From positions 1-54,209 of the IMG/VR virus record IMGVR_UViG_3300008050_000051: DNA of 54,209 nucleotides. One strand, written 5' to 3'. The stretch is from a virus. The position numbers were made by a program, and so were the translations under genes. The notes beneath the pieces are model-generated. The model was given only the letters and a program-made list of their open reading frames with translations, searched no databases and was not told where the DNA came from. Below are positions 1 to 54,209 of this stretch, piece after piece. The first letter of the stretch is position 1, and each line of letters starts with the position of its first letter.

Positions 1-60
1 CGCAGCCGCAGCGCAAGCTCATCATGATACAATTTTTGGAACTGGAGAAGAGGAATAATT

Positions 61-192
61 ATGAAACTTGAAATGACTGACAAGTGGGTTCACCGAGCCC
101 TGATCGCGTTCTTAGGCTTTGGTGCCTGTTCTTACGGGTGCATGTTTGTCACCTACGTCTTGTGGTTCATGGGAGTAATTGAGGGGCAGTAA
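61..192 (+). CDS. small single-pass membrane protein
   Basis: A 43-residue reading frame starts at ATG 61 after a purine-rich AGAGG-type ribosome site at about 47-53. Residues 1-10 are polar and charged; residues 12-39 are almost entirely hydrophobic or aromatic and would form one membrane segment; the tail is short. The stop overlaps the next start by one base (TAATG), which suggests translational coupling and supports the gene being real. No family is recognised. Small membrane proteins of this kind are common in phage accessory regions, but nothing shows which membrane process it touches. Confidence 0.55.
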   Translation: MKLEMTDKWVHRALIAFLGFGACSYGCMFVTYVLWFMGVIEGQ

Positions 193-563
193 TGGGATTC
201 TTTAGCTGGAACTGTAAAGGATGTGAAGAGAGCATTAAAGCTCCGTATGATATTCCTGAAAATATCAAGTGGCAGAACGATTGTGTAGTAATAATGGAGG
301 ATGAATCTTTTGTTACAGGCTGCTATGATGGGTATGGTCGTATAGATGACTTTGAGATAATGGAGGAGAGTGAACCTTCCCTGTGGCACAAAAGGTGTTG
401 GGAGAAGGCTGGTAAGCCAAAATATACTGGTGCTTCCAACCATGCAGCCGATCAAGGATTCTTTTACGATTACCCAACTAAGGCAAACATGCCTATTTCT
501 GAATACGAACCTTTTACTCAGGAAGAACTCTCTGCTAGAGATACTTATGAAAAGCACCCATAG
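192..563 (+). CDS. conserved phage-type hypothetical protein, Cys-containing
   Basis: The 123-residue product begins MGFFSWNCKGC, with C8 and C11 forming a CxxC pair, and has further cysteines at about C30, C43 and C69. Small proteins opening with a similar MGFFSW-Cys motif occur in many environmental and marine phages without known function; that is recollection of the family, not a search result. The pattern may fit a small metal-binding or treble-clef fold, but the ligands cannot be assigned. It lies in a compact + strand operon and its start overlaps the preceding stop by one base. Confidence 0.7.
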   Translation: MGFFSWNCKGCEESIKAPYDIPENIKWQNDCVVIMEDESFVTGCYDGYGRIDDFEIMEESEPSLWHKRCWEKAGKPKYTGASNHAADQGFFYDYPTKANMPISEYEPFTQEELSARDTYEKHP

Positions 564-569
564 CTCAAG

Positions 570-770
570 ATGAATAAAGAAATCACTGTACAATTAACGC
601 TTGAATGGACTTTCAATCAAAGAGATTGGAGCGACGAACAAAAACACATTGAAGAACTAAAAAAGGAGCCAAAAGTAACTTTGGGGTATGATTTAATCCA
701 TTCCCTTTTTATGTTAAATGATCTCGACTACCCCGCTATCACAAAATGTAAAGTAGTAGCACATGAATAG
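570..770 (+). CDS. hypothetical protein (66 aa)
   Basis: A small acidic protein with a charged middle section (residues 20-35) followed by a mixed hydrophobic C-terminal half. It starts 6 bp after the previous gene and its last codons overlap the next start at 763 by 8 bp, so it behaves as part of the same operon. No motif is recognised. Confidence 0.6.
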   Translation: MNKEITVQLTLEWTFNQRDWSDEQKHIEELKKEPKVTLGYDLIHSLFMLNDLDYPAITKCKVVAHE

Positions 771-1320
771 TAATCAATTTCAACTAATTGAGAAGAAGTA
801 TGGGAAACTAATTCACAAAATCGGTCATTGGATCTCAGGAGATAATGCAATTTCTGGACATGAGGACAATACCCAGGACATTTGGATTGCAGCGATTGGA
901 GCTATTCGGGGTTATGAGAAGAAAGAGAACTTAACTTTTGACCAGTTCTGGGGTAGCAAAGGGTTTGACAAGTATCTTAAGACTTGCCTGTGGAATGTTA
1001 AAAACAGTAAGGGTGCGAAGATTACTAAGAAATACCCTATTACAAAAGGCACTGTGGATGTTGTGGGAAATGAGGAAGTTCTACAACGGGAGGATACTTC
1101 CGTAATATCCCCAGAGACAGAACTATTTTTGGAGGAGGTACATGAAATGCTAACGAAGGATGAATCTCAGGTAATTAAATCTATCTTAGATGACCCTAAG
1201 TACATTAAACCTTCTGGGAAAGTTAACGTGAACGCTCTAGCTAAGAAAATGGGAATGACTTGGAACGAGGTCCACATTATAGTGGGTCAGATTGGAACCA
1301 AAATAGAAAACGAACTTTAA
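763..1320 (+). CDS. sigma-factor-like protein (region 2 / region 4 pattern)
   Basis: A 185-residue protein with the layout of a small sigma70-family factor. The N-terminal half (about residues 8-85) carries a helical stretch with EDNTQDIWIAAIGAIRGYEK, resembling region 2, which binds RNA polymerase core and melts the -10 element. The C-terminal part (about 118-185) has ETELFLEEVHEML, then a KSILDDP segment and a helix-turn-helix-like stretch (NALAKKMGMTWNEV), resembling region 4. Short phage sigma-like proteins, such as T4 gp55, direct late transcription. The identification is pattern-based; a helix-turn-helix regulator without sigma activity is possible. If it is a sigma factor, it could control the late operons to the right. 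Confidence 0.5.
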   Translation: MNSNQFQLIEKKYGKLIHKIGHWISGDNAISGHEDNTQDIWIAAIGAIRGYEKKENLTFDQFWGSKGFDKYLKTCLWNVKNSKGAKITKKYPITKGTVDVVGNEEVLQREDTSVISPETELFLEEVHEMLTKDESQVIKSILDDPKYIKPSGKVNVNALAKKMGMTWNEVHIIVGQIGTKIENEL

Positions 1321-1325
1321 GACAT

Positions 1326-1532
1326 ATGAAAACTATTTACACGAAAAAAGAGAGAAGAGAAGAACTACAAAATAAATTGGACCGTATGGAAGCTGCTCAT
1401 ACTAAAAAGTTCAGTCAACATATTGGCAGCGAAGGTGCATATAGAGATTCATGTAAAGCTAATCACTTGGTTTACTTGGAACTGTTTAAATTGTGTGAGG
1501 AGCTTGGAGATCCTATCCCCGTAAGAAGTTAA
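1326..1532 (+). CDS. hypothetical protein (68 aa)
   Basis: ATG 1326 lies 5 bp after the previous stop and gives a 68-residue, charged, helix-prone protein (KKERREELQNKLDRMEAAHT near the start). An in-frame upstream ATG at 1260 would overlap the sigma-like gene by 60 bp, so 1326 is preferred. Residues 4-30 could form a short coiled coil. Function unknown. Confidence 0.6.
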   Translation: MKTIYTKKERREELQNKLDRMEAAHTKKFSQHIGSEGAYRDSCKANHLVYLELFKLCEELGDPIPVRS

Positions 1533-1540
1533 AAAGAATT

Positions 1541-1867
1541 ATGAAAATTTACATTAGTGGAGCAATCACAGGGCTTGAGGAGAAAGAGTATAGAAAAGCA
1601 TTTTCGGATGCTTGTGTGTACTTGACAAGCAAGGGACATAAGTATGTGGATCCCAGCCAATTAGGGCAACCAGAACACCGTTCCTGGCACTATTATATGA
1701 AGGAGGCAATTCCTTTGTTATGCAAGTGCGATGCTATCTATATGTTGGAGGGCTGGTACAAGAGCAGGGGCGCACAATTAGAACACACGATTGCAAAAGC
1801 CTTAGATATGCCTGTATTTGAAGAATCCAGGGAAGTAAACTTAGACAAAGGAGGATATGGAAAATAA
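1541..1867 (+). CDS. DUF4406 / nucleoside deoxyribosyltransferase-like protein
   Basis: The 108-residue product starts MKIYISGAITGL, the hallmark opening of DUF4406 proteins, and later has a C-D-A-I-Y-M-L-x-G-W segment followed by a GAQLEH stretch and IAKALDMPVF. That order (N-terminal beta strand with SG-I-T-G, an aspartate strand, a Gly/Glu helix, a final beta strand) matches the nucleoside 2-deoxyribosyltransferase-like Rossmann fold. Family members are frequent in phages; the substrate is not established. A strong AGGAGG site at its 3' end belongs to a downstream frame. Confidence 0.75.
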   Translation: MKIYISGAITGLEEKEYRKAFSDACVYLTSKGHKYVDPSQLGQPEHRSWHYYMKEAIPLLCKCDAIYMLEGWYKSRGAQLEHTIAKALDMPVFEESREVNLDKGGYGK

Positions 1868-1931
1868 AATGCCTAATAAAAAAGACAAAACCGCAACCAA
1901 GAAGATTTGGAGGGTGCTAACAGGTAAGTAA
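1857..1931 (+). CDS. possible very small basic peptide
   Basis: A 24-codon frame from ATG 1857 (or 20 codons from ATG 1869) encodes a lysine-rich peptide. A strong AAAGGAGG ribosome site at 1847-1854 fits the 1869 start best. It overlaps the end of the DUF4406 gene and ends 5 bp before the next frame. Part of its coding DNA (1877-1897) is an exact 21-bp match to 5073-5093 inside a - strand gene, so the DNA may be conserved for another reason. Confidence 0.3.
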   Translation: MENKMPNKKDKTATKKIWRVLTGK

Positions 1932-1936
1932 CTATC

Positions 1937-2059
1937 ATGGGTTTTTTTTCAAGACTAATTTACGCTACACTTGTCCCTAAAGAAGTTAGGGATGCTACTA
2001 TGATTGACGAACTAAAAAAATTAAACGCACAAAAGAAAAAGGAGAAAAAAAAGAAATGA
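1937..2059 (+). CDS. small basic hypothetical protein (40 aa)
   Basis: The product starts MGFFSRLIYATLVPKEV and ends in a run of lysines. The stop overlaps the next ATG as ATGA (2056-2059), typical of coupled phage genes. The N-terminus could be a short amphipathic or membrane-associated helix and the C-terminus is strongly positive. No family is recognised. Confidence 0.45.
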   Translation: MGFFSRLIYATLVPKEVRDATMIDELKKLNAQKKKEKKKK

Positions 2060-2511
2060 AAAACATATTTACTAGATTTTCTAAAGATTACGAAACCTTT
2101 TCTTTGCTCTTTGCTTCCTTCATGTTATTTGTTATTTTTAACACACTGCTTTTTTCCTCCTGGGGATTTGTTTCCCCTCCACAAGTTTCGGGGAGCCCAG
2201 GAGACAATATCAGGAGGCTTTCTTCCTATAAAGGAAGCCATTACGCAGGGTTCGCTGAATTTAGGGTTAACGAATTTGAGTTTGATTCCTTTGGTCAAGT
2301 GCAACTAAAAGGAGAGCCTTACGATATTCTTCTTAATGTAACTAAGATTACCCGTGCCTATCGTCTAGAGAGTGGTAGTGTTAATAAGAAAACATTTTAT
2401 TCTACTCTCGTTTTTGTAGATTTCCAGAAAGAACCTTTGCTACTTCGCCAGTCTTACAAAGATGTGAGTAGCTCTATTAGAAAAAGTATGGAGTATTTGG
2501 CGAATGACTAG
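2056..2511 (+). CDS. membrane-anchored hypothetical protein (151 aa)
   Basis: After a short charged start, residues 15-34 (FSLLFASFMLFVIFNTLLFS) form one clear membrane segment, with the remaining ~115 residues probably outside the cytoplasm. The distal part alternates polar and hydrophobic residues as in a beta-rich domain and has no cysteines. Its stop overlaps a second small membrane-protein frame at 2504. With the lipoprotein at 2679 this makes a run of three envelope-directed products. A spanin-like role is conceivable but nothing specific supports it. Confidence 0.6.
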   Translation: MKNIFTRFSKDYETFSLLFASFMLFVIFNTLLFSSWGFVSPPQVSGSPGDNIRRLSSYKGSHYAGFAEFRVNEFEFDSFGQVQLKGEPYDILLNVTKITRAYRLESGSVNKKTFYSTLVFVDFQKEPLLLRQSYKDVSSSIRKSMEYLAND

Positions 2512-2617
2512 GAGAGGGGAGGTTAGTGCTAAGTTGATTATTAAGTGCTTGCTTGCCGTTTTGGCAGGGATGGGGGCTACATATCTTCTTATTAAATGGA
2601 CGTTTTCCAATATATAA
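2504..2617 (+). CDS. small membrane protein (37 aa)
   Basis: ATG 2504 overlaps the preceding stop by 8 bp and gives 37 residues: a basic start (MTRRGEVSAK) followed by LIIKCLLAVLAGMGATYLLI, one membrane helix. Codon phase and overlap suggest a coupled gene. It lies directly before the lipoprotein gene. Function unknown. Confidence 0.45.
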   Translation: MTRRGEVSAKLIIKCLLAVLAGMGATYLLIKWTFSNI

Positions 2618-2678
2618 AATTGAAGAATATAATCAAAACAATATAATACTTCGGGGAAAAGAGATAAGGGTAAACACA

Positions 2679-3251
2679 ATGCTAAAAAATACAATAAGAA
2701 ACTTACTGTTCTTGATTGGGATAGGAATATTAGGAGTAAGCTGTAGTCAAAATAGCGCACCCTCAGATGATGATGATGGTGGTGGGGATGATCCTCCCCG
2801 ACCTCCTGTGTACGATCACGACGAAGAGGAACCGAATGATGAACTCTTTGATGCTCAATTTATTGCAGTCCTTCCTAACTTCGCTGGCCCCGAAGTAATT
2901 CTAGGAGAGCATTGGATTCCTTATGACCCAGACTGTTATCAGTTTTGGCTTGACCCAAGTATGTCACACCCTTCTATTCATGTTAGCATTAATTTACTAA
3001 CAGACTCTATTCTTTCACCCAAAATTAAACTTTGGCAAACCACATATGATTCGGTAGGCAACCCTGACGGACATATCCTTAGAGGTACTTGGGTGGGACA
3101 AGATGGGCATTTATTTATTGACGCTTTTGAAGTTGAATATGGAGGTCTTCTTGTTGATAACGACCTGATTATTGAACTTATCCCATGGGGTGGCATCGCA
3201 GACCTAGAATTACTCGATGATGAATACTTACTAGAATTTTGGAGCAACTAA
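2679..3251 (+). CDS. predicted secreted lipoprotein with a PPC-like domain
   Basis: ATG 2679 is chosen over an upstream in-frame ATG at 2553 because it follows a GATAAGGG site and begins a signal peptide: MLKNTIRNLL, a hydrophobic core, then LGVSC, a lipobox-like site with C23 as probable lipidated residue. A very acidic linker (residues 29-58, Asp/Gly/Pro/Glu-rich) leads to EEEPNDELFDAQFI, the Glu-Pro-Asn-Asp opening typical of bacterial pre-peptidase C-terminal (PPC) beta-sandwich domains, then a D-x-D-x-Y-x-F segment. Phage-encoded lipoproteins often alter the infected cell's surface (for example superinfection exclusion); that role is inference. The spelling SAPSD shares an 18-bp DNA match with 5054-5071 on the other strand. 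Confidence 0.65.
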   Translation: MLKNTIRNLLFLIGIGILGVSCSQNSAPSDDDDGGGDDPPRPPVYDHDEEEPNDELFDAQFIAVLPNFAGPEVILGEHWIPYDPDCYQFWLDPSMSHPSIHVSINLLTDSILSPKIKLWQTTYDSVGNPDGHILRGTWVGQDGHLFIDAFEVEYGGLLVDNDLIIELIPWGGIADLELLDDEYLLEFWSN

Positions 3252-3589
3252 TGTGCTATAGACCATTACCCGATAGCCTAACAATCAAAAAGTCAAGAAT
3301 AGAGGGATTAGGACTGTTCGCAAAAGAATTTATTAAAAAAGAAACAGAACTAGGAATCTCCCATTACTACTTTGAAGATGATTTGATTAGAACTCCACTA
3401 GGAGGGTTTTATAACCACTCAGATGCACCAAATTGCTACTCTAAAACAAAAGTTACCGAGACAGGAATAGATGAGGTAATCCTAATCACAGGAAGAGATA
3501 TTCAAGCAGGAGAAGAGATTACAACCTACTATATCATACAACCACTACCACTACCTAATCATGACAAAAAACACGCCATTTCAAAATGA
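3251..3589 (+). CDS. small SET-domain protein (putative protein lysine methyltransferase)
   Basis: From ATG 3251 (overlapping the lipoprotein stop by one base) the product has 112 residues. It shows the SET signature in order: SRIEGLGLFA near residues 15-24, NHSDAPNC at 55-62 (the canonical NHSxxPN motif that forms the S-adenosylmethionine pocket knot), and GEEITTYY at 87-94 (the GEELxxDY motif). This is close to the minimal SET fold, without pre-SET cysteines. Known SET proteins methylate lysines; a phage copy might modify host ribosomal or chromosomal proteins or a virion protein, but the target cannot be read. The 3' end overlaps the next gene by 29 bp. Confidence 0.8.
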   Translation: MCYRPLPDSLTIKKSRIEGLGLFAKEFIKKETELGISHYYFEDDLIRTPLGGFYNHSDAPNCYSKTKVTETGIDEVILITGRDIQAGEEITTYYIIQPLPLPNHDKKHAISK

Positions 3590-3869
3590 CCTGCTTGTGC
3601 AATACGCAGGAATGCCCAGAGGAATTTGGAATCTTATCTGTACCAAACGTGACCTGACAATGTATGTCAAACAAGGAATAAAACCAAATAGGTACTGGAA
3701 GGTAACGGATGTTAAGAAGTATTTCGGCATCACCGGAACAGGCGAAACGCTACTGGAAAATTTTATGAAAGTGTTTCTCCAGTACGTTACTCTATTTGAC
3801 CGAGACCCCACATTACTTTGGCAAGTCCATGATGAGGATGGGGAAGTACGCCTAGAGCCCAATTCTTAA
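3561..3869 (+). CDS. hypothetical protein (102 aa)
   Basis: A compact soluble protein overlapping the SET gene by 29 bp and ending 4 bp before the acetyltransferase gene. It contains the hexapeptide ICTKRD, encoded by a 17-bp stretch (3636-3652) repeated exactly at 3919-3935 in the next gene. Predicted mixed alpha/beta character; no family recognised. Confidence 0.65.
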   Translation: MTKNTPFQNDLLVQYAGMPRGIWNLICTKRDLTMYVKQGIKPNRYWKVTDVKKYFGITGTGETLLENFMKVFLQYVTLFDRDPTLLWQVHDEDGEVRLEPNS

Positions 3870-3873
3870 AGTA

Positions 3874-4437
3874 ATGTATGAAGATTTTAAAATAAAAAGT
3901 ATAGTACTTAAACAATTCATCTGTACCAAACGTGATGTGGAGCTGCAAGATCAGAATCTATCTCTTTTTCGGCAGACAAAGAAACTACTATATGAAGAAT
4001 TCCCAGACCATGAAGATACTGATCTAGAAGAACAATACAAATGGATAGTAATAGCTACGAAAGATAGTGAAGTGGTGGGAGTAATAACAGCTAATAAGTA
4101 TATCCCTAAGAAAGCACTATTATGTGATATCGTAGTAAAGAAAAGCTATAGATCCAAAGGTATAGGTATAAAACTATTAAAGGGTATGGGAATAGAATTG
4201 AGGAGAGAAGGGTATACACACCTGTTAGGATTTACACCTAAAAAGTCAAAAGATGCACTTAGTACATATAAGAGGGTTCATACAAAACAAGAAGAGATGA
4301 TTGTTACTACTAGTGAACTGGATATTAGTATTGCACATATAGAACAGCTAGAAATGAGATTGATAAGTAGGGAGGATAGGAGGAAAAAGAGGTTGGAAAG
4401 GGATAGTAAGGGAGTAACAACCAAAAAGTCAAATTAG
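3874..4437 (+). CDS. GNAT-family N-acetyltransferase
   Basis: The 187-residue product has the GNAT core: a beta strand KWIVIATKDSEVVGVI (about 56-71), then the acetyl-CoA loop CDIVVKKSYRSKGIGIKLL with R-x-x-G-x-G at R93-G98, and a following helix with GYTHLLGF. The fold transfers an acyl group from acyl-CoA to an amine; the acceptor is unknown. The C-terminal 40 residues are basic. The final codons (TTKKSN) lie inside the first unit of the 50-bp-phased repeat, so the gene end and the repeat region are physically joined. Confidence 0.8.
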   Translation: MYEDFKIKSIVLKQFICTKRDVELQDQNLSLFRQTKKLLYEEFPDHEDTDLEEQYKWIVIATKDSEVVGVITANKYIPKKALLCDIVVKKSYRSKGIGIKLLKGMGIELRREGYTHLLGFTPKKSKDALSTYKRVHTKQEEMIVTTSELDISIAHIEQLEMRLISREDRRKKRLERDSKGVTTKKSN

Positions 4438-4542
4438 AACAAAGTTTTCACTTTTTTTCTTGAAACTAAACCAAAAAGTCAAATCATTTAGAATTGAGTA
4501 ACAAATAAGTCAATGTACAACCAAAAAGTCAAATTAGACTAA
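4417..4542 (+). repeat. three direct repeats phased at exactly 50 bp
   Basis: The 14-mer ccaaaaagtcaaat occurs at 4421-4434, 4471-4484 and 4521-4534, exactly 50 bp apart. Copies one and three match over 22 bp (4417-4438 and 4517-4538). The DNA between copies is not conserved, so this is not a recent tandem duplication but spaced sites. Five helical turns of spacing would put the sites on nearly the same DNA face. Related fragments occur inside coding DNA near 3285 and 4242. Protein-binding or replication iterons are possible. Confidence 0.6.
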
Positions 4543-4820
4543 ATTGAAATTACTGTTTTGCTTGACCCAAAAATAGTAAAAAAACAAATTCAAACACCCG
4601 TTTGAAATTAGCTCCGAGCTTTTTTCAGATTTTGCATGGAATTGGGGGTCAAAACTAAATAATTCCAATTCCGATTTTTTTTCCAAAAACCTCATTTTTG
4701 ACCCCGTAAGAAAGGATTCTCTGAAGTGAAATACTAACTTTTTCCATTTTCAAAAAACCACCTAAATTTATGCTCAAAACTAAATAACAATAATCCAAAG
4801 CTGCGCCTGAAGAGGTACTA
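4543..4820. other. AT-rich non-coding region with inverted and direct repeats
   Basis: No credible gene is seen here. It holds a small hairpin ttcaaac/gtttgaa at 4589-4606; nested inverted repeats ggaattgg (4638-4645) with ccaattcc (4665-4672), and ggggtcaaaa (4645-4654) with ttttgacccc (4696-4705); and a 14-bp direct repeat tcaaaactaaataa at 4649-4662 and 4774-4787. With the phased repeats just upstream this is a ~400-bp structured spacer between convergent gene blocks, plausible as a regulatory or replication locus. Confidence 0.5.
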
Positions 4821-4858
4821 AAATACCCTCCAAACTAATCCAAGTTTGGAGGGTATTT
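4821..4858. terminator. strong bidirectional hairpin terminator
   Basis: A perfect 16-bp inverted repeat (4821-4836 with 4843-4858) and 6-nt loop contains accctccaaact on one arm. The outer pairs are A/T-rich, so the transcript in either direction ends its hairpin with U residues. It sits between the + strand block ending at 4437 and the - strand gene ending at 4875, as expected for a shared terminator between convergent operons. Confidence 0.8.
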
Positions 4859-4874
4859 CTATTTATACTCTTTT

Positions 4875-5195
4875 CTACTCTGATTCTTCTTTCATGGGAA
4901 CATAAAATCCATCTGAGGTAGTACATTCCCAACCAGTGTAAACAACCAATTGCCCGTCAAGATCTTTCCCTAACTCCATTTCGGGGAAGATCTCTAACAT
5001 TATTCGCATAATATCGTCAAAGTGATAAGGTCCTAACCTCTTATCCTTGTCACCATCTGAGGGTGCGCTATATAAAAAAGACAAAACCGCAACATCGAGC
5101 CTATCCGCTGCCATTTCTTTACGCTTCTTTTCTAGACTTTCCTTTGCCATTTTTTTACGCTTCTTCCAAGCGTTGCTTTCGGGTTCTTTATCCAT
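4875..5195 (-). CDS. hypothetical charged protein (106 aa)
   Basis: The N-terminal third is lysine/glutamate-rich with an internal near-repeat (KKRKKMAKE / KKRKEMAAD at about residues 11-32); the rest appears globular, ending acidic. It starts 9 bp downstream of the Gp88-like gene stop and is last in the - strand block, ending 17 bp before the hairpin terminator. Part of its DNA (5054-5093) is a mosaic of two exact matches to the + strand accessory block. No family recognised. Confidence 0.65.
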   Translation of the reverse strand: MDKEPESNAWKKRKKMAKESLEKKRKEMAADRLDVAVLSFLYSAPSDGDKDKRLGPYHFDDIMRIMLEIFPEMELGKDLDGQLVVYTGWECTTSDGFYVPMKEESE

Positions 5196-5204
5196 TTCAA
5201 TTCT

Positions 5205-5849
5205 TTAGTGTGAGAGAAACCTAACTGTTTTCGATACGCTCCAACATAATCCACAAGCTGCACAGCTTGCGGACTTTTCAGTTTGTTCCGGGCAGACAAA
5301 AGACTTGCCCTCGAATGATTCCTCGGCTGCGTAGAGATTAGATCCAGTGTACTCTTTTGAGCGGGAATAGCGAATTACGCAACGCTCCGAGAATTTTCTA
5401 TTTAGCTCCTGGATTGCTTTTCCGATTCGGCTTTCTTCTTCTCTACCAGTGTATCCAAACAAACATAGGGAAGAATACTTCCAAAGCATCTCATCCCAGA
5501 AATTCACATAATCCACGCTATAGAAATCACCTAGAACGTGGAGCCTAATTACAATCCCTTGCGGGTGCTTTTTCATTAGGGCTGCAATTTCAATTTCCAG
5601 CTTATCGGTTAGCCCGTTAGTAGAAAACCTATGGGCGAAAGGCATGTTATTACCGTAACAATCTTCCCAATGATGGCAAGAAGGGGGACACGTTTCCCTT
5701 TCAATCAAAGTGAGAGAGAATAGCTTTTTCCCCCTCCATTTCTTAGATGTAATCTTGAAACCAAGCTTCTTATTATTAGAGCCTTGCTTCAAGATTGTAT
5801 TTCCATCCACGGATCGGATGGATTTCTGAAACCGTGTAGATACTTTCAT
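5205..5849 (-). CDS. Gp88-like phage protein
   Basis: ATG 5849 gives 214 residues; a GTG at 5867 is in frame, but TATGCT at 5856-5861 looks like a -10 box only 6 nt before the ATG. The pattern C54-x3-C58-x5-C64 followed by YGNNMPFAHR, then HVLGDFYSVDYVNFW (about 104-118), and a C-terminal cluster of cysteines, matches the phage Gp88 family known from mycobacteriophages and many environmental phages. Its biochemical function is not established; the conserved cysteines suggest metal or Fe-S binding. Confidence is good for the family and nil for mechanism. Confidence 0.7.
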   Translation of the reverse strand: MKVSTRFQKSIRSVDGNTILKQGSNNKKLGFKITSKKWRGKKLFSLTLIERETCPPSCHHWEDCYGNNMPFAHRFSTNGLTDKLEIEIAALMKKHPQGIVIRLHVLGDFYSVDYVNFWDEMLWKYSSLCLFGYTGREEESRIGKAIQELNRKFSERCVIRYSRSKEYTGSNLYAAEESFEGKSFVCPEQTEKSASCAACGLCWSVSKTVRFLSH

Positions 5850-5918
5850 TAGGGTAGCATACCACACTCACGGCCAAAATGGGGGACTAATCCGAGAAAA
5901 GTTCAGAAAGTAGTTGTC

Positions 5919-6030
5919 GTAAGTGCTTGTCCTGTATAGACTTAGGGCCCCGGCCCCGGCGATTTTTGTAAAATCTATGTAAAAAGCCCCCGCTGTTACC
6001 AGCAGGGGCCTAATATATAAATAGTTATAG
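5919..6030 (-). repeat. intergenic regulatory repeat, copy A
   Basis: First of six dispersed copies. It contains the invariant 26-bp core at 5921-5946, a GC-rich stretch, the tandem TTTACA-type boxes, a terminator hairpin and an AT-rich end. From the core to 6030 it is nearly identical to copy B. It lacks the promoter half found in copies B-F; that part is replaced by unrelated sequence before the Gp88-like gene. Confidence 0.8.
5981..6009 (-). terminator. rho-independent terminator in repeat copy A
   Basis: On the - strand gcccctgctg pairs with cagcgggggc (10 bp including one G-U) around a GTAA loop, followed by a TTTTT tract. It ends transcripts coming from the RNA region and the 6456-6944 genes. 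Confidence 0.8.
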
Positions 6031-6297
6031 AGGTGGAGAGGCTAGAGTAGCGGGACTCACTTTATTACCCGCACCCCATGACAAGCTTCTACGGTGCTTG
6101 CAACCTATGAAACTGTAGTTCATTTCATGAGGCGTTACCTGTGTTTGGGTTCTCTGTCACATTAGACCGTCTTAGGGGTCTCCCCCTTCTCCCTTGTACA
6201 GTTATCCGAGGATACCCTCCAGTTACCGAGGGCATTACCTGATACTCTACTCCAGAGGTTTGCAACCCTCTGAAGTCTCTCCGTGTTTTCAATGTGC
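6031..6297 (-). other. structured non-coding tail downstream of the tmRNA-like RNA
   Basis: No gene is seen in 267 bp. Read on the - strand it is rich in short hairpins: CAGAGG/CCTCTG just after the CCA end, CCCTC/GAGGG, TATC-CTCG-GATA, AGGGG-GAGA-CCCCT with a GNRA-type tetraloop, ATGAAA/TTTCAT, and GCGGG/CCCGC. Around 6071-6101, GCAAG/CTTGT and GCACC/GGTGC interleave, so they either compete or form a pseudoknot, although the connecting loop would be very short. It lies between the tRNA-like element and terminator A, so it should be transcribed with it. No tmRNA tag frame ending in Ala-Ala-stop was found. Confidence 0.45.
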
Positions 6298-6378
6298 TGG
6301 TGGAGGTGCAGGGAATCGAACCCTGGTCCTAACTAGTTCCCCATGGGGTCTTAGCTAGTCGAACACCATATCACCCCC
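6298..6378 (-). ncRNA. tmRNA-like tRNA-like domain without mRNA-like domain
   Basis: Read on the - strand, GGGGGTG (6378-6372) pairs with CACCTCC (6308-6302), leaving G3-U70, the alanyl-tRNA synthetase identity pair; discriminator A is 6301 and CCA is encoded at 6300-6298. The 5' part GGGGGTGATATGGTGTTCGA matches the tmRNA 5' consensus with its TTCGAC D-loop motif. The 3' part has GGAC (6329-6326), a 5-bp T stem and TTCGATT loop, as in tmRNA. Instead of pseudoknots and a tag frame there is a P2-like 7-bp stem (6358-6352 with 6335-6329), a 3x3 internal loop and a CATG-capped CCC/GGG tip. A normal 5-bp/7-nt anticodon arm does not fit. Leader 6379-6455 folds into further hairpins, one of which (6382-6386) can pair with the acceptor 5' strand. 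It is probably co-transcribed with the 6944-6456 genes. Confidence 0.65.
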
Positions 6379-6455
6379 GAAGGGTGCCCCTTTTCCCGTA
6401 GGGGCCACACGCTTTCTTTTTAGTCGGTCAGGGGCTACCGTCCCGACTCAGAAGC

Positions 6456-6695
6456 CTAGAATCCTTGCGTAGCAAGATATGCCCTTGCATGACCTATATG
6501 CCGCTCACCCTTGCCGTTGTGTTCGAAGGGAAGCGCACGCCGTAGAGATTTGTACGCTTCTAACGCATGATCTGCGGCTTCCATGTTATCAGTTCCTGAG
6601 CGGTAGAGTTCTGCGTAGAGTTCTCCAACTTCAATACTTAGAGTATGGATTTTAGCTAGGAGGGTGGGTTGAGAAATGTTTTGTGTCTTATTCAT
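6456..6695 (-). CDS. hypothetical protein (79 aa)
   Basis: A helical, mildly acidic protein starting MNKTQNISQP. Its first 50 bp are duplicated in tandem immediately upstream (6696-6745). The upstream copy reads for 17 codons and stops at a TGA that overlaps the ATG at 6695, so a vestigial leader peptide may couple translation. It lies directly upstream of the tmRNA-like RNA, separated by 77 bp. No family recognised. Confidence 0.6.
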   Translation of the reverse strand: MNKTQNISQPTLLAKIHTLSIEVGELYAELYRSGTDNMEAADHALEAYKSLRRALPFEHNGKGERHIGHARAYLATQGF

Positions 6696-6745
6696 TGGAT
6701 TTTAGCTAGGAGGGTGGGTTGAGAAATGTTTTGTGTCTTATTCAT
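6646..6745 (-). repeat. perfect 50-bp tandem duplication over a gene start
   Basis: Bases 6646-6695 and 6696-6745 are identical. Each unit carries a start codon and the first 16 codons of the 6456-6695 gene; 50 is not a multiple of three, so the outer copy is out of frame and ends early. Perfect identity implies a recent event or a strand-slippage artefact. Confidence 0.85.
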
Positions 6746-6944
6746 GGGTGCATTCTACCTCATACTCAGAAAGATGTTCTTTCTTGTAATCTTCCCAGTC
6801 CTCCGCATGACTGGCGGGGTTATCTTCGGAATGATAACCAGCAGAGAATCCAGACGCGAAAGCATCTTCTAGAAGAGTCCGCATTGCCCTAAATGTGACC
6901 CTGAGAAGTTGTTTAGTACTACCTGAAGTGTGTGTCTTATTCAT
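6738..6944 (-). CDS. hypothetical protein (68 aa)
   Basis: The product begins MNKTHTSGSTKQLL and ends in an acidic tail (EDWEDYKKEHLSEYEVECTHE region). Its stop TAA overlaps the ATGAATAA start of the duplicated unit. A 31-bp sequence around its start (6931-6961) is repeated exactly at 6732-6762 over the start of the next gene. It has the best sigma70-like promoter of the array directly upstream. No family recognised. Confidence 0.6.
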   Translation of the reverse strand: MNKTHTSGSTKQLLRVTFRAMRTLLEDAFASGFSAGYHSEDNPASHAEDWEDYKKEHLSEYEVECTHE

Positions 6945-6950
6945 GGGTGC

Positions 6951-6979
6951 ATTCTACCTCAGAGGGGAGGATTTGTCAA
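6951..6979 (-). promoter_or_regulatory. sigma70-like promoter, predicted leaderless start
   Basis: On the - strand TTGACA (6979-6974), a 17-bp spacer and TAGAAT (6956-6951) are followed by only 6 nt (gcaccc) before ATG 6944. With the usual 6-8 nt from -10 to the transcription start, the mRNA should begin at or next to the start codon. No Shine-Dalgarno site lies in the gap. The -35 overlaps the stop of the upstream gene. Confidence 0.75.
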
Positions 6980-7176
6980 AGGGTTTCCGTGATATTCCAG
7001 AGATAAAGGCTTCTCACAGCGAGGCCCTTAGGCCCAAACCGTAGCCTAGCTCTTTTGTGACGCATAACCCGATAGTGGGCGATTCTTTCTTCTAAGATCC
7101 TGCCGCTGGTTCCCCAACCCTCAGCAGGGGTTAGGCTGAAATGCCAGACGGTGCGTAGTGTGTCTCTTCTGCTCAT
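6976..7176 (-). CDS. hypothetical basic protein (66 aa)
   Basis: An arginine-rich protein (MSRRDTLRT, then HYRVMRHKRARLRFGPKG around residues 34-51) that could contact nucleic acid. It starts 7 nt after the -10 of repeat copy B, so it is the first gene of a cassette, and its stop lies inside the next promoter's -35. No family recognised. Confidence 0.55.
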   Translation of the reverse strand: MSRRDTLRTVWHFSLTPAEGWGTSGRILEERIAHYRVMRHKRARLRFGPKGLAVRSLYLWNITETL

Positions 7177-7183
7177 GTTCTCC

Positions 7184-7211
7184 AGTATATCATACTATCG
7201 GCAGGATGCAA
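7184..7211 (-). promoter_or_regulatory. sigma70-like promoter of repeat copy B
   Basis: TTGCAT (7211-7206), 16-bp spacer, TATACT (7189-7184), then ggagaac and ATG 7176. The GGAG could serve as a ribosome site only if transcription starts upstream; from this -10 the transcript would start at about the ATG. Confidence 0.65.
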
Positions 7212-7309
7212 GCCCCAGCAGAGGGGTATTTAGCTTTTCTTGCAATCCTAAGTGCTTGTCCTGTATAGACTTAGGGCCTCGGCCCCGGCGATTTTTGTAA
7301 AATCTATGT

Positions 7310-7338
7310 AAAAAGCCCCCGCTGTTACCAGCAGGGGC
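7310..7338 (-). terminator. rho-independent terminator in repeat copy B
   Basis: Same 10-bp stem (gcccctgctg with cagcgggggc), GTAA loop and T tract as in copy A. It lies downstream of the 7420-7650 gene. Confidence 0.8.
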
Positions 7339-7419
7339 CTAATATATAAATAGTTATAGAAAAAGAGAAGAGGGGGGCGTGGCCTATAACCCAGCACCAC
7401 GCCCCCAAGGGCAACCCTG

Positions 7420-7650
7420 TTACGCACCCATGTAGCGGTGATTTAGCCCGTTACGGGTAACAAACTGGCGGGAGTTTTTATAGGCTCGATTCCACCTAGA
7501 CTTAGCACCCGATAGCGTACCCGTATAGGTATTTTGCCTGGTTTTTAGATCAAAAATTGTATAGACAGCATTAGCCGCGCTGCCATTTCCTACGCGAATC
7601 ATGACGGCCTTAGAATTGGAGCGGACGATCTGGGTAATGTTATTCAGCAT
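7420..7650 (-). CDS. hypothetical basic protein (76 aa)
   Basis: A basic protein with an N-terminal VRSNSKAVMIRVGNG segment, a central TIFDLKTRQNTYTGTLSGA stretch that looks beta-rich, and a C-terminal NHRYMGA. It is the last gene before terminator B. The 69 bp separating it from the 7720 gene hold no clear promoter or ribosome site. No family recognised. Confidence 0.6.
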   Translation of the reverse strand: MLNNITQIVRSNSKAVMIRVGNGSAANAVYTIFDLKTRQNTYTGTLSGAKSRWNRAYKNSRQFVTRNGLNHRYMGA

Positions 7651-7719
7651 AATTTTTTGTTTTTTGTTAGAGTAGAGTTTGGGTTGAGAGGGGGAGCGTA
7701 TACTCCCCCAGTGGAAATG

Positions 7720-8094
7720 TCATGCCTCGATTGATTTATCAGGGCTATTTTTGAGGCTTTCTTGGATTAGGGTATCAATTTTTTGGTCTAGTTCTTCAAG
7801 GTCAGATTGTGCGGAGGCTTCTGTGATTTCTGCGGACTGGATCAAGAGATTGATATTTTCGATCCACGCCTCATGTTTCTCGATTCGTGCTATTCCAGAT
7901 TGTGGACCGCTACCCAGGATCTTCTTAGCTTCCCGAAGATCCTTTTGGATTTCTTCCCGCTCATTCATTAGAGCGGTAACTTCTGGGTTATCCAGGGCTC
8001 CTTTTTTTGCTTGCTTTAGCTTTAGACGCTTCAAACGATTCTCAGTTTCAGCGATGATTTCAGCAGGCGTGCGGTGTTTTCTTGTTTCTTTCAT
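7720..8094 (-). CDS. coiled-coil hypothetical protein (124 aa)
   Basis: Charged and almost wholly helical: residues 10-60 and 70-115 show heptad-like leucine/isoleucine spacing (for example EEIQKDLREAKKIL and DLEELDQKIDTLIQ), suggesting two antiparallel coiled-coil helices. It has its own strong promoter 6 nt upstream. Phage scaffolding-like or host-interaction roles are possible but unsupported. Confidence 0.65.
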   Translation of the reverse strand: MKETRKHRTPAEIIAETENRLKRLKLKQAKKGALDNPEVTALMNEREEIQKDLREAKKILGSGPQSGIARIEKHEAWIENINLLIQSAEITEASAQSDLEELDQKIDTLIQESLKNSPDKSIEA

Positions 8095-8100
8095 GGGGAT

Positions 8101-8129
8101 AGTATATCACAGGGATAGGCGGGTGTCAA
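8101..8129 (-). promoter_or_regulatory. consensus sigma70-like promoter, predicted leaderless start
   Basis: Perfect -35 TTGACA (8129-8124), 17-bp spacer, TATACT (8106-8101), then 6 nt (atcccc) to ATG 8094. The gap has no purine-rich ribosome site. This promoter is not part of the repeat cassette, so the short -10 to ATG spacing is a property of the region and not only of the repeat. Confidence 0.75.
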
Positions 8130-8158
8130 TGGAGAGGGTGCTATCAGTATGTAAAAGG

Positions 8159-8401
8159 TTATTCGTCAGAAACTCCGAAGACGGAATCCTGGCAGGATTG
8201 GCACATTCCAGAGATGGTGTACTCCTTCTCGGAGAGAGCATCACGGAAGGAGGTAGCGTTACCGCTACAGGTAACACAAGAAGCCTCCGCCACAGCACCG
8301 ATACGGGAAACACCCGTAAGTTTGGAGAGCATAGCCTCCACATCGGAGTTCTTGAAGGTAGCGGAAAGGCTGTAGGGGGCGGTGTTCTGATCGTCTTTCA
8401 T
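8159..8401 (-). CDS. small zinc-ribbon-like phage protein (80 aa)
   Basis: Contains C42-x2-C45 (SCVTCSG) and C67-x2-C70 (GMCQSCQD), separated by FRDALSEKEYTISG. The CxxC...ISGxCQxCQD arrangement recurs in small proteins of many tailed phages and looks like a zinc ribbon. The N-terminal 35 residues are unremarkable. Function is unknown; DNA, RNA or host RNA polymerase binding would be typical guesses for such ribbons. Confidence 0.65.
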   Translation of the reverse strand: MKDDQNTAPYSLSATFKNSDVEAMLSKLTGVSRIGAVAEASCVTCSGNATSFRDALSEKEYTISGMCQSCQDSVFGVSDE

Positions 8402-8542
8402 GTTCTCCAGTATATCATATTATCGGCAGGATACCAGCCCCAGCAGAGGGGTATTTAGCTTTTCTTGCGGTCGTAAGTGCTTGTCCTGTATAGACTTAGG
8501 GCCTCGGCGCCGGGGCTTTGTGTAAAATCTGTGTAAAAAGCC
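8402..8542 (-). repeat. intergenic regulatory repeat, copy C (terminator lost)
   Basis: Has the promoter half, the mini-hairpin and the invariant core (8475-8500), and the TTTACAC boxes, but the terminator stem is replaced by a C-rich/A-rich sequence that does not fold. The GC-rich stretch differs from copies A and B (gcgccggggc) and matches copy E. Confidence 0.8.
8409..8436 (-). promoter_or_regulatory. sigma70-like promoter of repeat copy C
   Basis: TGGTAT (8436-8431), 16-bp spacer, TATACT (8414-8409), 7 nt (ggagaac), then ATG 8401. The -35 is weaker than in copy B but the geometry is identical. Confidence 0.6.
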
Positions 8543-8561
8543 TCCCCAAAATTTTTCAAGC

Positions 8562-8768
8562 CTAATCTTCAGAAAGATCCCAAACTTCGTACTCTTGCAA
8601 ATAAGCTTGCTCCGTATCAAGCTCTAGGATCTTCATGATAGCGGCATGGATGAGGGGATTTTGTTTCTGCCACTGAGCGGCATACTCATCATTCATCCAT
8701 GCCACGCCTTGCTCTAGGTCAAGTTGGTAAGCCGTTGAAAGCTCGTCTTGGATATCTCGTAAATTCAT
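8562..8768 (-). CDS. hypothetical acidic protein (68 aa)
   Basis: ATG 8768 follows the previous stop by one base (TAGTATG), indicating coupling. The product begins MNLRDIQDELSTAYQLD and is helical and acidic. A longer frame reaching 9128 exists but overlaps the well-supported upstream gene almost completely, so the internal start is used. No family recognised. Confidence 0.6.
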   Translation of the reverse strand: MNLRDIQDELSTAYQLDLEQGVAWMNDEYAAQWQKQNPLIHAAIMKILELDTEQAYLQEYEVWDLSED

Positions 8769-8769
8769 A

Positions 8770-9150
8770 CTAAGCCTCTTGGTGCTTATCAGGGAAGGAA
8801 TCGAAATCAGGCTCATCATTGAACCCACACAGGAACAGCGCACGCTCCCAATCAGCGCACTCGACAGCCTTGATGAGATCGCCAAGCTTGCGAATAGAGA
8901 TGTAGCCAACCACATCTTGAGGAATGACCACAAAATGACAGTTGAACCTATCATTAGGCTTGTAGGAACTGTGCGACTCATCGTACATGATAGCCACTTC
9001 CATAGTCTTGGTGAAATCGGCCTCACCATCAAAGGGCAGGCTGTAGTTGTCGCAGTAGTGACCAGCACCAAGACCGAGGGAGAGGATGAAACGGTTATCG
9101 GTGCGAACGTGAAGGTTGCGACCGCCAAGGATTTTCATTGCAGTGTTCAT
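8770..9150 (-). CDS. hypothetical protein (126 aa)
   Basis: A soluble mixed alpha/beta protein beginning MNTAMKILGGRNLHVRTDNR, ending with an acidic DEPDFDSFPDKHQEA. It starts 15 bp after the lysozyme-like gene stop, with AAGTAAGGG as a possible ribosome site, so it is probably in the same transcript as the alanine-rich and lysozyme-like genes. No family recognised. Confidence 0.65.
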   Translation of the reverse strand: MNTAMKILGGRNLHVRTDNRFILSLGLGAGHYCDNYSLPFDGEADFTKTMEVAIMYDESHSSYKPNDRFNCHFVVIPQDVVGYISIRKLGDLIKAVECADWERALFLCGFNDEPDFDSFPDKHQEA

Positions 9151-9165
9151 ATGTGTATTACGCCC

Positions 9166-9576
9166 TTACTTTAGTAGCTTTACAACCTTCTTCCAGTATT
9201 TTTCCGTAGCTTTTTTGGTGTGCCCCTTAGGGCCTCCATTGTGCATTCTGGCGCACTTCTCAGCATTGAACTTCTTAGGGTTGGTCCATGCCTCCCTAGC
9301 GTACCGCTTCATGTATGCATCTACGATGCGCTTTGCATAAGCCCTGCGGAAGCAGTCCTTGTAAGTGCCCCCGATCCCACTGCGCTCTGTAGCGTCCTGC
9401 CAGTAGGGTTTCCAGATTTGCAGGCAGCCTATGGCCTTACCATTATCACCCACGGCATCGTCACGCCCACTAGACTCTACTTGAATCAGAGCAGTCAGTA
9501 GCTTTTCCTGCTGAGGGGTATAGGTTTGTGCCCAGCAAGGAGTAGCGAGTAGGATCGTAGCAAGTAGGGTTTTCAT
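9166..9576 (-). CDS. exported lysozyme / transglycosylase-like endolysin
   Basis: ATG 9576 starts a Sec signal peptide, MKTLLATILLATPCWAQ, with probable cleavage after WA (residues 15-16). The mature part carries ALIQVESSGRDDAVGDNGKA (E34 as candidate catalytic acid), IGCLQIWKPYW, and NAEKCARMHNGGPKG (HNGG at 112-115), the layout of lytic-transglycosylase/lysozyme-like SLT domains that cleave peptidoglycan. Cysteines 50, 75 and 108 could form a disulfide outside the cytoplasm. At 136 residues it is a minimal catalytic domain with no binding module. Its upstream in-frame extension is proline/glutamine-rich and belongs to DNA antisense or overlapping the alanine-rich gene. A signal-peptide endolysin would be host-exported and may not depend on a holin. 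Confidence 0.8.
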   Translation of the reverse strand: MKTLLATILLATPCWAQTYTPQQEKLLTALIQVESSGRDDAVGDNGKAIGCLQIWKPYWQDATERSGIGGTYKDCFRRAYAKRIVDAYMKRYAREAWTNPKKFNAEKCARMHNGGPKGHTKKATEKYWKKVVKLLK

Positions 9577-9583
9577 GTTTTCT

Positions 9584-10192
9584 TTATCGTTTGTTATTTG
9601 CTCTAAGAGCTTCGAGATCAATATTTGCTGATCTGGCTGCGTTGTATGCGTCTCTGGCTGCGGCTGCGAATGCGGATTTGGATTCATTTGCGGCTGCAAG
9701 TCTGGCTGCGGCTTCGACTGCCTCATCGGCTGCGGTCATGTATGCGGATTCTGAACCATGTCGAGAGTATGCGTACGCGAATAAGGCTGCGTTTGCCTTT
9801 TCGGCTGCGGCTGTGAATGCGGATTTGGCTGCGGCTGCGTCTGCGGATTTGGCTGCGGCTGCGTCTGCGGATTTGGCTGCGGCTGCGTCTGCTGCGGCTG
9901 CGTCTGCTGCGGCTGCGTCTCCTGGCGCGTATGCGGCTGTGGTTTCTTCTTGAGTGCTGTCTCTGAGGCAGTCGAAGCCGCACACGCAGCGGCTGCTAAT
10001 TGTCTCGATCAGGTCCTGATCGAGACGGCGCTGGTCCTCCAGCCGTGTAATTCGGGCGTATGCGTCTCGTATCGCTGATCCGGCTACGGTGTATGCGTCT
10101 CTGGCTGCTTTGTATACGTCTCTGGATGCATTGTATACGTTAGCAATATGCCTCTCTTGTTCTTCCATGTTTTGCCTCTCTTGTTCTTTCAT
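9584..10192 (-). CDS. alanine-rich repeat protein (202 aa)
   Basis: Residues 1-65 are charged and helical. Residues 68-80 hold the only cysteines. Residues 88-130 consist of DAAAA and DAAAAKSA repeats. The remainder continues as alanine-rich helix with regular Asp/Tyr/Arg spacing. The whole is probably one long, poorly hydrophobic helix or helical bundle. It is the first gene after promoter copy D and lies 7 bp before the exported lysozyme gene. Similar low-complexity Ala/Asp/Arg proteins occur in phages with unknown roles. Copy number of the repeats probably varies by slippage. Confidence 0.6.
   Translation of the reverse strand: MKEQERQNMEEQERHIANVYNASRDVYKAARDAYTVAGSAIRDAYARITRLEDQRRLDQDLIETISSRCVCGFDCLRDSTQEETTAAYAPGDAAAADAAAADAAAAKSADAAAAKSADAAAAKSAFTAAAEKANAALFAYAYSRHGSESAYMTAADEAVEAAARLAAANESKSAFAAAARDAYNAARSANIDLEALRANNKR
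9819..9920 (-). repeat. in-frame tandem minisatellite in the alanine-rich gene
   Basis: Three perfect 24-bp units (9819-9842, 9843-9866, 9867-9890) are followed by two perfect 15-bp units (9891-9905, 9906-9920). Both periods are multiples of three, so changes in copy number would keep the frame and alter the length of the alanine-rich helix by 8 or 5 residues. Confidence 0.85.
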
Positions 10193-10199
10193 GTTCTCC

Positions 10200-10227
10200 A
10201 GTATATCATATTATCGACAGGATACCA
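10200..10227 (-). promoter_or_regulatory. sigma70-like promoter of repeat copy D
   Basis: TGGTAT (10227-10222), 16-bp spacer, TATACT (10205-10200), 7 nt (ggagaac), ATG 10192. It would drive the alanine-rich, lysozyme-like and two following genes. Confidence 0.6.
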
Positions 10228-10323
10228 CCCCCAGGAGAGGGGTATTTAGCTTTTCTTGCGGTCCTAAGTGCTTGTCCTGTATAGACTTAGGGCCTCGGCC
10301 CCGGCGAATTTTACACAAATTTT

Positions 10324-10354
10324 ACACAAAGCCCCCGCTGTTACCAGCAGGGGC
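10324..10354 (-). terminator. rho-independent terminator in repeat copy D
   Basis: Same 10-bp stem and GTAA loop as in copies A and B; the following T tract is shorter (TTT G TG), so it may be leakier. Confidence 0.7.
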
Positions 10355-10381
10355 CTAATATATATTCCGATTTATACTTTA

Positions 10382-10648
10382 TCAGAGATCCAAGAACCGT
10401 TGTCGAACTCGTCCTAAGATCCCGTTAGTAATATCCCCCCCTGCTGCATTATAAACTACTGCCTCCTGCTCTGGATCCCAGCTCATGGTAAGATCCCCAT
10501 TGTCTACCATAGCGGATAGCAATTGAGAAAGGGCGTACAAATGTAATTCCTCCCATTCCCTTATACACTCATCCCCTTCCTGGGGCTTGTATCCTGTGAG
10601 GAACGCCATTTCCCTTTCCCAAAATTCTATTCTTTCCTGAGTTGACAT
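10382..10648 (-). CDS. hypothetical acidic protein (88 aa)
   Basis: A helical N-terminal half (ERIEFWEREMAFLTG) and a C-terminal part with AAGGDITNGILGRVRQR. The ATG at 10648 overlaps the upstream stop (TAATG), so it is coupled to the zinc-ribbon gene. It ends just before terminator D. No family recognised. Confidence 0.6.
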   Translation of the reverse strand: MSTQERIEFWEREMAFLTGYKPQEGDECIREWEELHLYALSQLLSAMVDNGDLTMSWDPEQEAVVYNAAGGDITNGILGRVRQRFLDL

Positions 10649-10833
10649 TATTTTTCCTCTTTATTATCCCAAGCTGGGGACATTTCTTTTAGTAGTTCTT
10701 TCTCGCATGGCACGCAGATTGCTAACCATGACCAATTATCCGATAGATGCCCAGAAGGGAATCTAAGGCCACAAGCATCGCACTCAACCAGGGGAGATAT
10801 TCCTAAATGGTTTTGGGGGTAGGTGCTTCTCAT
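10648..10833 (-). CDS. small zinc-ribbon-like protein (61 aa)
   Basis: C18-x2-C21 (VECDACGLRF) and C40-x2-C43 (AICVPCEKEL) form a likely four-cysteine zinc site. ATG 10833 follows the upstream stop directly (TAAATG). The short length suggests a nucleic-acid- or protein-binding adaptor; no specific family is recognised. Confidence 0.6.
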   Translation of the reverse strand: MRSTYPQNHLGISPLVECDACGLRFPSGHLSDNWSWLAICVPCEKELLKEMSPAWDNKEEK

Positions 10834-11073
10834 TTACTCATCCATCGAATCGCAGTAGGTATGAAAATAATCAAAAAATTCTGCATATTCATCCCACTCA
10901 TCCCCCCTTTCGAGATGCTGCTGTTCCTCAATTTTCTTCTGAGCTTCTTGGTCATCCTCCCAAAGCTGGTGTAGTAAATCCTTTACTTCGTCGGGATCAG
11001 GCGTTTCTTCCAACAGGTCTTGGATTTCGAGGTATTCATCTAGTAGGTCTGACGTTGCTTCTAGGTCTTTCAT
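10834..11073 (-). CDS. very acidic hypothetical protein (79 aa)
   Basis: Chosen start is ATG 11073 (MKDLEATSDLL). Two upstream in-frame ATGs at 11085 and 11082 lie in the predicted -10 box and so would not be in the mRNA. More than a third of residues are Asp or Glu, in helical runs; such DNA-mimic-like composition is common among phage early proteins that inhibit host factors, but this is only a compositional hint. Confidence 0.55.
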   Translation of the reverse strand: MKDLEATSDLLDEYLEIQDLLEETPDPDEVKDLLHQLWEDDQEAQKKIEEQQHLERGDEWDEYAEFFDYFHTYCDSMDE

Positions 11074-11209
11074 GTGTTTCATCATACTCTATTATCGGCA
11101 GGATACAAGCCCCAGCAGAAGGGTATTTAGCTTTTCTTGCGGTCGTAAGTGCTTGTCCTGTATAGACTTAGGGCCTCGGCGCCGGGGCTTTGTGTAAAAT
11201 CTGTGTAAA
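11074..11209 (-). repeat. intergenic regulatory repeat, copy E (terminator lost)
   Basis: Contains the invariant core (11147-11172), the gcgccggggc GC-rich variant shared with copy C, TTTACAC boxes and the promoter half. The terminator stem is absent; the upstream gene stop lies about 15 bp away. Confidence 0.8.
11081..11108 (-). promoter_or_regulatory. sigma70-like promoter of repeat copy E, predicted leaderless start
   Basis: TTGTAT (11108-11103), 16-bp spacer, TATGAT (11086-11081), then 7 nt (gaaacac) to ATG 11073. Here the gap has no GGAG, so a conventional ribosome site is missing. Confidence 0.65.
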
Positions 11210-11224
11210 GGTATTAGGGTATCT

Positions 11225-11479
11225 TTACCATCTCCCCCCAGGAGGAAGGTCGGACTCATCAACTCTAGTGGATAGGGGCGAATCAAACCAGAGAACAGAT
11301 CGCCCAATTTTTATACGTTGAGCTATTCGCTCGATGTGCTCAGGAGTTACTCCCCCCTGGCAATCGGCGCATTCATCGAAGGCAGATCTAAGCTCGACAG
11401 TATCCACTACGCCACAACGGCTAGCGGTTCTTACAGCGGTCAGGAAAGCACGGTAGGGGCTGGGCTTGTTTTCTTTCAT
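11225..11479 (-). CDS. hypothetical protein (84 aa)
   Basis: ATG 11479 (MKENKPSPYRAFL) is preferred; an in-frame ATG at 11488 sits within the -10 box. The product has a mixed helical body with one C-x2-C pair (ECADCQGG, about residues 36-43) and a proline/glycine end. It is the first gene of the - strand array reading away from the divergent control region. No family recognised. Confidence 0.55.
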   Translation of the reverse strand: MKENKPSPYRAFLTAVRTASRCGVVDTVELRSAFDECADCQGGVTPEHIERIAQRIKIGRSVLWFDSPLSTRVDESDLPPGGRW

Positions 11480-11579
11480 GTGTTTCATTATAATATACTT
11501 ATCGACCAGATGTAAGCCCCAGGAGAGGGGTATTTAGCTTTTCTTGAGGTCGTAAGTGCTTGTCCTGTATAGACTTAGG
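11480..11579 (-). repeat. intergenic regulatory repeat, copy F (promoter half only)
   Basis: Carries the promoter, the mini-hairpin (cccctctcctgggg) and the invariant core (11554-11579), then diverges abruptly. This marks the core as one end of the promoter half of the cassette. Confidence 0.8.
11487..11515 (-). promoter_or_regulatory. near-consensus sigma70 promoter of repeat copy F
   Basis: TTACAT (11515-11510), 17-bp spacer, TATAAT (11492-11487), then 7 nt (gaaacac) to ATG 11479. Best -10 of the set and no ribosome site in the gap; strong candidate for a leaderless transcript heading the array. Confidence 0.75.
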
Positions 11580-11782
11580 ATCGAGCCACCGGAAAATATC
11601 GCGTGAATGGGACTCCTATGTACGGCTACGCGACCTATAGATACCAATACAATATATTCAAGGGACTCCAAAAAAAATTCAAACCTACTTAAAAAAATTC
11701 AAACCTACTTAAAAAAATTCAAACCTACTTAAAAAAAATTTTAAAAAAGTTGGGACTCCTTTGAAACTCCCCTAACTATAGT
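11580..11782. other. divergent intergenic control region
   Basis: About 200 bp between the leftward array and the rightward 11783 gene, without a gene. The 8-mer gggactcc occurs three times (11609-11616, 11662-11669, 11752-11759), and three 20-bp A-rich tandem repeats lie at 11671-11730, followed by aaaaaaaattttaaaa. A-tract phasing suggests intrinsically bent DNA. No canonical promoter or ribosome site is obvious for the + strand gene. Confidence 0.55.
11671..11730 (+). repeat. three perfect 20-bp tandem repeats
   Basis: The unit aaaaaaattcaaacctactt occurs at 11671-11690, 11691-11710 and 11711-11730, followed by a degenerate A-rich fourth copy. Iteron-like arrays with 20-bp period place sites about two helical turns apart, suitable for cooperative protein binding. 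Confidence 0.85.
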
Positions 11783-12571
11783 ATGAGTAAATTCGGAAAA
11801 ATACCTAGTAACTTCCTATTTGGCAACCCAAATGCACTTTCTGTACCCACACCTGTAGCACAACAAGTAGGTATGGGAGCTAATGTTCAACAAGGTCCGA
11901 CAGGAGGCACGATACCTCCATACATTCAAAGATACACCTACCGCAAACCTAATATAGATTTTTTCTTCTCGGATTTTGAGGTAGAGTTTAATCAATCCCA
12001 TTTAACCCCTGTGAGGATAGAAATATCCACCCCCATGGAGATCACAGAAACAATTGATTTTGAATTGGATTCTAATCAACAGCCTATGGGGTATGGGTGG
12101 GTTCTGAGAGGTCGCCAGAGTAGTGGACTGCCTCCTCTTATAATATTAACCCAACCAGGAGACCCAACTATGAAAGAGTTACGAGAACAGGCTCATCAAG
12201 GGGATGTTCCTGGAGATGTAACCACAACCATAAATGTTAGTAGGCCAGGGGAATTTTCACATAGTCATTTACAGTTTTGGCCTGTAGCTTTTAAAGAAGT
12301 TTGGGGGACGGGGGTAATAGGACATCAAGGCTACAATGACCAGCACTCATTCATTGTGTCCCACATTCTTCAAGATGATCCAGCGGGTAGTGTTAGTTTT
12401 TCCCTTACGGATCCATCGGTTATATCAAGTTTTGTTGGAACAGGGGTGGTTAGGCTTGATTTTTCTTTATACCATTCAGGGTATATTCCAGATTTATACA
12501 GTAGCGTTGGGGCGTGGCTAGTTAGATTTCAGTTTGCTTGTCCTATTACGGTTACTTATTACTATCAGTAG
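11783..12571 (+). CDS. probable virion protein, beta-rich (262 aa)
   Basis: A Gly/Pro/Thr-rich N-terminus (residues 15-50) precedes a long region of alternating hydrophobic and polar residues typical of beta-sandwich structural proteins, ending in a Tyr-rich strand (TVTYYYQ). No enzyme motif or signal peptide. Placed at the start of a rightward operon next to a holin-like gene. Function is inferred only from composition and context. Confidence 0.5.
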   Translation: MSKFGKIPSNFLFGNPNALSVPTPVAQQVGMGANVQQGPTGGTIPPYIQRYTYRKPNIDFFFSDFEVEFNQSHLTPVRIEISTPMEITETIDFELDSNQQPMGYGWVLRGRQSSGLPPLIILTQPGDPTMKELREQAHQGDVPGDVTTTINVSRPGEFSHSHLQFWPVAFKEVWGTGVIGHQGYNDQHSFIVSHILQDDPAGSVSFSLTDPSVISSFVGTGVVRLDFSLYHSGYIPDLYSSVGAWLVRFQFACPITVTYYYQ

Positions 12572-12625
12572 AAAAAATTGATATTTTCTACTAACTAAGA
12601 ACCTAGATAACTCGGAGGTATCCCT

Positions 12626-13006
12626 ATGCCTGAAAAACCGATGATCAATGAAAAGGGCTACATTGATGTTAACGCTGCTCTTAAGCTGAAAGCAGCGGAT
12701 GGCCGAGTAGAAGTTGAGAAATTAAATGCAGAATCTGATGCTAAATTTCGAGAACTTATAATAAAAGAAAGTGCGAAAGAAACTGCTTCAAAACATTTAG
12801 CAAAGTTTGCAGGATTTTACTTAACTTTTTTGGTAATGGCATTTATTATATCTATTAAATTTATTCCTGTAGAAAGTATTGCTGTGGTAGCTGGTCTTAT
12901 TACACTTGTTGTAACCAATCTTTCAACTATTCTTAAAGGCATTGTTGAGAACGGGGATCCAAAAGAAGAAGAGATTTTGGACAAAGTTAAAGAGCGGGGT
13001 AAATGA
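12626..13006 (+). CDS. two-helix membrane protein, holin-like candidate (126 aa)
   Basis: A strong CGGAGG site lies 8-13 bp upstream. Residues 1-58 are charged and helical; residues 63-82 (FAGFYLTFLVMAFIISIKFI) and 86-107 (VESIAVVAGLITLVVTNLST) are two membrane segments joined by a short turn; the tail is charged. Both termini on the same side with a two-helix hairpin fits class II holins and also other small phage membrane proteins. The lysozyme-like gene is in a different operon, so a holin role is only possible. Confidence 0.5.
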   Translation: MPEKPMINEKGYIDVNAALKLKAADGRVEVEKLNAESDAKFRELIIKESAKETASKHLAKFAGFYLTFLVMAFIISIKFIPVESIAVVAGLITLVVTNLSTILKGIVENGDPKEEEILDKVKERGK

Positions 13007-13013
13007 ATTCCTT

Positions 13014-13160
13014 TTGGGTAAACTGACGAAAAAAAATAAAAAGTATACTAACAAAGGCTCTAAATACTTTAGTAAAGTAGCACTTGTGCGAAAGAAGGTT
13101 AAAAACTTCTTAAGGTTAGAAACTAAAAGGAAACACAGTAAAAGGATAAACCATGAGTAA
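13014..13160 (+). CDS. very basic small protein (48 aa), start uncertain
   Basis: An open frame ending at 13160 encodes about 48 residues from TTG 13014 (GKLTKKNKKYTNKG...), of which almost half are Lys or Arg. An ATG at 12942 is in frame but overlaps the preceding gene by 65 bp. The stop overlaps the next start by 8 bp. Strong positive charge suggests DNA or RNA binding or a packaged internal protein; no family recognised. Confidence 0.35.
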   Translation: MGKLTKKNKKYTNKGSKYFSKVALVRKKVKNFLRLETKRKHSKRINHE

Positions 13161-13320
13161 AGAAAGAATCAGAGATAGAGCAGTAGCTAAATTAGCTAGA
13201 GCAAAAAAAGGTCATGCTAGGAGGCTTCGACGCAAGCTTGGATTAGATGTTGCGGTGCCAGCAATCGTATCTACGGTAGTGAAGACCGTTTCAAAAAGAA
13301 AAGTATCTAAGAAAAAATAG
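13153..13320 (+). CDS. very basic small protein (55 aa)
   Basis: ATG 13153, with AAAGGA about 6 bp upstream, gives 55 residues: MSKERIRDRAVAKLARAKKG, then HARRLRRKLGLDVAVPAIVS and a KKRKVSKKK-type tail. Lys/Arg content is high with a hydrophobic middle (DVAVPAIVSTVV). It is the last gene before a clear terminator. A nucleoid- or capsid-DNA-associated peptide is plausible; the function is unproven. Confidence 0.5.
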   Translation: MSKERIRDRAVAKLARAKKGHARRLRRKLGLDVAVPAIVSTVVKTVSKRKVSKKK

Positions 13321-13374
13321 ACCAACGGCAGGGGAGGCCAGTTGCGCCTTTCTGCGGTAGGAACTTCGCAACCG

Positions 13375-13405
13375 CTCCTCATCAGTAATGATGAGGAGTT
13401 TTTAT
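13375..13405 (+). terminator. rho-independent terminator
   Basis: ctcctcatca (13375-13384), GTAA loop, tgatgaggag (13389-13398) and TTTTTAT make a 10-bp perfect stem with U tract. A second hairpin gttgcg/cgcaac lies just upstream (13342-13372). The stop codon of the convergent 13402 gene falls in the U-tract DNA. Confidence 0.85.
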
Positions 13406-14016
13406 ACTTGCTTAATTACCCAGCCGCTTAGATGTTGTACACCCCCAACCCTATTTGCAAACTCATGACGGTGATTTCCATCCATAAGTTCTAGTAGTCC
13501 CTCTGGGGTTTCATATATCAAAACATCGTCTTGCTTTTCTACACTCCATTCGCAGTCTTTTATAGGGCGTACTGGTTGTAAGTATCTTATAATCTGGTTT
13601 AGAGGAATGCACGCTTCGTATCTCATTTCGAAAATAGGCTTATTTAGGGTAACACCTAAACGATACTCCTGATCCGCTTTCTTATCATTCCTCCAATTGC
13701 CTACACATAGGATGTAGCTGCACTCTTGGATGATTTTGTAGATGAAATCGTCACTTTTATTGAATCCATGTTCAATTTTTAGATTCATCACACGGTAATG
13801 CTCTTCGGTTTCTCGTTTAATTTTGTGATCAACGAGCCCATCTATACGGGATTTTAGGTATCTTCTACATTCGTGGAGCAAGTCTAGATCTTCTTTTGAT
13901 CCGATTCCAAAAATAGTAACAGTATTTCTAATCAGATCGTTGAAATCTTCGTTTGTGGGGTGCGGCCAACGATTTCTTTTGTTTTCGCCTCCTGTATATC
14001 CAACAAGGTTACTCAT
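13402..14016 (-). CDS. deoxyribosyltransferase-like / ParB-like fusion protein
   Basis: The 204-residue product appears two-part. Residues 30-135 have TVTIFGIGS, a later CSYILCVGNWRNDKKADQEY and GVTLNKPIFEM, resembling the nucleoside deoxyribosyltransferase/DUF4406-type fold in which an acidic residue after the GNW/D segment is catalytic. Residues 165-195 contain LMDGNHRHEFANR, the DGNHR motif of ParB/sulfiredoxin-type domains. Such a combination is unusual and the function is unclear; base or nucleotide modification is a guess. The start has AAAGGA 8-13 bp upstream and follows the glycosyltransferase stop by one base. Confidence 0.5.
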   Translation of the reverse strand: MSNLVGYTGGENKRNRWPHPTNEDFNDLIRNTVTIFGIGSKEDLDLLHECRRYLKSRIDGLVDHKIKRETEEHYRVMNLKIEHGFNKSDDFIYKIIQECSYILCVGNWRNDKKADQEYRLGVTLNKPIFEMRYEACIPLNQIIRYLQPVRPIKDCEWSVEKQDDVLIYETPEGLLELMDGNHRHEFANRVGGVQHLSGWVIKQV

Positions 14017-14017
14017 T

Positions 14018-14710
14018 CTATTCCTTTATTTCTATTGGGAAGTCGTTATTTTCAATAAAAGCTTCCCGATTCTTATGCCAAGAGTCTCTTCCCACTAATT
14101 CTCCTCTTGAGTTGTGGAAAATATTGATATCCATTACTTTATTTGTGAACCCTTTTAAAAATGCTTGTGTGGTATAATAAATATCATAAAAATCCCACTC
14201 CCCTTCGAAATATTCTGGCTTCTCTAGGCCCACTGCCTCCAGAACATTCTTTTTGGCTGCTAGGAACAACCCATCTAGGGCTACTACATCTCCTGGAGGC
14301 CCGTAGGGAGTTTGGTACTCCCTTCCCTGCGGGTCAATGTGGGTTACCTTACCTTTGTGCTTGGCCTGTTGCCATCGAGTTTGATCCCACCAGACTGCAT
14401 CAGGCCCTAAGCAGGTAGTTCCTGCTGCTCCAACGAACCCTACTTCTGGTGAAGAGAATATATTTTTTAATTTTCCAACAAATTCAATAGGATCTTCCCT
14501 TATTTCAACATCATCATGACAAAAAATCATAATATCGTCTTCAGTAGGGTTAATATGGTTATATGCACCGTAATAAGCAGAAAATATGGATTTAGCGTTC
14601 GAAAGAATTAATATTTTTATTCTTGCCGAGCATAAGAAACTCATTAATTTATCTGTAGTCTCAGATACGTTGTTTCTATCTCTAGTACATACTATAGCAT
14701 AAATGTTCAT
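14018..14710 (-). CDS. GT2-like glycosyltransferase
   Basis: A 230-residue protein starting MNIYAIVCTRDRN, with MIFCHDDVEIRED (about residues 61-73; D66/D67 as the metal/nucleotide-sugar DxD-like site), GFVGAAGT, VVALDGLFLAAKKNVLE (acceptor-side segment) and EGEWDFYDIYYT near 168-180. This order matches glycosyltransferase-2-like phage and bacterial proteins. It could glycosylate phage DNA, virion proteins or host surface sugars; neighbours do not decide. It diverges from the terminase gene across a 32-bp AT-rich spacer (tactataatatatag) that must hold both promoters. Confidence 0.7.
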   Translation of the reverse strand: MNIYAIVCTRDRNNVSETTDKLMSFLCSARIKILILSNAKSIFSAYYGAYNHINPTEDDIMIFCHDDVEIREDPIEFVGKLKNIFSSPEVGFVGAAGTTCLGPDAVWWDQTRWQQAKHKGKVTHIDPQGREYQTPYGPPGDVVALDGLFLAAKKNVLEAVGLEKPEYFEGEWDFYDIYYTTQAFLKGFTNKVMDINIFHNSRGELVGRDSWHKNREAFIENNDFPIEIKE

Positions 14711-14742
14711 ATACTATAATATATAGATACAGGCTAGTTTTT

Positions 14743-16287
14743 ATGAAAAATCAGAAATTATTAGAAGAATTTAAGAGGTGTGCAACTGATCCAGAGTACT
14801 TTATCTCCAAGTACATTAGGGTAACGCATCCTGTTCGTGGTCTTGTTCCATTTAAGTTGTACCCTTTTCAGAAAAGGATTCTTTCCGATCTAACGGATCA
14901 CAGATTTAATATTCTTCGTAAGTTTCGTCAGGCTGGAGCCACCACTCTAGCCGCAGGCTACTCTTTACACACGATTATTTTCCACAAGCATAAGCAAGTT
15001 GTTATTCTTTCTAAAGGTGATGCAGAATCTACAGAGGTTCTAGATAGAATTAAGTTAATGTATGATGAACTTCCAGAGTTCTTAAAGCCTGGAATTCAAG
15101 AGGATAATAAGCACACACTAAAGCTAAAAACAGGATCTACAATTAAATCTCGTCCATCTGGTAAGCAATCAGGTAGATCTTTGGCAGGATCTCTTCTTAT
15201 AATTGACGAAGCTGCATTTATTGAAAATATTGATACCATCTGGGCTGCTGTTTATCCCATCATCTCTACAGGGGGTAGGGCTTTTGTCCTATCTACTGTT
15301 AACGGTATAGGTAATTGGTATCACGAAGTATATCAAAAAGCAGTAACAGGGGATAACTCGTTTCACCCTATTGATATTAGGTGGCAAGAGCATCCAGAAT
15401 ATAGCTACAATGCAGATTTCACCCAGCTCTATGAGGAAATGGCTGAAAAAGGCTTGGATATCCATACATGGGAGGATACTACTAAGGCAAACATGCCTAT
15501 GAAGCAGTGGTTGCAGGAATATGAATGTTCCTTCTTGGGTACGGGAGATACTTATATTGAGGGGCAAATTCTTAAGGAAATTTCTTCTCAAACAAGTGAG
15601 GAGTATTTTACCAAGTACAATAACAGGATGCGCGTGTGGCAGGAGGCTAAACCTCAGTATACCTACTTGATTGCTTGTGATACCTCCCTAGGACGAGATC
15701 GGGATTATTCGGCTTTTCATGTGATTAACATGTATAATGGTCAGCAAGTAGCAGAATTTTATTCCAACAGGACTCCTATAAATGATTTTGCTAAAATTTT
15801 ATTCAGTGAAGGTATGCTATATAATATAGCTCACATTATCTGTGAGCGAAATACTATTGGAAACAACTTAATTGACTGGCTCTATAATATTTACGAGTAC
15901 GAAAACCTGTGGGCTGATGATAAAGATGATCTAGGCTTCCAGGTTACTGCTAAAAATAGAGAGAGCATACTGGCTGAACTAGAAGAAGCAATTCGAACTG
16001 ATTTAGTGAAAATTAACTCGACTCGGACTTGCGACGAACTGATGACCTTTATTATAAATGAGAATGGTAAAGTAGAGGCTGAGAAGAATCATCATGATGA
16101 TTTGGTTATGAGTCTCGCTCTTGCTGTTCATGCTTATAAAAACTTACTGGACACAACTCCTATAGAGTTTGTCTCTAAACTAGAAAAAGAACAAAAACCG
16201 CTTATGCCTAGTAAAAATTATAAGCATAGTTTCAAAACATCATATGGTGGCGTGACCGAGGAAGATTTTAAATGGCTGATGAAATAA
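14743..16287 (+). CDS. large terminase subunit (T4 gp17-like)
   Basis: 514 residues. The ATPase half has a Walker A-like RKFRQAGATT (59-68), Walker B LLIIDEAAF (151-159) and a coupling motif STVNG (184-188). The nuclease half has YLIACDTSLG with D313, an ICERN glutamate (E368) and HHDDLVMSLALA (D452/D453), the acidic triad of the RNase H-like packaging nuclease. Length is a little shorter than T4 gp17 (610), mainly because the N-terminal extension is short. It powers DNA packaging at the portal vertex and cuts concatemers. It overlaps the portal gene by 16 bp. No classical ribosome site is seen. Confidence 0.95.
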   Translation: MKNQKLLEEFKRCATDPEYFISKYIRVTHPVRGLVPFKLYPFQKRILSDLTDHRFNILRKFRQAGATTLAAGYSLHTIIFHKHKQVVILSKGDAESTEVLDRIKLMYDELPEFLKPGIQEDNKHTLKLKTGSTIKSRPSGKQSGRSLAGSLLIIDEAAFIENIDTIWAAVYPIISTGGRAFVLSTVNGIGNWYHEVYQKAVTGDNSFHPIDIRWQEHPEYSYNADFTQLYEEMAEKGLDIHTWEDTTKANMPMKQWLQEYECSFLGTGDTYIEGQILKEISSQTSEEYFTKYNNRMRVWQEAKPQYTYLIACDTSLGRDRDYSAFHVINMYNGQQVAEFYSNRTPINDFAKILFSEGMLYNIAHIICERNTIGNNLIDWLYNIYEYENLWADDKDDLGFQVTAKNRESILAELEEAIRTDLVKINSTRTCDELMTFIINENGKVEAEKNHHDDLVMSLALAVHAYKNLLDTTPIEFVSKLEKEQKPLMPSKNYKHSFKTSYGGVTEEDFKWLMK

Positions 16288-18032
16288 ATGATGAGCTAAA
16301 TGAGAGTGGGTATACTACATTCGGGGGCACCCAGAATAGAGCAGGGACGTTTTACACACCCACAGGCCCTATAGGCCGATTTTTTGCTAAATTTTTTGCT
16401 ACAAAAGCTCAAATTCCAGTTCAAAGAGCCGTTGATCAAGGGAAAGTTGTACCTGAAACAGGGGACACAGTTGTTAATACGGAGGTTATCAAAGACCAAG
16501 AAATTGATGGAGGCCCCGCTATTGGAGGAGTTCAAAGGAACCCCATCCTGCCCCAACTTGAGCTTAATCGTAGACGCAGGTACAAAGAATACGAGGAGAT
16601 GGATGAGTATCCTGAAATTGGCGCAGCGTTTGATATCTATGCAGATGATTCCACACAAAAAGGTACTAGATCGGAACGATGGACTATTAAATCAGAGAGT
16701 GACTTGGTAGTTGATGAGATTAATAAACTTTTTGAACAGGTTAACTTACACAAATTTCTTTGGGATATTGTCCGAAATACCGTTAAGTATGGGGATTGCT
16801 TCACTGAATTAATTGTAGATATAAATAAATCAGAAGAGGGAATTAAAAAAATTAAAATTCTTAATCCCAACTGGATTCTTCGCGTAGAAAATGAGTATGG
16901 GTATCTTAAAAAATTCTTACAAGAAATTCCTAATTTAGAATCCCTTCAATACTCCGAGGTGGGCCAGTCAGAACTAGCTCGTCCCGTTAAATATATTGAA
17001 CTTGATAAGAATCAGATTGTTCATTACAGGCTGCATACCTCTGATCCTGTGTTCTATCCTTATGGGAAATCAATTGCCGCACTATGCCATCGTGTTTTCC
17101 GTTCTCTTAAAATGATGGAAGATGCCATGATGATTTATAGATTATCCAGAGCACCAGAAAGAAGAATTTTCTATGTGGATACAGGGAATCTCCCCACTAG
17201 CAAAGCTGAGATGTTCATTGAGCGTCTAAAGCAGAAGTTCAAGAAAGAGAAATATTATAACTCTGGAAAAGGTACAGTAGACTCTCGTTACAACCCCATG
17301 TCGATGGATGAAGACTTTTTTGTTCCCACTAAGAATGGAAGGGGGACTAAAATTGATACTCTCCCTGGAGCTACTAACTTGGGGGAGATTGAAGACGTTA
17401 GATATTATCGGGATAAGCTCCTTGCAGCTCTTAAAGTTCCGAAAGATTATCTTGTAGAGAAAGATCAATCTCCTGAAAGGAAGGCTAACCTATCCCAGCT
17501 CGATGTGAAGTTTGCCCGAACTATTCAAAGAGTTCAGGTAGATATTGAAACTGGATTAGAAAACATGGCAAAGAGGCATCTTCAATTAAGAGGGTATCCT
17601 GCCGCTTTGATTAAAAAGCTTAGAATTTCTCTACCTGAACCTTCTGACATGTCTGCTAAGAGGAAACTCGATATTGATGAGCAGAAAACAAGAGTTATCC
17701 AAGCAGTCTTAGGATTAGGTCTTTTCTCTAAAGAATCCATCTATAGAGAGTTCTATGATATGACTGATGAAGAGATTAGAAGAATGCAGTCTGAAATTGA
17801 GGAAGATCAAGAGAAAGATTTAGAGCAGCAGGAAAAACAGGCTGAAGTAGCCAATCCTGGTTATGGAGAGGCTGGGGGTCAGGAGCCTGCGGAAAATGTA
17901 CCCCCTACAGCCAATGAAGATAATGTCTCAGAATTGGAGACTTTGAGAGAATTAGTTCTAGAAGACGATAAAAAAGAAGTTATTTCTAGGATAATCCAAA
18001 AACAACAACAAAAAGCGGGACATATAATCTAA
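16272..18032 (+). CDS. portal protein (T4 gp20-like)
   Basis: 586 residues directly after and overlapping terminase. The protein has the portal body pattern: RRRRYKEYEEMDEYPEIGAA (about 98-118), a D-x-x-x-KYGDCF segment, a central FRSLKMMEDAMMIYRLSRAP helix (about 275-295) and DVRYYRDKLLAALKVPKDYL (about 375-395), all typical of T4-type portals that form the dodecameric ring. The C-terminal 70 residues are acidic and glutamine-rich. Confidence 0.92.
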   Translation: MADEINDELNESGYTTFGGTQNRAGTFYTPTGPIGRFFAKFFATKAQIPVQRAVDQGKVVPETGDTVVNTEVIKDQEIDGGPAIGGVQRNPILPQLELNRRRRYKEYEEMDEYPEIGAAFDIYADDSTQKGTRSERWTIKSESDLVVDEINKLFEQVNLHKFLWDIVRNTVKYGDCFTELIVDINKSEEGIKKIKILNPNWILRVENEYGYLKKFLQEIPNLESLQYSEVGQSELARPVKYIELDKNQIVHYRLHTSDPVFYPYGKSIAALCHRVFRSLKMMEDAMMIYRLSRAPERRIFYVDTGNLPTSKAEMFIERLKQKFKKEKYYNSGKGTVDSRYNPMSMDEDFFVPTKNGRGTKIDTLPGATNLGEIEDVRYYRDKLLAALKVPKDYLVEKDQSPERKANLSQLDVKFARTIQRVQVDIETGLENMAKRHLQLRGYPAALIKKLRISLPEPSDMSAKRKLDIDEQKTRVIQAVLGLGLFSKESIYREFYDMTDEEIRRMQSEIEEDQEKDLEQQEKQAEVANPGYGEAGGQEPAENVPPTANEDNVSELETLRELVLEDDKKEVISRIIQKQQQKAGHII

Positions 18033-18075
18033 AACTTACATATATAACTTTAGAGTCCTAAAAAGGAGATTAAAA

Positions 18076-19722
18076 ATGTTTTCGAAATTATTTGAGGAAC
18101 GAGATAAAACTATTACGCATCTGGTGAAGTTAGGAGATTGCCTCTCCAGGTCTTTGCGAGAGAATGTGAGTTTATTTGCTATTGATAGCAACAACTCCCA
18201 TGTTTCTTACCTAACAGAAGGAGGTAAAGTTATTAGTGGAGGGTATTCTATTGATAAAGATGTGAGGTTGAATTCTATTAGAATTCAAGATTCCTCTATT
18301 TTTGAAGAAGGGGAGCAGTTGGACTCCTTTGTCAATAAAAAAATTCATTCTTTTGTTGAAAGTATCCACTACGGAGAATATGCGTCAGCAGACGATTCTT
18401 TCTCGGATGTACTATCTCTTTGGGAAAATAGGCTCAAGCTATCCAGTGTACAAGCTAGACTACATGAGCAATCCAGTAGGTTGGCTGCTGTGGAGCGTAT
18501 TCTAGAAACTGAACAGTTTCAAAAGCTCCTTGAGATTACTCCTCAATTTCAAGAATTTCTAAAAGAAAACTTTGATAAAGTAACAAGTGTACCAGAAGTG
18601 AGAAATGCTATCAATCTTTCAAATGCAGTTTCACAAGCATTTAATTTCCCGAGGCTAACCTTAGAAGATTTAGAAAAAAGTAAGTCTTACATTCTAAAGG
18701 ATGGAGTTAGCCCTTCGATCTATGAAATGGTTTGCCGCCAGGAGCTAATTAAAAAAGAACTTATTGAGTCCAAACAAAATTTCGACACTATTTGGGCCAC
18801 TAACTCTGCTGTCCAAAAACTAGCAGGAATGATTTTTGAAGATAATGAGGCAGTTGTACCTGTTCTTTCTGAAGCTTTGAAAGAGGTTCCTTATCTTGCT
18901 TTGGCATCTAAAAAGAGCCTTTTTAATACATTTTCTAATTGTTTAGCCCAAACAGACGGAATTGGAGTTTCTGAAAAGGATATTCAATCTTTTGCTTCTA
19001 GGATTTTTGAATATAAGAAAGATGTTAAAAAAGTCTTTATCCAAAGTATAAATGAAAAATACGGAGTTAACATACAAAATCTTCAAAATCCTGCTTCCTT
19101 TAAAAGTTTAGCTAATACCCAAGTAGTTATTTTTGAAGCTCTTTCACGCTTATCTCCCAAAGGATCTTTACTTAAAGAAGTATTGCTTGAGATGGCTCAA
19201 AGCCTAAAAACTAAATCTGGCGTTGAGTGCATTGATGTGAACGATTATCTTCTAGAGACGTTTATTACTGTGGGCTACGATGAATTGTTAGAAGAAACAG
19301 GAAATAAGACTATCCCTAAAGCAAACTTTAAAAGAGTAACCAAAGATCTCACGGATATTAAGGAATTAGTACAAACTCTTCACGATAAAGTTACGAAAGA
19401 TCAAGAATACTCCAGCGATGAGAATTTAGATGACCAAGCTTTGGCCGATGAAGAGGCCACAGATGCTATCCCTGAGGTTCCAGCGGTGGACCCTAGAACT
19501 GGGGCCACTATTGCCCCTGAAGCGGTGACCCCTGGCCCTGAAGAGGCTCCTGTTGATCCTGGCACGGACGAGCCTCCTGTAGCGCCAACAACGGAATCCC
19601 CTGATGAGGTTGTAGGAGGATTAGCAGATCTTGAAAACATGGTGGCTGATATTGCTGCTGAATTAGGAGTAGGAGATGAAGAAGCTCCTGAGGAAGAGGA
19701 TAACAAAGAGGAAGTAGAATAA
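18076..19722 (+). CDS. probable prohead core / scaffold-type protein (548 aa)
   Basis: Preceded by a strong AAAAAGGAG ribosome site. The protein is mostly helical with leucine-rich stretches (130-200, 330-400), a beta-rich start, and a long acidic, proline-rich C-terminal tail (about 440-548, many Glu/Asp/Pro/Ala). The position after the portal matches the prohead core and protease genes of T4-type phages, and the acidic tail is typical of scaffold proteins. No protease triad was identified. The exact role is inferred from position and composition. Confidence 0.5.
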   Translation: MFSKLFEERDKTITHLVKLGDCLSRSLRENVSLFAIDSNNSHVSYLTEGGKVISGGYSIDKDVRLNSIRIQDSSIFEEGEQLDSFVNKKIHSFVESIHYGEYASADDSFSDVLSLWENRLKLSSVQARLHEQSSRLAAVERILETEQFQKLLEITPQFQEFLKENFDKVTSVPEVRNAINLSNAVSQAFNFPRLTLEDLEKSKSYILKDGVSPSIYEMVCRQELIKKELIESKQNFDTIWATNSAVQKLAGMIFEDNEAVVPVLSEALKEVPYLALASKKSLFNTFSNCLAQTDGIGVSEKDIQSFASRIFEYKKDVKKVFIQSINEKYGVNIQNLQNPASFKSLANTQVVIFEALSRLSPKGSLLKEVLLEMAQSLKTKSGVECIDVNDYLLETFITVGYDELLEETGNKTIPKANFKRVTKDLTDIKELVQTLHDKVTKDQEYSSDENLDDQALADEEATDAIPEVPAVDPRTGATIAPEAVTPGPEEAPVDPGTDEPPVAPTTESPDEVVGGLADLENMVADIAAELGVGDEEAPEEEDNKEEVE

Positions 19723-20195
19723 TGAACTTACAAACAGGACAAAGAACTTTTTGTTTAGGTCTTTCTGGATTAGGATTGGCAAACGGTGCAACCCAGACTG
19801 TAGATGTTCCTTTTGTTGATTCGGCTGGAAACGGTATGAATTGTAATTATTTCAAACTCCATGTATCTGAAGGGAACATTACAGGTAACAAAAATTTTGC
19901 TGGTGTTATTGCTGAAGTTAGTGGAGTAGCTCATGAAGGGGATGCAGTAACTGATGCACTTTCTGCTCTTACTGCCTCTCCAAATACAAGTGGTATTTGT
20001 GGTGTTGGTGTTAGTCTTGGTGGTTTAGGAAGTGCGCAAAGCACAGAATGGCACGGCAGTAATGGGCAAGTTGCAACAGGAATAAAATTGATTATCACTG
20101 CTGATGAGGATGATTTTGTAGTAATGATAACCTACGGAAACTTGTACCCCTTGAATCCATTAAGGCTTGAACAGTCTTACGATGCGGGATCATAA
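19722..20195 (+). CDS. small virion protein candidate (157 aa)
   Basis: Start overlaps the preceding stop by one base (TAATG). The product is Gly/Ser/Asn-rich and beta-prone with no charged helices, ending NPLRLEQSYDAGS. The short length and position next to head genes suggest a head decoration or small capsid-associated protein. No sequence family is recognised. Confidence 0.5.
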   Translation: MNLQTGQRTFCLGLSGLGLANGATQTVDVPFVDSAGNGMNCNYFKLHVSEGNITGNKNFAGVIAEVSGVAHEGDAVTDALSALTASPNTSGICGVGVSLGGLGSAQSTEWHGSNGQVATGIKLIITADEDDFVVMITYGNLYPLNPLRLEQSYDAGS

Positions 20196-20204
20196 AAATA
20201 AAAA

Positions 20205-22163
20205 ATGGTTGAATTTTCAGGATTAGTTGCCCTTCAAGTTGATGAAGCGGGAAGACCCCTAGGGCTAGAAGGCATGGCTGAGGGGGATACTATTGTTAGT
20301 AGCATCTTAGCCCCTGGTGTTAGAGACGCTGTAACCACAGTTGAAATTACGTCTGCTACCTGGAATGAGGGAGGAGCCGCAACTATACCAACAGATGTAT
20401 CCGCTCCTTGGCAAAATACTTTTGAAAATGTTGAAGATTCTTCTTCTCTTAGAGATCAAGTCCTAATTTTTATTAGAGATGGTTCGGGGGACTTACAAGA
20501 AGCTTCTACTATCACAGTAACTTCAGGACTTATGCAACTTAGTTCTGCTGGGATGTCTAGTGTTATTGATGCTCTAGAGCTTTCTACCTACAATATGTCG
20601 GCTATGGTAGTGGCTTCATCTACGGGCTTGTCAAGCCAAGTAGACGGTTTAGTCACTTCTTCAAACTTCCCTATTACAGTATTTAATAACGATATAAATG
20701 CTAAGAGTAATTCTATTTATAGAGTAACAAGTCTTTCAGGAGTACAGAATGGTGATCCGTTTACTCTTAGTGCGGGAACAATTAATTTATTAGGCCCTAC
20801 AGATATTACCGTCAATTCCAGCAGTGTTGGTACTGTTTTTGGGGATTTTTCTGGGTCCTTGGCTGATATAGGAGGGCCTTCAGCAGCGGGACACGCTGGT
20901 TGGGAATCTACAAAATCTACAGTAGATGATGGGGCTCCTGATTGGAATAATGCTTTTGCATATACGGATAGTGCTTCTGGCGATATAGGTGCTGTTTCAG
21001 CAGGAACTAATACTTCAGGAACTGCTTGGTTAACAGGGGATACTCCGACTTTATCAAATCCTTTACGAGGAGGTAATCTTACTGTTTGCTCTACTACTGG
21101 GGATTTAACTTTGTCAACAGTGGGCAATATTGTTCTCCAAAAAGATTTAAATCTATCTGAAAAGAATATCTATAATATTAGCAGCTTGTCAGGTACAAAC
21201 AATACAGCTCTTTCTGTATCAAGTCATCATCTATATTTACTTGGAAACGTACTAAGGATAGGTCAGAATTCAACCGATTCCGATTCATATTTTCAAACAC
21301 AAGATTTCCCAGCTTCCGCTAATAATTGGGCTAGTGTATATGAATCTTGTTTGGCAGCATCATCAGCGTCCAATTATCCTACTCAAGCTTTTGCTGGGTC
21401 TTCAGTTGCTAGTGGAATAAGGGTAGGAACTGCTGGATCAAGTTTAGAAATCGACGCTGCTAGTCTTCCTGATGATAATCAATATTTAGCCGCTAATACC
21501 GCACAGGAAAAGATGAAGTGGGTCACTCCCTTTATTATAGCGGATGGTGGTGAGCAATTTAGCGTTGCTGCTGGTGCTACTTTAAATTTGGGAGATTCGA
21601 CTATTACTCAAGATGCTGGTGGACTTTTCTCCATGAGAAATATCCATGCAGGTAACGTGCTTAGTGGAGGGCCTGATTGTGCCGTTACTTTTAGTAGTTC
21701 TAGCATAACTGTAAGCTCTTGCCCAGTTCCTGGTCCGTTTAGTTACGTTCAAATGGCAGCGACTAATGGAGAGAACTCTTCTGATCCATACTACTTTGCA
21801 TCGGGGGCTACTACAGCCTACACAGAAATAGATACACAAGAAATTTCTTGGGATGATACAAACAATTATTTTACTGTCTCCTCGTCTGGTTTTTATGAAC
21901 TTAATGTAGTAGGAAGCGTAATTATTACATCTTCACCTACTACTGTACAATCAGATATTATAAAAACAACGGGATTAGGGGGAACAGAAACCATACTAAA
22001 TTTACAAACACAAACAATTAGAACGAATATGGATCCCCACTATATGGGGGCTTTTTGGATGGGATATTTATCAGCGGGGGAGAAAGTAACTTGTAGGATA
22101 GATGGGACTTCAAATACCCAGCAGGTTAGAGGATCAGCTATGAGCTGTAAAAGAATTCACTAA
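20205..22163 (+). CDS. fibre-like virion protein with C-terminal C1q-like domain
   Basis: 652 residues with a repetitive Ser/Thr/Gly/Asn-rich shaft: segments such as NIYNISSLSGTNN and SIYRVTSLSGVQN recur, typical of trimeric fibres. The last ~140 residues (from about 512, FSYVQMAATNGENS) have YFTVSSSGFYELNVVGSV and end in a compact beta domain, the C1q/TNF-like jelly roll used by phage fibres as a binding head. It probably forms a surface or head fibre, or receptor-binding protein. The neighbour is a short membrane-anchored protein. Confidence 0.65.
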   Translation: MVEFSGLVALQVDEAGRPLGLEGMAEGDTIVSSILAPGVRDAVTTVEITSATWNEGGAATIPTDVSAPWQNTFENVEDSSSLRDQVLIFIRDGSGDLQEASTITVTSGLMQLSSAGMSSVIDALELSTYNMSAMVVASSTGLSSQVDGLVTSSNFPITVFNNDINAKSNSIYRVTSLSGVQNGDPFTLSAGTINLLGPTDITVNSSSVGTVFGDFSGSLADIGGPSAAGHAGWESTKSTVDDGAPDWNNAFAYTDSASGDIGAVSAGTNTSGTAWLTGDTPTLSNPLRGGNLTVCSTTGDLTLSTVGNIVLQKDLNLSEKNIYNISSLSGTNNTALSVSSHHLYLLGNVLRIGQNSTDSDSYFQTQDFPASANNWASVYESCLAASSASNYPTQAFAGSSVASGIRVGTAGSSLEIDAASLPDDNQYLAANTAQEKMKWVTPFIIADGGEQFSVAAGATLNLGDSTITQDAGGLFSMRNIHAGNVLSGGPDCAVTFSSSSITVSSCPVPGPFSYVQMAATNGENSSDPYYFASGATTAYTEIDTQEISWDDTNNYFTVSSSGFYELNVVGSVIITSSPTTVQSDIIKTTGLGGTETILNLQTQTIRTNMDPHYMGAFWMGYLSAGEKVTCRIDGTSNTQQVRGSAMSCKRIH

Positions 22164-22191
22164 ACCCCCGTACTATATTTTATATTATATT

Positions 22192-22428
22192 ATGACTCAA
22201 GAAAAGAAAACGATAATTTCTAAAGAAACTCTAATGCCTTTGGGATTAGTTATTATTATTTGTGGTGGCGTAGTTTGGATAAGTACGCAACTTAGCGGAA
22301 TTAACTATAAACTTGATATGCTAGAAGCAAAGCTGGAAGACCAGTGGACTAAGCGAGATATGGAGAATTGGGGTCTCAAGCTTAAAATGCAAAACCCGGA
22401 AATCAAAATACCTAATATAGATAATTAA
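22192..22428 (+). CDS. small membrane-anchored coiled-coil protein (78 aa)
   Basis: Residues 16-34 (LMPLGLVIIICGGVVWIST region) form one membrane segment followed by a heptad-like stretch (INYKLDMLEAKLEDQW). Short proteins of this design (N-terminal helix, coiled coil outside) are common beside phage fibre genes and may be lysis-associated, but the role is not known. It ends 4 bp into the convergent 22425 gene. Confidence 0.6.
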   Translation: MTQEKKTIISKETLMPLGLVIIICGGVVWISTQLSGINYKLDMLEAKLEDQWTKRDMENWGLKLKMQNPEIKIPNIDN

Positions 22429-22652
22429 TCTATCATGTGATTTTGTTTTGCAGCTCTAATTAATCTCCACATATAATTATCTTTCATTGTAGATAAGACG
22501 GTTATAATATTGGTTAGTTTCTTTAGAGTTTCCTCACTAACTGTCTTTTTTTCGATTATTCGATTAATATCTTCTACAAGAGTCTGTAGACTGATTCTCT
22601 CTTCTTCAGAGATAACGAACATTTGTTTTTCTATTGATTGTCTTGTTTTCAT
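22425..22652 (-). CDS. hypothetical helical protein (75 aa)
   Basis: Charged, helix-forming, with heptad-like hydrophobics (SLQTLVEDINRIIEKK and LKKLTNIITVLSTM). It overlaps the 2OG oxygenase stop by 4 bp (ATGA), so the two are coupled. No family recognised. Confidence 0.6.
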   Translation of the reverse strand: MKTRQSIEKQMFVISEEERISLQTLVEDINRIIEKKTVSEETLKKLTNIITVLSTMKDNYMWRLIRAAKQNHMID

Positions 22653-23239
22653 CGGTTTATTTTTATTTTCCTATCCCAGGAACTAATTGTGAGCCCAATT
22701 CTTGATTTGTGAGGGGCTAGGTGCTTAATAGGCAGTATTGCATGAGGGTAATTGCTATCAAAAATTACTAATCTATTAAATTTGTAAGGAACTTTAATCC
22801 AAGAATTATCCAAATTCTTCTCTAAATCATAGATATTGTTGTAAAACACGGTAGTTTCCTCAAAGGCGTTTAGATTTATAGCTAATTCTCCACCTTCCAG
22901 GTTTTCTGAGTCTCCTAAGTAAATAACTGCTGTATTTTTTGCAGGGGCTATTTCTTCTGCAAACTCATCACAATCAACATGATGATTTAGGTGGTTTATA
23001 TCCTTTGTTAGGACATTAACCCAGGCTTCGTATCCTTTTCCAGAGAATCCAATCTCGTAAGTACAAATATCTTTAATGATAGAACAAATTAAATTATCTG
23101 TTCGTGAATTGTAGTTTCCCCCGAAAACATACTTGTGAGGAAGAAAGTCTAATTGCCAGGACCCAGAATAATGAAAATATTTGTATAATTCATCTAAAAT
23201 ATCTGTATTTTTAATGAAATTATCAATTATTTTTAACAT
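22649..23239 (-). CDS. 2-oxoglutarate/Fe(II)-dependent oxygenase
   Basis: 196 residues with the metal triad in correct order: H87-x-D89 (NHHVDCDE), H166 (SNYPHAI), and the 2-oxoglutarate-binding arginine R180 (KSRIGLTI). GGELAINL before the second histidine matches the prolyl-hydroxylase-like double-stranded beta helix. These enzymes hydroxylate proteins or nucleic acids; similar small oxygenases are widespread in T4-like environmental phages, with unknown targets. It overlaps the UvsW-like gene by 7 bp. Confidence 0.8.
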   Translation of the reverse strand: MLKIIDNFIKNTDILDELYKYFHYSGSWQLDFLPHKYVFGGNYNSRTDNLICSIIKDICTYEIGFSGKGYEAWVNVLTKDINHLNHHVDCDEFAEEIAPAKNTAVIYLGDSENLEGGELAINLNAFEETTVFYNNIYDLEKNLDNSWIKVPYKFNRLVIFDSNYPHAILPIKHLAPHKSRIGLTISSWDRKIKINR

Positions 23240-24606
23240 ATTCTAACCTCATGTCCTTCTTTTTCATAGTATCTTTTCCTTGAATAAGAGTGTTTTTTAA
23301 GGTATTTTTCTTTATCTAAAAAATCATAGATATATACAACCTCCTTACTATCGTGCCTCCTAAGTGCCCGTCCTAAGGCTTGTAATGTTGCTATTTCAGA
23401 TTTCATTCCTCTGGCGTTGATGAAATGTGTTATTTCCTCAATATTAATCCCTGTTTGGAGGATTTTAGTGCCAATGAGGACGCTAGAATCTCCGCATCCT
23501 CTGAATCTAGAAATAGCGTTATACCTTTCTCCGATTGAATCAGCCCCTTCGAGGAACTCACAATCCCGTCCAAGTACTTGCTCCAAGGCTCTTCCGTGAG
23601 CAAGTGACTTGGTAAGAATAAGGATGCGGCTTCTTTTGTTTTGTTTTCTAATATCATCTACTATCTCCGTTATAATTTTATTTCGTGCTTTGTTATTCAC
23701 AATATACTCTTCGTATACGTCTAAGTAGCCCATATCATCATCTAATCCACTTGCAGTATAAGGTCTGTTAATTAATTGGATTATAGGTTTTGTTAGATTT
23801 CCTGAGGTGATGAGGGAAGCGGTATCCACAACCTGTAGAACGTCCCCTAAGGCTCCTTCTAGGTTGTGTCTTGGAATAGGGTCATTCGGAGGCGTTGCTG
23901 TGAATCCAAAGCGGTAGAGAGCCTTAGGGAAGCTCCTGAGAGCAGCAAGGGTAGTCTTCCCGTTAGAGAACTCATGGCACTCATCAACCATTAGAACTTG
24001 GGTTTCTTCCAAATGAGTGTCGAGGATCCTTTCAATACTTTGGACAGTGCAAAGCATAATATCCCCATAAATAAAACCCTCACCATAACAAAGGCCAATA
24101 TTGTCCATCCCACAAGCTTTAGTAAGAAAATCATAAGTTTGTGTTAGTAGTTGTTTTGCGTTGAAAAGAATTACCATCTTTCTGCCTTCCAACGCTTTGA
24201 TTAGCCCCGCCATGATTAAAGTTTTTCCTGAACCAGTAGGGGATTTAATAATACCCCTCATCTTATCTAACCCCTGTTTAATAAGCTCCTTTTGATAATC
24301 ATAGTAGGTAAATCCAGAGATCTCATAGGAAGCTAGTAACTTACCATCAGACATATCTCCTGATCCCCAAATCTCTGGCTCACAATCAATCTTCTTTAAA
24401 TCTATGAGGAGCCTAGATAATAACCCTGTTTTAAAAATACCTGATTTAGATATAAAGTGAGTTTTCCCATCCCATTGTCTTCGCTTGTATGCAGCCGTGT
24501 ATTCGGCACCTTGGACTTTATAAGAATAAAGTTCGTATAAAGCTTGAAAAAGATCTGGGTTATCTGTTTCTATACGGGAATTTAGTATATCTATATGAAT
24601 CTTCAT
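23233..24606 (-). CDS. uvsW: UvsW-like SF2 helicase
   Basis: 457 residues: an N-terminal ~95-residue domain, Q-motif-like YYDYQKELI (101-109), Walker A SPTGSGKT (122-129), Walker B VDECH (207-211), motif III TAT (237-239), and the second RecA domain with SRILILTKSL, IGTKILQTGINIE and QALGRALRRHD (motif VI). T4 UvsW unwinds R-loops and branched DNA and shifts the phage from origin- to recombination-dependent replication. Overall length is similar to T4 UvsW. A TATAAT box at 24613-24618 lies 6 nt before the ATG, resembling the leaderless arrangement in the small-gene array, but without a clear -35. Confidence 0.85.
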   Translation of the reverse strand: MKIHIDILNSRIETDNPDLFQALYELYSYKVQGAEYTAAYKRRQWDGKTHFISKSGIFKTGLLSRLLIDLKKIDCEPEIWGSGDMSDGKLLASYEISGFTYYDYQKELIKQGLDKMRGIIKSPTGSGKTLIMAGLIKALEGRKMVILFNAKQLLTQTYDFLTKACGMDNIGLCYGEGFIYGDIMLCTVQSIERILDTHLEETQVLMVDECHEFSNGKTTLAALRSFPKALYRFGFTATPPNDPIPRHNLEGALGDVLQVVDTASLITSGNLTKPIIQLINRPYTASGLDDDMGYLDVYEEYIVNNKARNKIITEIVDDIRKQNKRSRILILTKSLAHGRALEQVLGRDCEFLEGADSIGERYNAISRFRGCGDSSVLIGTKILQTGINIEEITHFINARGMKSEIATLQALGRALRRHDSKEVVYIYDFLDKEKYLKKHSYSRKRYYEKEGHEVRIC

Positions 24607-24647
24607 CAGACTATTATAGTTTAGAAATCCTATCCACAGGAGATGTT

Positions 24648-25394
24648 ATGCTACACAATAATCCGCAGAATGACGCTGCAAAACAAAAAATTGTAGAGGA
24701 TCTTTTAAAAGACCTACCCAGCGATACAGCTATCGAAGTTAATCTTCCTTCAGAGAACCGAGTTTATGAGCTAGAGGACTCTGATGCTCCAATTACTTTA
24801 CGCCCTATGACCTTTGATGACGAAAAAAGTATTGTAAGCGCAAAAAAAGATCAAGATCCCGTAAATCTAATTCTTCAAAGATGTACTACAAATATTAGTA
24901 TCAATACTTTATTGCCTATGGACAAGCTTTATCTTATTATGAAGCTTAGAGAAATCTCTTATGGGGATGATTATAATGTGTTACTTCTGTGCCCATCTTG
25001 CAAAGCAGAGAATCCTTCAGTAATCAAATTATCAGAACTTAATGTCAACCCTGTTCCAGATGATTTTGAAGACCCAATAACAATAGATTTTCCTAGTATT
25101 AATAAAAAAGCTAAAATTAGGTTACCTAGAGTTAAAGACGAACATCTTTTTTCTGATGCAGCGGGTGCGTTAGAGCAACTTTGGAGATTTGTAGTGGATA
25201 TTGACGGACATTCCGACAAGTCTATTATTGCTGCGGTTATTGACAAATTGCCCATTAGAGATGTTCGAGGCATCCTAAACACCATAAAGTCCGATTACGG
25301 TGTTGACACTAAGATTAAATTTGTATGCAAGGACTGTGGAGGGGCAGCAGTCATGGACTTGCCAATCGACGCAAATTTTTTCGATGTGAACTAG
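24648..25394 (+). CDS. baseplate hub assembly protein, T4 gp26-like
   Basis: ATG 24648 follows CAGGAGA, a good ribosome site; a longer in-frame start lies inside the divergent helicase gene. The 248 residues contain APITLRPMTFDDEKSIV (about residues 44-60) and a zinc-ribbon with LCPSCKAEN (C at ~107/110) and VCKDCGGA (C at ~228/231). A T-R-P-M-T-x-x-x-E motif plus a four-cysteine ribbon is typical of the gp26-type hub assembly proteins in T4-like phages. It probably acts in baseplate assembly in the cytoplasm. Confidence 0.65.
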   Translation: MLHNNPQNDAAKQKIVEDLLKDLPSDTAIEVNLPSENRVYELEDSDAPITLRPMTFDDEKSIVSAKKDQDPVNLILQRCTTNISINTLLPMDKLYLIMKLREISYGDDYNVLLLCPSCKAENPSVIKLSELNVNPVPDDFEDPITIDFPSINKKAKIRLPRVKDEHLFSDAAGALEQLWRFVVDIDGHSDKSIIAAVIDKLPIRDVRGILNTIKSDYGVDTKIKFVCKDCGGAAVMDLPIDANFFDVN

Positions 25395-25573
25395 ATGAAG
25401 TAATAGATGTTGATTCTCTTCTTCTAGAAGCCTATATACTAGTAAAGCGAGCAAATTTTACATATTCCGATGTAAAAACTATGTCTCGTACAGAGCGAAC
25501 TATATTTTTAAAGCTTCTTAGGGAAGATCTAGAGAGAGAAAACGATGCAATTAAACGGAGTACCACTAGTTGA
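25325..25573 (+). CDS. small hub-assembly partner protein (82 aa)
   Basis: Overlaps the gp26-like gene by 70 bp and the next gene by 29 bp. The conserved-looking part is VDSLLLEAYILVKRANFTYSDVKTMSRTERTIFLKLL, a pattern (hydrophobic helix, aromatic, then ER-x-x-F) seen in short genes placed after gp26 in T4-like and other myoviruses. The true start is uncertain because no ribosome site precedes ATG 25325. It likely acts with the upstream protein. Confidence 0.55.
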   Translation: MQGLWRGSSHGLANRRKFFRCELDEVIDVDSLLLEAYILVKRANFTYSDVKTMSRTERTIFLKLLREDLERENDAIKRSTTS

Positions 25574-26534
25574 TAGGTTTAATCGCCCAAGTGTTGAGGG
25601 TAAAGTGGCGATTAGAACAATGTTTATTAATGACGGAGAATTTTATGATCCTTATGATGTTAGTGCTTGCACTATATTCGCTAAGTTATCAAACGCTACT
25701 CCAAGCTCTATTGTTGATGTGGATGACGGCCTAATCAAGAGTGATGCTACTTCAGTAGTTTTAATGAACTTCAATATCTCAGGGGATCCTGATAATGCTA
25801 ATGGTCATGATGGGGTACATCCCAGGGTAACTAGTCTACGAATGACAACACCAGACCAGCAAACCGCTAATCTTTTATGGAACCCTCCCTATGTACCAGG
25901 GGATCGGGCAAGTGGAATTTTTAGAGTGGGCGTAGGAGACTATGTTGCTGTTCTAGATGGTAGTATAGACTTATCGGGTACTTATGATATACGATATCCG
26001 TATCAAGGTGGAATTGAGGTAGCTAATGCTGCGTCTGCCGTTCAGGACTATATTGATGTTTGGACCGTTAAGATGGCTCAAGGCTCTGAGTACCAACTGT
26101 TTATTAATAACTTCAGTCTCTATAATGATACCTTCACTACTATTACTGAACCCCTACTAATTACTACTCGCAATAAGTTACTCAACAAAAACTTAAGATA
26201 TGGTGAGCATTTAGATATGAAGATTACTACGGATATAACAGTCCAAAATAATACTCTTCCAGAGGAAACAAAAAATATATTACGAGATTACCAGATAACT
26301 AATCCGCAAATCAAGATTGAGAGAGTTAATGAAGATTCCATTAACCAGCCTGCGAGGACTGAAATTACACCATATGTAGATGCTAATCTTACAACGGAAA
26401 ACACTATTCTTTATAGTTTTAATACTACTAGTTTAGTTAATGTTGTTCCAGCGGGGACATATATTATTACTGCTAAGTATTCTTATTTAACTCAGGATTT
26501 TGTTAGTCCACCGTTCTATTTTACTATTACTTGA
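25545..26534 (+). CDS. virion structural protein, unknown class (329 aa)
   Basis: Starts MQLNGVPLVDRFNRPSVEG and continues as a beta-rich protein with a central SGTYDIRYPYQGG and a C-terminal AGTYIITAKYSYLTQDFVSPPFYF, which looks like an immunoglobulin-like or carbohydrate-binding beta sandwich. It lies in the tail/baseplate cluster. No T4 homologue is recognised. Confidence 0.55.
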   Translation: MQLNGVPLVDRFNRPSVEGKVAIRTMFINDGEFYDPYDVSACTIFAKLSNATPSSIVDVDDGLIKSDATSVVLMNFNISGDPDNANGHDGVHPRVTSLRMTTPDQQTANLLWNPPYVPGDRASGIFRVGVGDYVAVLDGSIDLSGTYDIRYPYQGGIEVANAASAVQDYIDVWTVKMAQGSEYQLFINNFSLYNDTFTTITEPLLITTRNKLLNKNLRYGEHLDMKITTDITVQNNTLPEETKNILRDYQITNPQIKIERVNEDSINQPARTEITPYVDANLTTENTILYSFNTTSLVNVVPAGTYIITAKYSYLTQDFVSPPFYFTIT

Positions 26535-26598
26535 ATTTAAATAATATTTTTTAAAAAACATTTAAGAGATAGCCTAGATATGTTAGAGGAAAAATATT

Positions 26599-27171
26599 AT
26601 GCCTACTACACCTTCGATACCTGATCCTATCCAACCCAATCCTAGCACCAACCAGGGATTGAATACTTCTGGAGATTCTAGTTCCTGTGAATTTGCCGAT
26701 TGGCATGTTTCAACACAAGTACTAAATGGTATGTGGAAGAGGGTTTTTGTTTACGATACCTCCCCTACTCACTCTAAAGGAGTCCTGTCTGGTAGTCCTG
26801 AAATTCTTTATAGTTATCTTGACGTTAATTATTCAGTGCAAGTTACTGAAGAAAAAGAGAAAGCTTCTTACTGTAGTGGCTTGTATAGTAAACAAGGACT
26901 ATCACTATTCAGTGACAGCACTACAGGGGGGTTAGGACTTTCAGGAACACTAACAACTAGTTCTGTAGGGTATACTCGCAGAAAATGGGTTCTAAACGAA
27001 GACACGGAAACTCACTGCCAGCAGACAGGCAATGTTGTTGTTGGAAAGATCCCAGGAGCTTACGATCCTACTTACGACACAGCAGCTACTATGGGATCCC
27101 ATGTGGCGCAAATTCTAATGGCTTGCGAAAATAGTTGCCCAACATTTAGACAGAGCTTAGTTGATTATTGA
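26599..27171 (+). CDS. virion-associated hypothetical protein (190 aa)
   Basis: A TTAGAGGAAAAA ribosome site precedes ATG 26599. A Pro/Ser/Asn-rich leader (1-28) precedes a body with five or six cysteines (C30, C93, C144, C176, C180) and beta-rich sequence. The 3' end overlaps the convergent primase gene by 26 bp. No family recognised. Confidence 0.5.
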   Translation: MPTTPSIPDPIQPNPSTNQGLNTSGDSSSCEFADWHVSTQVLNGMWKRVFVYDTSPTHSKGVLSGSPEILYSYLDVNYSVQVTEEKEKASYCSGLYSKQGLSLFSDSTTGGLGLSGTLTTSSVGYTRRKWVLNEDTETHCQQTGNVVVGKIPGAYDPTYDTAATMGSHVAQILMACENSCPTFRQSLVDY

Positions 27172-28141
27172 TTTTATATTCAAAATTGTATGATTGAGAC
27201 ATTTTCTTAACCCAAGAAAATAAATCTTGATCTTCTATGTGTGCTTCGTTCCAATCTTTGTATCCCGAGGGTGGAGGGCAAATTTCAAAGCCCTCCACCC
27301 TCATTTCTTTCCTAACTTCGTCAAACCTCTCAATTCCTCGCTGACCAGCCTTGTCACTGTCATACCCTAGTATAATTTTTCCCTTGTAGGTAGATAAAAT
27401 TTCAGCTTGGTAAGGACTAACATAATTCTTCATGGTAGCAGTAGCATTCACTCCTTGCAGTTGCAAGGCTATAGCATCTAAAGGCCCTTCGCAGACTACA
27501 AGGGAATCAGCAGTTTCATCATAAGGATACAGTATATCGGAGGGCCTGGGAGCAATATCAGTTGAAGGGTTTAAGTATTTCGGGGATTGATTATACAGAG
27601 CGCGAGCTTGAAAGTAAAATACGGTTTTATCGTCTTTAAAGGGTATAATGATTCTATCTGCGAATTTACCTTCCGTGCAAAGGTAAAAAGGGGTCTCTCC
27701 TTCTTCAATTTCTAAATTAAATAGTTTACGCCCAAATAAGAAGTTCCAAGCATCCAAAACTTTTTGATCTTCTGAGAGACCTGAGGTTACAGTGATTGGT
27801 ATCAGCTTACTTGTGTCCAGCTCTAGTTTGTTATCGGACCTATCTAATTCGGGAAGTTCTTCCCCCAAGAATTCAAAGTTCCTAATAATAAGATCTCTCT
27901 GAGCCCTGAAGTAAGGAATGTTTTCTGCCTCTGCATACAGGCGAACAAAATTCCCTGACCTTCCAGTTTTAAAGCACTGCCAAAGACCACTATCTACATT
28001 GACGCTCATGTGCTTCTTCCAGTCATGCTCTGAGAATAAGGACTGCATAATAAACTCTCTCCCGCCAGCGGAGAGTTTTCCGATATGCCCGAAGTTTTCG
28101 TTCAAGTAGTCTCTAATAAACTGAGGTGCTATAATGTACAT
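27146..28141 (-). CDS. DnaG-type primase (T4 gp61-like)
   Basis: 331 residues. The N-terminal part (about 40-75) has MSVNVDSGLWQCFKTGRSGN, shaped like the primase zinc-binding beta sheet although the usual three further metal ligands are not evident. The TOPRIM domain shows LVVCEGPLDAIAL (E218) and ILGYDSDKAGQRG (D261, D263), the metal-binding acidic residues. It would synthesise RNA primers for lagging-strand replication, normally with a hexameric helicase not seen here. Its start codon overlaps that of the divergent nuclease gene in the palindrome ATGTACAT. Confidence 0.8.
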   Translation of the reverse strand: MYIIAPQFIRDYLNENFGHIGKLSAGGREFIMQSLFSEHDWKKHMSVNVDSGLWQCFKTGRSGNFVRLYAEAENIPYFRAQRDLIIRNFEFLGEELPELDRSDNKLELDTSKLIPITVTSGLSEDQKVLDAWNFLFGRKLFNLEIEEGETPFYLCTEGKFADRIIIPFKDDKTVFYFQARALYNQSPKYLNPSTDIAPRPSDILYPYDETADSLVVCEGPLDAIALQLQGVNATATMKNYVSPYQAEILSTYKGKIILGYDSDKAGQRGIERFDEVRKEMRVEGFEICPPPSGYKDWNEAHIEDQDLFSWVKKMSQSYNFEYKINNQLSSV

Positions 28142-28910
28142 AAAAACAATTTCCGAATCTAAGTTCCAAACATTTAAACAATGTCAACTGAAATACCGTT
28201 ATAGGTATGTTGATCGGCTTCCTGAGCCCCCCGAAACCAACACTGAAGCTCTTCACTTTGGGTCATATATTCACAAGATCCTTGAAGATGGAGTGAACGC
28301 AAAATCCCAAGAGGAGATGAAGTTGATTGCTGAAGAAGTAAGAGGCTCATACAAGGTATCAAAGAAGTATGAGGGCAAGGATTTAAAATGTATCGACAAT
28401 TTTCTTAAGTTTAATCCCAAGCTGGCAGAGACGGGAGTTACGGAACTCGTCTTTGAAGTTCCCGTAAAGGATGACATAACTCTGAATGGAATTATTGACC
28501 GTGTAGTAAAGGGTGAGGATGGAGGATATCTTATAATTGATTATAAGACTTCAAAGAGGGAAAAAACTAAAATTGAACTTTACCAGGATACCCAGCTTAA
28601 AGGATATGTTTACGCTATCAGTAAACTATACAAAGTTCCGATTTCAAGTATTGTTGCTGCCCATTACTACCCACTAACAAATAACTTTGTTCATGTACAA
28701 TACTCAGTACCCCAAATTAATGCTCATGTAAGGAAGATCGTTGATGAGGTCTGGAAGATCCGCAAGAAGAAGAAGGAAGAAATGAGGGCTAGTAGGAACG
28801 AATTTTGCTCATGGTGTGCTTATAAGACTGCTTGCCCTGAATTCTGTACCATGCATCAAGTACAAAAAACAATAGATGAACTAAAGGCTACGAAGAAAAA
28901 GAAGTCTTAG
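28134..28910 (+). CDS. PD-(D/E)XK nuclease with Fe-S-type cysteines (RecB/Cas4-like)
   Basis: 258 residues with SESKFQTFKQCQLKYRYRY (C17), HFGSYIHKILE (motif I helix), GIIDRV (D122), YLIIDYKTSK (D136, K138) and QLKGYVYA (154-161), then a C-terminal cluster EFCSWCAYKTACPEFC (C225, C228, C234, C238). C17 plus three of the C-terminal cysteines match the 4Fe-4S fold-stabilising site of AddB/Cas4-type nucleases. It probably trims DNA ends in recombination or host DNA breakdown. A GAGG ribosome site lies about 10 bp upstream of the ATG. A stand-alone Cas4 is the closest description; no CRISPR array is present. Confidence 0.85.
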   Translation: MYIKTISESKFQTFKQCQLKYRYRYVDRLPEPPETNTEALHFGSYIHKILEDGVNAKSQEEMKLIAEEVRGSYKVSKKYEGKDLKCIDNFLKFNPKLAETGVTELVFEVPVKDDITLNGIIDRVVKGEDGGYLIIDYKTSKREKTKIELYQDTQLKGYVYAISKLYKVPISSIVAAHYYPLTNNFVHVQYSVPQINAHVRKIVDEVWKIRKKKKEEMRASRNEFCSWCAYKTACPEFCTMHQVQKTIDELKATKKKKS

Positions 28911-29193
28911 GGTAAGTACCATATATAAAGGGATGATAGATATCTATCTCTATGGAAACAAAGAAGTTAGTTACTTGTTCTGGCGAGTACTTACATTTCT
29001 TTGTAAGATAATTATAAAGCATTTCTAGCTTGATAGGTTTTTGTTTGCTCATGGCATCCAGAACTTTAAATTGAAAGTGCTTAACAAACTTTTCAGAGTA
29101 TTTATGTCTCCATTTTTCTACAAACCCATAACTAAGCGTTTCATTGATTAGATCAAGAAAGTCTATAATCTCGATGTCTAGGTTATTACTCAT
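28888..29193 (-). CDS. hypothetical helical protein (101 aa)
   Basis: Almost entirely helical, with ties to neither a known enzyme nor a membrane. It overlaps the nuclease gene end convergently by 23 bp. Its upstream spacer on the - strand contains tatataaatatt, close to the T4 late -10 motif TATAAATA. Function unknown. Confidence 0.55.
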   Translation of the reverse strand: MSNNLDIEIIDFLDLINETLSYGFVEKWRHKYSEKFVKHFQFKVLDAMSKQKPIKLEMLYNYLTKKCKYSPEQVTNFFVSIEIDIYHPFIYGTYPKTSFSS

Positions 29194-29222
29194 GATTTAA
29201 TATTTATATATTATATAAGAGC

Positions 29223-29588
29223 ATGGCGAAATTTTCAAAACAAATTCAGAATTTTTTAAAAGAAGTTGGGGCACATCCAGATCTTCATGTACAATCGGTC
29301 CCTAAAACCGACTCTTGTGCAGTACCTGGAGATGTAGTATTTTTTAGGTATAAGTTAGGTACAGGAGTGGGGAGTAGGAAGGCTAGGTTATTATTGGTAA
29401 CCTTACCTATTACCAGAGTAGCCGGGACAGGCAATTTGTTACTAACAGGATTCAAACTACCTGAAGATGGCAATTATACTCCAGAATCTTTGGAAACCCT
29501 ATATAAAAATGGGAATTTACCTCTCGATAATTTTAGAACCTATATTATGAGTAACATATTTGGTCATCTTAGAAGAATAAGGAAGTAG
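29223..29588 (+). CDS. hypothetical tail-cluster protein (121 aa)
   Basis: A basic, beta-rich protein with CAVPGDVVFFRYKLGTG (about residues 32-48), reminiscent of a small SH3-like barrel, and KARLLLVTLPITRVAG. It lies 2 bp before the tail-length candidate gene and begins the long tail operon, behind an AT-rich spacer. No T4 equivalent is recognised. Confidence 0.55.
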   Translation: MAKFSKQIQNFLKEVGAHPDLHVQSVPKTDSCAVPGDVVFFRYKLGTGVGSRKARLLLVTLPITRVAGTGNLLLTGFKLPEDGNYTPESLETLYKNGNLPLDNFRTYIMSNIFGHLRRIRK

Positions 29589-29590
29589 AA

Positions 29591-31330
29591 ATGGTATTAC
29601 CTGTAGTAGGCACAGTAGTAGGAGGAGCTTTAGATGCCACGATGGGGCAAATGATAAAAGCTATAGATAGTTTAAAATCTACTATAGTTGATAGCATTGC
29701 ATTCGCAGATAATGCTCAAAAAGCGTCTCTAGCTTTAGGCCAAACTTATAAAGATACTAATGATTCTTTAGGTCCTACTATGGAAAATCTTAGGGGGGAT
29801 ATGAATGAGCGTTTTGCTGCTGCAATTGTTGGTCTGGAGGTGGGACTTCAAGGAAGTACGCAAGGTATTGCTAGGCTAGTTAATCAACAAAGATTAACTG
29901 GAACTCAATCAGCTAATACAGCTAAAGCCTTTGCAGGGTTAGAAGCTACTTTAGGGTTATCGAGAGAAGAGACTAATAACTTGGCAGCAAGTTTAGTAGT
30001 GACAGGTGAAGAATGGCAAATTAGTACTGATAATTTAGTAGGTGCGATAGATTCACTAAAAGCCACCTTCCCAGCGCAAGCTCTTGCTGGAATGGGAGAT
30101 AAAGTCCAAGGAGCTATGGTTCAATTACAGGCTGAATTAGGCCCTCAGTTGGCAGGACCGCTCAGTAATGTAATGAAAATGGTTATGGATACAAGCATGG
30201 AAGGTTATGAAAAGCTAACCATGCTTGGTATTGGAGATGTGAGAGAACGCCTGTCTGCGTCTCAAAATGCTACAGAAGCACAAGAAATATTAAAAAATGC
30301 AATGGTTACTGCATCGGATAATTTTAAGAACGTTGCAGGAAACGCAGAAGAAGGGTTTTTCCAGATAGGTATTGCTACTGAGCTATTTGGACAGCAAGCT
30401 ATTAATTTTACGACTGTTGCTGATAATTTTGGTGTTAGAGTAAAGAGAGAAGCAGAGGAGTCAGATAAATTTGCTGATTCTCTAGAGGTTCTGCGAAGTG
30501 AAATTCTTCAACCGTTTGCTAAAGCTGTTGCTGAAAATGTCTTCCCTATACTGCTTAAACTTGTTCCATTTTTTCAAAAAGCTATTATCGCTGTAGTTCG
30601 TGGGCTAAGGATAGGTCTAAACTTGTTAGATCCTGCATGGAAGTGGCTTAAAAATTCTATAATGGAAATTTCAGATATGTTCACTTCTAGTAGTGACAAT
30701 ATTAAGACTGCTATTCATTGGGGTATTGTTGTTCCTGTGGAAAGTGTAAAGTTTGTTTTTGGTAGTTTAAAAGCAGGAGTAGGAGTACTACTTTTAGGAC
30801 TAATGAAACTTGCAGAAGGTATTGCGAGAGTAATAGAAAAGATTAGTAGTTTCTTTGGAGGGAGCCTTGAAGTAAATGAAGATCGTGTAAAAAAAATGCA
30901 GGATTTTGCCCTAGCTATGATTGAAAGCGGGGGAGATACTGCACGGTCCTCCTGGGATAGGATTACCATGGATTCTGAAAAATCTGGTGATAAGGCGCTA
31001 AAAGACTTGTCCGATTCATCTAAGATGGGTAATCAATTACTTGGGGGCATAGATGAAGACATGACTAAAAACTTTGCTACACTTGGGAAAATAGAAAAAA
31101 ATACAAAAAATATAGATGATAAGACCCCAGAACTTGTAATATCCCGGCCTAAATTTTTAGATGAGACTGCGGTAATGCTAGGGGAAAGTATAGAGAGGAT
31201 CCTTGGTGTAGGAGGGGATACCACTCCTGAGGAATCACTAGAAGAACAAAAAACTCAAACATCCCTCTTGGCTGGTATTCTAAACACAGCAGGAGGAGTA
31301 GGAACCCCAATTCTAACGGAGATGGAATAA
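29591..31330 (+). CDS. tail tape-measure-like protein candidate (579 aa)
   Basis: Mostly helical with small residues (VVGTVVGGALDATMGQMIKAI start), long Ala/Gln/Leu-rich segments and a hydrophobic helix region about 300-345 and 375-425 (FVFGSLKAGVGVLLLGLMKL), the membrane-active pattern of tape-measure proteins. Length is near that of T4 gp29 (590). It sits before the baseplate/tail tube genes. Sequence identity to gp29 was not verified, so the role is inferred. Confidence 0.55.
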   Translation: MVLPVVGTVVGGALDATMGQMIKAIDSLKSTIVDSIAFADNAQKASLALGQTYKDTNDSLGPTMENLRGDMNERFAAAIVGLEVGLQGSTQGIARLVNQQRLTGTQSANTAKAFAGLEATLGLSREETNNLAASLVVTGEEWQISTDNLVGAIDSLKATFPAQALAGMGDKVQGAMVQLQAELGPQLAGPLSNVMKMVMDTSMEGYEKLTMLGIGDVRERLSASQNATEAQEILKNAMVTASDNFKNVAGNAEEGFFQIGIATELFGQQAINFTTVADNFGVRVKREAEESDKFADSLEVLRSEILQPFAKAVAENVFPILLKLVPFFQKAIIAVVRGLRIGLNLLDPAWKWLKNSIMEISDMFTSSSDNIKTAIHWGIVVPVESVKFVFGSLKAGVGVLLLGLMKLAEGIARVIEKISSFFGGSLEVNEDRVKKMQDFALAMIESGGDTARSSWDRITMDSEKSGDKALKDLSDSSKMGNQLLGGIDEDMTKNFATLGKIEKNTKNIDDKTPELVISRPKFLDETAVMLGESIERILGVGGDTTPEESLEEQKTQTSLLAGILNTAGGVGTPILTEME

Positions 31331-32376
31331 TGGCATATATTGTAGATAGGAAGTTACCCGATAGAACAAAACTTATGTTTTACTATCCTAAACCTACGGA
31401 AGAGTCCGATTATTATGTTGTAGGACTTCCTTTTTTTGAGAATGTTAGTATAAAAGAATCCAAAAAAGCTAGGTATAAAAAATATTCTCTAATATCTAGG
31501 TCTAGTGACCTTTATAGCTATTTAGGAGCTAATTCCAGACAATTATCTTTAGCGTTCACTATCACGTTACCTCACATCGTAGATCTTCATGATGATATAA
31601 CTTTAGATAAATATATAAATTATCAATCAGATAAAGAAAATTTTGAAGCAGAAAAAAAGAAATTTTTAAAACCTTATGAAGCCCTGACTGGGGAGACTGG
31701 GATGGCTTTTAAATTAGGAACTAAGTATACTCAAGATTTAGCTAAAGATACTGCAAAAACTGTTCTGATGAATGCCACCATAACTAATTCTCTAAACTTA
31801 CAGGATAAGCATTTTATTCAAAGTCGCTATGGAATTAGTGAGGGGGATATGAATACTATAAATACTTTGGGGAATGTAACTAAAAATTGGGTTGGTAATC
31901 CCTTATCCACATTTGATGGAGCAGCTACGGCAGCTAATGTTGTAAATGCACAGGAAGCAGCACAGAAGGAAGCAAAACTTAATATTGAAAATAACCAAGA
32001 CTTGGAACTCCGGTATAGGATAATTGATATTATTATTTACTGGACTAATATTATTAGATCAAGTGTAGTTAATTATTCTAAAAATCCTATTTATGGGCCT
32101 CCAATTATTAGATTGAGACACGGAATTATGTACCAAGATATTCCATGTATTTGCACAGCGTATTCTATTGATTATGACGAGGCAGCAGGGTATGACGTTA
32201 ATACATTATTGCCTCGTAGAATAAAATATACTATGAAGTTAGAAGAGATTAGAACAGGTGATTTCGGAGAGTTCGACCCAGCGGATATTATTAAGAAAGA
32301 TAACCTAGCTGGTTGGGAAGCTGTGGTTACAGGGGATACTCATAGCATGGATCCTGGATACGGAGGGATTCTCTAA
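31330..32376 (+). CDS. baseplate / tail-tube cap-type protein (348 aa)
   Basis: The 348-residue product contains KYSLISRSSDLYSYLGANSR and LAFTITLPHI near residues 55-82, a segment recurring in baseplate-proximal proteins of myoviruses. Immediately followed (one-base overlap) by the gp53-like wedge gene. The position fits a tail-tube initiator or baseplate cap such as gp48/gp54, but direct homology was not demonstrable by eye. Confidence 0.5.
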   Translation: MAYIVDRKLPDRTKLMFYYPKPTEESDYYVVGLPFFENVSIKESKKARYKKYSLISRSSDLYSYLGANSRQLSLAFTITLPHIVDLHDDITLDKYINYQSDKENFEAEKKKFLKPYEALTGETGMAFKLGTKYTQDLAKDTAKTVLMNATITNSLNLQDKHFIQSRYGISEGDMNTINTLGNVTKNWVGNPLSTFDGAATAANVVNAQEAAQKEAKLNIENNQDLELRYRIIDIIIYWTNIIRSSVVNYSKNPIYGPPIIRLRHGIMYQDIPCICTAYSIDYDEAAGYDVNTLLPRRIKYTMKLEEIRTGDFGEFDPADIIKKDNLAGWEAVVTGDTHSMDPGYGGIL

Positions 32377-32684
32377 TGGCTTCTAAAGGGAACAGTAATG
32401 GTCCATATGTTTATGATGTTAAAGAAGTTAAGCACAGAGGAGTTACTACTACTACAATAGTGAATACTCCAATTTTTGATTCTTTATTATCAGATTTAGG
32501 TACAGCATATAGGTATGATGTTGGGTACGTTCCGAATGGATATCAACATCGACCTGATCTAATTTCTAATATATTTTATGGAAGTCCTAGGAACTGGTGG
32601 TTATTGATGCTTGTAAATGGCATTAGTGATCCAAATGAAGGCTTTAAACAGAATGACAGGATACTTATACCTAAGTTAGCATGA
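32376..32684 (+). CDS. baseplate wedge protein, T4 gp53-like
   Basis: 102 residues carrying the gp53 pattern: YVPNGYQHRPDLISNIFYGS, RNWWLLMLVNGISDPNEGF and a final NDRILIP. The R-x-D-L-I-S, WW and N-G-I-x-D-P motifs define the LysM-like gp53 family that joins neighbouring wedges around the hub. Shorter than T4 gp53 (196), as in many environmental relatives. Overlaps both neighbours by 1-4 bp. Confidence 0.85.
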   Translation: MASKGNSNGPYVYDVKEVKHRGVTTTTIVNTPIFDSLLSDLGTAYRYDVGYVPNGYQHRPDLISNIFYGSPRNWWLLMLVNGISDPNEGFKQNDRILIPKLA

Positions 32685-35323
32685 GAATCCCTACAACAAA
32701 TGTTATTATTGGTTTCGATAGAAAAATTATGGAAAGATTTTTCAGTAATGGGGCCACTTATACAAGTTTACTCAAAGGGCTTAGTTTGAGTGGGCAAGAT
32801 ACATTACTTTTTGATAACGAATCTAATCCTAATTTTATTTCTTTTGAGCATTCTTTAAATTTTGGAACTGGGATGAGAATGAAATTAGAATTCATAGATC
32901 CTAAAGGCCAGTTCGAAGAAAGATACATAAGCGATAATATAATAAAAAATATAGCAGGATTTGAACATAATGATCCAGGAAATAAGGATATAGATTCTTT
33001 TTCAGAGGAAATAAACAAACAAGTTGAGGAGTCTCAAAAAGAATATTCAAAAGAAAATTTTTTACTATATGCCAATGAGTATAAGAAACATTTTGGGACT
33101 AAAGAAATTTATGTTGCTTATGGATCAGGAGAAAATTTAAATCTTTGGTCGGGACCACATAGGACCATATTACAGGGAGTTGATATTGATGTTGCAGGAC
33201 CAAGAAAAATTACAATTACATTAGTTCCAACTGACCAAGCCCTTCAAATGTCCCACCGTCGAGGAGCATATAATGAACTAGTTAATTTAAATTTAGCTGG
33301 ACTTAGGATGCAATTTAGAGGGCAGTCAAAAAAAATTAAATTTGCTACACCAGAAGGAGAGAGGAGCACTGCACTTTATAGTCCGTTGCATTATTATGAT
33401 TTAGGGGAAAACTATTCAGATGACGTAGAAAAAGACACAGAAGAATTAAAAAGTTTTCTACAAAATGCAGATTTAGCTGATTTGGCCTCTAATCTAGGAG
33501 ACTTTGATTTTCATTCGATGATTGTGGATGCTTTAAGAAATTATATACAGCAAGCTACAAATAATCCCAATGTTATTGTACTTCTTCCAAATATAAATCT
33601 CATTTGTAGAAAGTATTTAAACGAGATGGTAAAAAATTCTAGATCTACTTTATCAATAGCAAAAAAATCATTAGAAATTACTTTTGGAAGTTTTGAAAAA
33701 TCATCAGAGTCTAAGAACTATTCTATAATTAAACAAAAGGAGCTTGCAAAAAAAGAATGGTTTGTGAGTTATTTTCTTCAAAGTTTCAATTGTAATCTAT
33801 ACTCACAGTCTAAAATTTCAAATTATCTAGCGGCACTTCCTAACTTTGTATTGGGAAAGTTTCTTTATACGGAAAAGAAAAAGGATTCTGTAGCTAGAGG
33901 AAAAGACTATTTTCTAAATAGGGATTTTTATGCTGTGCTTGAACAAAGTGATAGTGGAAAAATACCTGATCATATGAAGCTGGTAAAAGGGGTTCTTAAC
34001 AAGATAAAACTTCATTCAAAGGAGGAGTATCAGCTAGTGCCAGCGTATTTTTCAGAAACGGATACCAGCATTCTTAATTTCTGGTCTACAAAAAAGGGAG
34101 AAGGATTCCCATGCTCTATTTTCCCAACTCTAGGAGGGTATGATAATTTTAATGCTGAGAAAGAGGCTATTATCGTGGGAGATTTAGCTCTAATTCAAAA
34201 TTACTTATATAGCAAGATAAATTATGAAAAAGCTTTAACTAGTATATCAGAGTATAAAAACCAAGCCGTGGACTATAAAGGCCAACAGGAAACCCATGAG
34301 ACTTATTTTCCAAAGCCTCAAAACCCGTATCAAGATTTTTTAAAACCTGAAAGCAAGTACATAACTGCATCGAAGGGTTTTTTATCGGCTGCTGCAAAAG
34401 AGATACCTTTACATCCTCTTGATAAAATATTACTAACTAATTCTCAATATAGAAATAGAATGCGAAGTTATGTATTTCCAAAATATAAAAAGGGGTCCTC
34501 AGGGGCTTTTGGGGATACTGCATATTTGCCTGATGTATTTGCATACGAGGACGTTAACCTGTCTAAAAAGCAAAAAAAGTATATCCAAGATAATAATATC
34601 CCTGTATTCAGATATAACACTCAAAATCCTAATGTAATAGATATAAACTTTAAATTTGGGTCAATTTATTTTGCAAACTTACTTATGGGATTCAAAAAAA
34701 CAATAGAAAGAAAAGCCTCTGGCGTAGCAGCAGGAATTTTGCCTGTAGGAAATGGATCTTTTCCTATAAGAACTAAAGGTGATGCTATAGCTTATGTTAA
34801 GTTAAAAGAGTTTACTTTAGGTTTGGATGAAAAAGAGCGAAATAATTATTCGACTGAGTTAGCAGCATTGATGACTCCAGATCTCGTTAGTTCTATAGGT
34901 AAAAGTACTCCTGAAGAAGCAGCGGATTGGGTAGCAACATTTATAAAGGAATCAAAAGAAACAAAGTATAAAGGGCATGTGTTGATAGATCAATTATTGC
35001 CAGGAAATCCACAAAGTATTATGACTGATTTTATGGAAGAGACCTATAGAAAAGCCCTTCAAATGCAAATTAAAACCCTTCCAACTTTTCATTTATCAAA
35101 TATTTATAACATAAATACAGACACTCTTGTTTTCGCCCAGGACGCTAAAATTGCACAAACCTCTCCCCCAGAAAGAACTCTAATTAATTCGTTTTATAGT
35201 GGTATTTATAAAATAATGGGGTTCCGGCATATAATTAATTCTGGAAGTGCCCACTCAGAATTTAAATTAGTTAAGAATGTTGCAAAGTATAATATAGAGG
35301 AAGAAAGTCGAGAGGATTTATAA
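32681..35323 (+). CDS. probable baseplate hub protein, large (880 aa)
   Basis: The N-terminal ~230 residues (FEHSLNFGTGMRMKLEFIDP, then SGENLNLWSGPHRTILQGVDID and ITITLVPTDQAL) resemble the paired beta-barrel hub domains of gp27/gpD-type proteins. The remaining ~600 residues are mixed alpha/beta and unassigned. It lies between gp53-like and gp5-like spike genes, the expected place for a hub. At 880 residues it is more than twice T4 gp27 (391), so it carries a large extra module. Confidence 0.5.
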   Translation: MRIPTTNVIIGFDRKIMERFFSNGATYTSLLKGLSLSGQDTLLFDNESNPNFISFEHSLNFGTGMRMKLEFIDPKGQFEERYISDNIIKNIAGFEHNDPGNKDIDSFSEEINKQVEESQKEYSKENFLLYANEYKKHFGTKEIYVAYGSGENLNLWSGPHRTILQGVDIDVAGPRKITITLVPTDQALQMSHRRGAYNELVNLNLAGLRMQFRGQSKKIKFATPEGERSTALYSPLHYYDLGENYSDDVEKDTEELKSFLQNADLADLASNLGDFDFHSMIVDALRNYIQQATNNPNVIVLLPNINLICRKYLNEMVKNSRSTLSIAKKSLEITFGSFEKSSESKNYSIIKQKELAKKEWFVSYFLQSFNCNLYSQSKISNYLAALPNFVLGKFLYTEKKKDSVARGKDYFLNRDFYAVLEQSDSGKIPDHMKLVKGVLNKIKLHSKEEYQLVPAYFSETDTSILNFWSTKKGEGFPCSIFPTLGGYDNFNAEKEAIIVGDLALIQNYLYSKINYEKALTSISEYKNQAVDYKGQQETHETYFPKPQNPYQDFLKPESKYITASKGFLSAAAKEIPLHPLDKILLTNSQYRNRMRSYVFPKYKKGSSGAFGDTAYLPDVFAYEDVNLSKKQKKYIQDNNIPVFRYNTQNPNVIDINFKFGSIYFANLLMGFKKTIERKASGVAAGILPVGNGSFPIRTKGDAIAYVKLKEFTLGLDEKERNNYSTELAALMTPDLVSSIGKSTPEEAADWVATFIKESKETKYKGHVLIDQLLPGNPQSIMTDFMEETYRKALQMQIKTLPTFHLSNIYNINTDTLVFAQDAKIAQTSPPERTLINSFYSGIYKIMGFRHIINSGSAHSEFKLVKNVAKYNIEEESREDL

Positions 35324-36433
35324 ATGGCTGAAATAAATTTTAATACCGATATATCATTAGCAGAAGTTAGGGATACTGTTGATGTTACTCGTAATGGATC
35401 GTTCTTAGCATATGTAAACATATTGGATCAAGAACAGATAATACAATATGTAAGTCCTTATGCAAGTAATGGAGCGGGGGCGTTTATATCTATCCCAGAG
35501 GTAGGAACTTTGGTTTTAGTTTGTCAACCAACTAGATCGGGAGAATGGTATTACCTAGGGTCTACTTTTAGCCCAGAGCCAGAACAAGTTGAAGGGGCAA
35601 AAATTCCTGACGCTGATTTGTATCCTTTAGAGAGGGCTAATTCTAGAGTATACGAAGCCAGGGGAGTCCCTATGCGCCAGCAGTTCAAGGGGAGTAATGG
35701 TGGGGGGCTTACCATGTCCGAAGAGTACAATCCCACGTTTATTAGTAAAAAGACGGAACTTACATCGGAAGTTAATAAAAAAGTTAGTTTAATTGATAGT
35801 CCTGCTATTGATTCAATTATACTAGACTCAGGAAATGGGTCCAGAATTACACTTAGCGATAATCCACAAAATCAAAGTATTCCTTCCCGAGCTATACAGG
35901 TTGAAACCGTAGGGCCACAGAAATATATTAATGTTGAATCCCAAACGGATGTAGTTGTTGTGGATGGACGAGAGCTTCAAGTCCTTAATAATTCTACAGG
36001 AGCTAATGCTCCAGAAGGAGATCCAGATAAAGCAGGAAATGTTAATATTCAAAGTAAGTGGAAAGATATTAATGTCTTTACTCAGGCAGAGCAGGGAAGA
36101 ATTTTTATTGAATGTCTAAATGAGGGGGGTGATAGCCAGCTAATTCAGATTGAGACTAATGGTACTGGGGGAGCTATTGTTATAAAAACGAAAGGAGACA
36201 TTCGATTGGACGCAGGAGGGAATATAGATCTAACAGCAGGGAACCAGATAAGAATGAAGAGCGGGGCCGACTTTAGTGTAGGAAGTGGGGGAGCTGTCCA
36301 AGTAAAATCTTCCTCTGATACTAATATTGATGGGGATAAAATTCATTTAAATAGTGGAAATGCCTCTCCAAGTACCCCATCAATTCAAGGTCAGGAAAGT
36401 ACATATGGAAACACTGGTATTACTACATACTAA
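35324..36433 (+). CDS. gp5/VgrG-like spike protein without lysozyme domain
   Basis: 369 residues: an OB-fold-like start (LAEVRDTVDVTRNGSFLAYV, AFISIPEVGTLVLVCQP, GEWYYLGS), a linker, and a C-terminal region with glycine-spaced short strands (GAIVIKTKGDIRLDAGGNID, GGAVQVKSSSDTNIDG) as in triple-stranded beta-helix needles. No lysozyme catalytic motif lies between, unlike T4 gp5. It probably forms the trimeric tail spike under the hub. Confidence 0.8.
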   Translation: MAEINFNTDISLAEVRDTVDVTRNGSFLAYVNILDQEQIIQYVSPYASNGAGAFISIPEVGTLVLVCQPTRSGEWYYLGSTFSPEPEQVEGAKIPDADLYPLERANSRVYEARGVPMRQQFKGSNGGGLTMSEEYNPTFISKKTELTSEVNKKVSLIDSPAIDSIILDSGNGSRITLSDNPQNQSIPSRAIQVETVGPQKYINVESQTDVVVVDGRELQVLNNSTGANAPEGDPDKAGNVNIQSKWKDINVFTQAEQGRIFIECLNEGGDSQLIQIETNGTGGAIVIKTKGDIRLDAGGNIDLTAGNQIRMKSGADFSVGSGGAVQVKSSSDTNIDGDKIHLNSGNASPSTPSIQGQESTYGNTGITTY

Positions 36434-36442
36434 GAGATTATT

Positions 36443-39175
36443 ATGGCATCATTTGATTTAGAAACATTCTTAAAAGTACAAGGGCAAACAGGAACGGGAG
36501 CGTTTCAGGCTTTGGGTATGTCATATGGGATGCCTAGTTGTATGCTTAATTTGGCTTCAGGAGCTATGGGACTACTACCAAGTTCTGTTTTGAGTAGTAT
36601 GCAAACCCAAATTATTGCAGGAAAATCCAAGGCCAATGAAGTAACCAAAGAAGTATTTAAAAAATTAATGCTCAATACAGGTATTATTGAGTTTGATACA
36701 GAAACAGGGTTATTAAAGTTCGGGTCTGATACTGCTTGGATGGGGATTGATAACGATAGTACACAAACTAAAAATAACTTAGCTGGTTTATTGGGGGCAT
36801 TTCAATATGCGAACTCAGTAGGTGCTCAACTTTATCAAAATTACACAGATATAGATAATCAGCTTGAGTCAATTCAAGACTGCTTAGATAAATATAACAA
36901 GCTTCAATCCTTCCAGTCAGGAAACTCCGCTGACGAAAAAGCTACACTATCTCCTCAAGAAGCCGATGAGTTGTTTAACACTGTTTACGCAGGGGATAAA
37001 GCTCAACTTGAATCTGCTAGTAATTTTATAAAAAAGTGTGATATTAAAATTTCTGAAATTAATACGATTCTTGAGGAGAGAAGTAATGATCCCTCTCTGG
37101 AGCCATGCCTGTTAAACTCCTCAGAGTTAGACCCCTATCTGAGTAACACTAACTTTACTAGATGCTCACCACTTGACCCAGCGATGGCAGACGATGCTAT
37201 GGGAGTTGGGGAGGAGGTGTTTAGGCTAACCTATGGCCCTCCTATCTCTGTTGCTGGTCAGTATGTGCTAACCTCAGACGGTCTTTACTACGATTCCCAG
37301 TCAGGAGGGTTGGACCCTATTTACTTGGCTATTTCTGGGATTATACCAGTAGGGGATAAGTGGAAATATGATTTTGACCCTAATTTAGGAGGCAAGGGGC
37401 AAGCTATCTCAATAAAGTCTCTTAGTAAGTTTACGGATAATATTTTTGATCCAGAAAGAATTGATGATAGCAAGGGACTTCAATTATACTATGACGAAGA
37501 CCATTTCCTCTCTGTCCTTCAACAACAAAGAAATAAGCTAGTTTACGATTTATCTTCCGATCTACAAGCTTATATTGATGAGTTTAGTGAAGATTCCTCT
37601 ATCGTAACTAATCAACGAAATTTAATTATATCTGAAATTGCTAATCATAATAATAAAATCAATAGAAGGAAAAAACAAATTGAAGTTGCTGTAAAAGCTC
37701 CTCAGATTTATGGGGATTCTGTGGGACCAAAGTTTCCTCCTGGAAAGATTCCTATAAATGATTTTTCCTACTTAGCTGATTACAATTTAGATGTAGATCT
37801 AGAAAAACAAAATGCTTTGATTTTTAATCAAGCTGATGTAGTTGGGATAGTATTACCTATTAATGCTAAGTTTGCTAAAACAAGTGCCAAGCCTACCTCC
37901 CTGTCCTTTGAGCATTTGAGTATTCCTACAGTAGGTAAGGGGTCTATTTTGTACTCCCCTTCATCAACTCAGGCGGGAACCGTGCTATCTTTAAATGATC
38001 AAATTACGTCAGATAGCTTGTTCGCTATATACAACTTTTTAGAGACTGATTTAGAACTTCCGTCCTCTACAAATTTTCAAGTTACTAATTGTGCAACTGA
38101 GGATATGTACAATAATGCTCAATTAGTTGCCACATCCAAAAGATCCGTATTTGTCTCAGGATTAGGAATTCCTTATTTTGAAGGTATTGTAAAAAACAAG
38201 TATCCTGATACTACGGCTGCCTCTGCGTTGGGGTCGTATGTCAAACTTCCTGATAATAAAGAATTCCGAGATCTAACTTATTCTTCCTTGGGATTTACTA
38301 TGGAGTGTTGGGCACATGTTCCTAATATTACAGATGCAGGAGTAGGGTGGCTAAGTGCCACAGCCTCTTCTTTAACCAAGGTTATTCTAGCAAGCGATAA
38401 TGTAGGTAATGCTTCTGGAGTTTCTGCTCTTGATCATACAGGTGCAGAAAGAGACTTGGACTACCTAAACAATGATAGGGGAGAGCAATTTGTTAGGGGG
38501 ATGGTATGTGGATTCACTAGGGATAGAAGGATCACCGAGGCAGGATACTCTTTAGGGTTATCAGGGTATAGTAATAGTAATCACGATAATGATCCCGCTT
38601 CTTCTTTAAGTTTCTTTATAGCCCCTACGCAATCCAGAGACCTATCTTCTGCTTCTTGGGTTAACAGCGATGATTGCCAGGACTTACCTACATTTTACAA
38701 AATGAAAGTGGACCTATCTGCTACTGATTTTGGGAATGTCTCTTCGCAGTTTGTATTAATTGATGTTACTTGCGATCCCGCTACGAATACTATTAAGATG
38801 TTTGCAGATGGGGCACTAGTTGCTACTTCTTCAATATCGGATGTATTCGGAGTTACTCCCAATATTCCTCCGAGTCTCCCCTCTTTTAAAAAGCCAAACA
38901 GTTTCCAATACTCGTCAACGACTGTTGACGGGCCAGATATACTAAAACAAGGCCCTCTTTTAAATCCCTTCTATACTCCTTGGATAGTTGGAGGTGGTTA
39001 TACTGATGGTATGTATAAATACGGAAACTTTTTAGGGGGAGATAGGAGTGGAATTACCAGTGGGTTGCGTGGACACTTAGGAAGTTTAAAATTTTACTCT
39101 AAAGCACTAGATAATGCAGAGGTTTTAAAAAATTACAAAGCTCAAAAAGGCTTCTTCAAGAATATTAAAATGTGA
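36443..39175 (+). CDS. baseplate/tail protein with C-terminal LamG-like domain (910 aa)
   Basis: Residues 1-420 are mainly helical with cysteines and charged coiled-coil segments (KAQLESASNFIKKCDIKISE; IISEIANHNNKINRRKKQIE). Residues ~607-900 read as a concanavalin A/laminin-G beta sandwich: LTYSSLGFTMECWAHVPNI, KMFADGALVATS and GLRGHLGSLKFYSKALDNAE. Such domains bind sugars. The gene lies between the spike and gp25-like wedge. It may be a baseplate-attached receptor-contact protein; no T4 counterpart is recognised. Confidence 0.6.
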   Translation: MASFDLETFLKVQGQTGTGAFQALGMSYGMPSCMLNLASGAMGLLPSSVLSSMQTQIIAGKSKANEVTKEVFKKLMLNTGIIEFDTETGLLKFGSDTAWMGIDNDSTQTKNNLAGLLGAFQYANSVGAQLYQNYTDIDNQLESIQDCLDKYNKLQSFQSGNSADEKATLSPQEADELFNTVYAGDKAQLESASNFIKKCDIKISEINTILEERSNDPSLEPCLLNSSELDPYLSNTNFTRCSPLDPAMADDAMGVGEEVFRLTYGPPISVAGQYVLTSDGLYYDSQSGGLDPIYLAISGIIPVGDKWKYDFDPNLGGKGQAISIKSLSKFTDNIFDPERIDDSKGLQLYYDEDHFLSVLQQQRNKLVYDLSSDLQAYIDEFSEDSSIVTNQRNLIISEIANHNNKINRRKKQIEVAVKAPQIYGDSVGPKFPPGKIPINDFSYLADYNLDVDLEKQNALIFNQADVVGIVLPINAKFAKTSAKPTSLSFEHLSIPTVGKGSILYSPSSTQAGTVLSLNDQITSDSLFAIYNFLETDLELPSSTNFQVTNCATEDMYNNAQLVATSKRSVFVSGLGIPYFEGIVKNKYPDTTAASALGSYVKLPDNKEFRDLTYSSLGFTMECWAHVPNITDAGVGWLSATASSLTKVILASDNVGNASGVSALDHTGAERDLDYLNNDRGEQFVRGMVCGFTRDRRITEAGYSLGLSGYSNSNHDNDPASSLSFFIAPTQSRDLSSASWVNSDDCQDLPTFYKMKVDLSATDFGNVSSQFVLIDVTCDPATNTIKMFADGALVATSSISDVFGVTPNIPPSLPSFKKPNSFQYSSTTVDGPDILKQGPLLNPFYTPWIVGGGYTDGMYKYGNFLGGDRSGITSGLRGHLGSLKFYSKALDNAEVLKNYKAQKGFFKNIKM

Positions 39176-39639
39176 TGGCTGCTAACCAGGAAGTTATTGT
39201 ATATGGGTCAATCTCCCCGAGATACAACAAACAAAGTATTACTTCTCAGAAGCAAGAAGTATATGGTTTATCCTTTCCTTTAGGTTCAGCTAGTGATGGA
39301 TCTTTCTTTACTAAAAAATCTGGAATTAATATGATTAAGGAAGCGGTAACCCAACTTTTACTAACAGAGCGGGGGGAGAGAATAATGCTCCCTAATTTTG
39401 GATGTAACCTAAGAAAATATTTATTTCAGCCGTTGGATGAGGGTACTTTTGAAGGCATTAAAAGGGAGATTCAGTATTCATTCAAAAACTATATTGTAGG
39501 TGCTAATATAGCAAAGCTGGCTGTTTTCCCTTTGGGAGAGGCTGGCCCAGCAGGGGGAAACTCCCTTAAGGTAGTCTTGAGCTTAAAACTAGATACCGCT
39601 GATTTAGAAATCTTTGACGTTGAGGTGGATATATCATGA
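39175..39639 (+). CDS. baseplate wedge protein, T4 gp25-like (GPW/gp25 family)
   Basis: ATG 39175 overlaps the previous stop (TGATG). 154 residues with GINMIKEAVTQLLLTERGER and IMLPNFGCNLRKYLFQPLDE, the gp25 signature in which T-x-x-G-E-R and P-x-x-G mark the sheath-initiator fold, then a C-terminal beta part. Gp25 links the baseplate wedge to the first sheath ring. Followed by a 4-bp overlap with the gp6-like gene. Confidence 0.88.
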   Translation: MAANQEVIVYGSISPRYNKQSITSQKQEVYGLSFPLGSASDGSFFTKKSGINMIKEAVTQLLLTERGERIMLPNFGCNLRKYLFQPLDEGTFEGIKREIQYSFKNYIVGANIAKLAVFPLGEAGPAGGNSLKVVLSLKLDTADLEIFDVEVDIS

Positions 39640-41213
39640 ATTTTTCAGGAACTATAGAATCGGACTTTATGAAGTTAGCAGAGGTGCCTGTACGCAAAAG
39701 GCCCTCTTTAATAAATTTTGCGGCTACCGATTTTTTAACTCTTAGAAATTCTTTAATTGATTACGCAAAAGCAGTCTACCCTAGGGATTATAAGTATTTC
39801 GTTGAATCAGATCTTGGAATGATGTTTCTAGAATTAGTAGCTTATATGGGATCTGTTATGTCCATGAAAGCAGATATGTTAGCAAACGAGAATTTTTTAG
39901 CAACTGCAAATCAGAGGAGTAGTGTAAAAAAATTACTGCAATTGATAGGGATTAGGATGAAGGGGCCACTCTCCTCCGCTGCTGATGCGATGCTTACCTC
40001 AGGGACTACCTTAGGTGCTAGTGTGAAAATCCTTCCCTCTTCTAGAACGATAGAGACTACATCACCCGAGGACGGTGGAGCGGTTACATTTACTTTGTAC
40101 AAGGTAGTTAACGGGTTAGTTGATACTGCAAATCAAACGGGAGATATTGACTTAGCCTTGTCCGAAGCTGTAGGATCCCCAAAAACTGTTTTTGAAAATC
40201 TTGTTCTACAAGAAGGGGCTCTCGTTAGAGACACGGGGAGTTTCGCAGCTACTGAAGGTGTTAAGACGATTAAATTAACACAGGGGCCTGTTGTTGAGGG
40301 AAGTGTGCAAGTATTCACTGAAGGCCCAGATGCCTCAAAAACAGGAGCTTTTGTAGAAGTTCCAAATGTATTTTTTGCTTCCGGGTCATCTGATAAGATT
40401 TTCGAAGTTATTTATGATGATGATTTTAACGCTACTGTAGTTTTCGGGGACGGTAGTGTTGGGGTCTCCCCCGATGATACCTCTACTTACTTTGTACATT
40501 ATCGAGTAGGAGGAGGGACTAGGGGAAATATTGGTAAAGATTCTATAAACACTACAATACTCTCTAGGGTCGGCCAATCTTTAAGTCTTACAAACACTTC
40601 TGAAGCCACTGGAGGCTCTAATGCAGAAACTTTAGATCATGCAAAAAGATATGCCCCATTAAATTTTAGACGGCAAGATAGGTTAGTTACTTTGGAAGAT
40701 TACTCAGTATTTGCTAACACCTTTATCAGCAGTTTTGGGACCGTGGGTAAAGCTACAGCAGCCACTAGACAAGCCTACTCTTCTGCTAATGTTTTAGATA
40801 TTTACATTTTAGAAAAAGCATCAGATTTTCAGTTACAAAGAGCTACTACCAACTTTAAGACAGAACTTCTCTCTGCGGCGAACAAAAAGAAAATGGCAAC
40901 CGATGACATCGTTGTTGTAGATGGCTTGATTAGAACTCTGGACCTAGTGACCACCATTAGGATTGATAGAGAAGAAGAGGATAATCAAGATCAAATTAAA
41001 GCAAAAGTTAGAGATAAGCTTTTAACTTTTATGAATGTGGATAATAGAGAGTTCGGAGAAGATTTTAGTGTAGCTGATGTAAACCGACAGATCTTTGAAG
41101 TCGAGGAAGTGCGATTTTCAACCATAGATAATATTGATCAAGATATAACGATTGATTTTAATGAAATTATTCAACTTAATAACTTAACTATAAATATAGA
41201 ATTGTTAGATTAA
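39636..41213 (+). CDS. baseplate wedge protein, T4 gp6-like (Baseplate_J)
   Basis: 525 residues with YFVESDLGMMFLELVAYMGS (about 51-70), a beta region with FGDGSVG (about 270-276, G-D-G-x-x-G motif of Baseplate_J), ARYAPLNFRRQDRLVTLEDY-like segment (about 340-360) and a final domain with NREFGEDFSVADVNRQIFEV. This is the conserved gp6/gpJ core that dimerises to form the baseplate inner ring. Shorter than T4 gp6 (660). Confidence 0.88.
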   Translation: MNFSGTIESDFMKLAEVPVRKRPSLINFAATDFLTLRNSLIDYAKAVYPRDYKYFVESDLGMMFLELVAYMGSVMSMKADMLANENFLATANQRSSVKKLLQLIGIRMKGPLSSAADAMLTSGTTLGASVKILPSSRTIETTSPEDGGAVTFTLYKVVNGLVDTANQTGDIDLALSEAVGSPKTVFENLVLQEGALVRDTGSFAATEGVKTIKLTQGPVVEGSVQVFTEGPDASKTGAFVEVPNVFFASGSSDKIFEVIYDDDFNATVVFGDGSVGVSPDDTSTYFVHYRVGGGTRGNIGKDSINTTILSRVGQSLSLTNTSEATGGSNAETLDHAKRYAPLNFRRQDRLVTLEDYSVFANTFISSFGTVGKATAATRQAYSSANVLDIYILEKASDFQLQRATTNFKTELLSAANKKKMATDDIVVVDGLIRTLDLVTTIRIDREEEDNQDQIKAKVRDKLLTFMNVDNREFGEDFSVADVNRQIFEVEEVRFSTIDNIDQDITIDFNEIIQLNNLTINIELLD

Positions 41214-44200
41214 TGTCTGATAGTAAGTACACCCCTAATCCTAGAAAATTCTACAAAACCAATTTTGTAGAACTAATTGAACTTATTACTCCTGAAGTTT
41301 ATAGGACTAAGGATTTTGAATTAAGCGGTACTGAAGTTAGTCCCCTGTCTAAAGTTATTAATTCCCACTTAAATGTTGCTTCAAATATAGCAAGTGTGAT
41401 TCCGTTATCCGCAGTAGCTAATACTCAGACTAGTAGTTTAGACGAGTTAAATGGTATAGCTCAATATTTTGTAAAGCAAAATGAATTAACAAAAATCAAT
41501 TCTTACCTGTTTGAAACTAAAATTCTACTACCTTTAGGAAGTACATTAGCAAACTTTGATACAAGTTCTGATTTTTCTAATTACCTATCCGCTACACTAC
41601 TTCCCAAAATAATCCCTCCTACAACTACCCAGGTTAATCCTCTACAAGCGAATATGGGGACGCTTTCTTCTTTGACAGGAAATGTAAACGCAAGTAGTGT
41701 TCATAATTACCTTGTTGACGCTTTGGGCTGGTTTTACTTTTTGAATACCTCAGCGCATGGAGGTTTAGATTATTCTCCATCTAGCTATGTTTTAGAGTCT
41801 CTAAACTCTTTATACTTAGGAGGAACTTTAGATACTGCTGATGGCATCAGAGGTCTTGTGGAGTATTTGTGGAAGAACAACGAAACCTGTTCCTTCGGAT
41901 CATACTTGCCTGAAGACTTTATTTCTGGAACTTTAGATGGAATCACGGAATCTAGTGCGGGGGTTCTGCCCACATATACAAGTGGCACCCAAAAACTTGA
42001 TGCGCTAAAGACCTTAGTAGATGTAGTTTATTCTCCTCTGTATATCGACCAGCAAGACTATACAGTAAAAACTGCATTCGATAATTATATTGATGCATCT
42101 TTGATTCTGGAGAATCGAGTTAACAAAGGTCCTCAAAGAAAGTTTAATACTTTACTTGGTTATGAGTTTGCTGATCTAAGTGATCAAGTAGAGAACATTA
42201 ATCTAATTTACGATATAGAAAATGTAAGTTCAGAGCAACTGCAATATATCGCAGACTTAATTGGATTTAAGCTTCGAGGAGCTTCCCCCGCAAAATGGCG
42301 ACATCAACTTAGAATAGCAGTAGATTTATATAAACAATCAGGAACTCTAGGAGCTATTCAAACTGCCATTAATGCTTTAATCACCGATTCCATTTTTGAT
42401 GTTTCCGGCAAAGTTGAAGAACTATGGGAATCCTATATCCCTTTTCTTATCTGGTATGCTTTGGGTACGGAATCACCATTATTTAAAGATTTGAATACTT
42501 GGACTCCTGGATTATCAATAGAGGGAGGAGTGTTCGCGTATAGTACTAGTAGCTTAGATGAAAATATTAAACTGGTTACGGATAGCATACTATTAGATCT
42601 ATACACATCTTTCCCTGATAATTTTCTGTTCCATGGGAAAAAGTTTGATGTCCCTCAATTATGGGTAGTAGATAATGATGGATGTACAACTGAAAGATAT
42701 ACTATAGTAAATCAAGGAGGTATGAAGCCTTTTCATGTTCATACCGTAGATAGTCCTGGATTCCAAGCGTACAAACAAGATGCTAAACTATTTGGGGAAA
42801 GTAACGCTTTTGAGGCTGCAACTGGATTTGGTGTTTTAGGTTCAGGAGTTTACATGGCGGGATTGGAACATCCTTCAACAGGGGAGCGTCCAGTATACCT
42901 AAAGCCTGAAGGGGATATAAGTTTCTTATTTAATTACAGAAACAAGACCAATTATCCTATGCCTCCTTTCGAGGATGTCAAGTACTATAGAGATTGCACT
43001 GTTACTGCGGACATGGTGGATTTCTTAGTTGAAAGATTAAAATGCTTTAAAGTGAAACCTTCTTTTGCTGATGAAGTTGGAAACTTTATCTTGAGCAGTG
43101 CAGTTACAGATGATTCTGATTTAGGGGCCTTAAACGAATTCTTAATGTTGTTTAGTTCGGTGCAAGTTCCATCGAATTTTAATGATGTAATGTTAAGCAT
43201 TTCTGATTACGAGAAAAACTTGCTAAACTTATGGAATGGCAAATCTTCTCATCTGTTTATTAACTTCAAGGACACAGATTTTGATTTTAGTAAAACTACT
43301 CTTGAGGGGGATGGGAGATATGCTTTATATGAAGCCTCTCGAATTGCTAGAGAGTTTTCCCCTGCTCATGCAATTACTAGAGTAAATCTAACAGCCAGTT
43401 CTGAGGACTTTTTTAGTACATCAAGTGCGAAGTATCAGTATTTAGGTTTAGATAACGATGATTCAAGAACAGGGTACACTTCAGGCTCGATTCTGTCCAA
43501 TTTTGAGTGGAGTGGAGTTGACATGGGGGCAGTGTCTCCAGGAACTACAACTGGTAGAGGGGGATTGAATACATTTAAACGTGAAGATGTAGATGATATT
43601 AGAGATGTTCTCCTTAGTTCGACTACCGCTGTTTCCCTTGGATCAGTCCCCAGGAGGGCACTAAGAAGACGAAATCTAAAGTACCTTCTACCTCACGAAG
43701 GGTACTACGATAGGACGGGCTTCAACGGGCCTGTAAGCTACGATCCCTCTACCTTGGAGGAGTCCATGCCTAGCTCGCTTGGTGAGCTTACGCTGGGTTA
43801 TGTAGCGTCTGCTGGCAAGTTCTATCCTGTGCTGGATCCCGTGAATCCTTCGGGCGTATGGCATGAATGCGAGAAGCTTGATTCTTCACGACAATTCTCA
43901 GGAGTTTATACTAGTGCTACCTTCCCGTATCGAGGGCTTTCTGCATTAGGATCTAATAGTAAGATGCCAGAGATTGCTTCTGCTACTGCGAGATATGTTG
44001 ATAGAGGGCAAGTCCCCAGGATATACAATACAATGCACCAATTGTTTGAATTAAAAGCTTATGACCAAGGATCTATGCTTTTAAGTTCCACAAGTGTATA
44101 TGATTCAGATGCTTATTGGAAAAACAATAAACAGAGCTTGGCTAATCTTGCTATTGCTAGTGGGTATGTTTTAAACTCTTTTACAGATTATGAAAACTTT

Positions 44201-45604
44201 AAGTTTGGCACAGGATTACAGCGAGCACATAGAGATTATTGTAAATATTTTGCAAAACATCCTTTGGGATTGAATGAGTTAGATAAGACAGGGGGTAATT
44301 TATTTTCTCAAGTATTTAATTTAGGGTTATTCAATTGTGATTTTGCTCTAGCTGGGTCTGCTGTAGGAAATATGATTGCTTCTACTACGGATAGCGCAAG
44401 CGCAATCAATAATGAAAACGTGTGGTACGAGGGCGCAGACGGAACTTACATTGCGGATCAAGCTAATCAGAGCGTGGTTCCCTTATCTGGGACCTGGGTT
44501 CAGGGAAATAGATATAATGCGGAATTAAGAAACCCAGCTATTCTTAGCGGAGTAGAATTCTGCGATATCTCTGGAGCACCTTCGGCTAATCAGTTTACTA
44601 TTTTTAAATTAGATTCTTCAACGGCAACTAAAGGAATGGAGAATACTCTAATTGATAATACTGTGGTTAAATGTAAATCAGTAGGAGGGTTGCCTAGAAT
44701 TAGGTTTGACCTCTCGGCTTATGGAGATAGACGAAATTACTTTATAAAAGATCACAAATTTAAATTAGATATTAAGTCCTTAGTAGCAGAAGAGAATAGC
44801 TCCCTTCTTGGAGGAGGTTCTGTGGGTGTCTGGATTCATACAGAACCTAAGGAGGGAATATTATGGAGCTGGACTCCGAAGCAGAAGTGGGAAGTATTAA
44901 AGCAATCTAGAATTTCTATTCCTTTAGTGAATAATGTTTTATCACATAAATATACTTTTTCTGAGAAGCCTCCTAGTTTTGTGGATAAAGAATACTGTTT
45001 AGGAAATTATTCAGATTCTAATATAGAAATAAATAATAATACGTTAAAAAATATTAAATCTAATTACTTTGAAAATTTTGTGATTGAGTTTGATACTAGA
45101 AACTATACTATACATAATAATTCAGAATATTTAGATATTATTCCCATGGATAACGAAGTTTATGAAATTACAGAGCAAGTAAATACGGAAGATACAAATT
45201 ATATTGTTGAAGTATTCTTTGTTCCAAATAGTAATTCCAATAAATACCTTCTTTTAGATTCAATTAATCTTCAGGATGTGACCCAAAGGGAAAATGCTGG
45301 TATTGGCACAGCACATGGAATAGAAACTAGTGGGATACCCTTAACACCTTTTGTACAAGAAGATAAAATATATTTAAATAAAGAGCAGCTCAGAGATGTA
45401 TTTAAATTCTATAATGGATTGATGGGACAAGGCACAGGACTTTATTCAACTTCTCTTGCTTCTAGAGATGCTGTAATTACTTCTAGCACATTAGAATTGA
45501 GTGGAGGAAGTAGGCTAAATTATAGAATACAGCCTGATTGGACTCCTGGCTATTCTAAATCAGCTAATTGGTTGCAATATACAAATGTGGAGTTTGATAA
45601 CTAA
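41213..45604 (+). CDS. large baseplate wedge protein with P2 gpI-like domain (1463 aa)
   Basis: Directly after gp6-like with a one-base overlap. Residues ~325-395 carry SSEQLQYIADLIGFKLRG, RHQLRIAVDLYKQSGTLGAI and AINALI, the P2 tail protein I pattern. The remainder is long, beta-rich and unassigned, with several Gly/Ser stretches. T4 gp7 (1032 residues) occupies the same place after gp6 in the wedge, so this may be its functional equivalent. It probably spans the wedge and anchors fibres. Confidence 0.65.
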   Translation: MSDSKYTPNPRKFYKTNFVELIELITPEVYRTKDFELSGTEVSPLSKVINSHLNVASNIASVIPLSAVANTQTSSLDELNGIAQYFVKQNELTKINSYLFETKILLPLGSTLANFDTSSDFSNYLSATLLPKIIPPTTTQVNPLQANMGTLSSLTGNVNASSVHNYLVDALGWFYFLNTSAHGGLDYSPSSYVLESLNSLYLGGTLDTADGIRGLVEYLWKNNETCSFGSYLPEDFISGTLDGITESSAGVLPTYTSGTQKLDALKTLVDVVYSPLYIDQQDYTVKTAFDNYIDASLILENRVNKGPQRKFNTLLGYEFADLSDQVENINLIYDIENVSSEQLQYIADLIGFKLRGASPAKWRHQLRIAVDLYKQSGTLGAIQTAINALITDSIFDVSGKVEELWESYIPFLIWYALGTESPLFKDLNTWTPGLSIEGGVFAYSTSSLDENIKLVTDSILLDLYTSFPDNFLFHGKKFDVPQLWVVDNDGCTTERYTIVNQGGMKPFHVHTVDSPGFQAYKQDAKLFGESNAFEAATGFGVLGSGVYMAGLEHPSTGERPVYLKPEGDISFLFNYRNKTNYPMPPFEDVKYYRDCTVTADMVDFLVERLKCFKVKPSFADEVGNFILSSAVTDDSDLGALNEFLMLFSSVQVPSNFNDVMLSISDYEKNLLNLWNGKSSHLFINFKDTDFDFSKTTLEGDGRYALYEASRIAREFSPAHAITRVNLTASSEDFFSTSSAKYQYLGLDNDDSRTGYTSGSILSNFEWSGVDMGAVSPGTTTGRGGLNTFKREDVDDIRDVLLSSTTAVSLGSVPRRALRRRNLKYLLPHEGYYDRTGFNGPVSYDPSTLEESMPSSLGELTLGYVASAGKFYPVLDPVNPSGVWHECEKLDSSRQFSGVYTSATFPYRGLSALGSNSKMPEIASATARYVDRGQVPRIYNTMHQLFELKAYDQGSMLLSSTSVYDSDAYWKNNKQSLANLAIASGYVLNSFTDYENFKFGTGLQRAHRDYCKYFAKHPLGLNELDKTGGNLFSQVFNLGLFNCDFALAGSAVGNMIASTTDSASAINNENVWYEGADGTYIADQANQSVVPLSGTWVQGNRYNAELRNPAILSGVEFCDISGAPSANQFTIFKLDSSTATKGMENTLIDNTVVKCKSVGGLPRIRFDLSAYGDRRNYFIKDHKFKLDIKSLVAEENSSLLGGGSVGVWIHTEPKEGILWSWTPKQKWEVLKQSRISIPLVNNVLSHKYTFSEKPPSFVDKEYCLGNYSDSNIEINNNTLKNIKSNYFENFVIEFDTRNYTIHNNSEYLDIIPMDNEVYEITEQVNTEDTNYIVEVFFVPNSNSNKYLLLDSINLQDVTQRENAGIGTAHGIETSGIPLTPFVQEDKIYLNKEQLRDVFKFYNGLMGQGTGLYSTSLASRDAVITSSTLELSGGSRLNYRIQPDWTPGYSKSANWLQYTNVEFDN

Positions 45605-46734
45605 TGAGAGGTGAAGTAGAAATTTGGAAAGGGAATACCTTACTTTATAAAGACTCCAATATGCTTGCTGATGGGGCTGGGGAGCTTTTAGCTGATATAA
45701 TGACTGTCTCCCCATCATTATCTGGGATTGAGGATCATGCAACTTCTTCAATACTCGATACCTCAAACTATACAATACAAGCTATTTCTTTCGGCACAGG
45801 GGCAGATGCTTTCAGAGATAATGCTTATAAATCAGGTTCTCTTCAAGATGCTACTAATGCGGTTAAACTACCTAATGAAAATGAAACTAACTCTTATGTA
45901 AGTCTAACTTATGAAGGAGATATAGAAAATTTTGATGGAAGTGCATATAGACCAGTTGTTGGAGTTCCTATCGCGCCAGATCCATCCTTAAAAACTTTAG
46001 AGTTGGATACTTCTGTATCTTCAGAGGTTAGCGGTATTGCAGTAAGTAGTGTAATTCCTGGAAATGGGCAACTTTTGAATTTTTTACCTAGTGCAATCTA
46101 TAGCGCAACTTTTGAAGGGGGACCTTTTGACAATGGATTATCTGGGTATACAGCCTCAAGATATCTTGGGGCATTTAGTAATGGGTCTTCAACTGCTGAA
46201 ACCACTCATGTAACTGTTAATAAGGGTGGAAGTACTGTGTTTAGTCCCTTTTTTCAGGGGGTCGGGACTGGAAGCTTTTTTAACGAAGTAAGCTCCATGG
46301 ATGTATCAGGATTTGTTAATATGGTAATGTCGGGCAGTCCAGGGACTACTACAGGGTATGGTATGAGTTCTACGGCTAGTGGATTGTGTGTTTCTGGGGG
46401 CCATAAACATACTTCATTAACTATTCAATTTACCGAACCTTTTGGAACGGTAGAGTATTCTGTCCAATTATCAAAGAATGATATTATCACTACAAATGTT
46501 TACGGTGGAATTTATCATTTAGGATTATGGACTATTGATATGCAAAAATCTCTGCTAAATGGAAATACTCCCCCTTTCGCCTTCAGTGTACTAAATAACC
46601 CTAGGAAATATAAATTATTTGCTAGGAAGGGGTTATCCAAAAATCTTGGGTGGATTGATCAACATTCGACTATTTCCCCTGCTTTGAATGAGCATTCTGA
46701 CCTAACTATTAAATGGAGATTACATTTCCTATGA
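45604..46734 (+). CDS. tail/baseplate fibre-type protein A (376 aa)
   Basis: Begins MRGEVEIWKGNTLLYKDSNM with LADGAGELLADIM, a short N-terminal domain shared in pattern with the next gene. The body is beta-rich with PGNGQLL and AETTHVTVNKGGS segments and a C-terminal ALNEHSDLTIKWRLHF. The shared ends and adjacency suggest duplicated paralogues forming appendages. No database family is named. Confidence 0.5.
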   Translation: MRGEVEIWKGNTLLYKDSNMLADGAGELLADIMTVSPSLSGIEDHATSSILDTSNYTIQAISFGTGADAFRDNAYKSGSLQDATNAVKLPNENETNSYVSLTYEGDIENFDGSAYRPVVGVPIAPDPSLKTLELDTSVSSEVSGIAVSSVIPGNGQLLNFLPSAIYSATFEGGPFDNGLSGYTASRYLGAFSNGSSTAETTHVTVNKGGSTVFSPFFQGVGTGSFFNEVSSMDVSGFVNMVMSGSPGTTTGYGMSSTASGLCVSGGHKHTSLTIQFTEPFGTVEYSVQLSKNDIITTNVYGGIYHLGLWTIDMQKSLLNGNTPPFAFSVLNNPRKYKLFARKGLSKNLGWIDQHSTISPALNEHSDLTIKWRLHFL

Positions 46735-47333
46735 AAAATTTTACAGAAGAATTAGGTATTAACGGACATCTTACCATCATTAAGAAATTTACTGATGGTC
46801 AAGAAGAAGTTGTCTTCGATGACCATAATATTATTGTATCTGGTATGGGAGTAGGACTAACTTATATGTTTACTGGGTCGGGGTCAAACTCAGTTCTTGA
46901 TTATCAGATTGATCGCTTTCAGATCGGGGTTTCAGGACCTCCTGCTGGAGGGGTGACTAGTGCTATTTATGAGCTTTCTGGAGCCCTTGAAGAAGATGAA
47001 TACGGGGCAGGAAGTAATCTCTTTATAAAGAAGGGGTTTCAAATAAAAAACCAAGGTAGTTCTGACACGACTTATGCTGCATTAATTCCAGCTAATAAAA
47101 TAACTAAGATTGGAGATTCCTCTGTTAGGTATACTTTAGTTGTTGATGAGGAAGCTTGTAATGGCCTTGAGAGAGATAGTTTAGAAGCAAATATCAATGA
47201 AGTTGGATTATTAATGAAAAATCCTAAAGGGAGTACGGCAGGAGAGCCTATCCTAGTAGCCTATAGAACTTTTAGTAATATAATGAAGACTGATGATTTC
47301 AGTTTAATTTTTAGATGGACAATTAATTTCTAA
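46731..47333 (+). CDS. tail/baseplate fibre-type protein B (200 aa)
   Basis: ATG 46731 overlaps the previous stop as ATGA; an ATG at 46713 is less likely. Its N-terminus (GHLTIIKKFTDGQEEVVFDD then SGMGVGLTYMFTGSG) and C-terminus (DDFSLIFRWTINF) resemble those of the preceding protein (ending DLTIKWRLHF), so it looks like a shorter paralogue lacking the middle. Function is unknown, probably structural. Confidence 0.5.
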   Translation: MKNFTEELGINGHLTIIKKFTDGQEEVVFDDHNIIVSGMGVGLTYMFTGSGSNSVLDYQIDRFQIGVSGPPAGGVTSAIYELSGALEEDEYGAGSNLFIKKGFQIKNQGSSDTTYAALIPANKITKIGDSSVRYTLVVDEEACNGLERDSLEANINEVGLLMKNPKGSTAGEPILVAYRTFSNIMKTDDFSLIFRWTINF

Positions 47334-50300
47334 TGCCTTTTAATAGAAACGATATTTATACCAGTAGCGGTAATGTTATGCTATTTAACGCTTGGACTCC
47401 ATATGTCTCCAAGTATGATACCAGCTCGTTTTACAATTGGGAGCAAGATAATTTACCTTTGTATGACCTTGAGGAGCGTACTTATGAGCTTTGGGAACAG
47501 CAAGGTTTTACCACTTCGGCTGGAGTCCCAGGGCTTGCACTAACTGTCTCTGCTGATACTCCCACTGCAACTTTAGCTGCTAATAATAATATATTTACAG
47601 ATCTAAGCTCTTGTATAGCTGCGATCCCTAAGGTGGTTAGGTTTCCTGTACTAATTGAAGTAGGAAATTTTGGAGATCTTGGAAAATTAGAGCTACATAA
47701 TTTCCGAATTGAGGAGGAGGGGTCTATTGAGATTATTAATAGAGGGTTCAGCAGAGCCTATAATGCTTCTGCTTATGTTCAGACTTCCGAGACAAGCCCT
47801 CAATACAATTCCTCTCATGATTTAGTAAAACAAGTATCGAGTATAGATTTAAGTTCTACTCTTACTGATACGTCTTGTATTCATATTTCAACTACTGTGT
47901 TGAGTGCAGCAGGAGACACTAGGGTTCCTAATAACGTGAACACAGCTTTCTACCCAAGGCACAATTTTAGGGAAGCCCCGCTCTCTATTTCTATAGATAC
48001 AGCAAACTCATTTACGGGGTCGTTGAATGAATTCAGCTCTGATCCTTATGAAGAGAATGCAGGAACATCACCAGACAATACTTTAGGTACTATAGATGTT
48101 AGTGCTACTAACCAAAATACAGACTTAACTATCTATAGGCCAGGGACTGCTACAGGATCTATAGCTACTGCTGCTGTAGGTGGGAACTATTATCTAAACA
48201 AGTGCTCTGAAATCAGCGTTAAGAATTGTGACGGTCCTATTTATATTAGAAACTTCTTTGTTGATGGGGAAACTACTCGCAAGTATGCTATTGAAGTGAT
48301 AAATTCAGATGTGCTTCTTGAAAACTGTGCTGGGGTAAGGGCACAAGAGGCAGGATTTAAATTCAACAACTCCAAAATAACTCTTTCAAGATCTGCTGCT
48401 GCTTATAGAAACTATAAGTTAACAAGTACGACTACTAGGGAAGCTCAAACAGGGTATGGGTTCCATGCAGTTAATAGTGAAGTTCTTGTTAGCTCCCTCC
48501 CAACTGTAGTAGGGACTACTTATGCTGGGGATACAGGAGGTTCGGGGGTTGATTGCACTGTTATTGCTTCTAGAAATTATGCAGGTTTTGTTTTAGATAA
48601 TTCCAAACTAACAGGAGGTGTTCAGAGAGCAGTCGCTACAAATGCTTTGGGTGCTAGTATGGTAGGATCTGAAGTAAATACTGGGTACGGGGTTATTTTA
48701 AATAACTCAGAAATGAATATAAAAGGACTGCTGGATATCTATGGTAACGATAAAGGTATTCAAGCTGATGGATCAAAAGTAGTATTTGAAAATCTATGTA
48801 TTGATGCCCATAGTGGGGAAGCCATTAGATGCAGAAATTCAGCATTTATCTTCGATTCACCAGCCGCACCCACAGCAGCGGGACAACAGGATAGAATGCA
48901 GTTGGATATGTCCGCTAACGCCCAGCATATAGATTTAATGAAAAATAGTTCTTTCGGGTTTAGAAGGAAAAACCATATCCCAGAACTATATGGAAATACA
49001 AAATTCGAAGTTGCTCACGGGGTTTTAAAGTGGGATGGTTCCAATCAGGCTTGGTTACCAGCTTTATCTGTTAATGACAATTCAAATCTTGAGTTACTTC
49101 AAACTAACTTATCTGTTTCTGGTGCTGGGACTGGTAATTTTGATAGAACAAATCCTTCTTATGGAAGAGCAATTAGGGCTACAAAAAATTCTAAAATAAG
49201 TTGTTTCGGATCCAAGACGGGATGCACTTTTATATTTGGGCAAGCTCTTTATTCCCCAAAAATAGCAGGAATTTATGCTAATGAAGGATCTGAAATTAAT
49301 TTTCATGGGCCAACTGCCATAGGTCAATTTGCTGTAGACGTTCTGGTTGAAGATAATTCGGTACTTAATATTGAACCCGCACGAACTAGAGACTCCTTCG
49401 GATTAGAAGTTAGTGGATTTGATTTACAGAATGGGGAAAATCATACTTCTGTCGAGCTTCATTCCACTAGAGCGTGTCTTGTTGCTAATAAAAATTCTGT
49501 TATTAATATGCAAGATCTAGGAGCTTTTCCTGCATACTGGAAAAATACTTCTTTCGGGCAGGAAATGCTCGATGCCGGATTTGATTATACCATAAACACA
49601 TTCGAAACAAGTGCATACACCTCTTCTGGCTCTTTGCAATTTTACCCAAATCCTCAAAATCTAGGAGCTATAAATAATTATAACTTAGACGATCTTGCGA
49701 CAGGAGCTTCATTTAACCCTGCTAATATTCCTGTATTTACAGCTACAGCAGCGTATATCAATAGATTTTTCAAAACTACGGATGCTTTAGGTGGTGGCTC
49801 GCTTGATGATTTAGATTATATCACGCAAGGAGGAGTATGTGTTCGTGCTACAGAAGATAGTGTTGTTAATGTAAAAAATGTTCATTTCCCTGTAGGAACT
49901 AATACTAGCCCTTTAGATGGTTTTTATTACAATGTGAGTGGCTCTGATTGTGATAAACTAATGATTTGGAATATTGCAGATTCATCTAGACTTAATGCTT
50001 CCTTCCTTTCAGTGAGTGGTATGTGGCCTGGAAGTACTCAATATCACGGGCCTAGTGCTCTTTGGGCATCCTCTGTGGACGGGACTAATGCAGGGAATGC
50101 TTATGACAGTATAGCTTCTGGGGCTCCTGAAAACACCCCTGATACTGGATCCTTAAGTATTTTGGATGCTTTCGGAGCAGGAAGTTCAGTTTGGGTTATT
50201 CCTTCTGGGGTTAGTTTCGCAAGTCCTTTTGATGCTTTCTACCCTGTCTCAGGTCTTGTGAATGACGTAACTGCGAGAGCCCTAGAACAGGCTGGAATTA

Positions 50301-50893
50301 ATGTTAGTGGTACTAAAACATATAAGTGGGGCGCAGGCCCTCATGCTAGTAAAAACCAAGGGGTTTTTAGGATTTTTTGGACTGCGGCTCCTAGTGCTAA
50401 AGTACTTCAGAATGATTTAAGTGGTTATTTTAAAGGGGCTTTCCCTAATCCAAATTTTGCTGGAGGAACTTTTTCAGGTGTTGTAGGCCCAGCGTACCAG
50501 CTATTTTCTCAAGGTTATAATTGTTCGGCTCCTCTTTCAGCTATTCTTGCTGAGTCAGGGGATAATCTTAGCGGGACGTACCCTGATCTATTGAAACTTA
50601 GTTATGATTCTAACGGGGACGGAATTGCCGATCAGCTATGGACCTCTGGATTTTATTACTGTTCGGAATTCGTAGAAGATAATCCAACACAATGTATGCT
50701 AGACGAGTCTGCTGCGAAAACTTTTGCTAATTCCCAGAATGCGAGTGTTGGCAAAGCTGGAAGACCACAAAAAGTAACACTTTATAGATCTAGAGGAACT
50801 TCTGATAGAGGATCAGAGGCGTATCAAGGGGACGCATCGGGAAGTATAGGATTTAAATCCGCAGGAATTTTTGATCTTTCGAGGGATAACTAA
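47333..50893 (+). CDS. beta-helix tail spike/fibre protein (1186 aa)
   Basis: N-terminal ~60 residues (WTPYVSKYDTSSFYNWEQDN, PLYDLEERTYELWEQQGF) resemble the start of the following gene and may be an attachment domain. Residues ~280-720 show the repeating short-strand/Asn-Ser-rich pattern of right-handed beta helices (VINSDVLLENCAGV, FKFNNSKITLSRSA, GVILNNSEMNIKG), as in pectate-lyase-like spikes. Such spikes bind or cleave surface polysaccharide; catalytic residues cannot be assigned. C-terminal region is Ser/Gly-rich. Confidence 0.7.
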   Translation: MPFNRNDIYTSSGNVMLFNAWTPYVSKYDTSSFYNWEQDNLPLYDLEERTYELWEQQGFTTSAGVPGLALTVSADTPTATLAANNNIFTDLSSCIAAIPKVVRFPVLIEVGNFGDLGKLELHNFRIEEEGSIEIINRGFSRAYNASAYVQTSETSPQYNSSHDLVKQVSSIDLSSTLTDTSCIHISTTVLSAAGDTRVPNNVNTAFYPRHNFREAPLSISIDTANSFTGSLNEFSSDPYEENAGTSPDNTLGTIDVSATNQNTDLTIYRPGTATGSIATAAVGGNYYLNKCSEISVKNCDGPIYIRNFFVDGETTRKYAIEVINSDVLLENCAGVRAQEAGFKFNNSKITLSRSAAAYRNYKLTSTTTREAQTGYGFHAVNSEVLVSSLPTVVGTTYAGDTGGSGVDCTVIASRNYAGFVLDNSKLTGGVQRAVATNALGASMVGSEVNTGYGVILNNSEMNIKGLLDIYGNDKGIQADGSKVVFENLCIDAHSGEAIRCRNSAFIFDSPAAPTAAGQQDRMQLDMSANAQHIDLMKNSSFGFRRKNHIPELYGNTKFEVAHGVLKWDGSNQAWLPALSVNDNSNLELLQTNLSVSGAGTGNFDRTNPSYGRAIRATKNSKISCFGSKTGCTFIFGQALYSPKIAGIYANEGSEINFHGPTAIGQFAVDVLVEDNSVLNIEPARTRDSFGLEVSGFDLQNGENHTSVELHSTRACLVANKNSVINMQDLGAFPAYWKNTSFGQEMLDAGFDYTINTFETSAYTSSGSLQFYPNPQNLGAINNYNLDDLATGASFNPANIPVFTATAAYINRFFKTTDALGGGSLDDLDYITQGGVCVRATEDSVVNVKNVHFPVGTNTSPLDGFYYNVSGSDCDKLMIWNIADSSRLNASFLSVSGMWPGSTQYHGPSALWASSVDGTNAGNAYDSIASGAPENTPDTGSLSILDAFGAGSSVWVIPSGVSFASPFDAFYPVSGLVNDVTARALEQAGINVSGTKTYKWGAGPHASKNQGVFRIFWTAAPSAKVLQNDLSGYFKGAFPNPNFAGGTFSGVVGPAYQLFSQGYNCSAPLSAILAESGDNLSGTYPDLLKLSYDSNGDGIADQLWTSGFYYCSEFVEDNPTQCMLDESAAKTFANSQNASVGKAGRPQKVTLYRSRGTSDRGSEAYQGDASGSIGFKSAGIFDLSRDN

Positions 50894-53418
50894 TGGCAGA
50901 ACAAGTATACAAAGATAGTAACTATAGGTTTACAGAACCTATTAGATTTTTTAAAGCTAATGATCCTTATTACTTTGAGGTAGATAATATCCCTCTCAAG
51001 CAACTACAAGAAAACTGTTTGTGGTTGAAAGATCAGGTTCGTAAAGATGCAGATAAACTATTAGGTGTAAAGCGCAGTGATTTAGACGAACTAAGACCTT
51101 ATGCTACTGGTGGAGACCGAGTTGTTAGGGTTAAGCCTGGAAGATATTCGGCTAGAGTAAACGATGCATCTCAAAAAACTCCATTAGCTTACCTAACAAA
51201 AGTTATGGGGGAAGCTATTGGAGATGTAGATGCATGGTCAACAGCACTCCCTAACCCTGGAGTTTACCCAGATGGGAAGAATGCTGTCCTTCAGGCTGCT
51301 TTGGATACATTCAAAACTAACTTAGCAAACGGGCAAAATGCAATGGGTATGACAGGCTTGGCTGAAAGAGCATTTACTTGGCCTGTTGTAAATTCAGATA
51401 CTCCTATTGATTTTAACGGGGTTGATTTAGAGGGAATGTCTTACGGAGGACCTGATATAAATATCCCAGGAGGCGGGGCTTGGTACTCACCCATGGTTAT
51501 TACACAAGCTCTTACTTGGGCCAAGTCTCAAAATTCCACTGCTGATGCATATGCTCTTCCTAGTTTTGAGACCACTAATCCAACTAATGGTTGGGCTAAG
51601 TTTCCTAGAACGGAAAGTTACTTTATTAAAAAATGGCGAGGAATTTCTAGATTAGCAATTGTTGATGTAGATGATGAAATTACCATAGAAGTTCCTCAGT
51701 TTGATGCAGATGATTTTTCTTATACTGATTCTACTGGAGAAATTGCTAAAGTTAGTAATGTTACTAGCAGGGTTGATTTAGTATTTATTTATAGTAAACC
51801 AATAGATGCAAGTTCTGCTACCATTCTTAAGCCTGATGGGAAGCATACCATAACAAAGCCAGCATTAGGCATTGTAAGGGGAGCAGGAATCAGAACTAAT
51901 TTTAAAGAAACAACTGATTTTACTAAGGACTACATTAGTGATTTGGGATCTGAGAATAAAATTCTAGCCCACCCTGATGATCAGTATAATGATAACATGG
52001 GATTTACTTCTACTTCTGCTAACGACATAGCTGAAAGTGTTAGAGGATCCTTTCCTGCTCCAGATGATATTATTAACCTAGCCCCTCTAATTTCTGAAAA
52101 GCTGGAAGATAATGCTTACGAGCTAATCGGGCAATCAATTCTTCCTATTGCTTATATCTGGGTTCAAGATGGGAGCCAAGTAGTTTTAAGCACGGATGTT
52201 ATAGATATTAGGCCCATGTTCAGAACTGCGGAGTTAGCATACAACGAGAGGGCTGGTATTGGGGCTGCTTTCCCGCAATTATCTCTTGCTAATCCTGCGG
52301 TAGGTAAAGGCCAATTAGATTATGAACTTAAACGAGTTTATGATAACTTAAAAGGGCAGGTAGATATTTTATCTGACCAAGGTAGTCCTTCTCAGGTCTC
52401 TATGAATACACTAGCCACTGGCTACGTTTTCGGAGGATGGAATTTTGGTCCTGAAGGCGCACTGTATCATTATTACCAAGCCGTTTTCGCAGATGACGGA
52501 GGAACTAATAACCCAAACGATACAGATGCATATATTAAACAATATGTTAGGGGTAAGTACGGAATTGGAAGCACTACTGCACAGATAAATGTTCCTACCT
52601 ATCCAGATTGGGATTTAGCCCAATGGTGTATTGAGCAGGATATTGATTCCAAAGGATTATACCCTAATGATTACATAAACACGTTTATCTCAACAGCAGA
52701 GTATACAAATGATACTGATGCCCCAGGGTCTGATCCCTCTATTGTGGCAGGAAGCAATAGTCAATTAACTAATGCTGACGGTACTACGACTGGGGGAGGA
52801 GACCCACAAGCACTTAGGAACTTTAATAACACTCAAGTAAACGTAGCTGCGGGAATGATTTCCAAAGTAAATTTTAATTATGTTGCAAAAAAGATTAAGT
52901 TCAATAGACCAGAATGGTTAGCCGATTATAAGGTAGATGTTGATTTGGTAAATTGTTTAGCTGAGAATAATAGAGGAGCTTTTGTAGTTGATGAGGCAGG
53001 CAGTTACTTTGGACATTGGGTAGAAAAAGGTTTTGATGAGTTTACTATATATGTTGCTTTTGTTGCAAACTCAAACAATAATAGAAATGGAACCCAAAAG
53101 CCTGGGCTTCCTGCACCTCATAGTTTAACTTATACCTCTAGCGGTAAAAAGAAAAAAACTACAAGTACTATCACGGTATCTGAACGAGATGGGGGAAGGT
53201 TTAGCGGCTTCATTGTCCCTGTAGGAGATTTATTATATTCTAATACTAGCCCTTTGAGCCAAAGTCAGCGAGGTGGGTATGTTGGAAATCCAAGAGTTGG
53301 AAAATGTACTTACCCAACTGTTATGTGGAGTATGGTAGGAGTTCCATTACCAGATGCCCCATTCTTATACGGAAATCTAAATGGGACTAATCCTACTATT
53401 ACACTAAAAAGTACCTAA
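50893..53418 (+). CDS. tail structural protein with conserved attachment domain (841 aa)
   Basis: The start FTEPIRFFKANDPYYFEVDN, IPLKQLQENCLWLKDQV parallels the preceding protein's N-terminus (an aromatic residue, D-N-x-P-L, then an E/Q-rich helix), suggesting both dock at the same site. It continues with mixed alpha/beta sequence and a C-terminal segment rich in Lys/Thr/Ser. Similar N-termini occur in structural proteins of marine T4-like phages (recollection). No enzymatic motif is seen. Confidence 0.6.
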   Translation: MAEQVYKDSNYRFTEPIRFFKANDPYYFEVDNIPLKQLQENCLWLKDQVRKDADKLLGVKRSDLDELRPYATGGDRVVRVKPGRYSARVNDASQKTPLAYLTKVMGEAIGDVDAWSTALPNPGVYPDGKNAVLQAALDTFKTNLANGQNAMGMTGLAERAFTWPVVNSDTPIDFNGVDLEGMSYGGPDINIPGGGAWYSPMVITQALTWAKSQNSTADAYALPSFETTNPTNGWAKFPRTESYFIKKWRGISRLAIVDVDDEITIEVPQFDADDFSYTDSTGEIAKVSNVTSRVDLVFIYSKPIDASSATILKPDGKHTITKPALGIVRGAGIRTNFKETTDFTKDYISDLGSENKILAHPDDQYNDNMGFTSTSANDIAESVRGSFPAPDDIINLAPLISEKLEDNAYELIGQSILPIAYIWVQDGSQVVLSTDVIDIRPMFRTAELAYNERAGIGAAFPQLSLANPAVGKGQLDYELKRVYDNLKGQVDILSDQGSPSQVSMNTLATGYVFGGWNFGPEGALYHYYQAVFADDGGTNNPNDTDAYIKQYVRGKYGIGSTTAQINVPTYPDWDLAQWCIEQDIDSKGLYPNDYINTFISTAEYTNDTDAPGSDPSIVAGSNSQLTNADGTTTGGGDPQALRNFNNTQVNVAAGMISKVNFNYVAKKIKFNRPEWLADYKVDVDLVNCLAENNRGAFVVDEAGSYFGHWVEKGFDEFTIYVAFVANSNNNRNGTQKPGLPAPHSLTYTSSGKKKKTTSTITVSERDGGRFSGFIVPVGDLLYSNTSPLSQSQRGGYVGNPRVGKCTYPTVMWSMVGVPLPDAPFLYGNLNGTNPTITLKST

Positions 53419-53421
53419 TTT

Positions 53422-54209
53422 ATGGTAATTGGAGATCCCACATTCGGTTGCGGGACCTTTCTCCCAGGAGTGGGTCCTGGTAGCTTCCCAGATTTTGAAG
53501 GAGGGGGGACCATTGATGGTGGTGGGGGGGATGACCCCCCTGATCCTCCTGATCCTCCTGATCCTCCTGGGGATATACCTCCTATAATTAAAGACCCAGG
53601 TGGAGGAGACGGTCCTGGCCCAAGCGTGACTGACCCAGCCCCAGGGACTCCAGGGGATCCAGGGGGAGGGGGAGGAGGAGACCCAGGAGGTGGGCCTACC
53701 ACTCCAGGCCCTACAGGCCCGTCTGCGCCTGCTGGAAGTGCGCCTTCTTGTAAATGTATTTATGATCCTGTTCCAGTTATTACTGCATACAATAGTGGTG
53801 TAGAGGCGGGATGCACTGTCTACGAGGCAGTATTTGTGGGTCACTGCACTAAGACTGCAAGCGATTCTCCTCCTTCTGAGCCTTGGGTAACATTTGTAGC
53901 CGATTTAGAAGCTGATGACAATAATGAAAATGTAAGAACTGAAACTGGGCCAACAAATCTTCCTCAGTGTGGGCAAACGGATCCTCCAGGATGTGGGGGT
54001 AACTGTCCAGAAGTTTCTGTATCTTGGAAAGTGTGTGACCCTCCTGAAGACGTTTATCCTATTCCTGAGGATGAGCCCGACGATAGCCCTGGTACACTCC
54101 CTACAGGAGAGGGCACTCCAGGGACTCCAAACCCTCCTCCAGGAGGCCCTGGGGGAGGTTTTCCTGGTGGAGGTCCTTCAACGCCTGGAGGCCCTACAGG
54201 CCCGTCTGC
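53422..54209 (+). CDS. Gly/Pro/Asp-rich, Cys-containing repeat protein (partial)
   Basis: ATG 53422 opens a frame of 262 codons with no stop before the window ends. Residues 24-100 are low complexity (PPDPPDPPDPP, GGGGGGDPGGG, TPGPTGPSAP). A cysteine-containing globular part follows (CKCIYDPVP, CGQTDPPGCGGNC, KVCDPP), then a second Gly/Pro stretch. The 20-bp sequence at 53707-53726 recurs at 54190-54209, 483 bp apart and in frame, so a ~161-residue module probably repeats beyond the window. It may be a flexible, collagen-like structural or fibre protein. The C-terminus is missing. Confidence 0.6.
   Translation, partial: MVIGDPTFGCGTFLPGVGPGSFPDFEGGGTIDGGGGDDPPDPPDPPDPPGDIPPIIKDPGGGDGPGPSVTDPAPGTPGDPGGGGGGDPGGGPTTPGPTGPSAPAGSAPSCKCIYDPVPVITAYNSGVEAGCTVYEAVFVGHCTKTASDSPPSEPWVTFVADLEADDNNENVRTETGPTNLPQCGQTDPPGCGGNCPEVSVSWKVCDPPEDVYPIPEDEPDDSPGTLPTGEGTPGTPNPPPGGPGGGFPGGGPSTPGGPTGPS

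What the first reader, a model, noticed from the sequence alone, without database searches (positions are those of the whole stretch)
6298..6378. Stand-alone tmRNA-like tRNA-like domain with alanine identity pair and no mRNA-like part
Seen: on the - strand an ~81-nt sequence folds as the tRNA-like domain of tmRNA, with 7-bp acceptor stem, G3-U70, discriminator A, encoded CCA, tmRNA-type 5' end (GGGG..TGAT..GG..TTCGAC), and GGAC before a T-arm with TTCGATT. Where tmRNA carries pseudoknots and the tag frame (~250-300 nt) there is only a short capped stem, and no anticodon arm fits. Known: G3-U70 and A73 suffice for charging by alanyl-tRNA synthetase, and SmpB recognises the tRNA-like domain. Inference: the phage makes a chargeable, codon-less mini-tmRNA that could compete for SmpB/AlaRS/EF-Tu, block trans-translation, release stalled ribosomes, or supply Ala-RNA for another use. 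I know of no described phage RNA of this form.
Basis: partly seen in the sequence, partly recalled or inferred. Interest (0 to 1): 0.92.

Follow-up and report, generated by a model that had tools for sequence, protein, structure and literature searches.

The report
Phage tmRNA without its message part
This phage carries a small RNA gene that keeps only the tRNA-like half of the bacterial ribosome-rescue RNA (tmRNA); hundreds of phage contigs, many unrelated, turn out to carry one too, always with the signal for charging with alanine in the set examined, which suggests that many phages interfere with how bacteria rescue stalled ribosomes.

Summary
Window 6378-6298 (-) is a complete tRNA-like domain (TLD) of tmRNA with no messenger part: 67.5 bits to Rfam tmRNA (cut-off 47), no tRNA match, no ARAGORN call. 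It is not alone. Among 70 non-redundant elements G3-U70 and A73 are 70/70, while pairs 4-69 to 6-67, the T-stem and the P2 stem covary freely. Elements sit in many unrelated phage groups: tRNA arrays, capsid operons or, as here, beside a GP88-like gene. A similar scan of 84,980 bacterial species gave about five real cases, all with a full-length tmRNA as well. The breadth of the family and the universal alanine identity appear unreported. Most likely it is an alanylated competitor of host tmRNA for SmpB, EF-Tu and stalled ribosomes; that function is inferred, not shown.

The parts
6298..6378 (-). mini-tmRNA: stand-alone tRNA-like domain with capped P2 stem, 81 nt including CCA
   Evidence: RF00023 67.5 bits; own model R1 67.4 bits; covariation in relatives
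6372..6378 (-). 5' strand of acceptor stem GGGGGUG (G3 = 6376)
   Evidence: sequence, pairs with 6302-6308; G3-U70 in 70/70 non-redundant relatives
6364..6371 (-). reduced D-like loop AUAUGGUG (conserved GG)
   Evidence: alignments A1/A2
6358..6363 (-). UUCGAC motif (C = first base of P2)
   Evidence: sequence; CGAC mostly retained when left free in the search
6329..6358 (-). P2 stem (6352-6358 with 6329-6335) capped by short hairpin CCC-CAUG-GGG (6339-6348); replaces pseudoknots and tag frame
   Evidence: fold; P2 pairs covary with up to six pair types
6326..6329 (-). GGAC between P2 and T-arm
   Evidence: sequence; retained in 20/20 distinct elements when left free
6309..6325 (-). T-arm CAGGG-UUCGAUU-CCCUG
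6301..6308 (-). 3' strand of acceptor stem CACCUCC (U70 = 6304) and discriminator A (6301)
6298..6300 (-). encoded CCA
   Evidence: sequence; encoded in 25/70 relatives
6951..6979 (-). promoter-like site TTGACA-17-TAGAAT (11/12) upstream on the same strand; consensus match only
5981..6009 (-). terminator-like hairpin GCCCCTGCT-GGTAAC-AGCGGGGGC followed by TTTTT; end of the transcript that would contain the mini-tmRNA (inferred)
   Evidence: sequence
5205..5867 (-). GP88-like gene (220 aa, phrog_2554), adjacent same-strand gene conserved next to the mini-tmRNA in seven loci

Best explanation
It is the gene of a phage mini-tmRNA: a tRNA-like domain of tmRNA plus P2, closed by a small hairpin, with pseudoknots and tag frame gone. 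Shown: the element, its pairing, its absolute conservation of the alanine identity G3-U70/A73 in the sampled set, and its spread through many unrelated phages. Inferred: it is transcribed during infection, trimmed like a tRNA, charged by host AlaRS, bound by host SmpB and EF-Tu-GTP, and delivered to ribosomes stalled at mRNA ends in place of host tmRNA. Having no resume codon it cannot supply the tag, so it acts as a dominant-negative competitor of trans-translation, leaving nascent (phage) chains untagged; the peptidyl-mini-RNA would then have to drop off or be hydrolysed. The constant charging signal suggests that it works in the alanylated form rather than as an inert SmpB sponge.
For: Structure: RF00023 67.5 bits; 114/119 pattern hits in viral contigs form 7-bp acceptor stems although the pattern held no acceptor position; G3-U70 70/70 and A73 70/70 while 4-69, 5-68 and 6-67 use 4-6 pair types; 97.6% of cells paired, covariation 0.699 vs 0.138 shuffled, 0/500; control pattern 4 hits vs 119+. 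Conserved in all five terminase relatives whose locus reaches the site, although flanks diverge. No SmpB in 33 records, so the host's would be used; 28 of 29 mini-bearing records have no second, full-length tmRNA. Literature: TLD-only molecules strongly inhibit tmRNA, perhaps by titrating SmpB (PMC4131195; PMC11915505); alanyl-TLD with SmpB and EF-Tu was crystallised on a stalled ribosome (review PMC3968760), so an isolated TLD can occupy the A site.
Against: No expression, charging, SmpB binding or phenotype data. The published inhibition is said not to need charging (PMC4131195), so pure SmpB titration does not explain 70/70 G3-U70. Two degenerate copies (Riptide, L265) keep G3-U70 and A73 but lose UUCGAC and GGAC, hinting that charging may matter more than SmpB binding. 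Streptomyces phage Riptide also encodes a full-length tmRNA. A dead-end complex on ribosomes could also harm the phage.
Confidence: 0.55

Rival explanations
1. Tagless rescue: the charged mini-tmRNA with host SmpB takes over the nascent chain on stalled ribosomes and, through drop-off and peptidyl-tRNA hydrolysis, frees ribosomes for the phage without tagging its proteins; it helps rather than blocks rescue.
For: Charging identity is kept in all sampled copies; message-less tmRNAs occur in mitochondria and some plastids (PMC11915505); no RF-1/ArfB-type factor (PF00472) in 30 mini-bearing records, so host factors would finish the job.
Against: TLD-only RNA is reported as inhibitory in E. coli (PMC11915505, PMC4131195); no known step frees the ribosome from a peptidyl-TLD without a message.
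Confidence: 0.18
2. Alanyl-RNA or decoy for another target: the RNA is kept for its charged acceptor end, for example as an aminoacyl donor or as bait for host defences that attack tRNA 3' ends or carry SmpB-like domains (as predicted for CoCoNuTs).
For: Acceptor identity outlives UUCGAC and GGAC in degenerate copies; many copies lie in phage tRNA arrays; SmpB-like domains exist in predicted defence systems (PMC11090510).
Against: Most copies keep UUCGAC, GGAC, the reduced D-loop and P2, which an acceptor-only bait would not need.
Confidence: 0.13
3. Remnant of an integration site (attP) or decaying fragment of a captured host tmRNA gene.
For: tmRNA genes are common integration sites (PMC11915505), and many phages carry only tmRNA-like 3' ends.
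Against: Both halves are present and covary; tyrosine integrase in 3/30 and resolvase/serine recombinase in 2/30 mini-bearing records, neither in the window; strong purifying selection; near-absence from bacterial genomes.
Confidence: 0.03
4. Processing punctuation: the fold is used mainly to cut phage transcripts (RNase P/Z), for example between prohead protease and capsid genes.
For: In one large group the element lies on the same strand between prohead protease and major capsid genes.
Against: Other groups place it in tRNA arrays or early regions; punctuation would not need G3-U70, GGAC or UUCGAC.
Confidence: 0.05

Closest known systems
Mycobacteriophage DS6A 'TLD only' ssrA (Hudson et al. 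2014, PMC4131195, citing Mao et al. 2009; PMC11915505)
   Same: phage-borne tmRNA reduced to little more than its tRNA-like domain; such molecules are reported to inhibit tmRNA
   Different: single reported phage; here another phage and a family of an estimated 290 contigs; the DS6A sequence was not in the collections searched, so no direct alignment was possible
One-piece bacterial tmRNA (ssrA, Rfam RF00023)
   Same: acceptor stem with G3-U70 and A73, reduced D-loop, UUCGAC, P2 start, GGAC, T-arm, CCA
   Different: no pseudoknots, no resume codon, no tag frame; about 80 nt instead of about 350
Phage-encoded full-length and two-piece tmRNA (Bxz1, Wildcat, Melnitz; PMC4131195, PMC9004378)
   Same: phage-borne tmRNA relatives
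   Different: those keep a tag frame and could support trans-translation; this one cannot
CDS-less tmRNAs of Mallomonadaceae plastids and of mitochondria (PMC11915505)
   Same: tmRNA relatives without a tag frame (the plastid ones only ~65 bp)
   Different: organellar; acting, if at all, in their own organelle, not in a virus

Membership tests
tmRNA (RF00023), one-piece | tRNA-like domain with 7-bp acceptor stem, G3-U70, A73, reduced D-loop, T-arm | tested here: met
   67.5 bits, cut-off 47; G3-U70/A73 conserved in relatives
tmRNA (RF00023), one-piece | mRNA-like domain: pseudoknots and tag reading frame of about 250-300 nt | tested here: not met
   only 28 nt between UUCGAC and GGAC; ARAGORN finds no tag
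Permuted (two-piece) tmRNA (RF04321) | 3' TLD half encoded before the 5' half | tested here: not met
   halves in normal order; RF04321 22.6 bits, below cut-off 47; spurious in L268
tRNA (RF00005) | anticodon arm and tRNA covariance score | tested here: not met
   no RF00005 match in the window; no ARAGORN call
TLD-only phage tmRNA (DS6A kind) | phage-borne RNA gene of little more than the TLD | tested here: met
   81 nt including CCA; definition from PMC4131195
TLD-only phage tmRNA (DS6A kind) | sequence relationship to DS6A | not testable with these tools
   DS6A record not held
TLD-only phage tmRNA (DS6A kind) | inhibits endogenous tmRNA when expressed | not testable with these tools
   needs experiment; reported for such a molecule in PMC4131195 and PMC11915505

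The most novel reading that the evidence does not exclude
A widespread family of phage mini-tmRNAs, carried by many unrelated phages, that acts in alanylated form as an RNA inhibitor or hijacker of host trans-translation, i.e. a general viral counter-measure against ribosome rescue, known so far from a single mycobacteriophage.
Probability: 0.5. Interest if true: 0.9.

Novelty: new member of a known kind. Interest (0 to 1): 0.77.

Why it matters
Bacteria rely on tmRNA to free stalled ribosomes, and compounds that block it are being studied as antibiotics. Natural RNA inhibitors of this pathway in hundreds of phage contigs would show that ribosome rescue is a common front in phage-host conflict, give ready-made inhibitors of about 80 nt, and make testable why phages interfere with trans-translation. 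Universal G3-U70 in molecules that carry no message is a clean prediction: charging matters even without a tag.

Tried and rejected
A strict first pattern (TGAT...GGGTTCGANTCCC) found nothing, because most relatives have GGA/GAA after the acceptor. MFE shuffling is uninformative for 81 nt. attP or host-gene remnant rejected. Permuted tmRNA rejected. ARAGORN tmRNA calls over L008, L040 and L077 start in unrelated upstream sequence with no TLD 5' half; the mini-tmRNA sits at their 3' end. Five of 119 viral pattern hits (L012, L025, L045, L063, L113) are false or damaged; several genome-contig hits are false or of another kind (L122, L123, L125, L127, L128). Hits in Xanthomonas, Alcaligenes and Stenotrophomonas QDWS359 phages match only a tmRNA-type 3' half and were not counted. 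The MAFFT alignment A1 misaligns the acceptor because the D-loop varies in length, so statistics were made on motif-anchored columns and on the uniform subset A2. DS6A could not be fetched, nor Mao et al. 2009.

Full report
CHECK OF THE OBSERVATION. On the - strand, window 6378-6298 reads GGGGGTG ATATGGTG TTCGAC TAGCTA AGA CCC CATG GGG AAC TAGTTA GGAC CAGGG TTCGATT CCCTG CACCTCC A CCA. Acceptor stem 7 bp, G3 = 6376, U70 = 6304, A73 = 6301, encoded CCA. Rfam places it in tmRNA (RF00023) with 67.5 bits against a cut-off of 47, E 3e-24, model ends 1-374 with the messenger part missing. ARAGORN finds nothing in the window and the tRNA model has no match. Free energy alone is not unusual (z -0.8), so evolutionary evidence was needed.

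RELATIVES. A core pattern (TTCGAC, 10-40 nt, GGAC, GGTTCGANTCC) that contains no acceptor, P2-stem or discriminator position was run over IMG/VR. 114 of the 119 form a perfect 7-bp acceptor stem. Two further, completed scans with other anchors show that the truncated scan saw 11 of 27 eligible contigs, which puts the total near 290. With the 3' half left free, all 20 distinct elements still have GGAC, a T-arm and an acceptor with U70 and A73; with the 5' half left free, the acceptor and the (T)CGAC core are mostly retained.

CONSERVATION. Among 70 non-redundant elements, motif-anchored: G1-C72, G2-C71 and G3-U70 70/70, A73 70/70, whereas 4-69 has five pair types, 5-68 six and 6-67 four; the first two P2 pairs after C are paired in 70/70 with five and six pair types. 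On the uniform subset of 26 sequences 97.6% of cells pair and the covariation score is 0.699 against 0.138 for shuffles (0/500) and 0.06-0.15 for slid partners. The cap is usually A-rich plus CCGCAYGCGG or a similar 3-4-bp hairpin; the window has CCCCATGGGG. CCA is encoded in 25/70.

DISTRIBUTION. A pattern of the same kind with a stricter 5' end (GGTTTCGAC) over 84,980 bacterial and archaeal genomes gave 10 hits, about five of them real (L124, L126, L129, L130, L131). All five genomes also hold a separate tmRNA match of full length. Named phages with the element: Streptomyces phages LuckySocke, BRock and Shaeky (sequences read), their relatives GiJojo and pSt2308 by full-length match, a diverged copy in Riptide, and Stenotrophomonas virus Jojan60; none is annotated as such. 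Sharing of at least two ORFs splits 157 loci into 47 groups (short contigs inflate this number, and the threshold of one ORF gives 19), so the element occurs in many unrelated phages. Contexts differ: tRNA arrays (24 of 121 loci have a tRNA within 1 kb), between prohead protease and major capsid genes, near DnaB-like or YqaJ genes, and next to a GP88-like gene in the window's own group.

THE WINDOW'S GROUP. The phage has a T4-like terminase lineage with no near relative in GenBank phages. All five terminase relatives whose locus reaches the place carry the mini-tmRNA at the matching position (L188, L179, L209, L156, L169) while the flanks diverge; acceptor pairs change together (GGGGGTG/CACCTCC to GGGGGCG/CGCCTCC in L169). 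Presence is patchy farther out: L264, L266, L267 and L270-L272 have the neighbour gene but no mini-tmRNA there, and L265 has a diverged one. It is thus an accessory gene under strong selection where present.

MECHANISM. No SmpB was found in 33 records, no RF-1/ArfB-type release factor in 30, and a second, full-length tmRNA in only one of 29 (Riptide). Host SmpB, AlaRS and EF-Tu would have to serve. In normal tmRNA, G3-U70 and A73 define alanylation, D/T-loop contacts are needed for SmpB, and P2 mimics a long variable arm (PMC3968760); all are kept here. A crystal structure of alanyl-TLD-SmpB-EF-Tu on a stalled ribosome exists (PMC3968760), so an isolated TLD can enter the A site. [quoted passage not shown] PMC11915505; the primary paper could not be read). 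The new point is that in nature the charging signal never varies in the sampled set, which argues that the charged form matters. The step from charged TLD to blocked (or tagless) rescue is inference.

KNOWN OR NEW. Phage DS6A 'TLD only' (2014) makes this a new member of a known kind, not a new kind. Full-text searches found no report of a family beyond DS6A, but only open-licence papers are held, so this is not proof. Limits: the collections hold near-duplicates (handled by 92% clustering), invariant letters inside the search pattern were not counted as conservation, and nothing here shows transcription or function.

Noticed in passing
window 5981-6297 (-): The ~310 nt directly downstream of the mini-tmRNA fold far more stably than shuffles (-122.2 vs -93.0 +/- 5.5 kcal/mol, z -5.3): a multi-branched RNA closed by GGAGAG/CUCUCC with two UUGCAA hairpin loops, ending in a terminator. 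No Rfam match and no counterpart in relatives.
   Followed up: partly
window 5916-6031, 7246-7360, 8470-8545, 10261-10364, 11142-11209, 11549-11579: Intergenic element (terminator plus CCTAAGTCTATACAGGACAAGCACTTACGAC...) repeated in direct orientation up to six times, 98% identical over 115 nt between two copies; short forms also in related phages. Looks like a repeated terminator/promoter unit.
   Followed up: partly
L264 1179-1266, L266 and L267 1229-1277: Pistol ribozymes (54.2 and 43.1 bits, cut-off 34.5) about 1.2 kb upstream of the GP88-like gene in relatives of this phage that lack the mini-tmRNA there.
   Followed up: no
window 6661-6748: Tandem duplication of ATGAATAAGACACAAAACATTTCTCAACCCACCCTCCTAGCTAAAATCCA upstream of the mini-tmRNA, seen by eye in the sequence.
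   Followed up: no
L135 (Streptomyces phage Riptide), record 83298-83374 and 94862-95130: One phage genome with both a diverged mini-tmRNA (UUCGAC and GGAC lost, G3-U70 kept) and a full-length tmRNA.
   Followed up: partly
L078, L060, L026 and relatives: In a group of about 25 phage contigs the mini-tmRNA sits between the prohead protease and major capsid protein genes, same strand, i.e. in the late structural operon.
   Followed up: partly
window 6379-6395 (-) and same place in L013, L188, L120, L169: The leader just before the mini-tmRNA (CACCCTTC) can pair with the acceptor 5' strand; in L169 it appears to change along with the acceptor (CGCC with GGCG).
   Followed up: no
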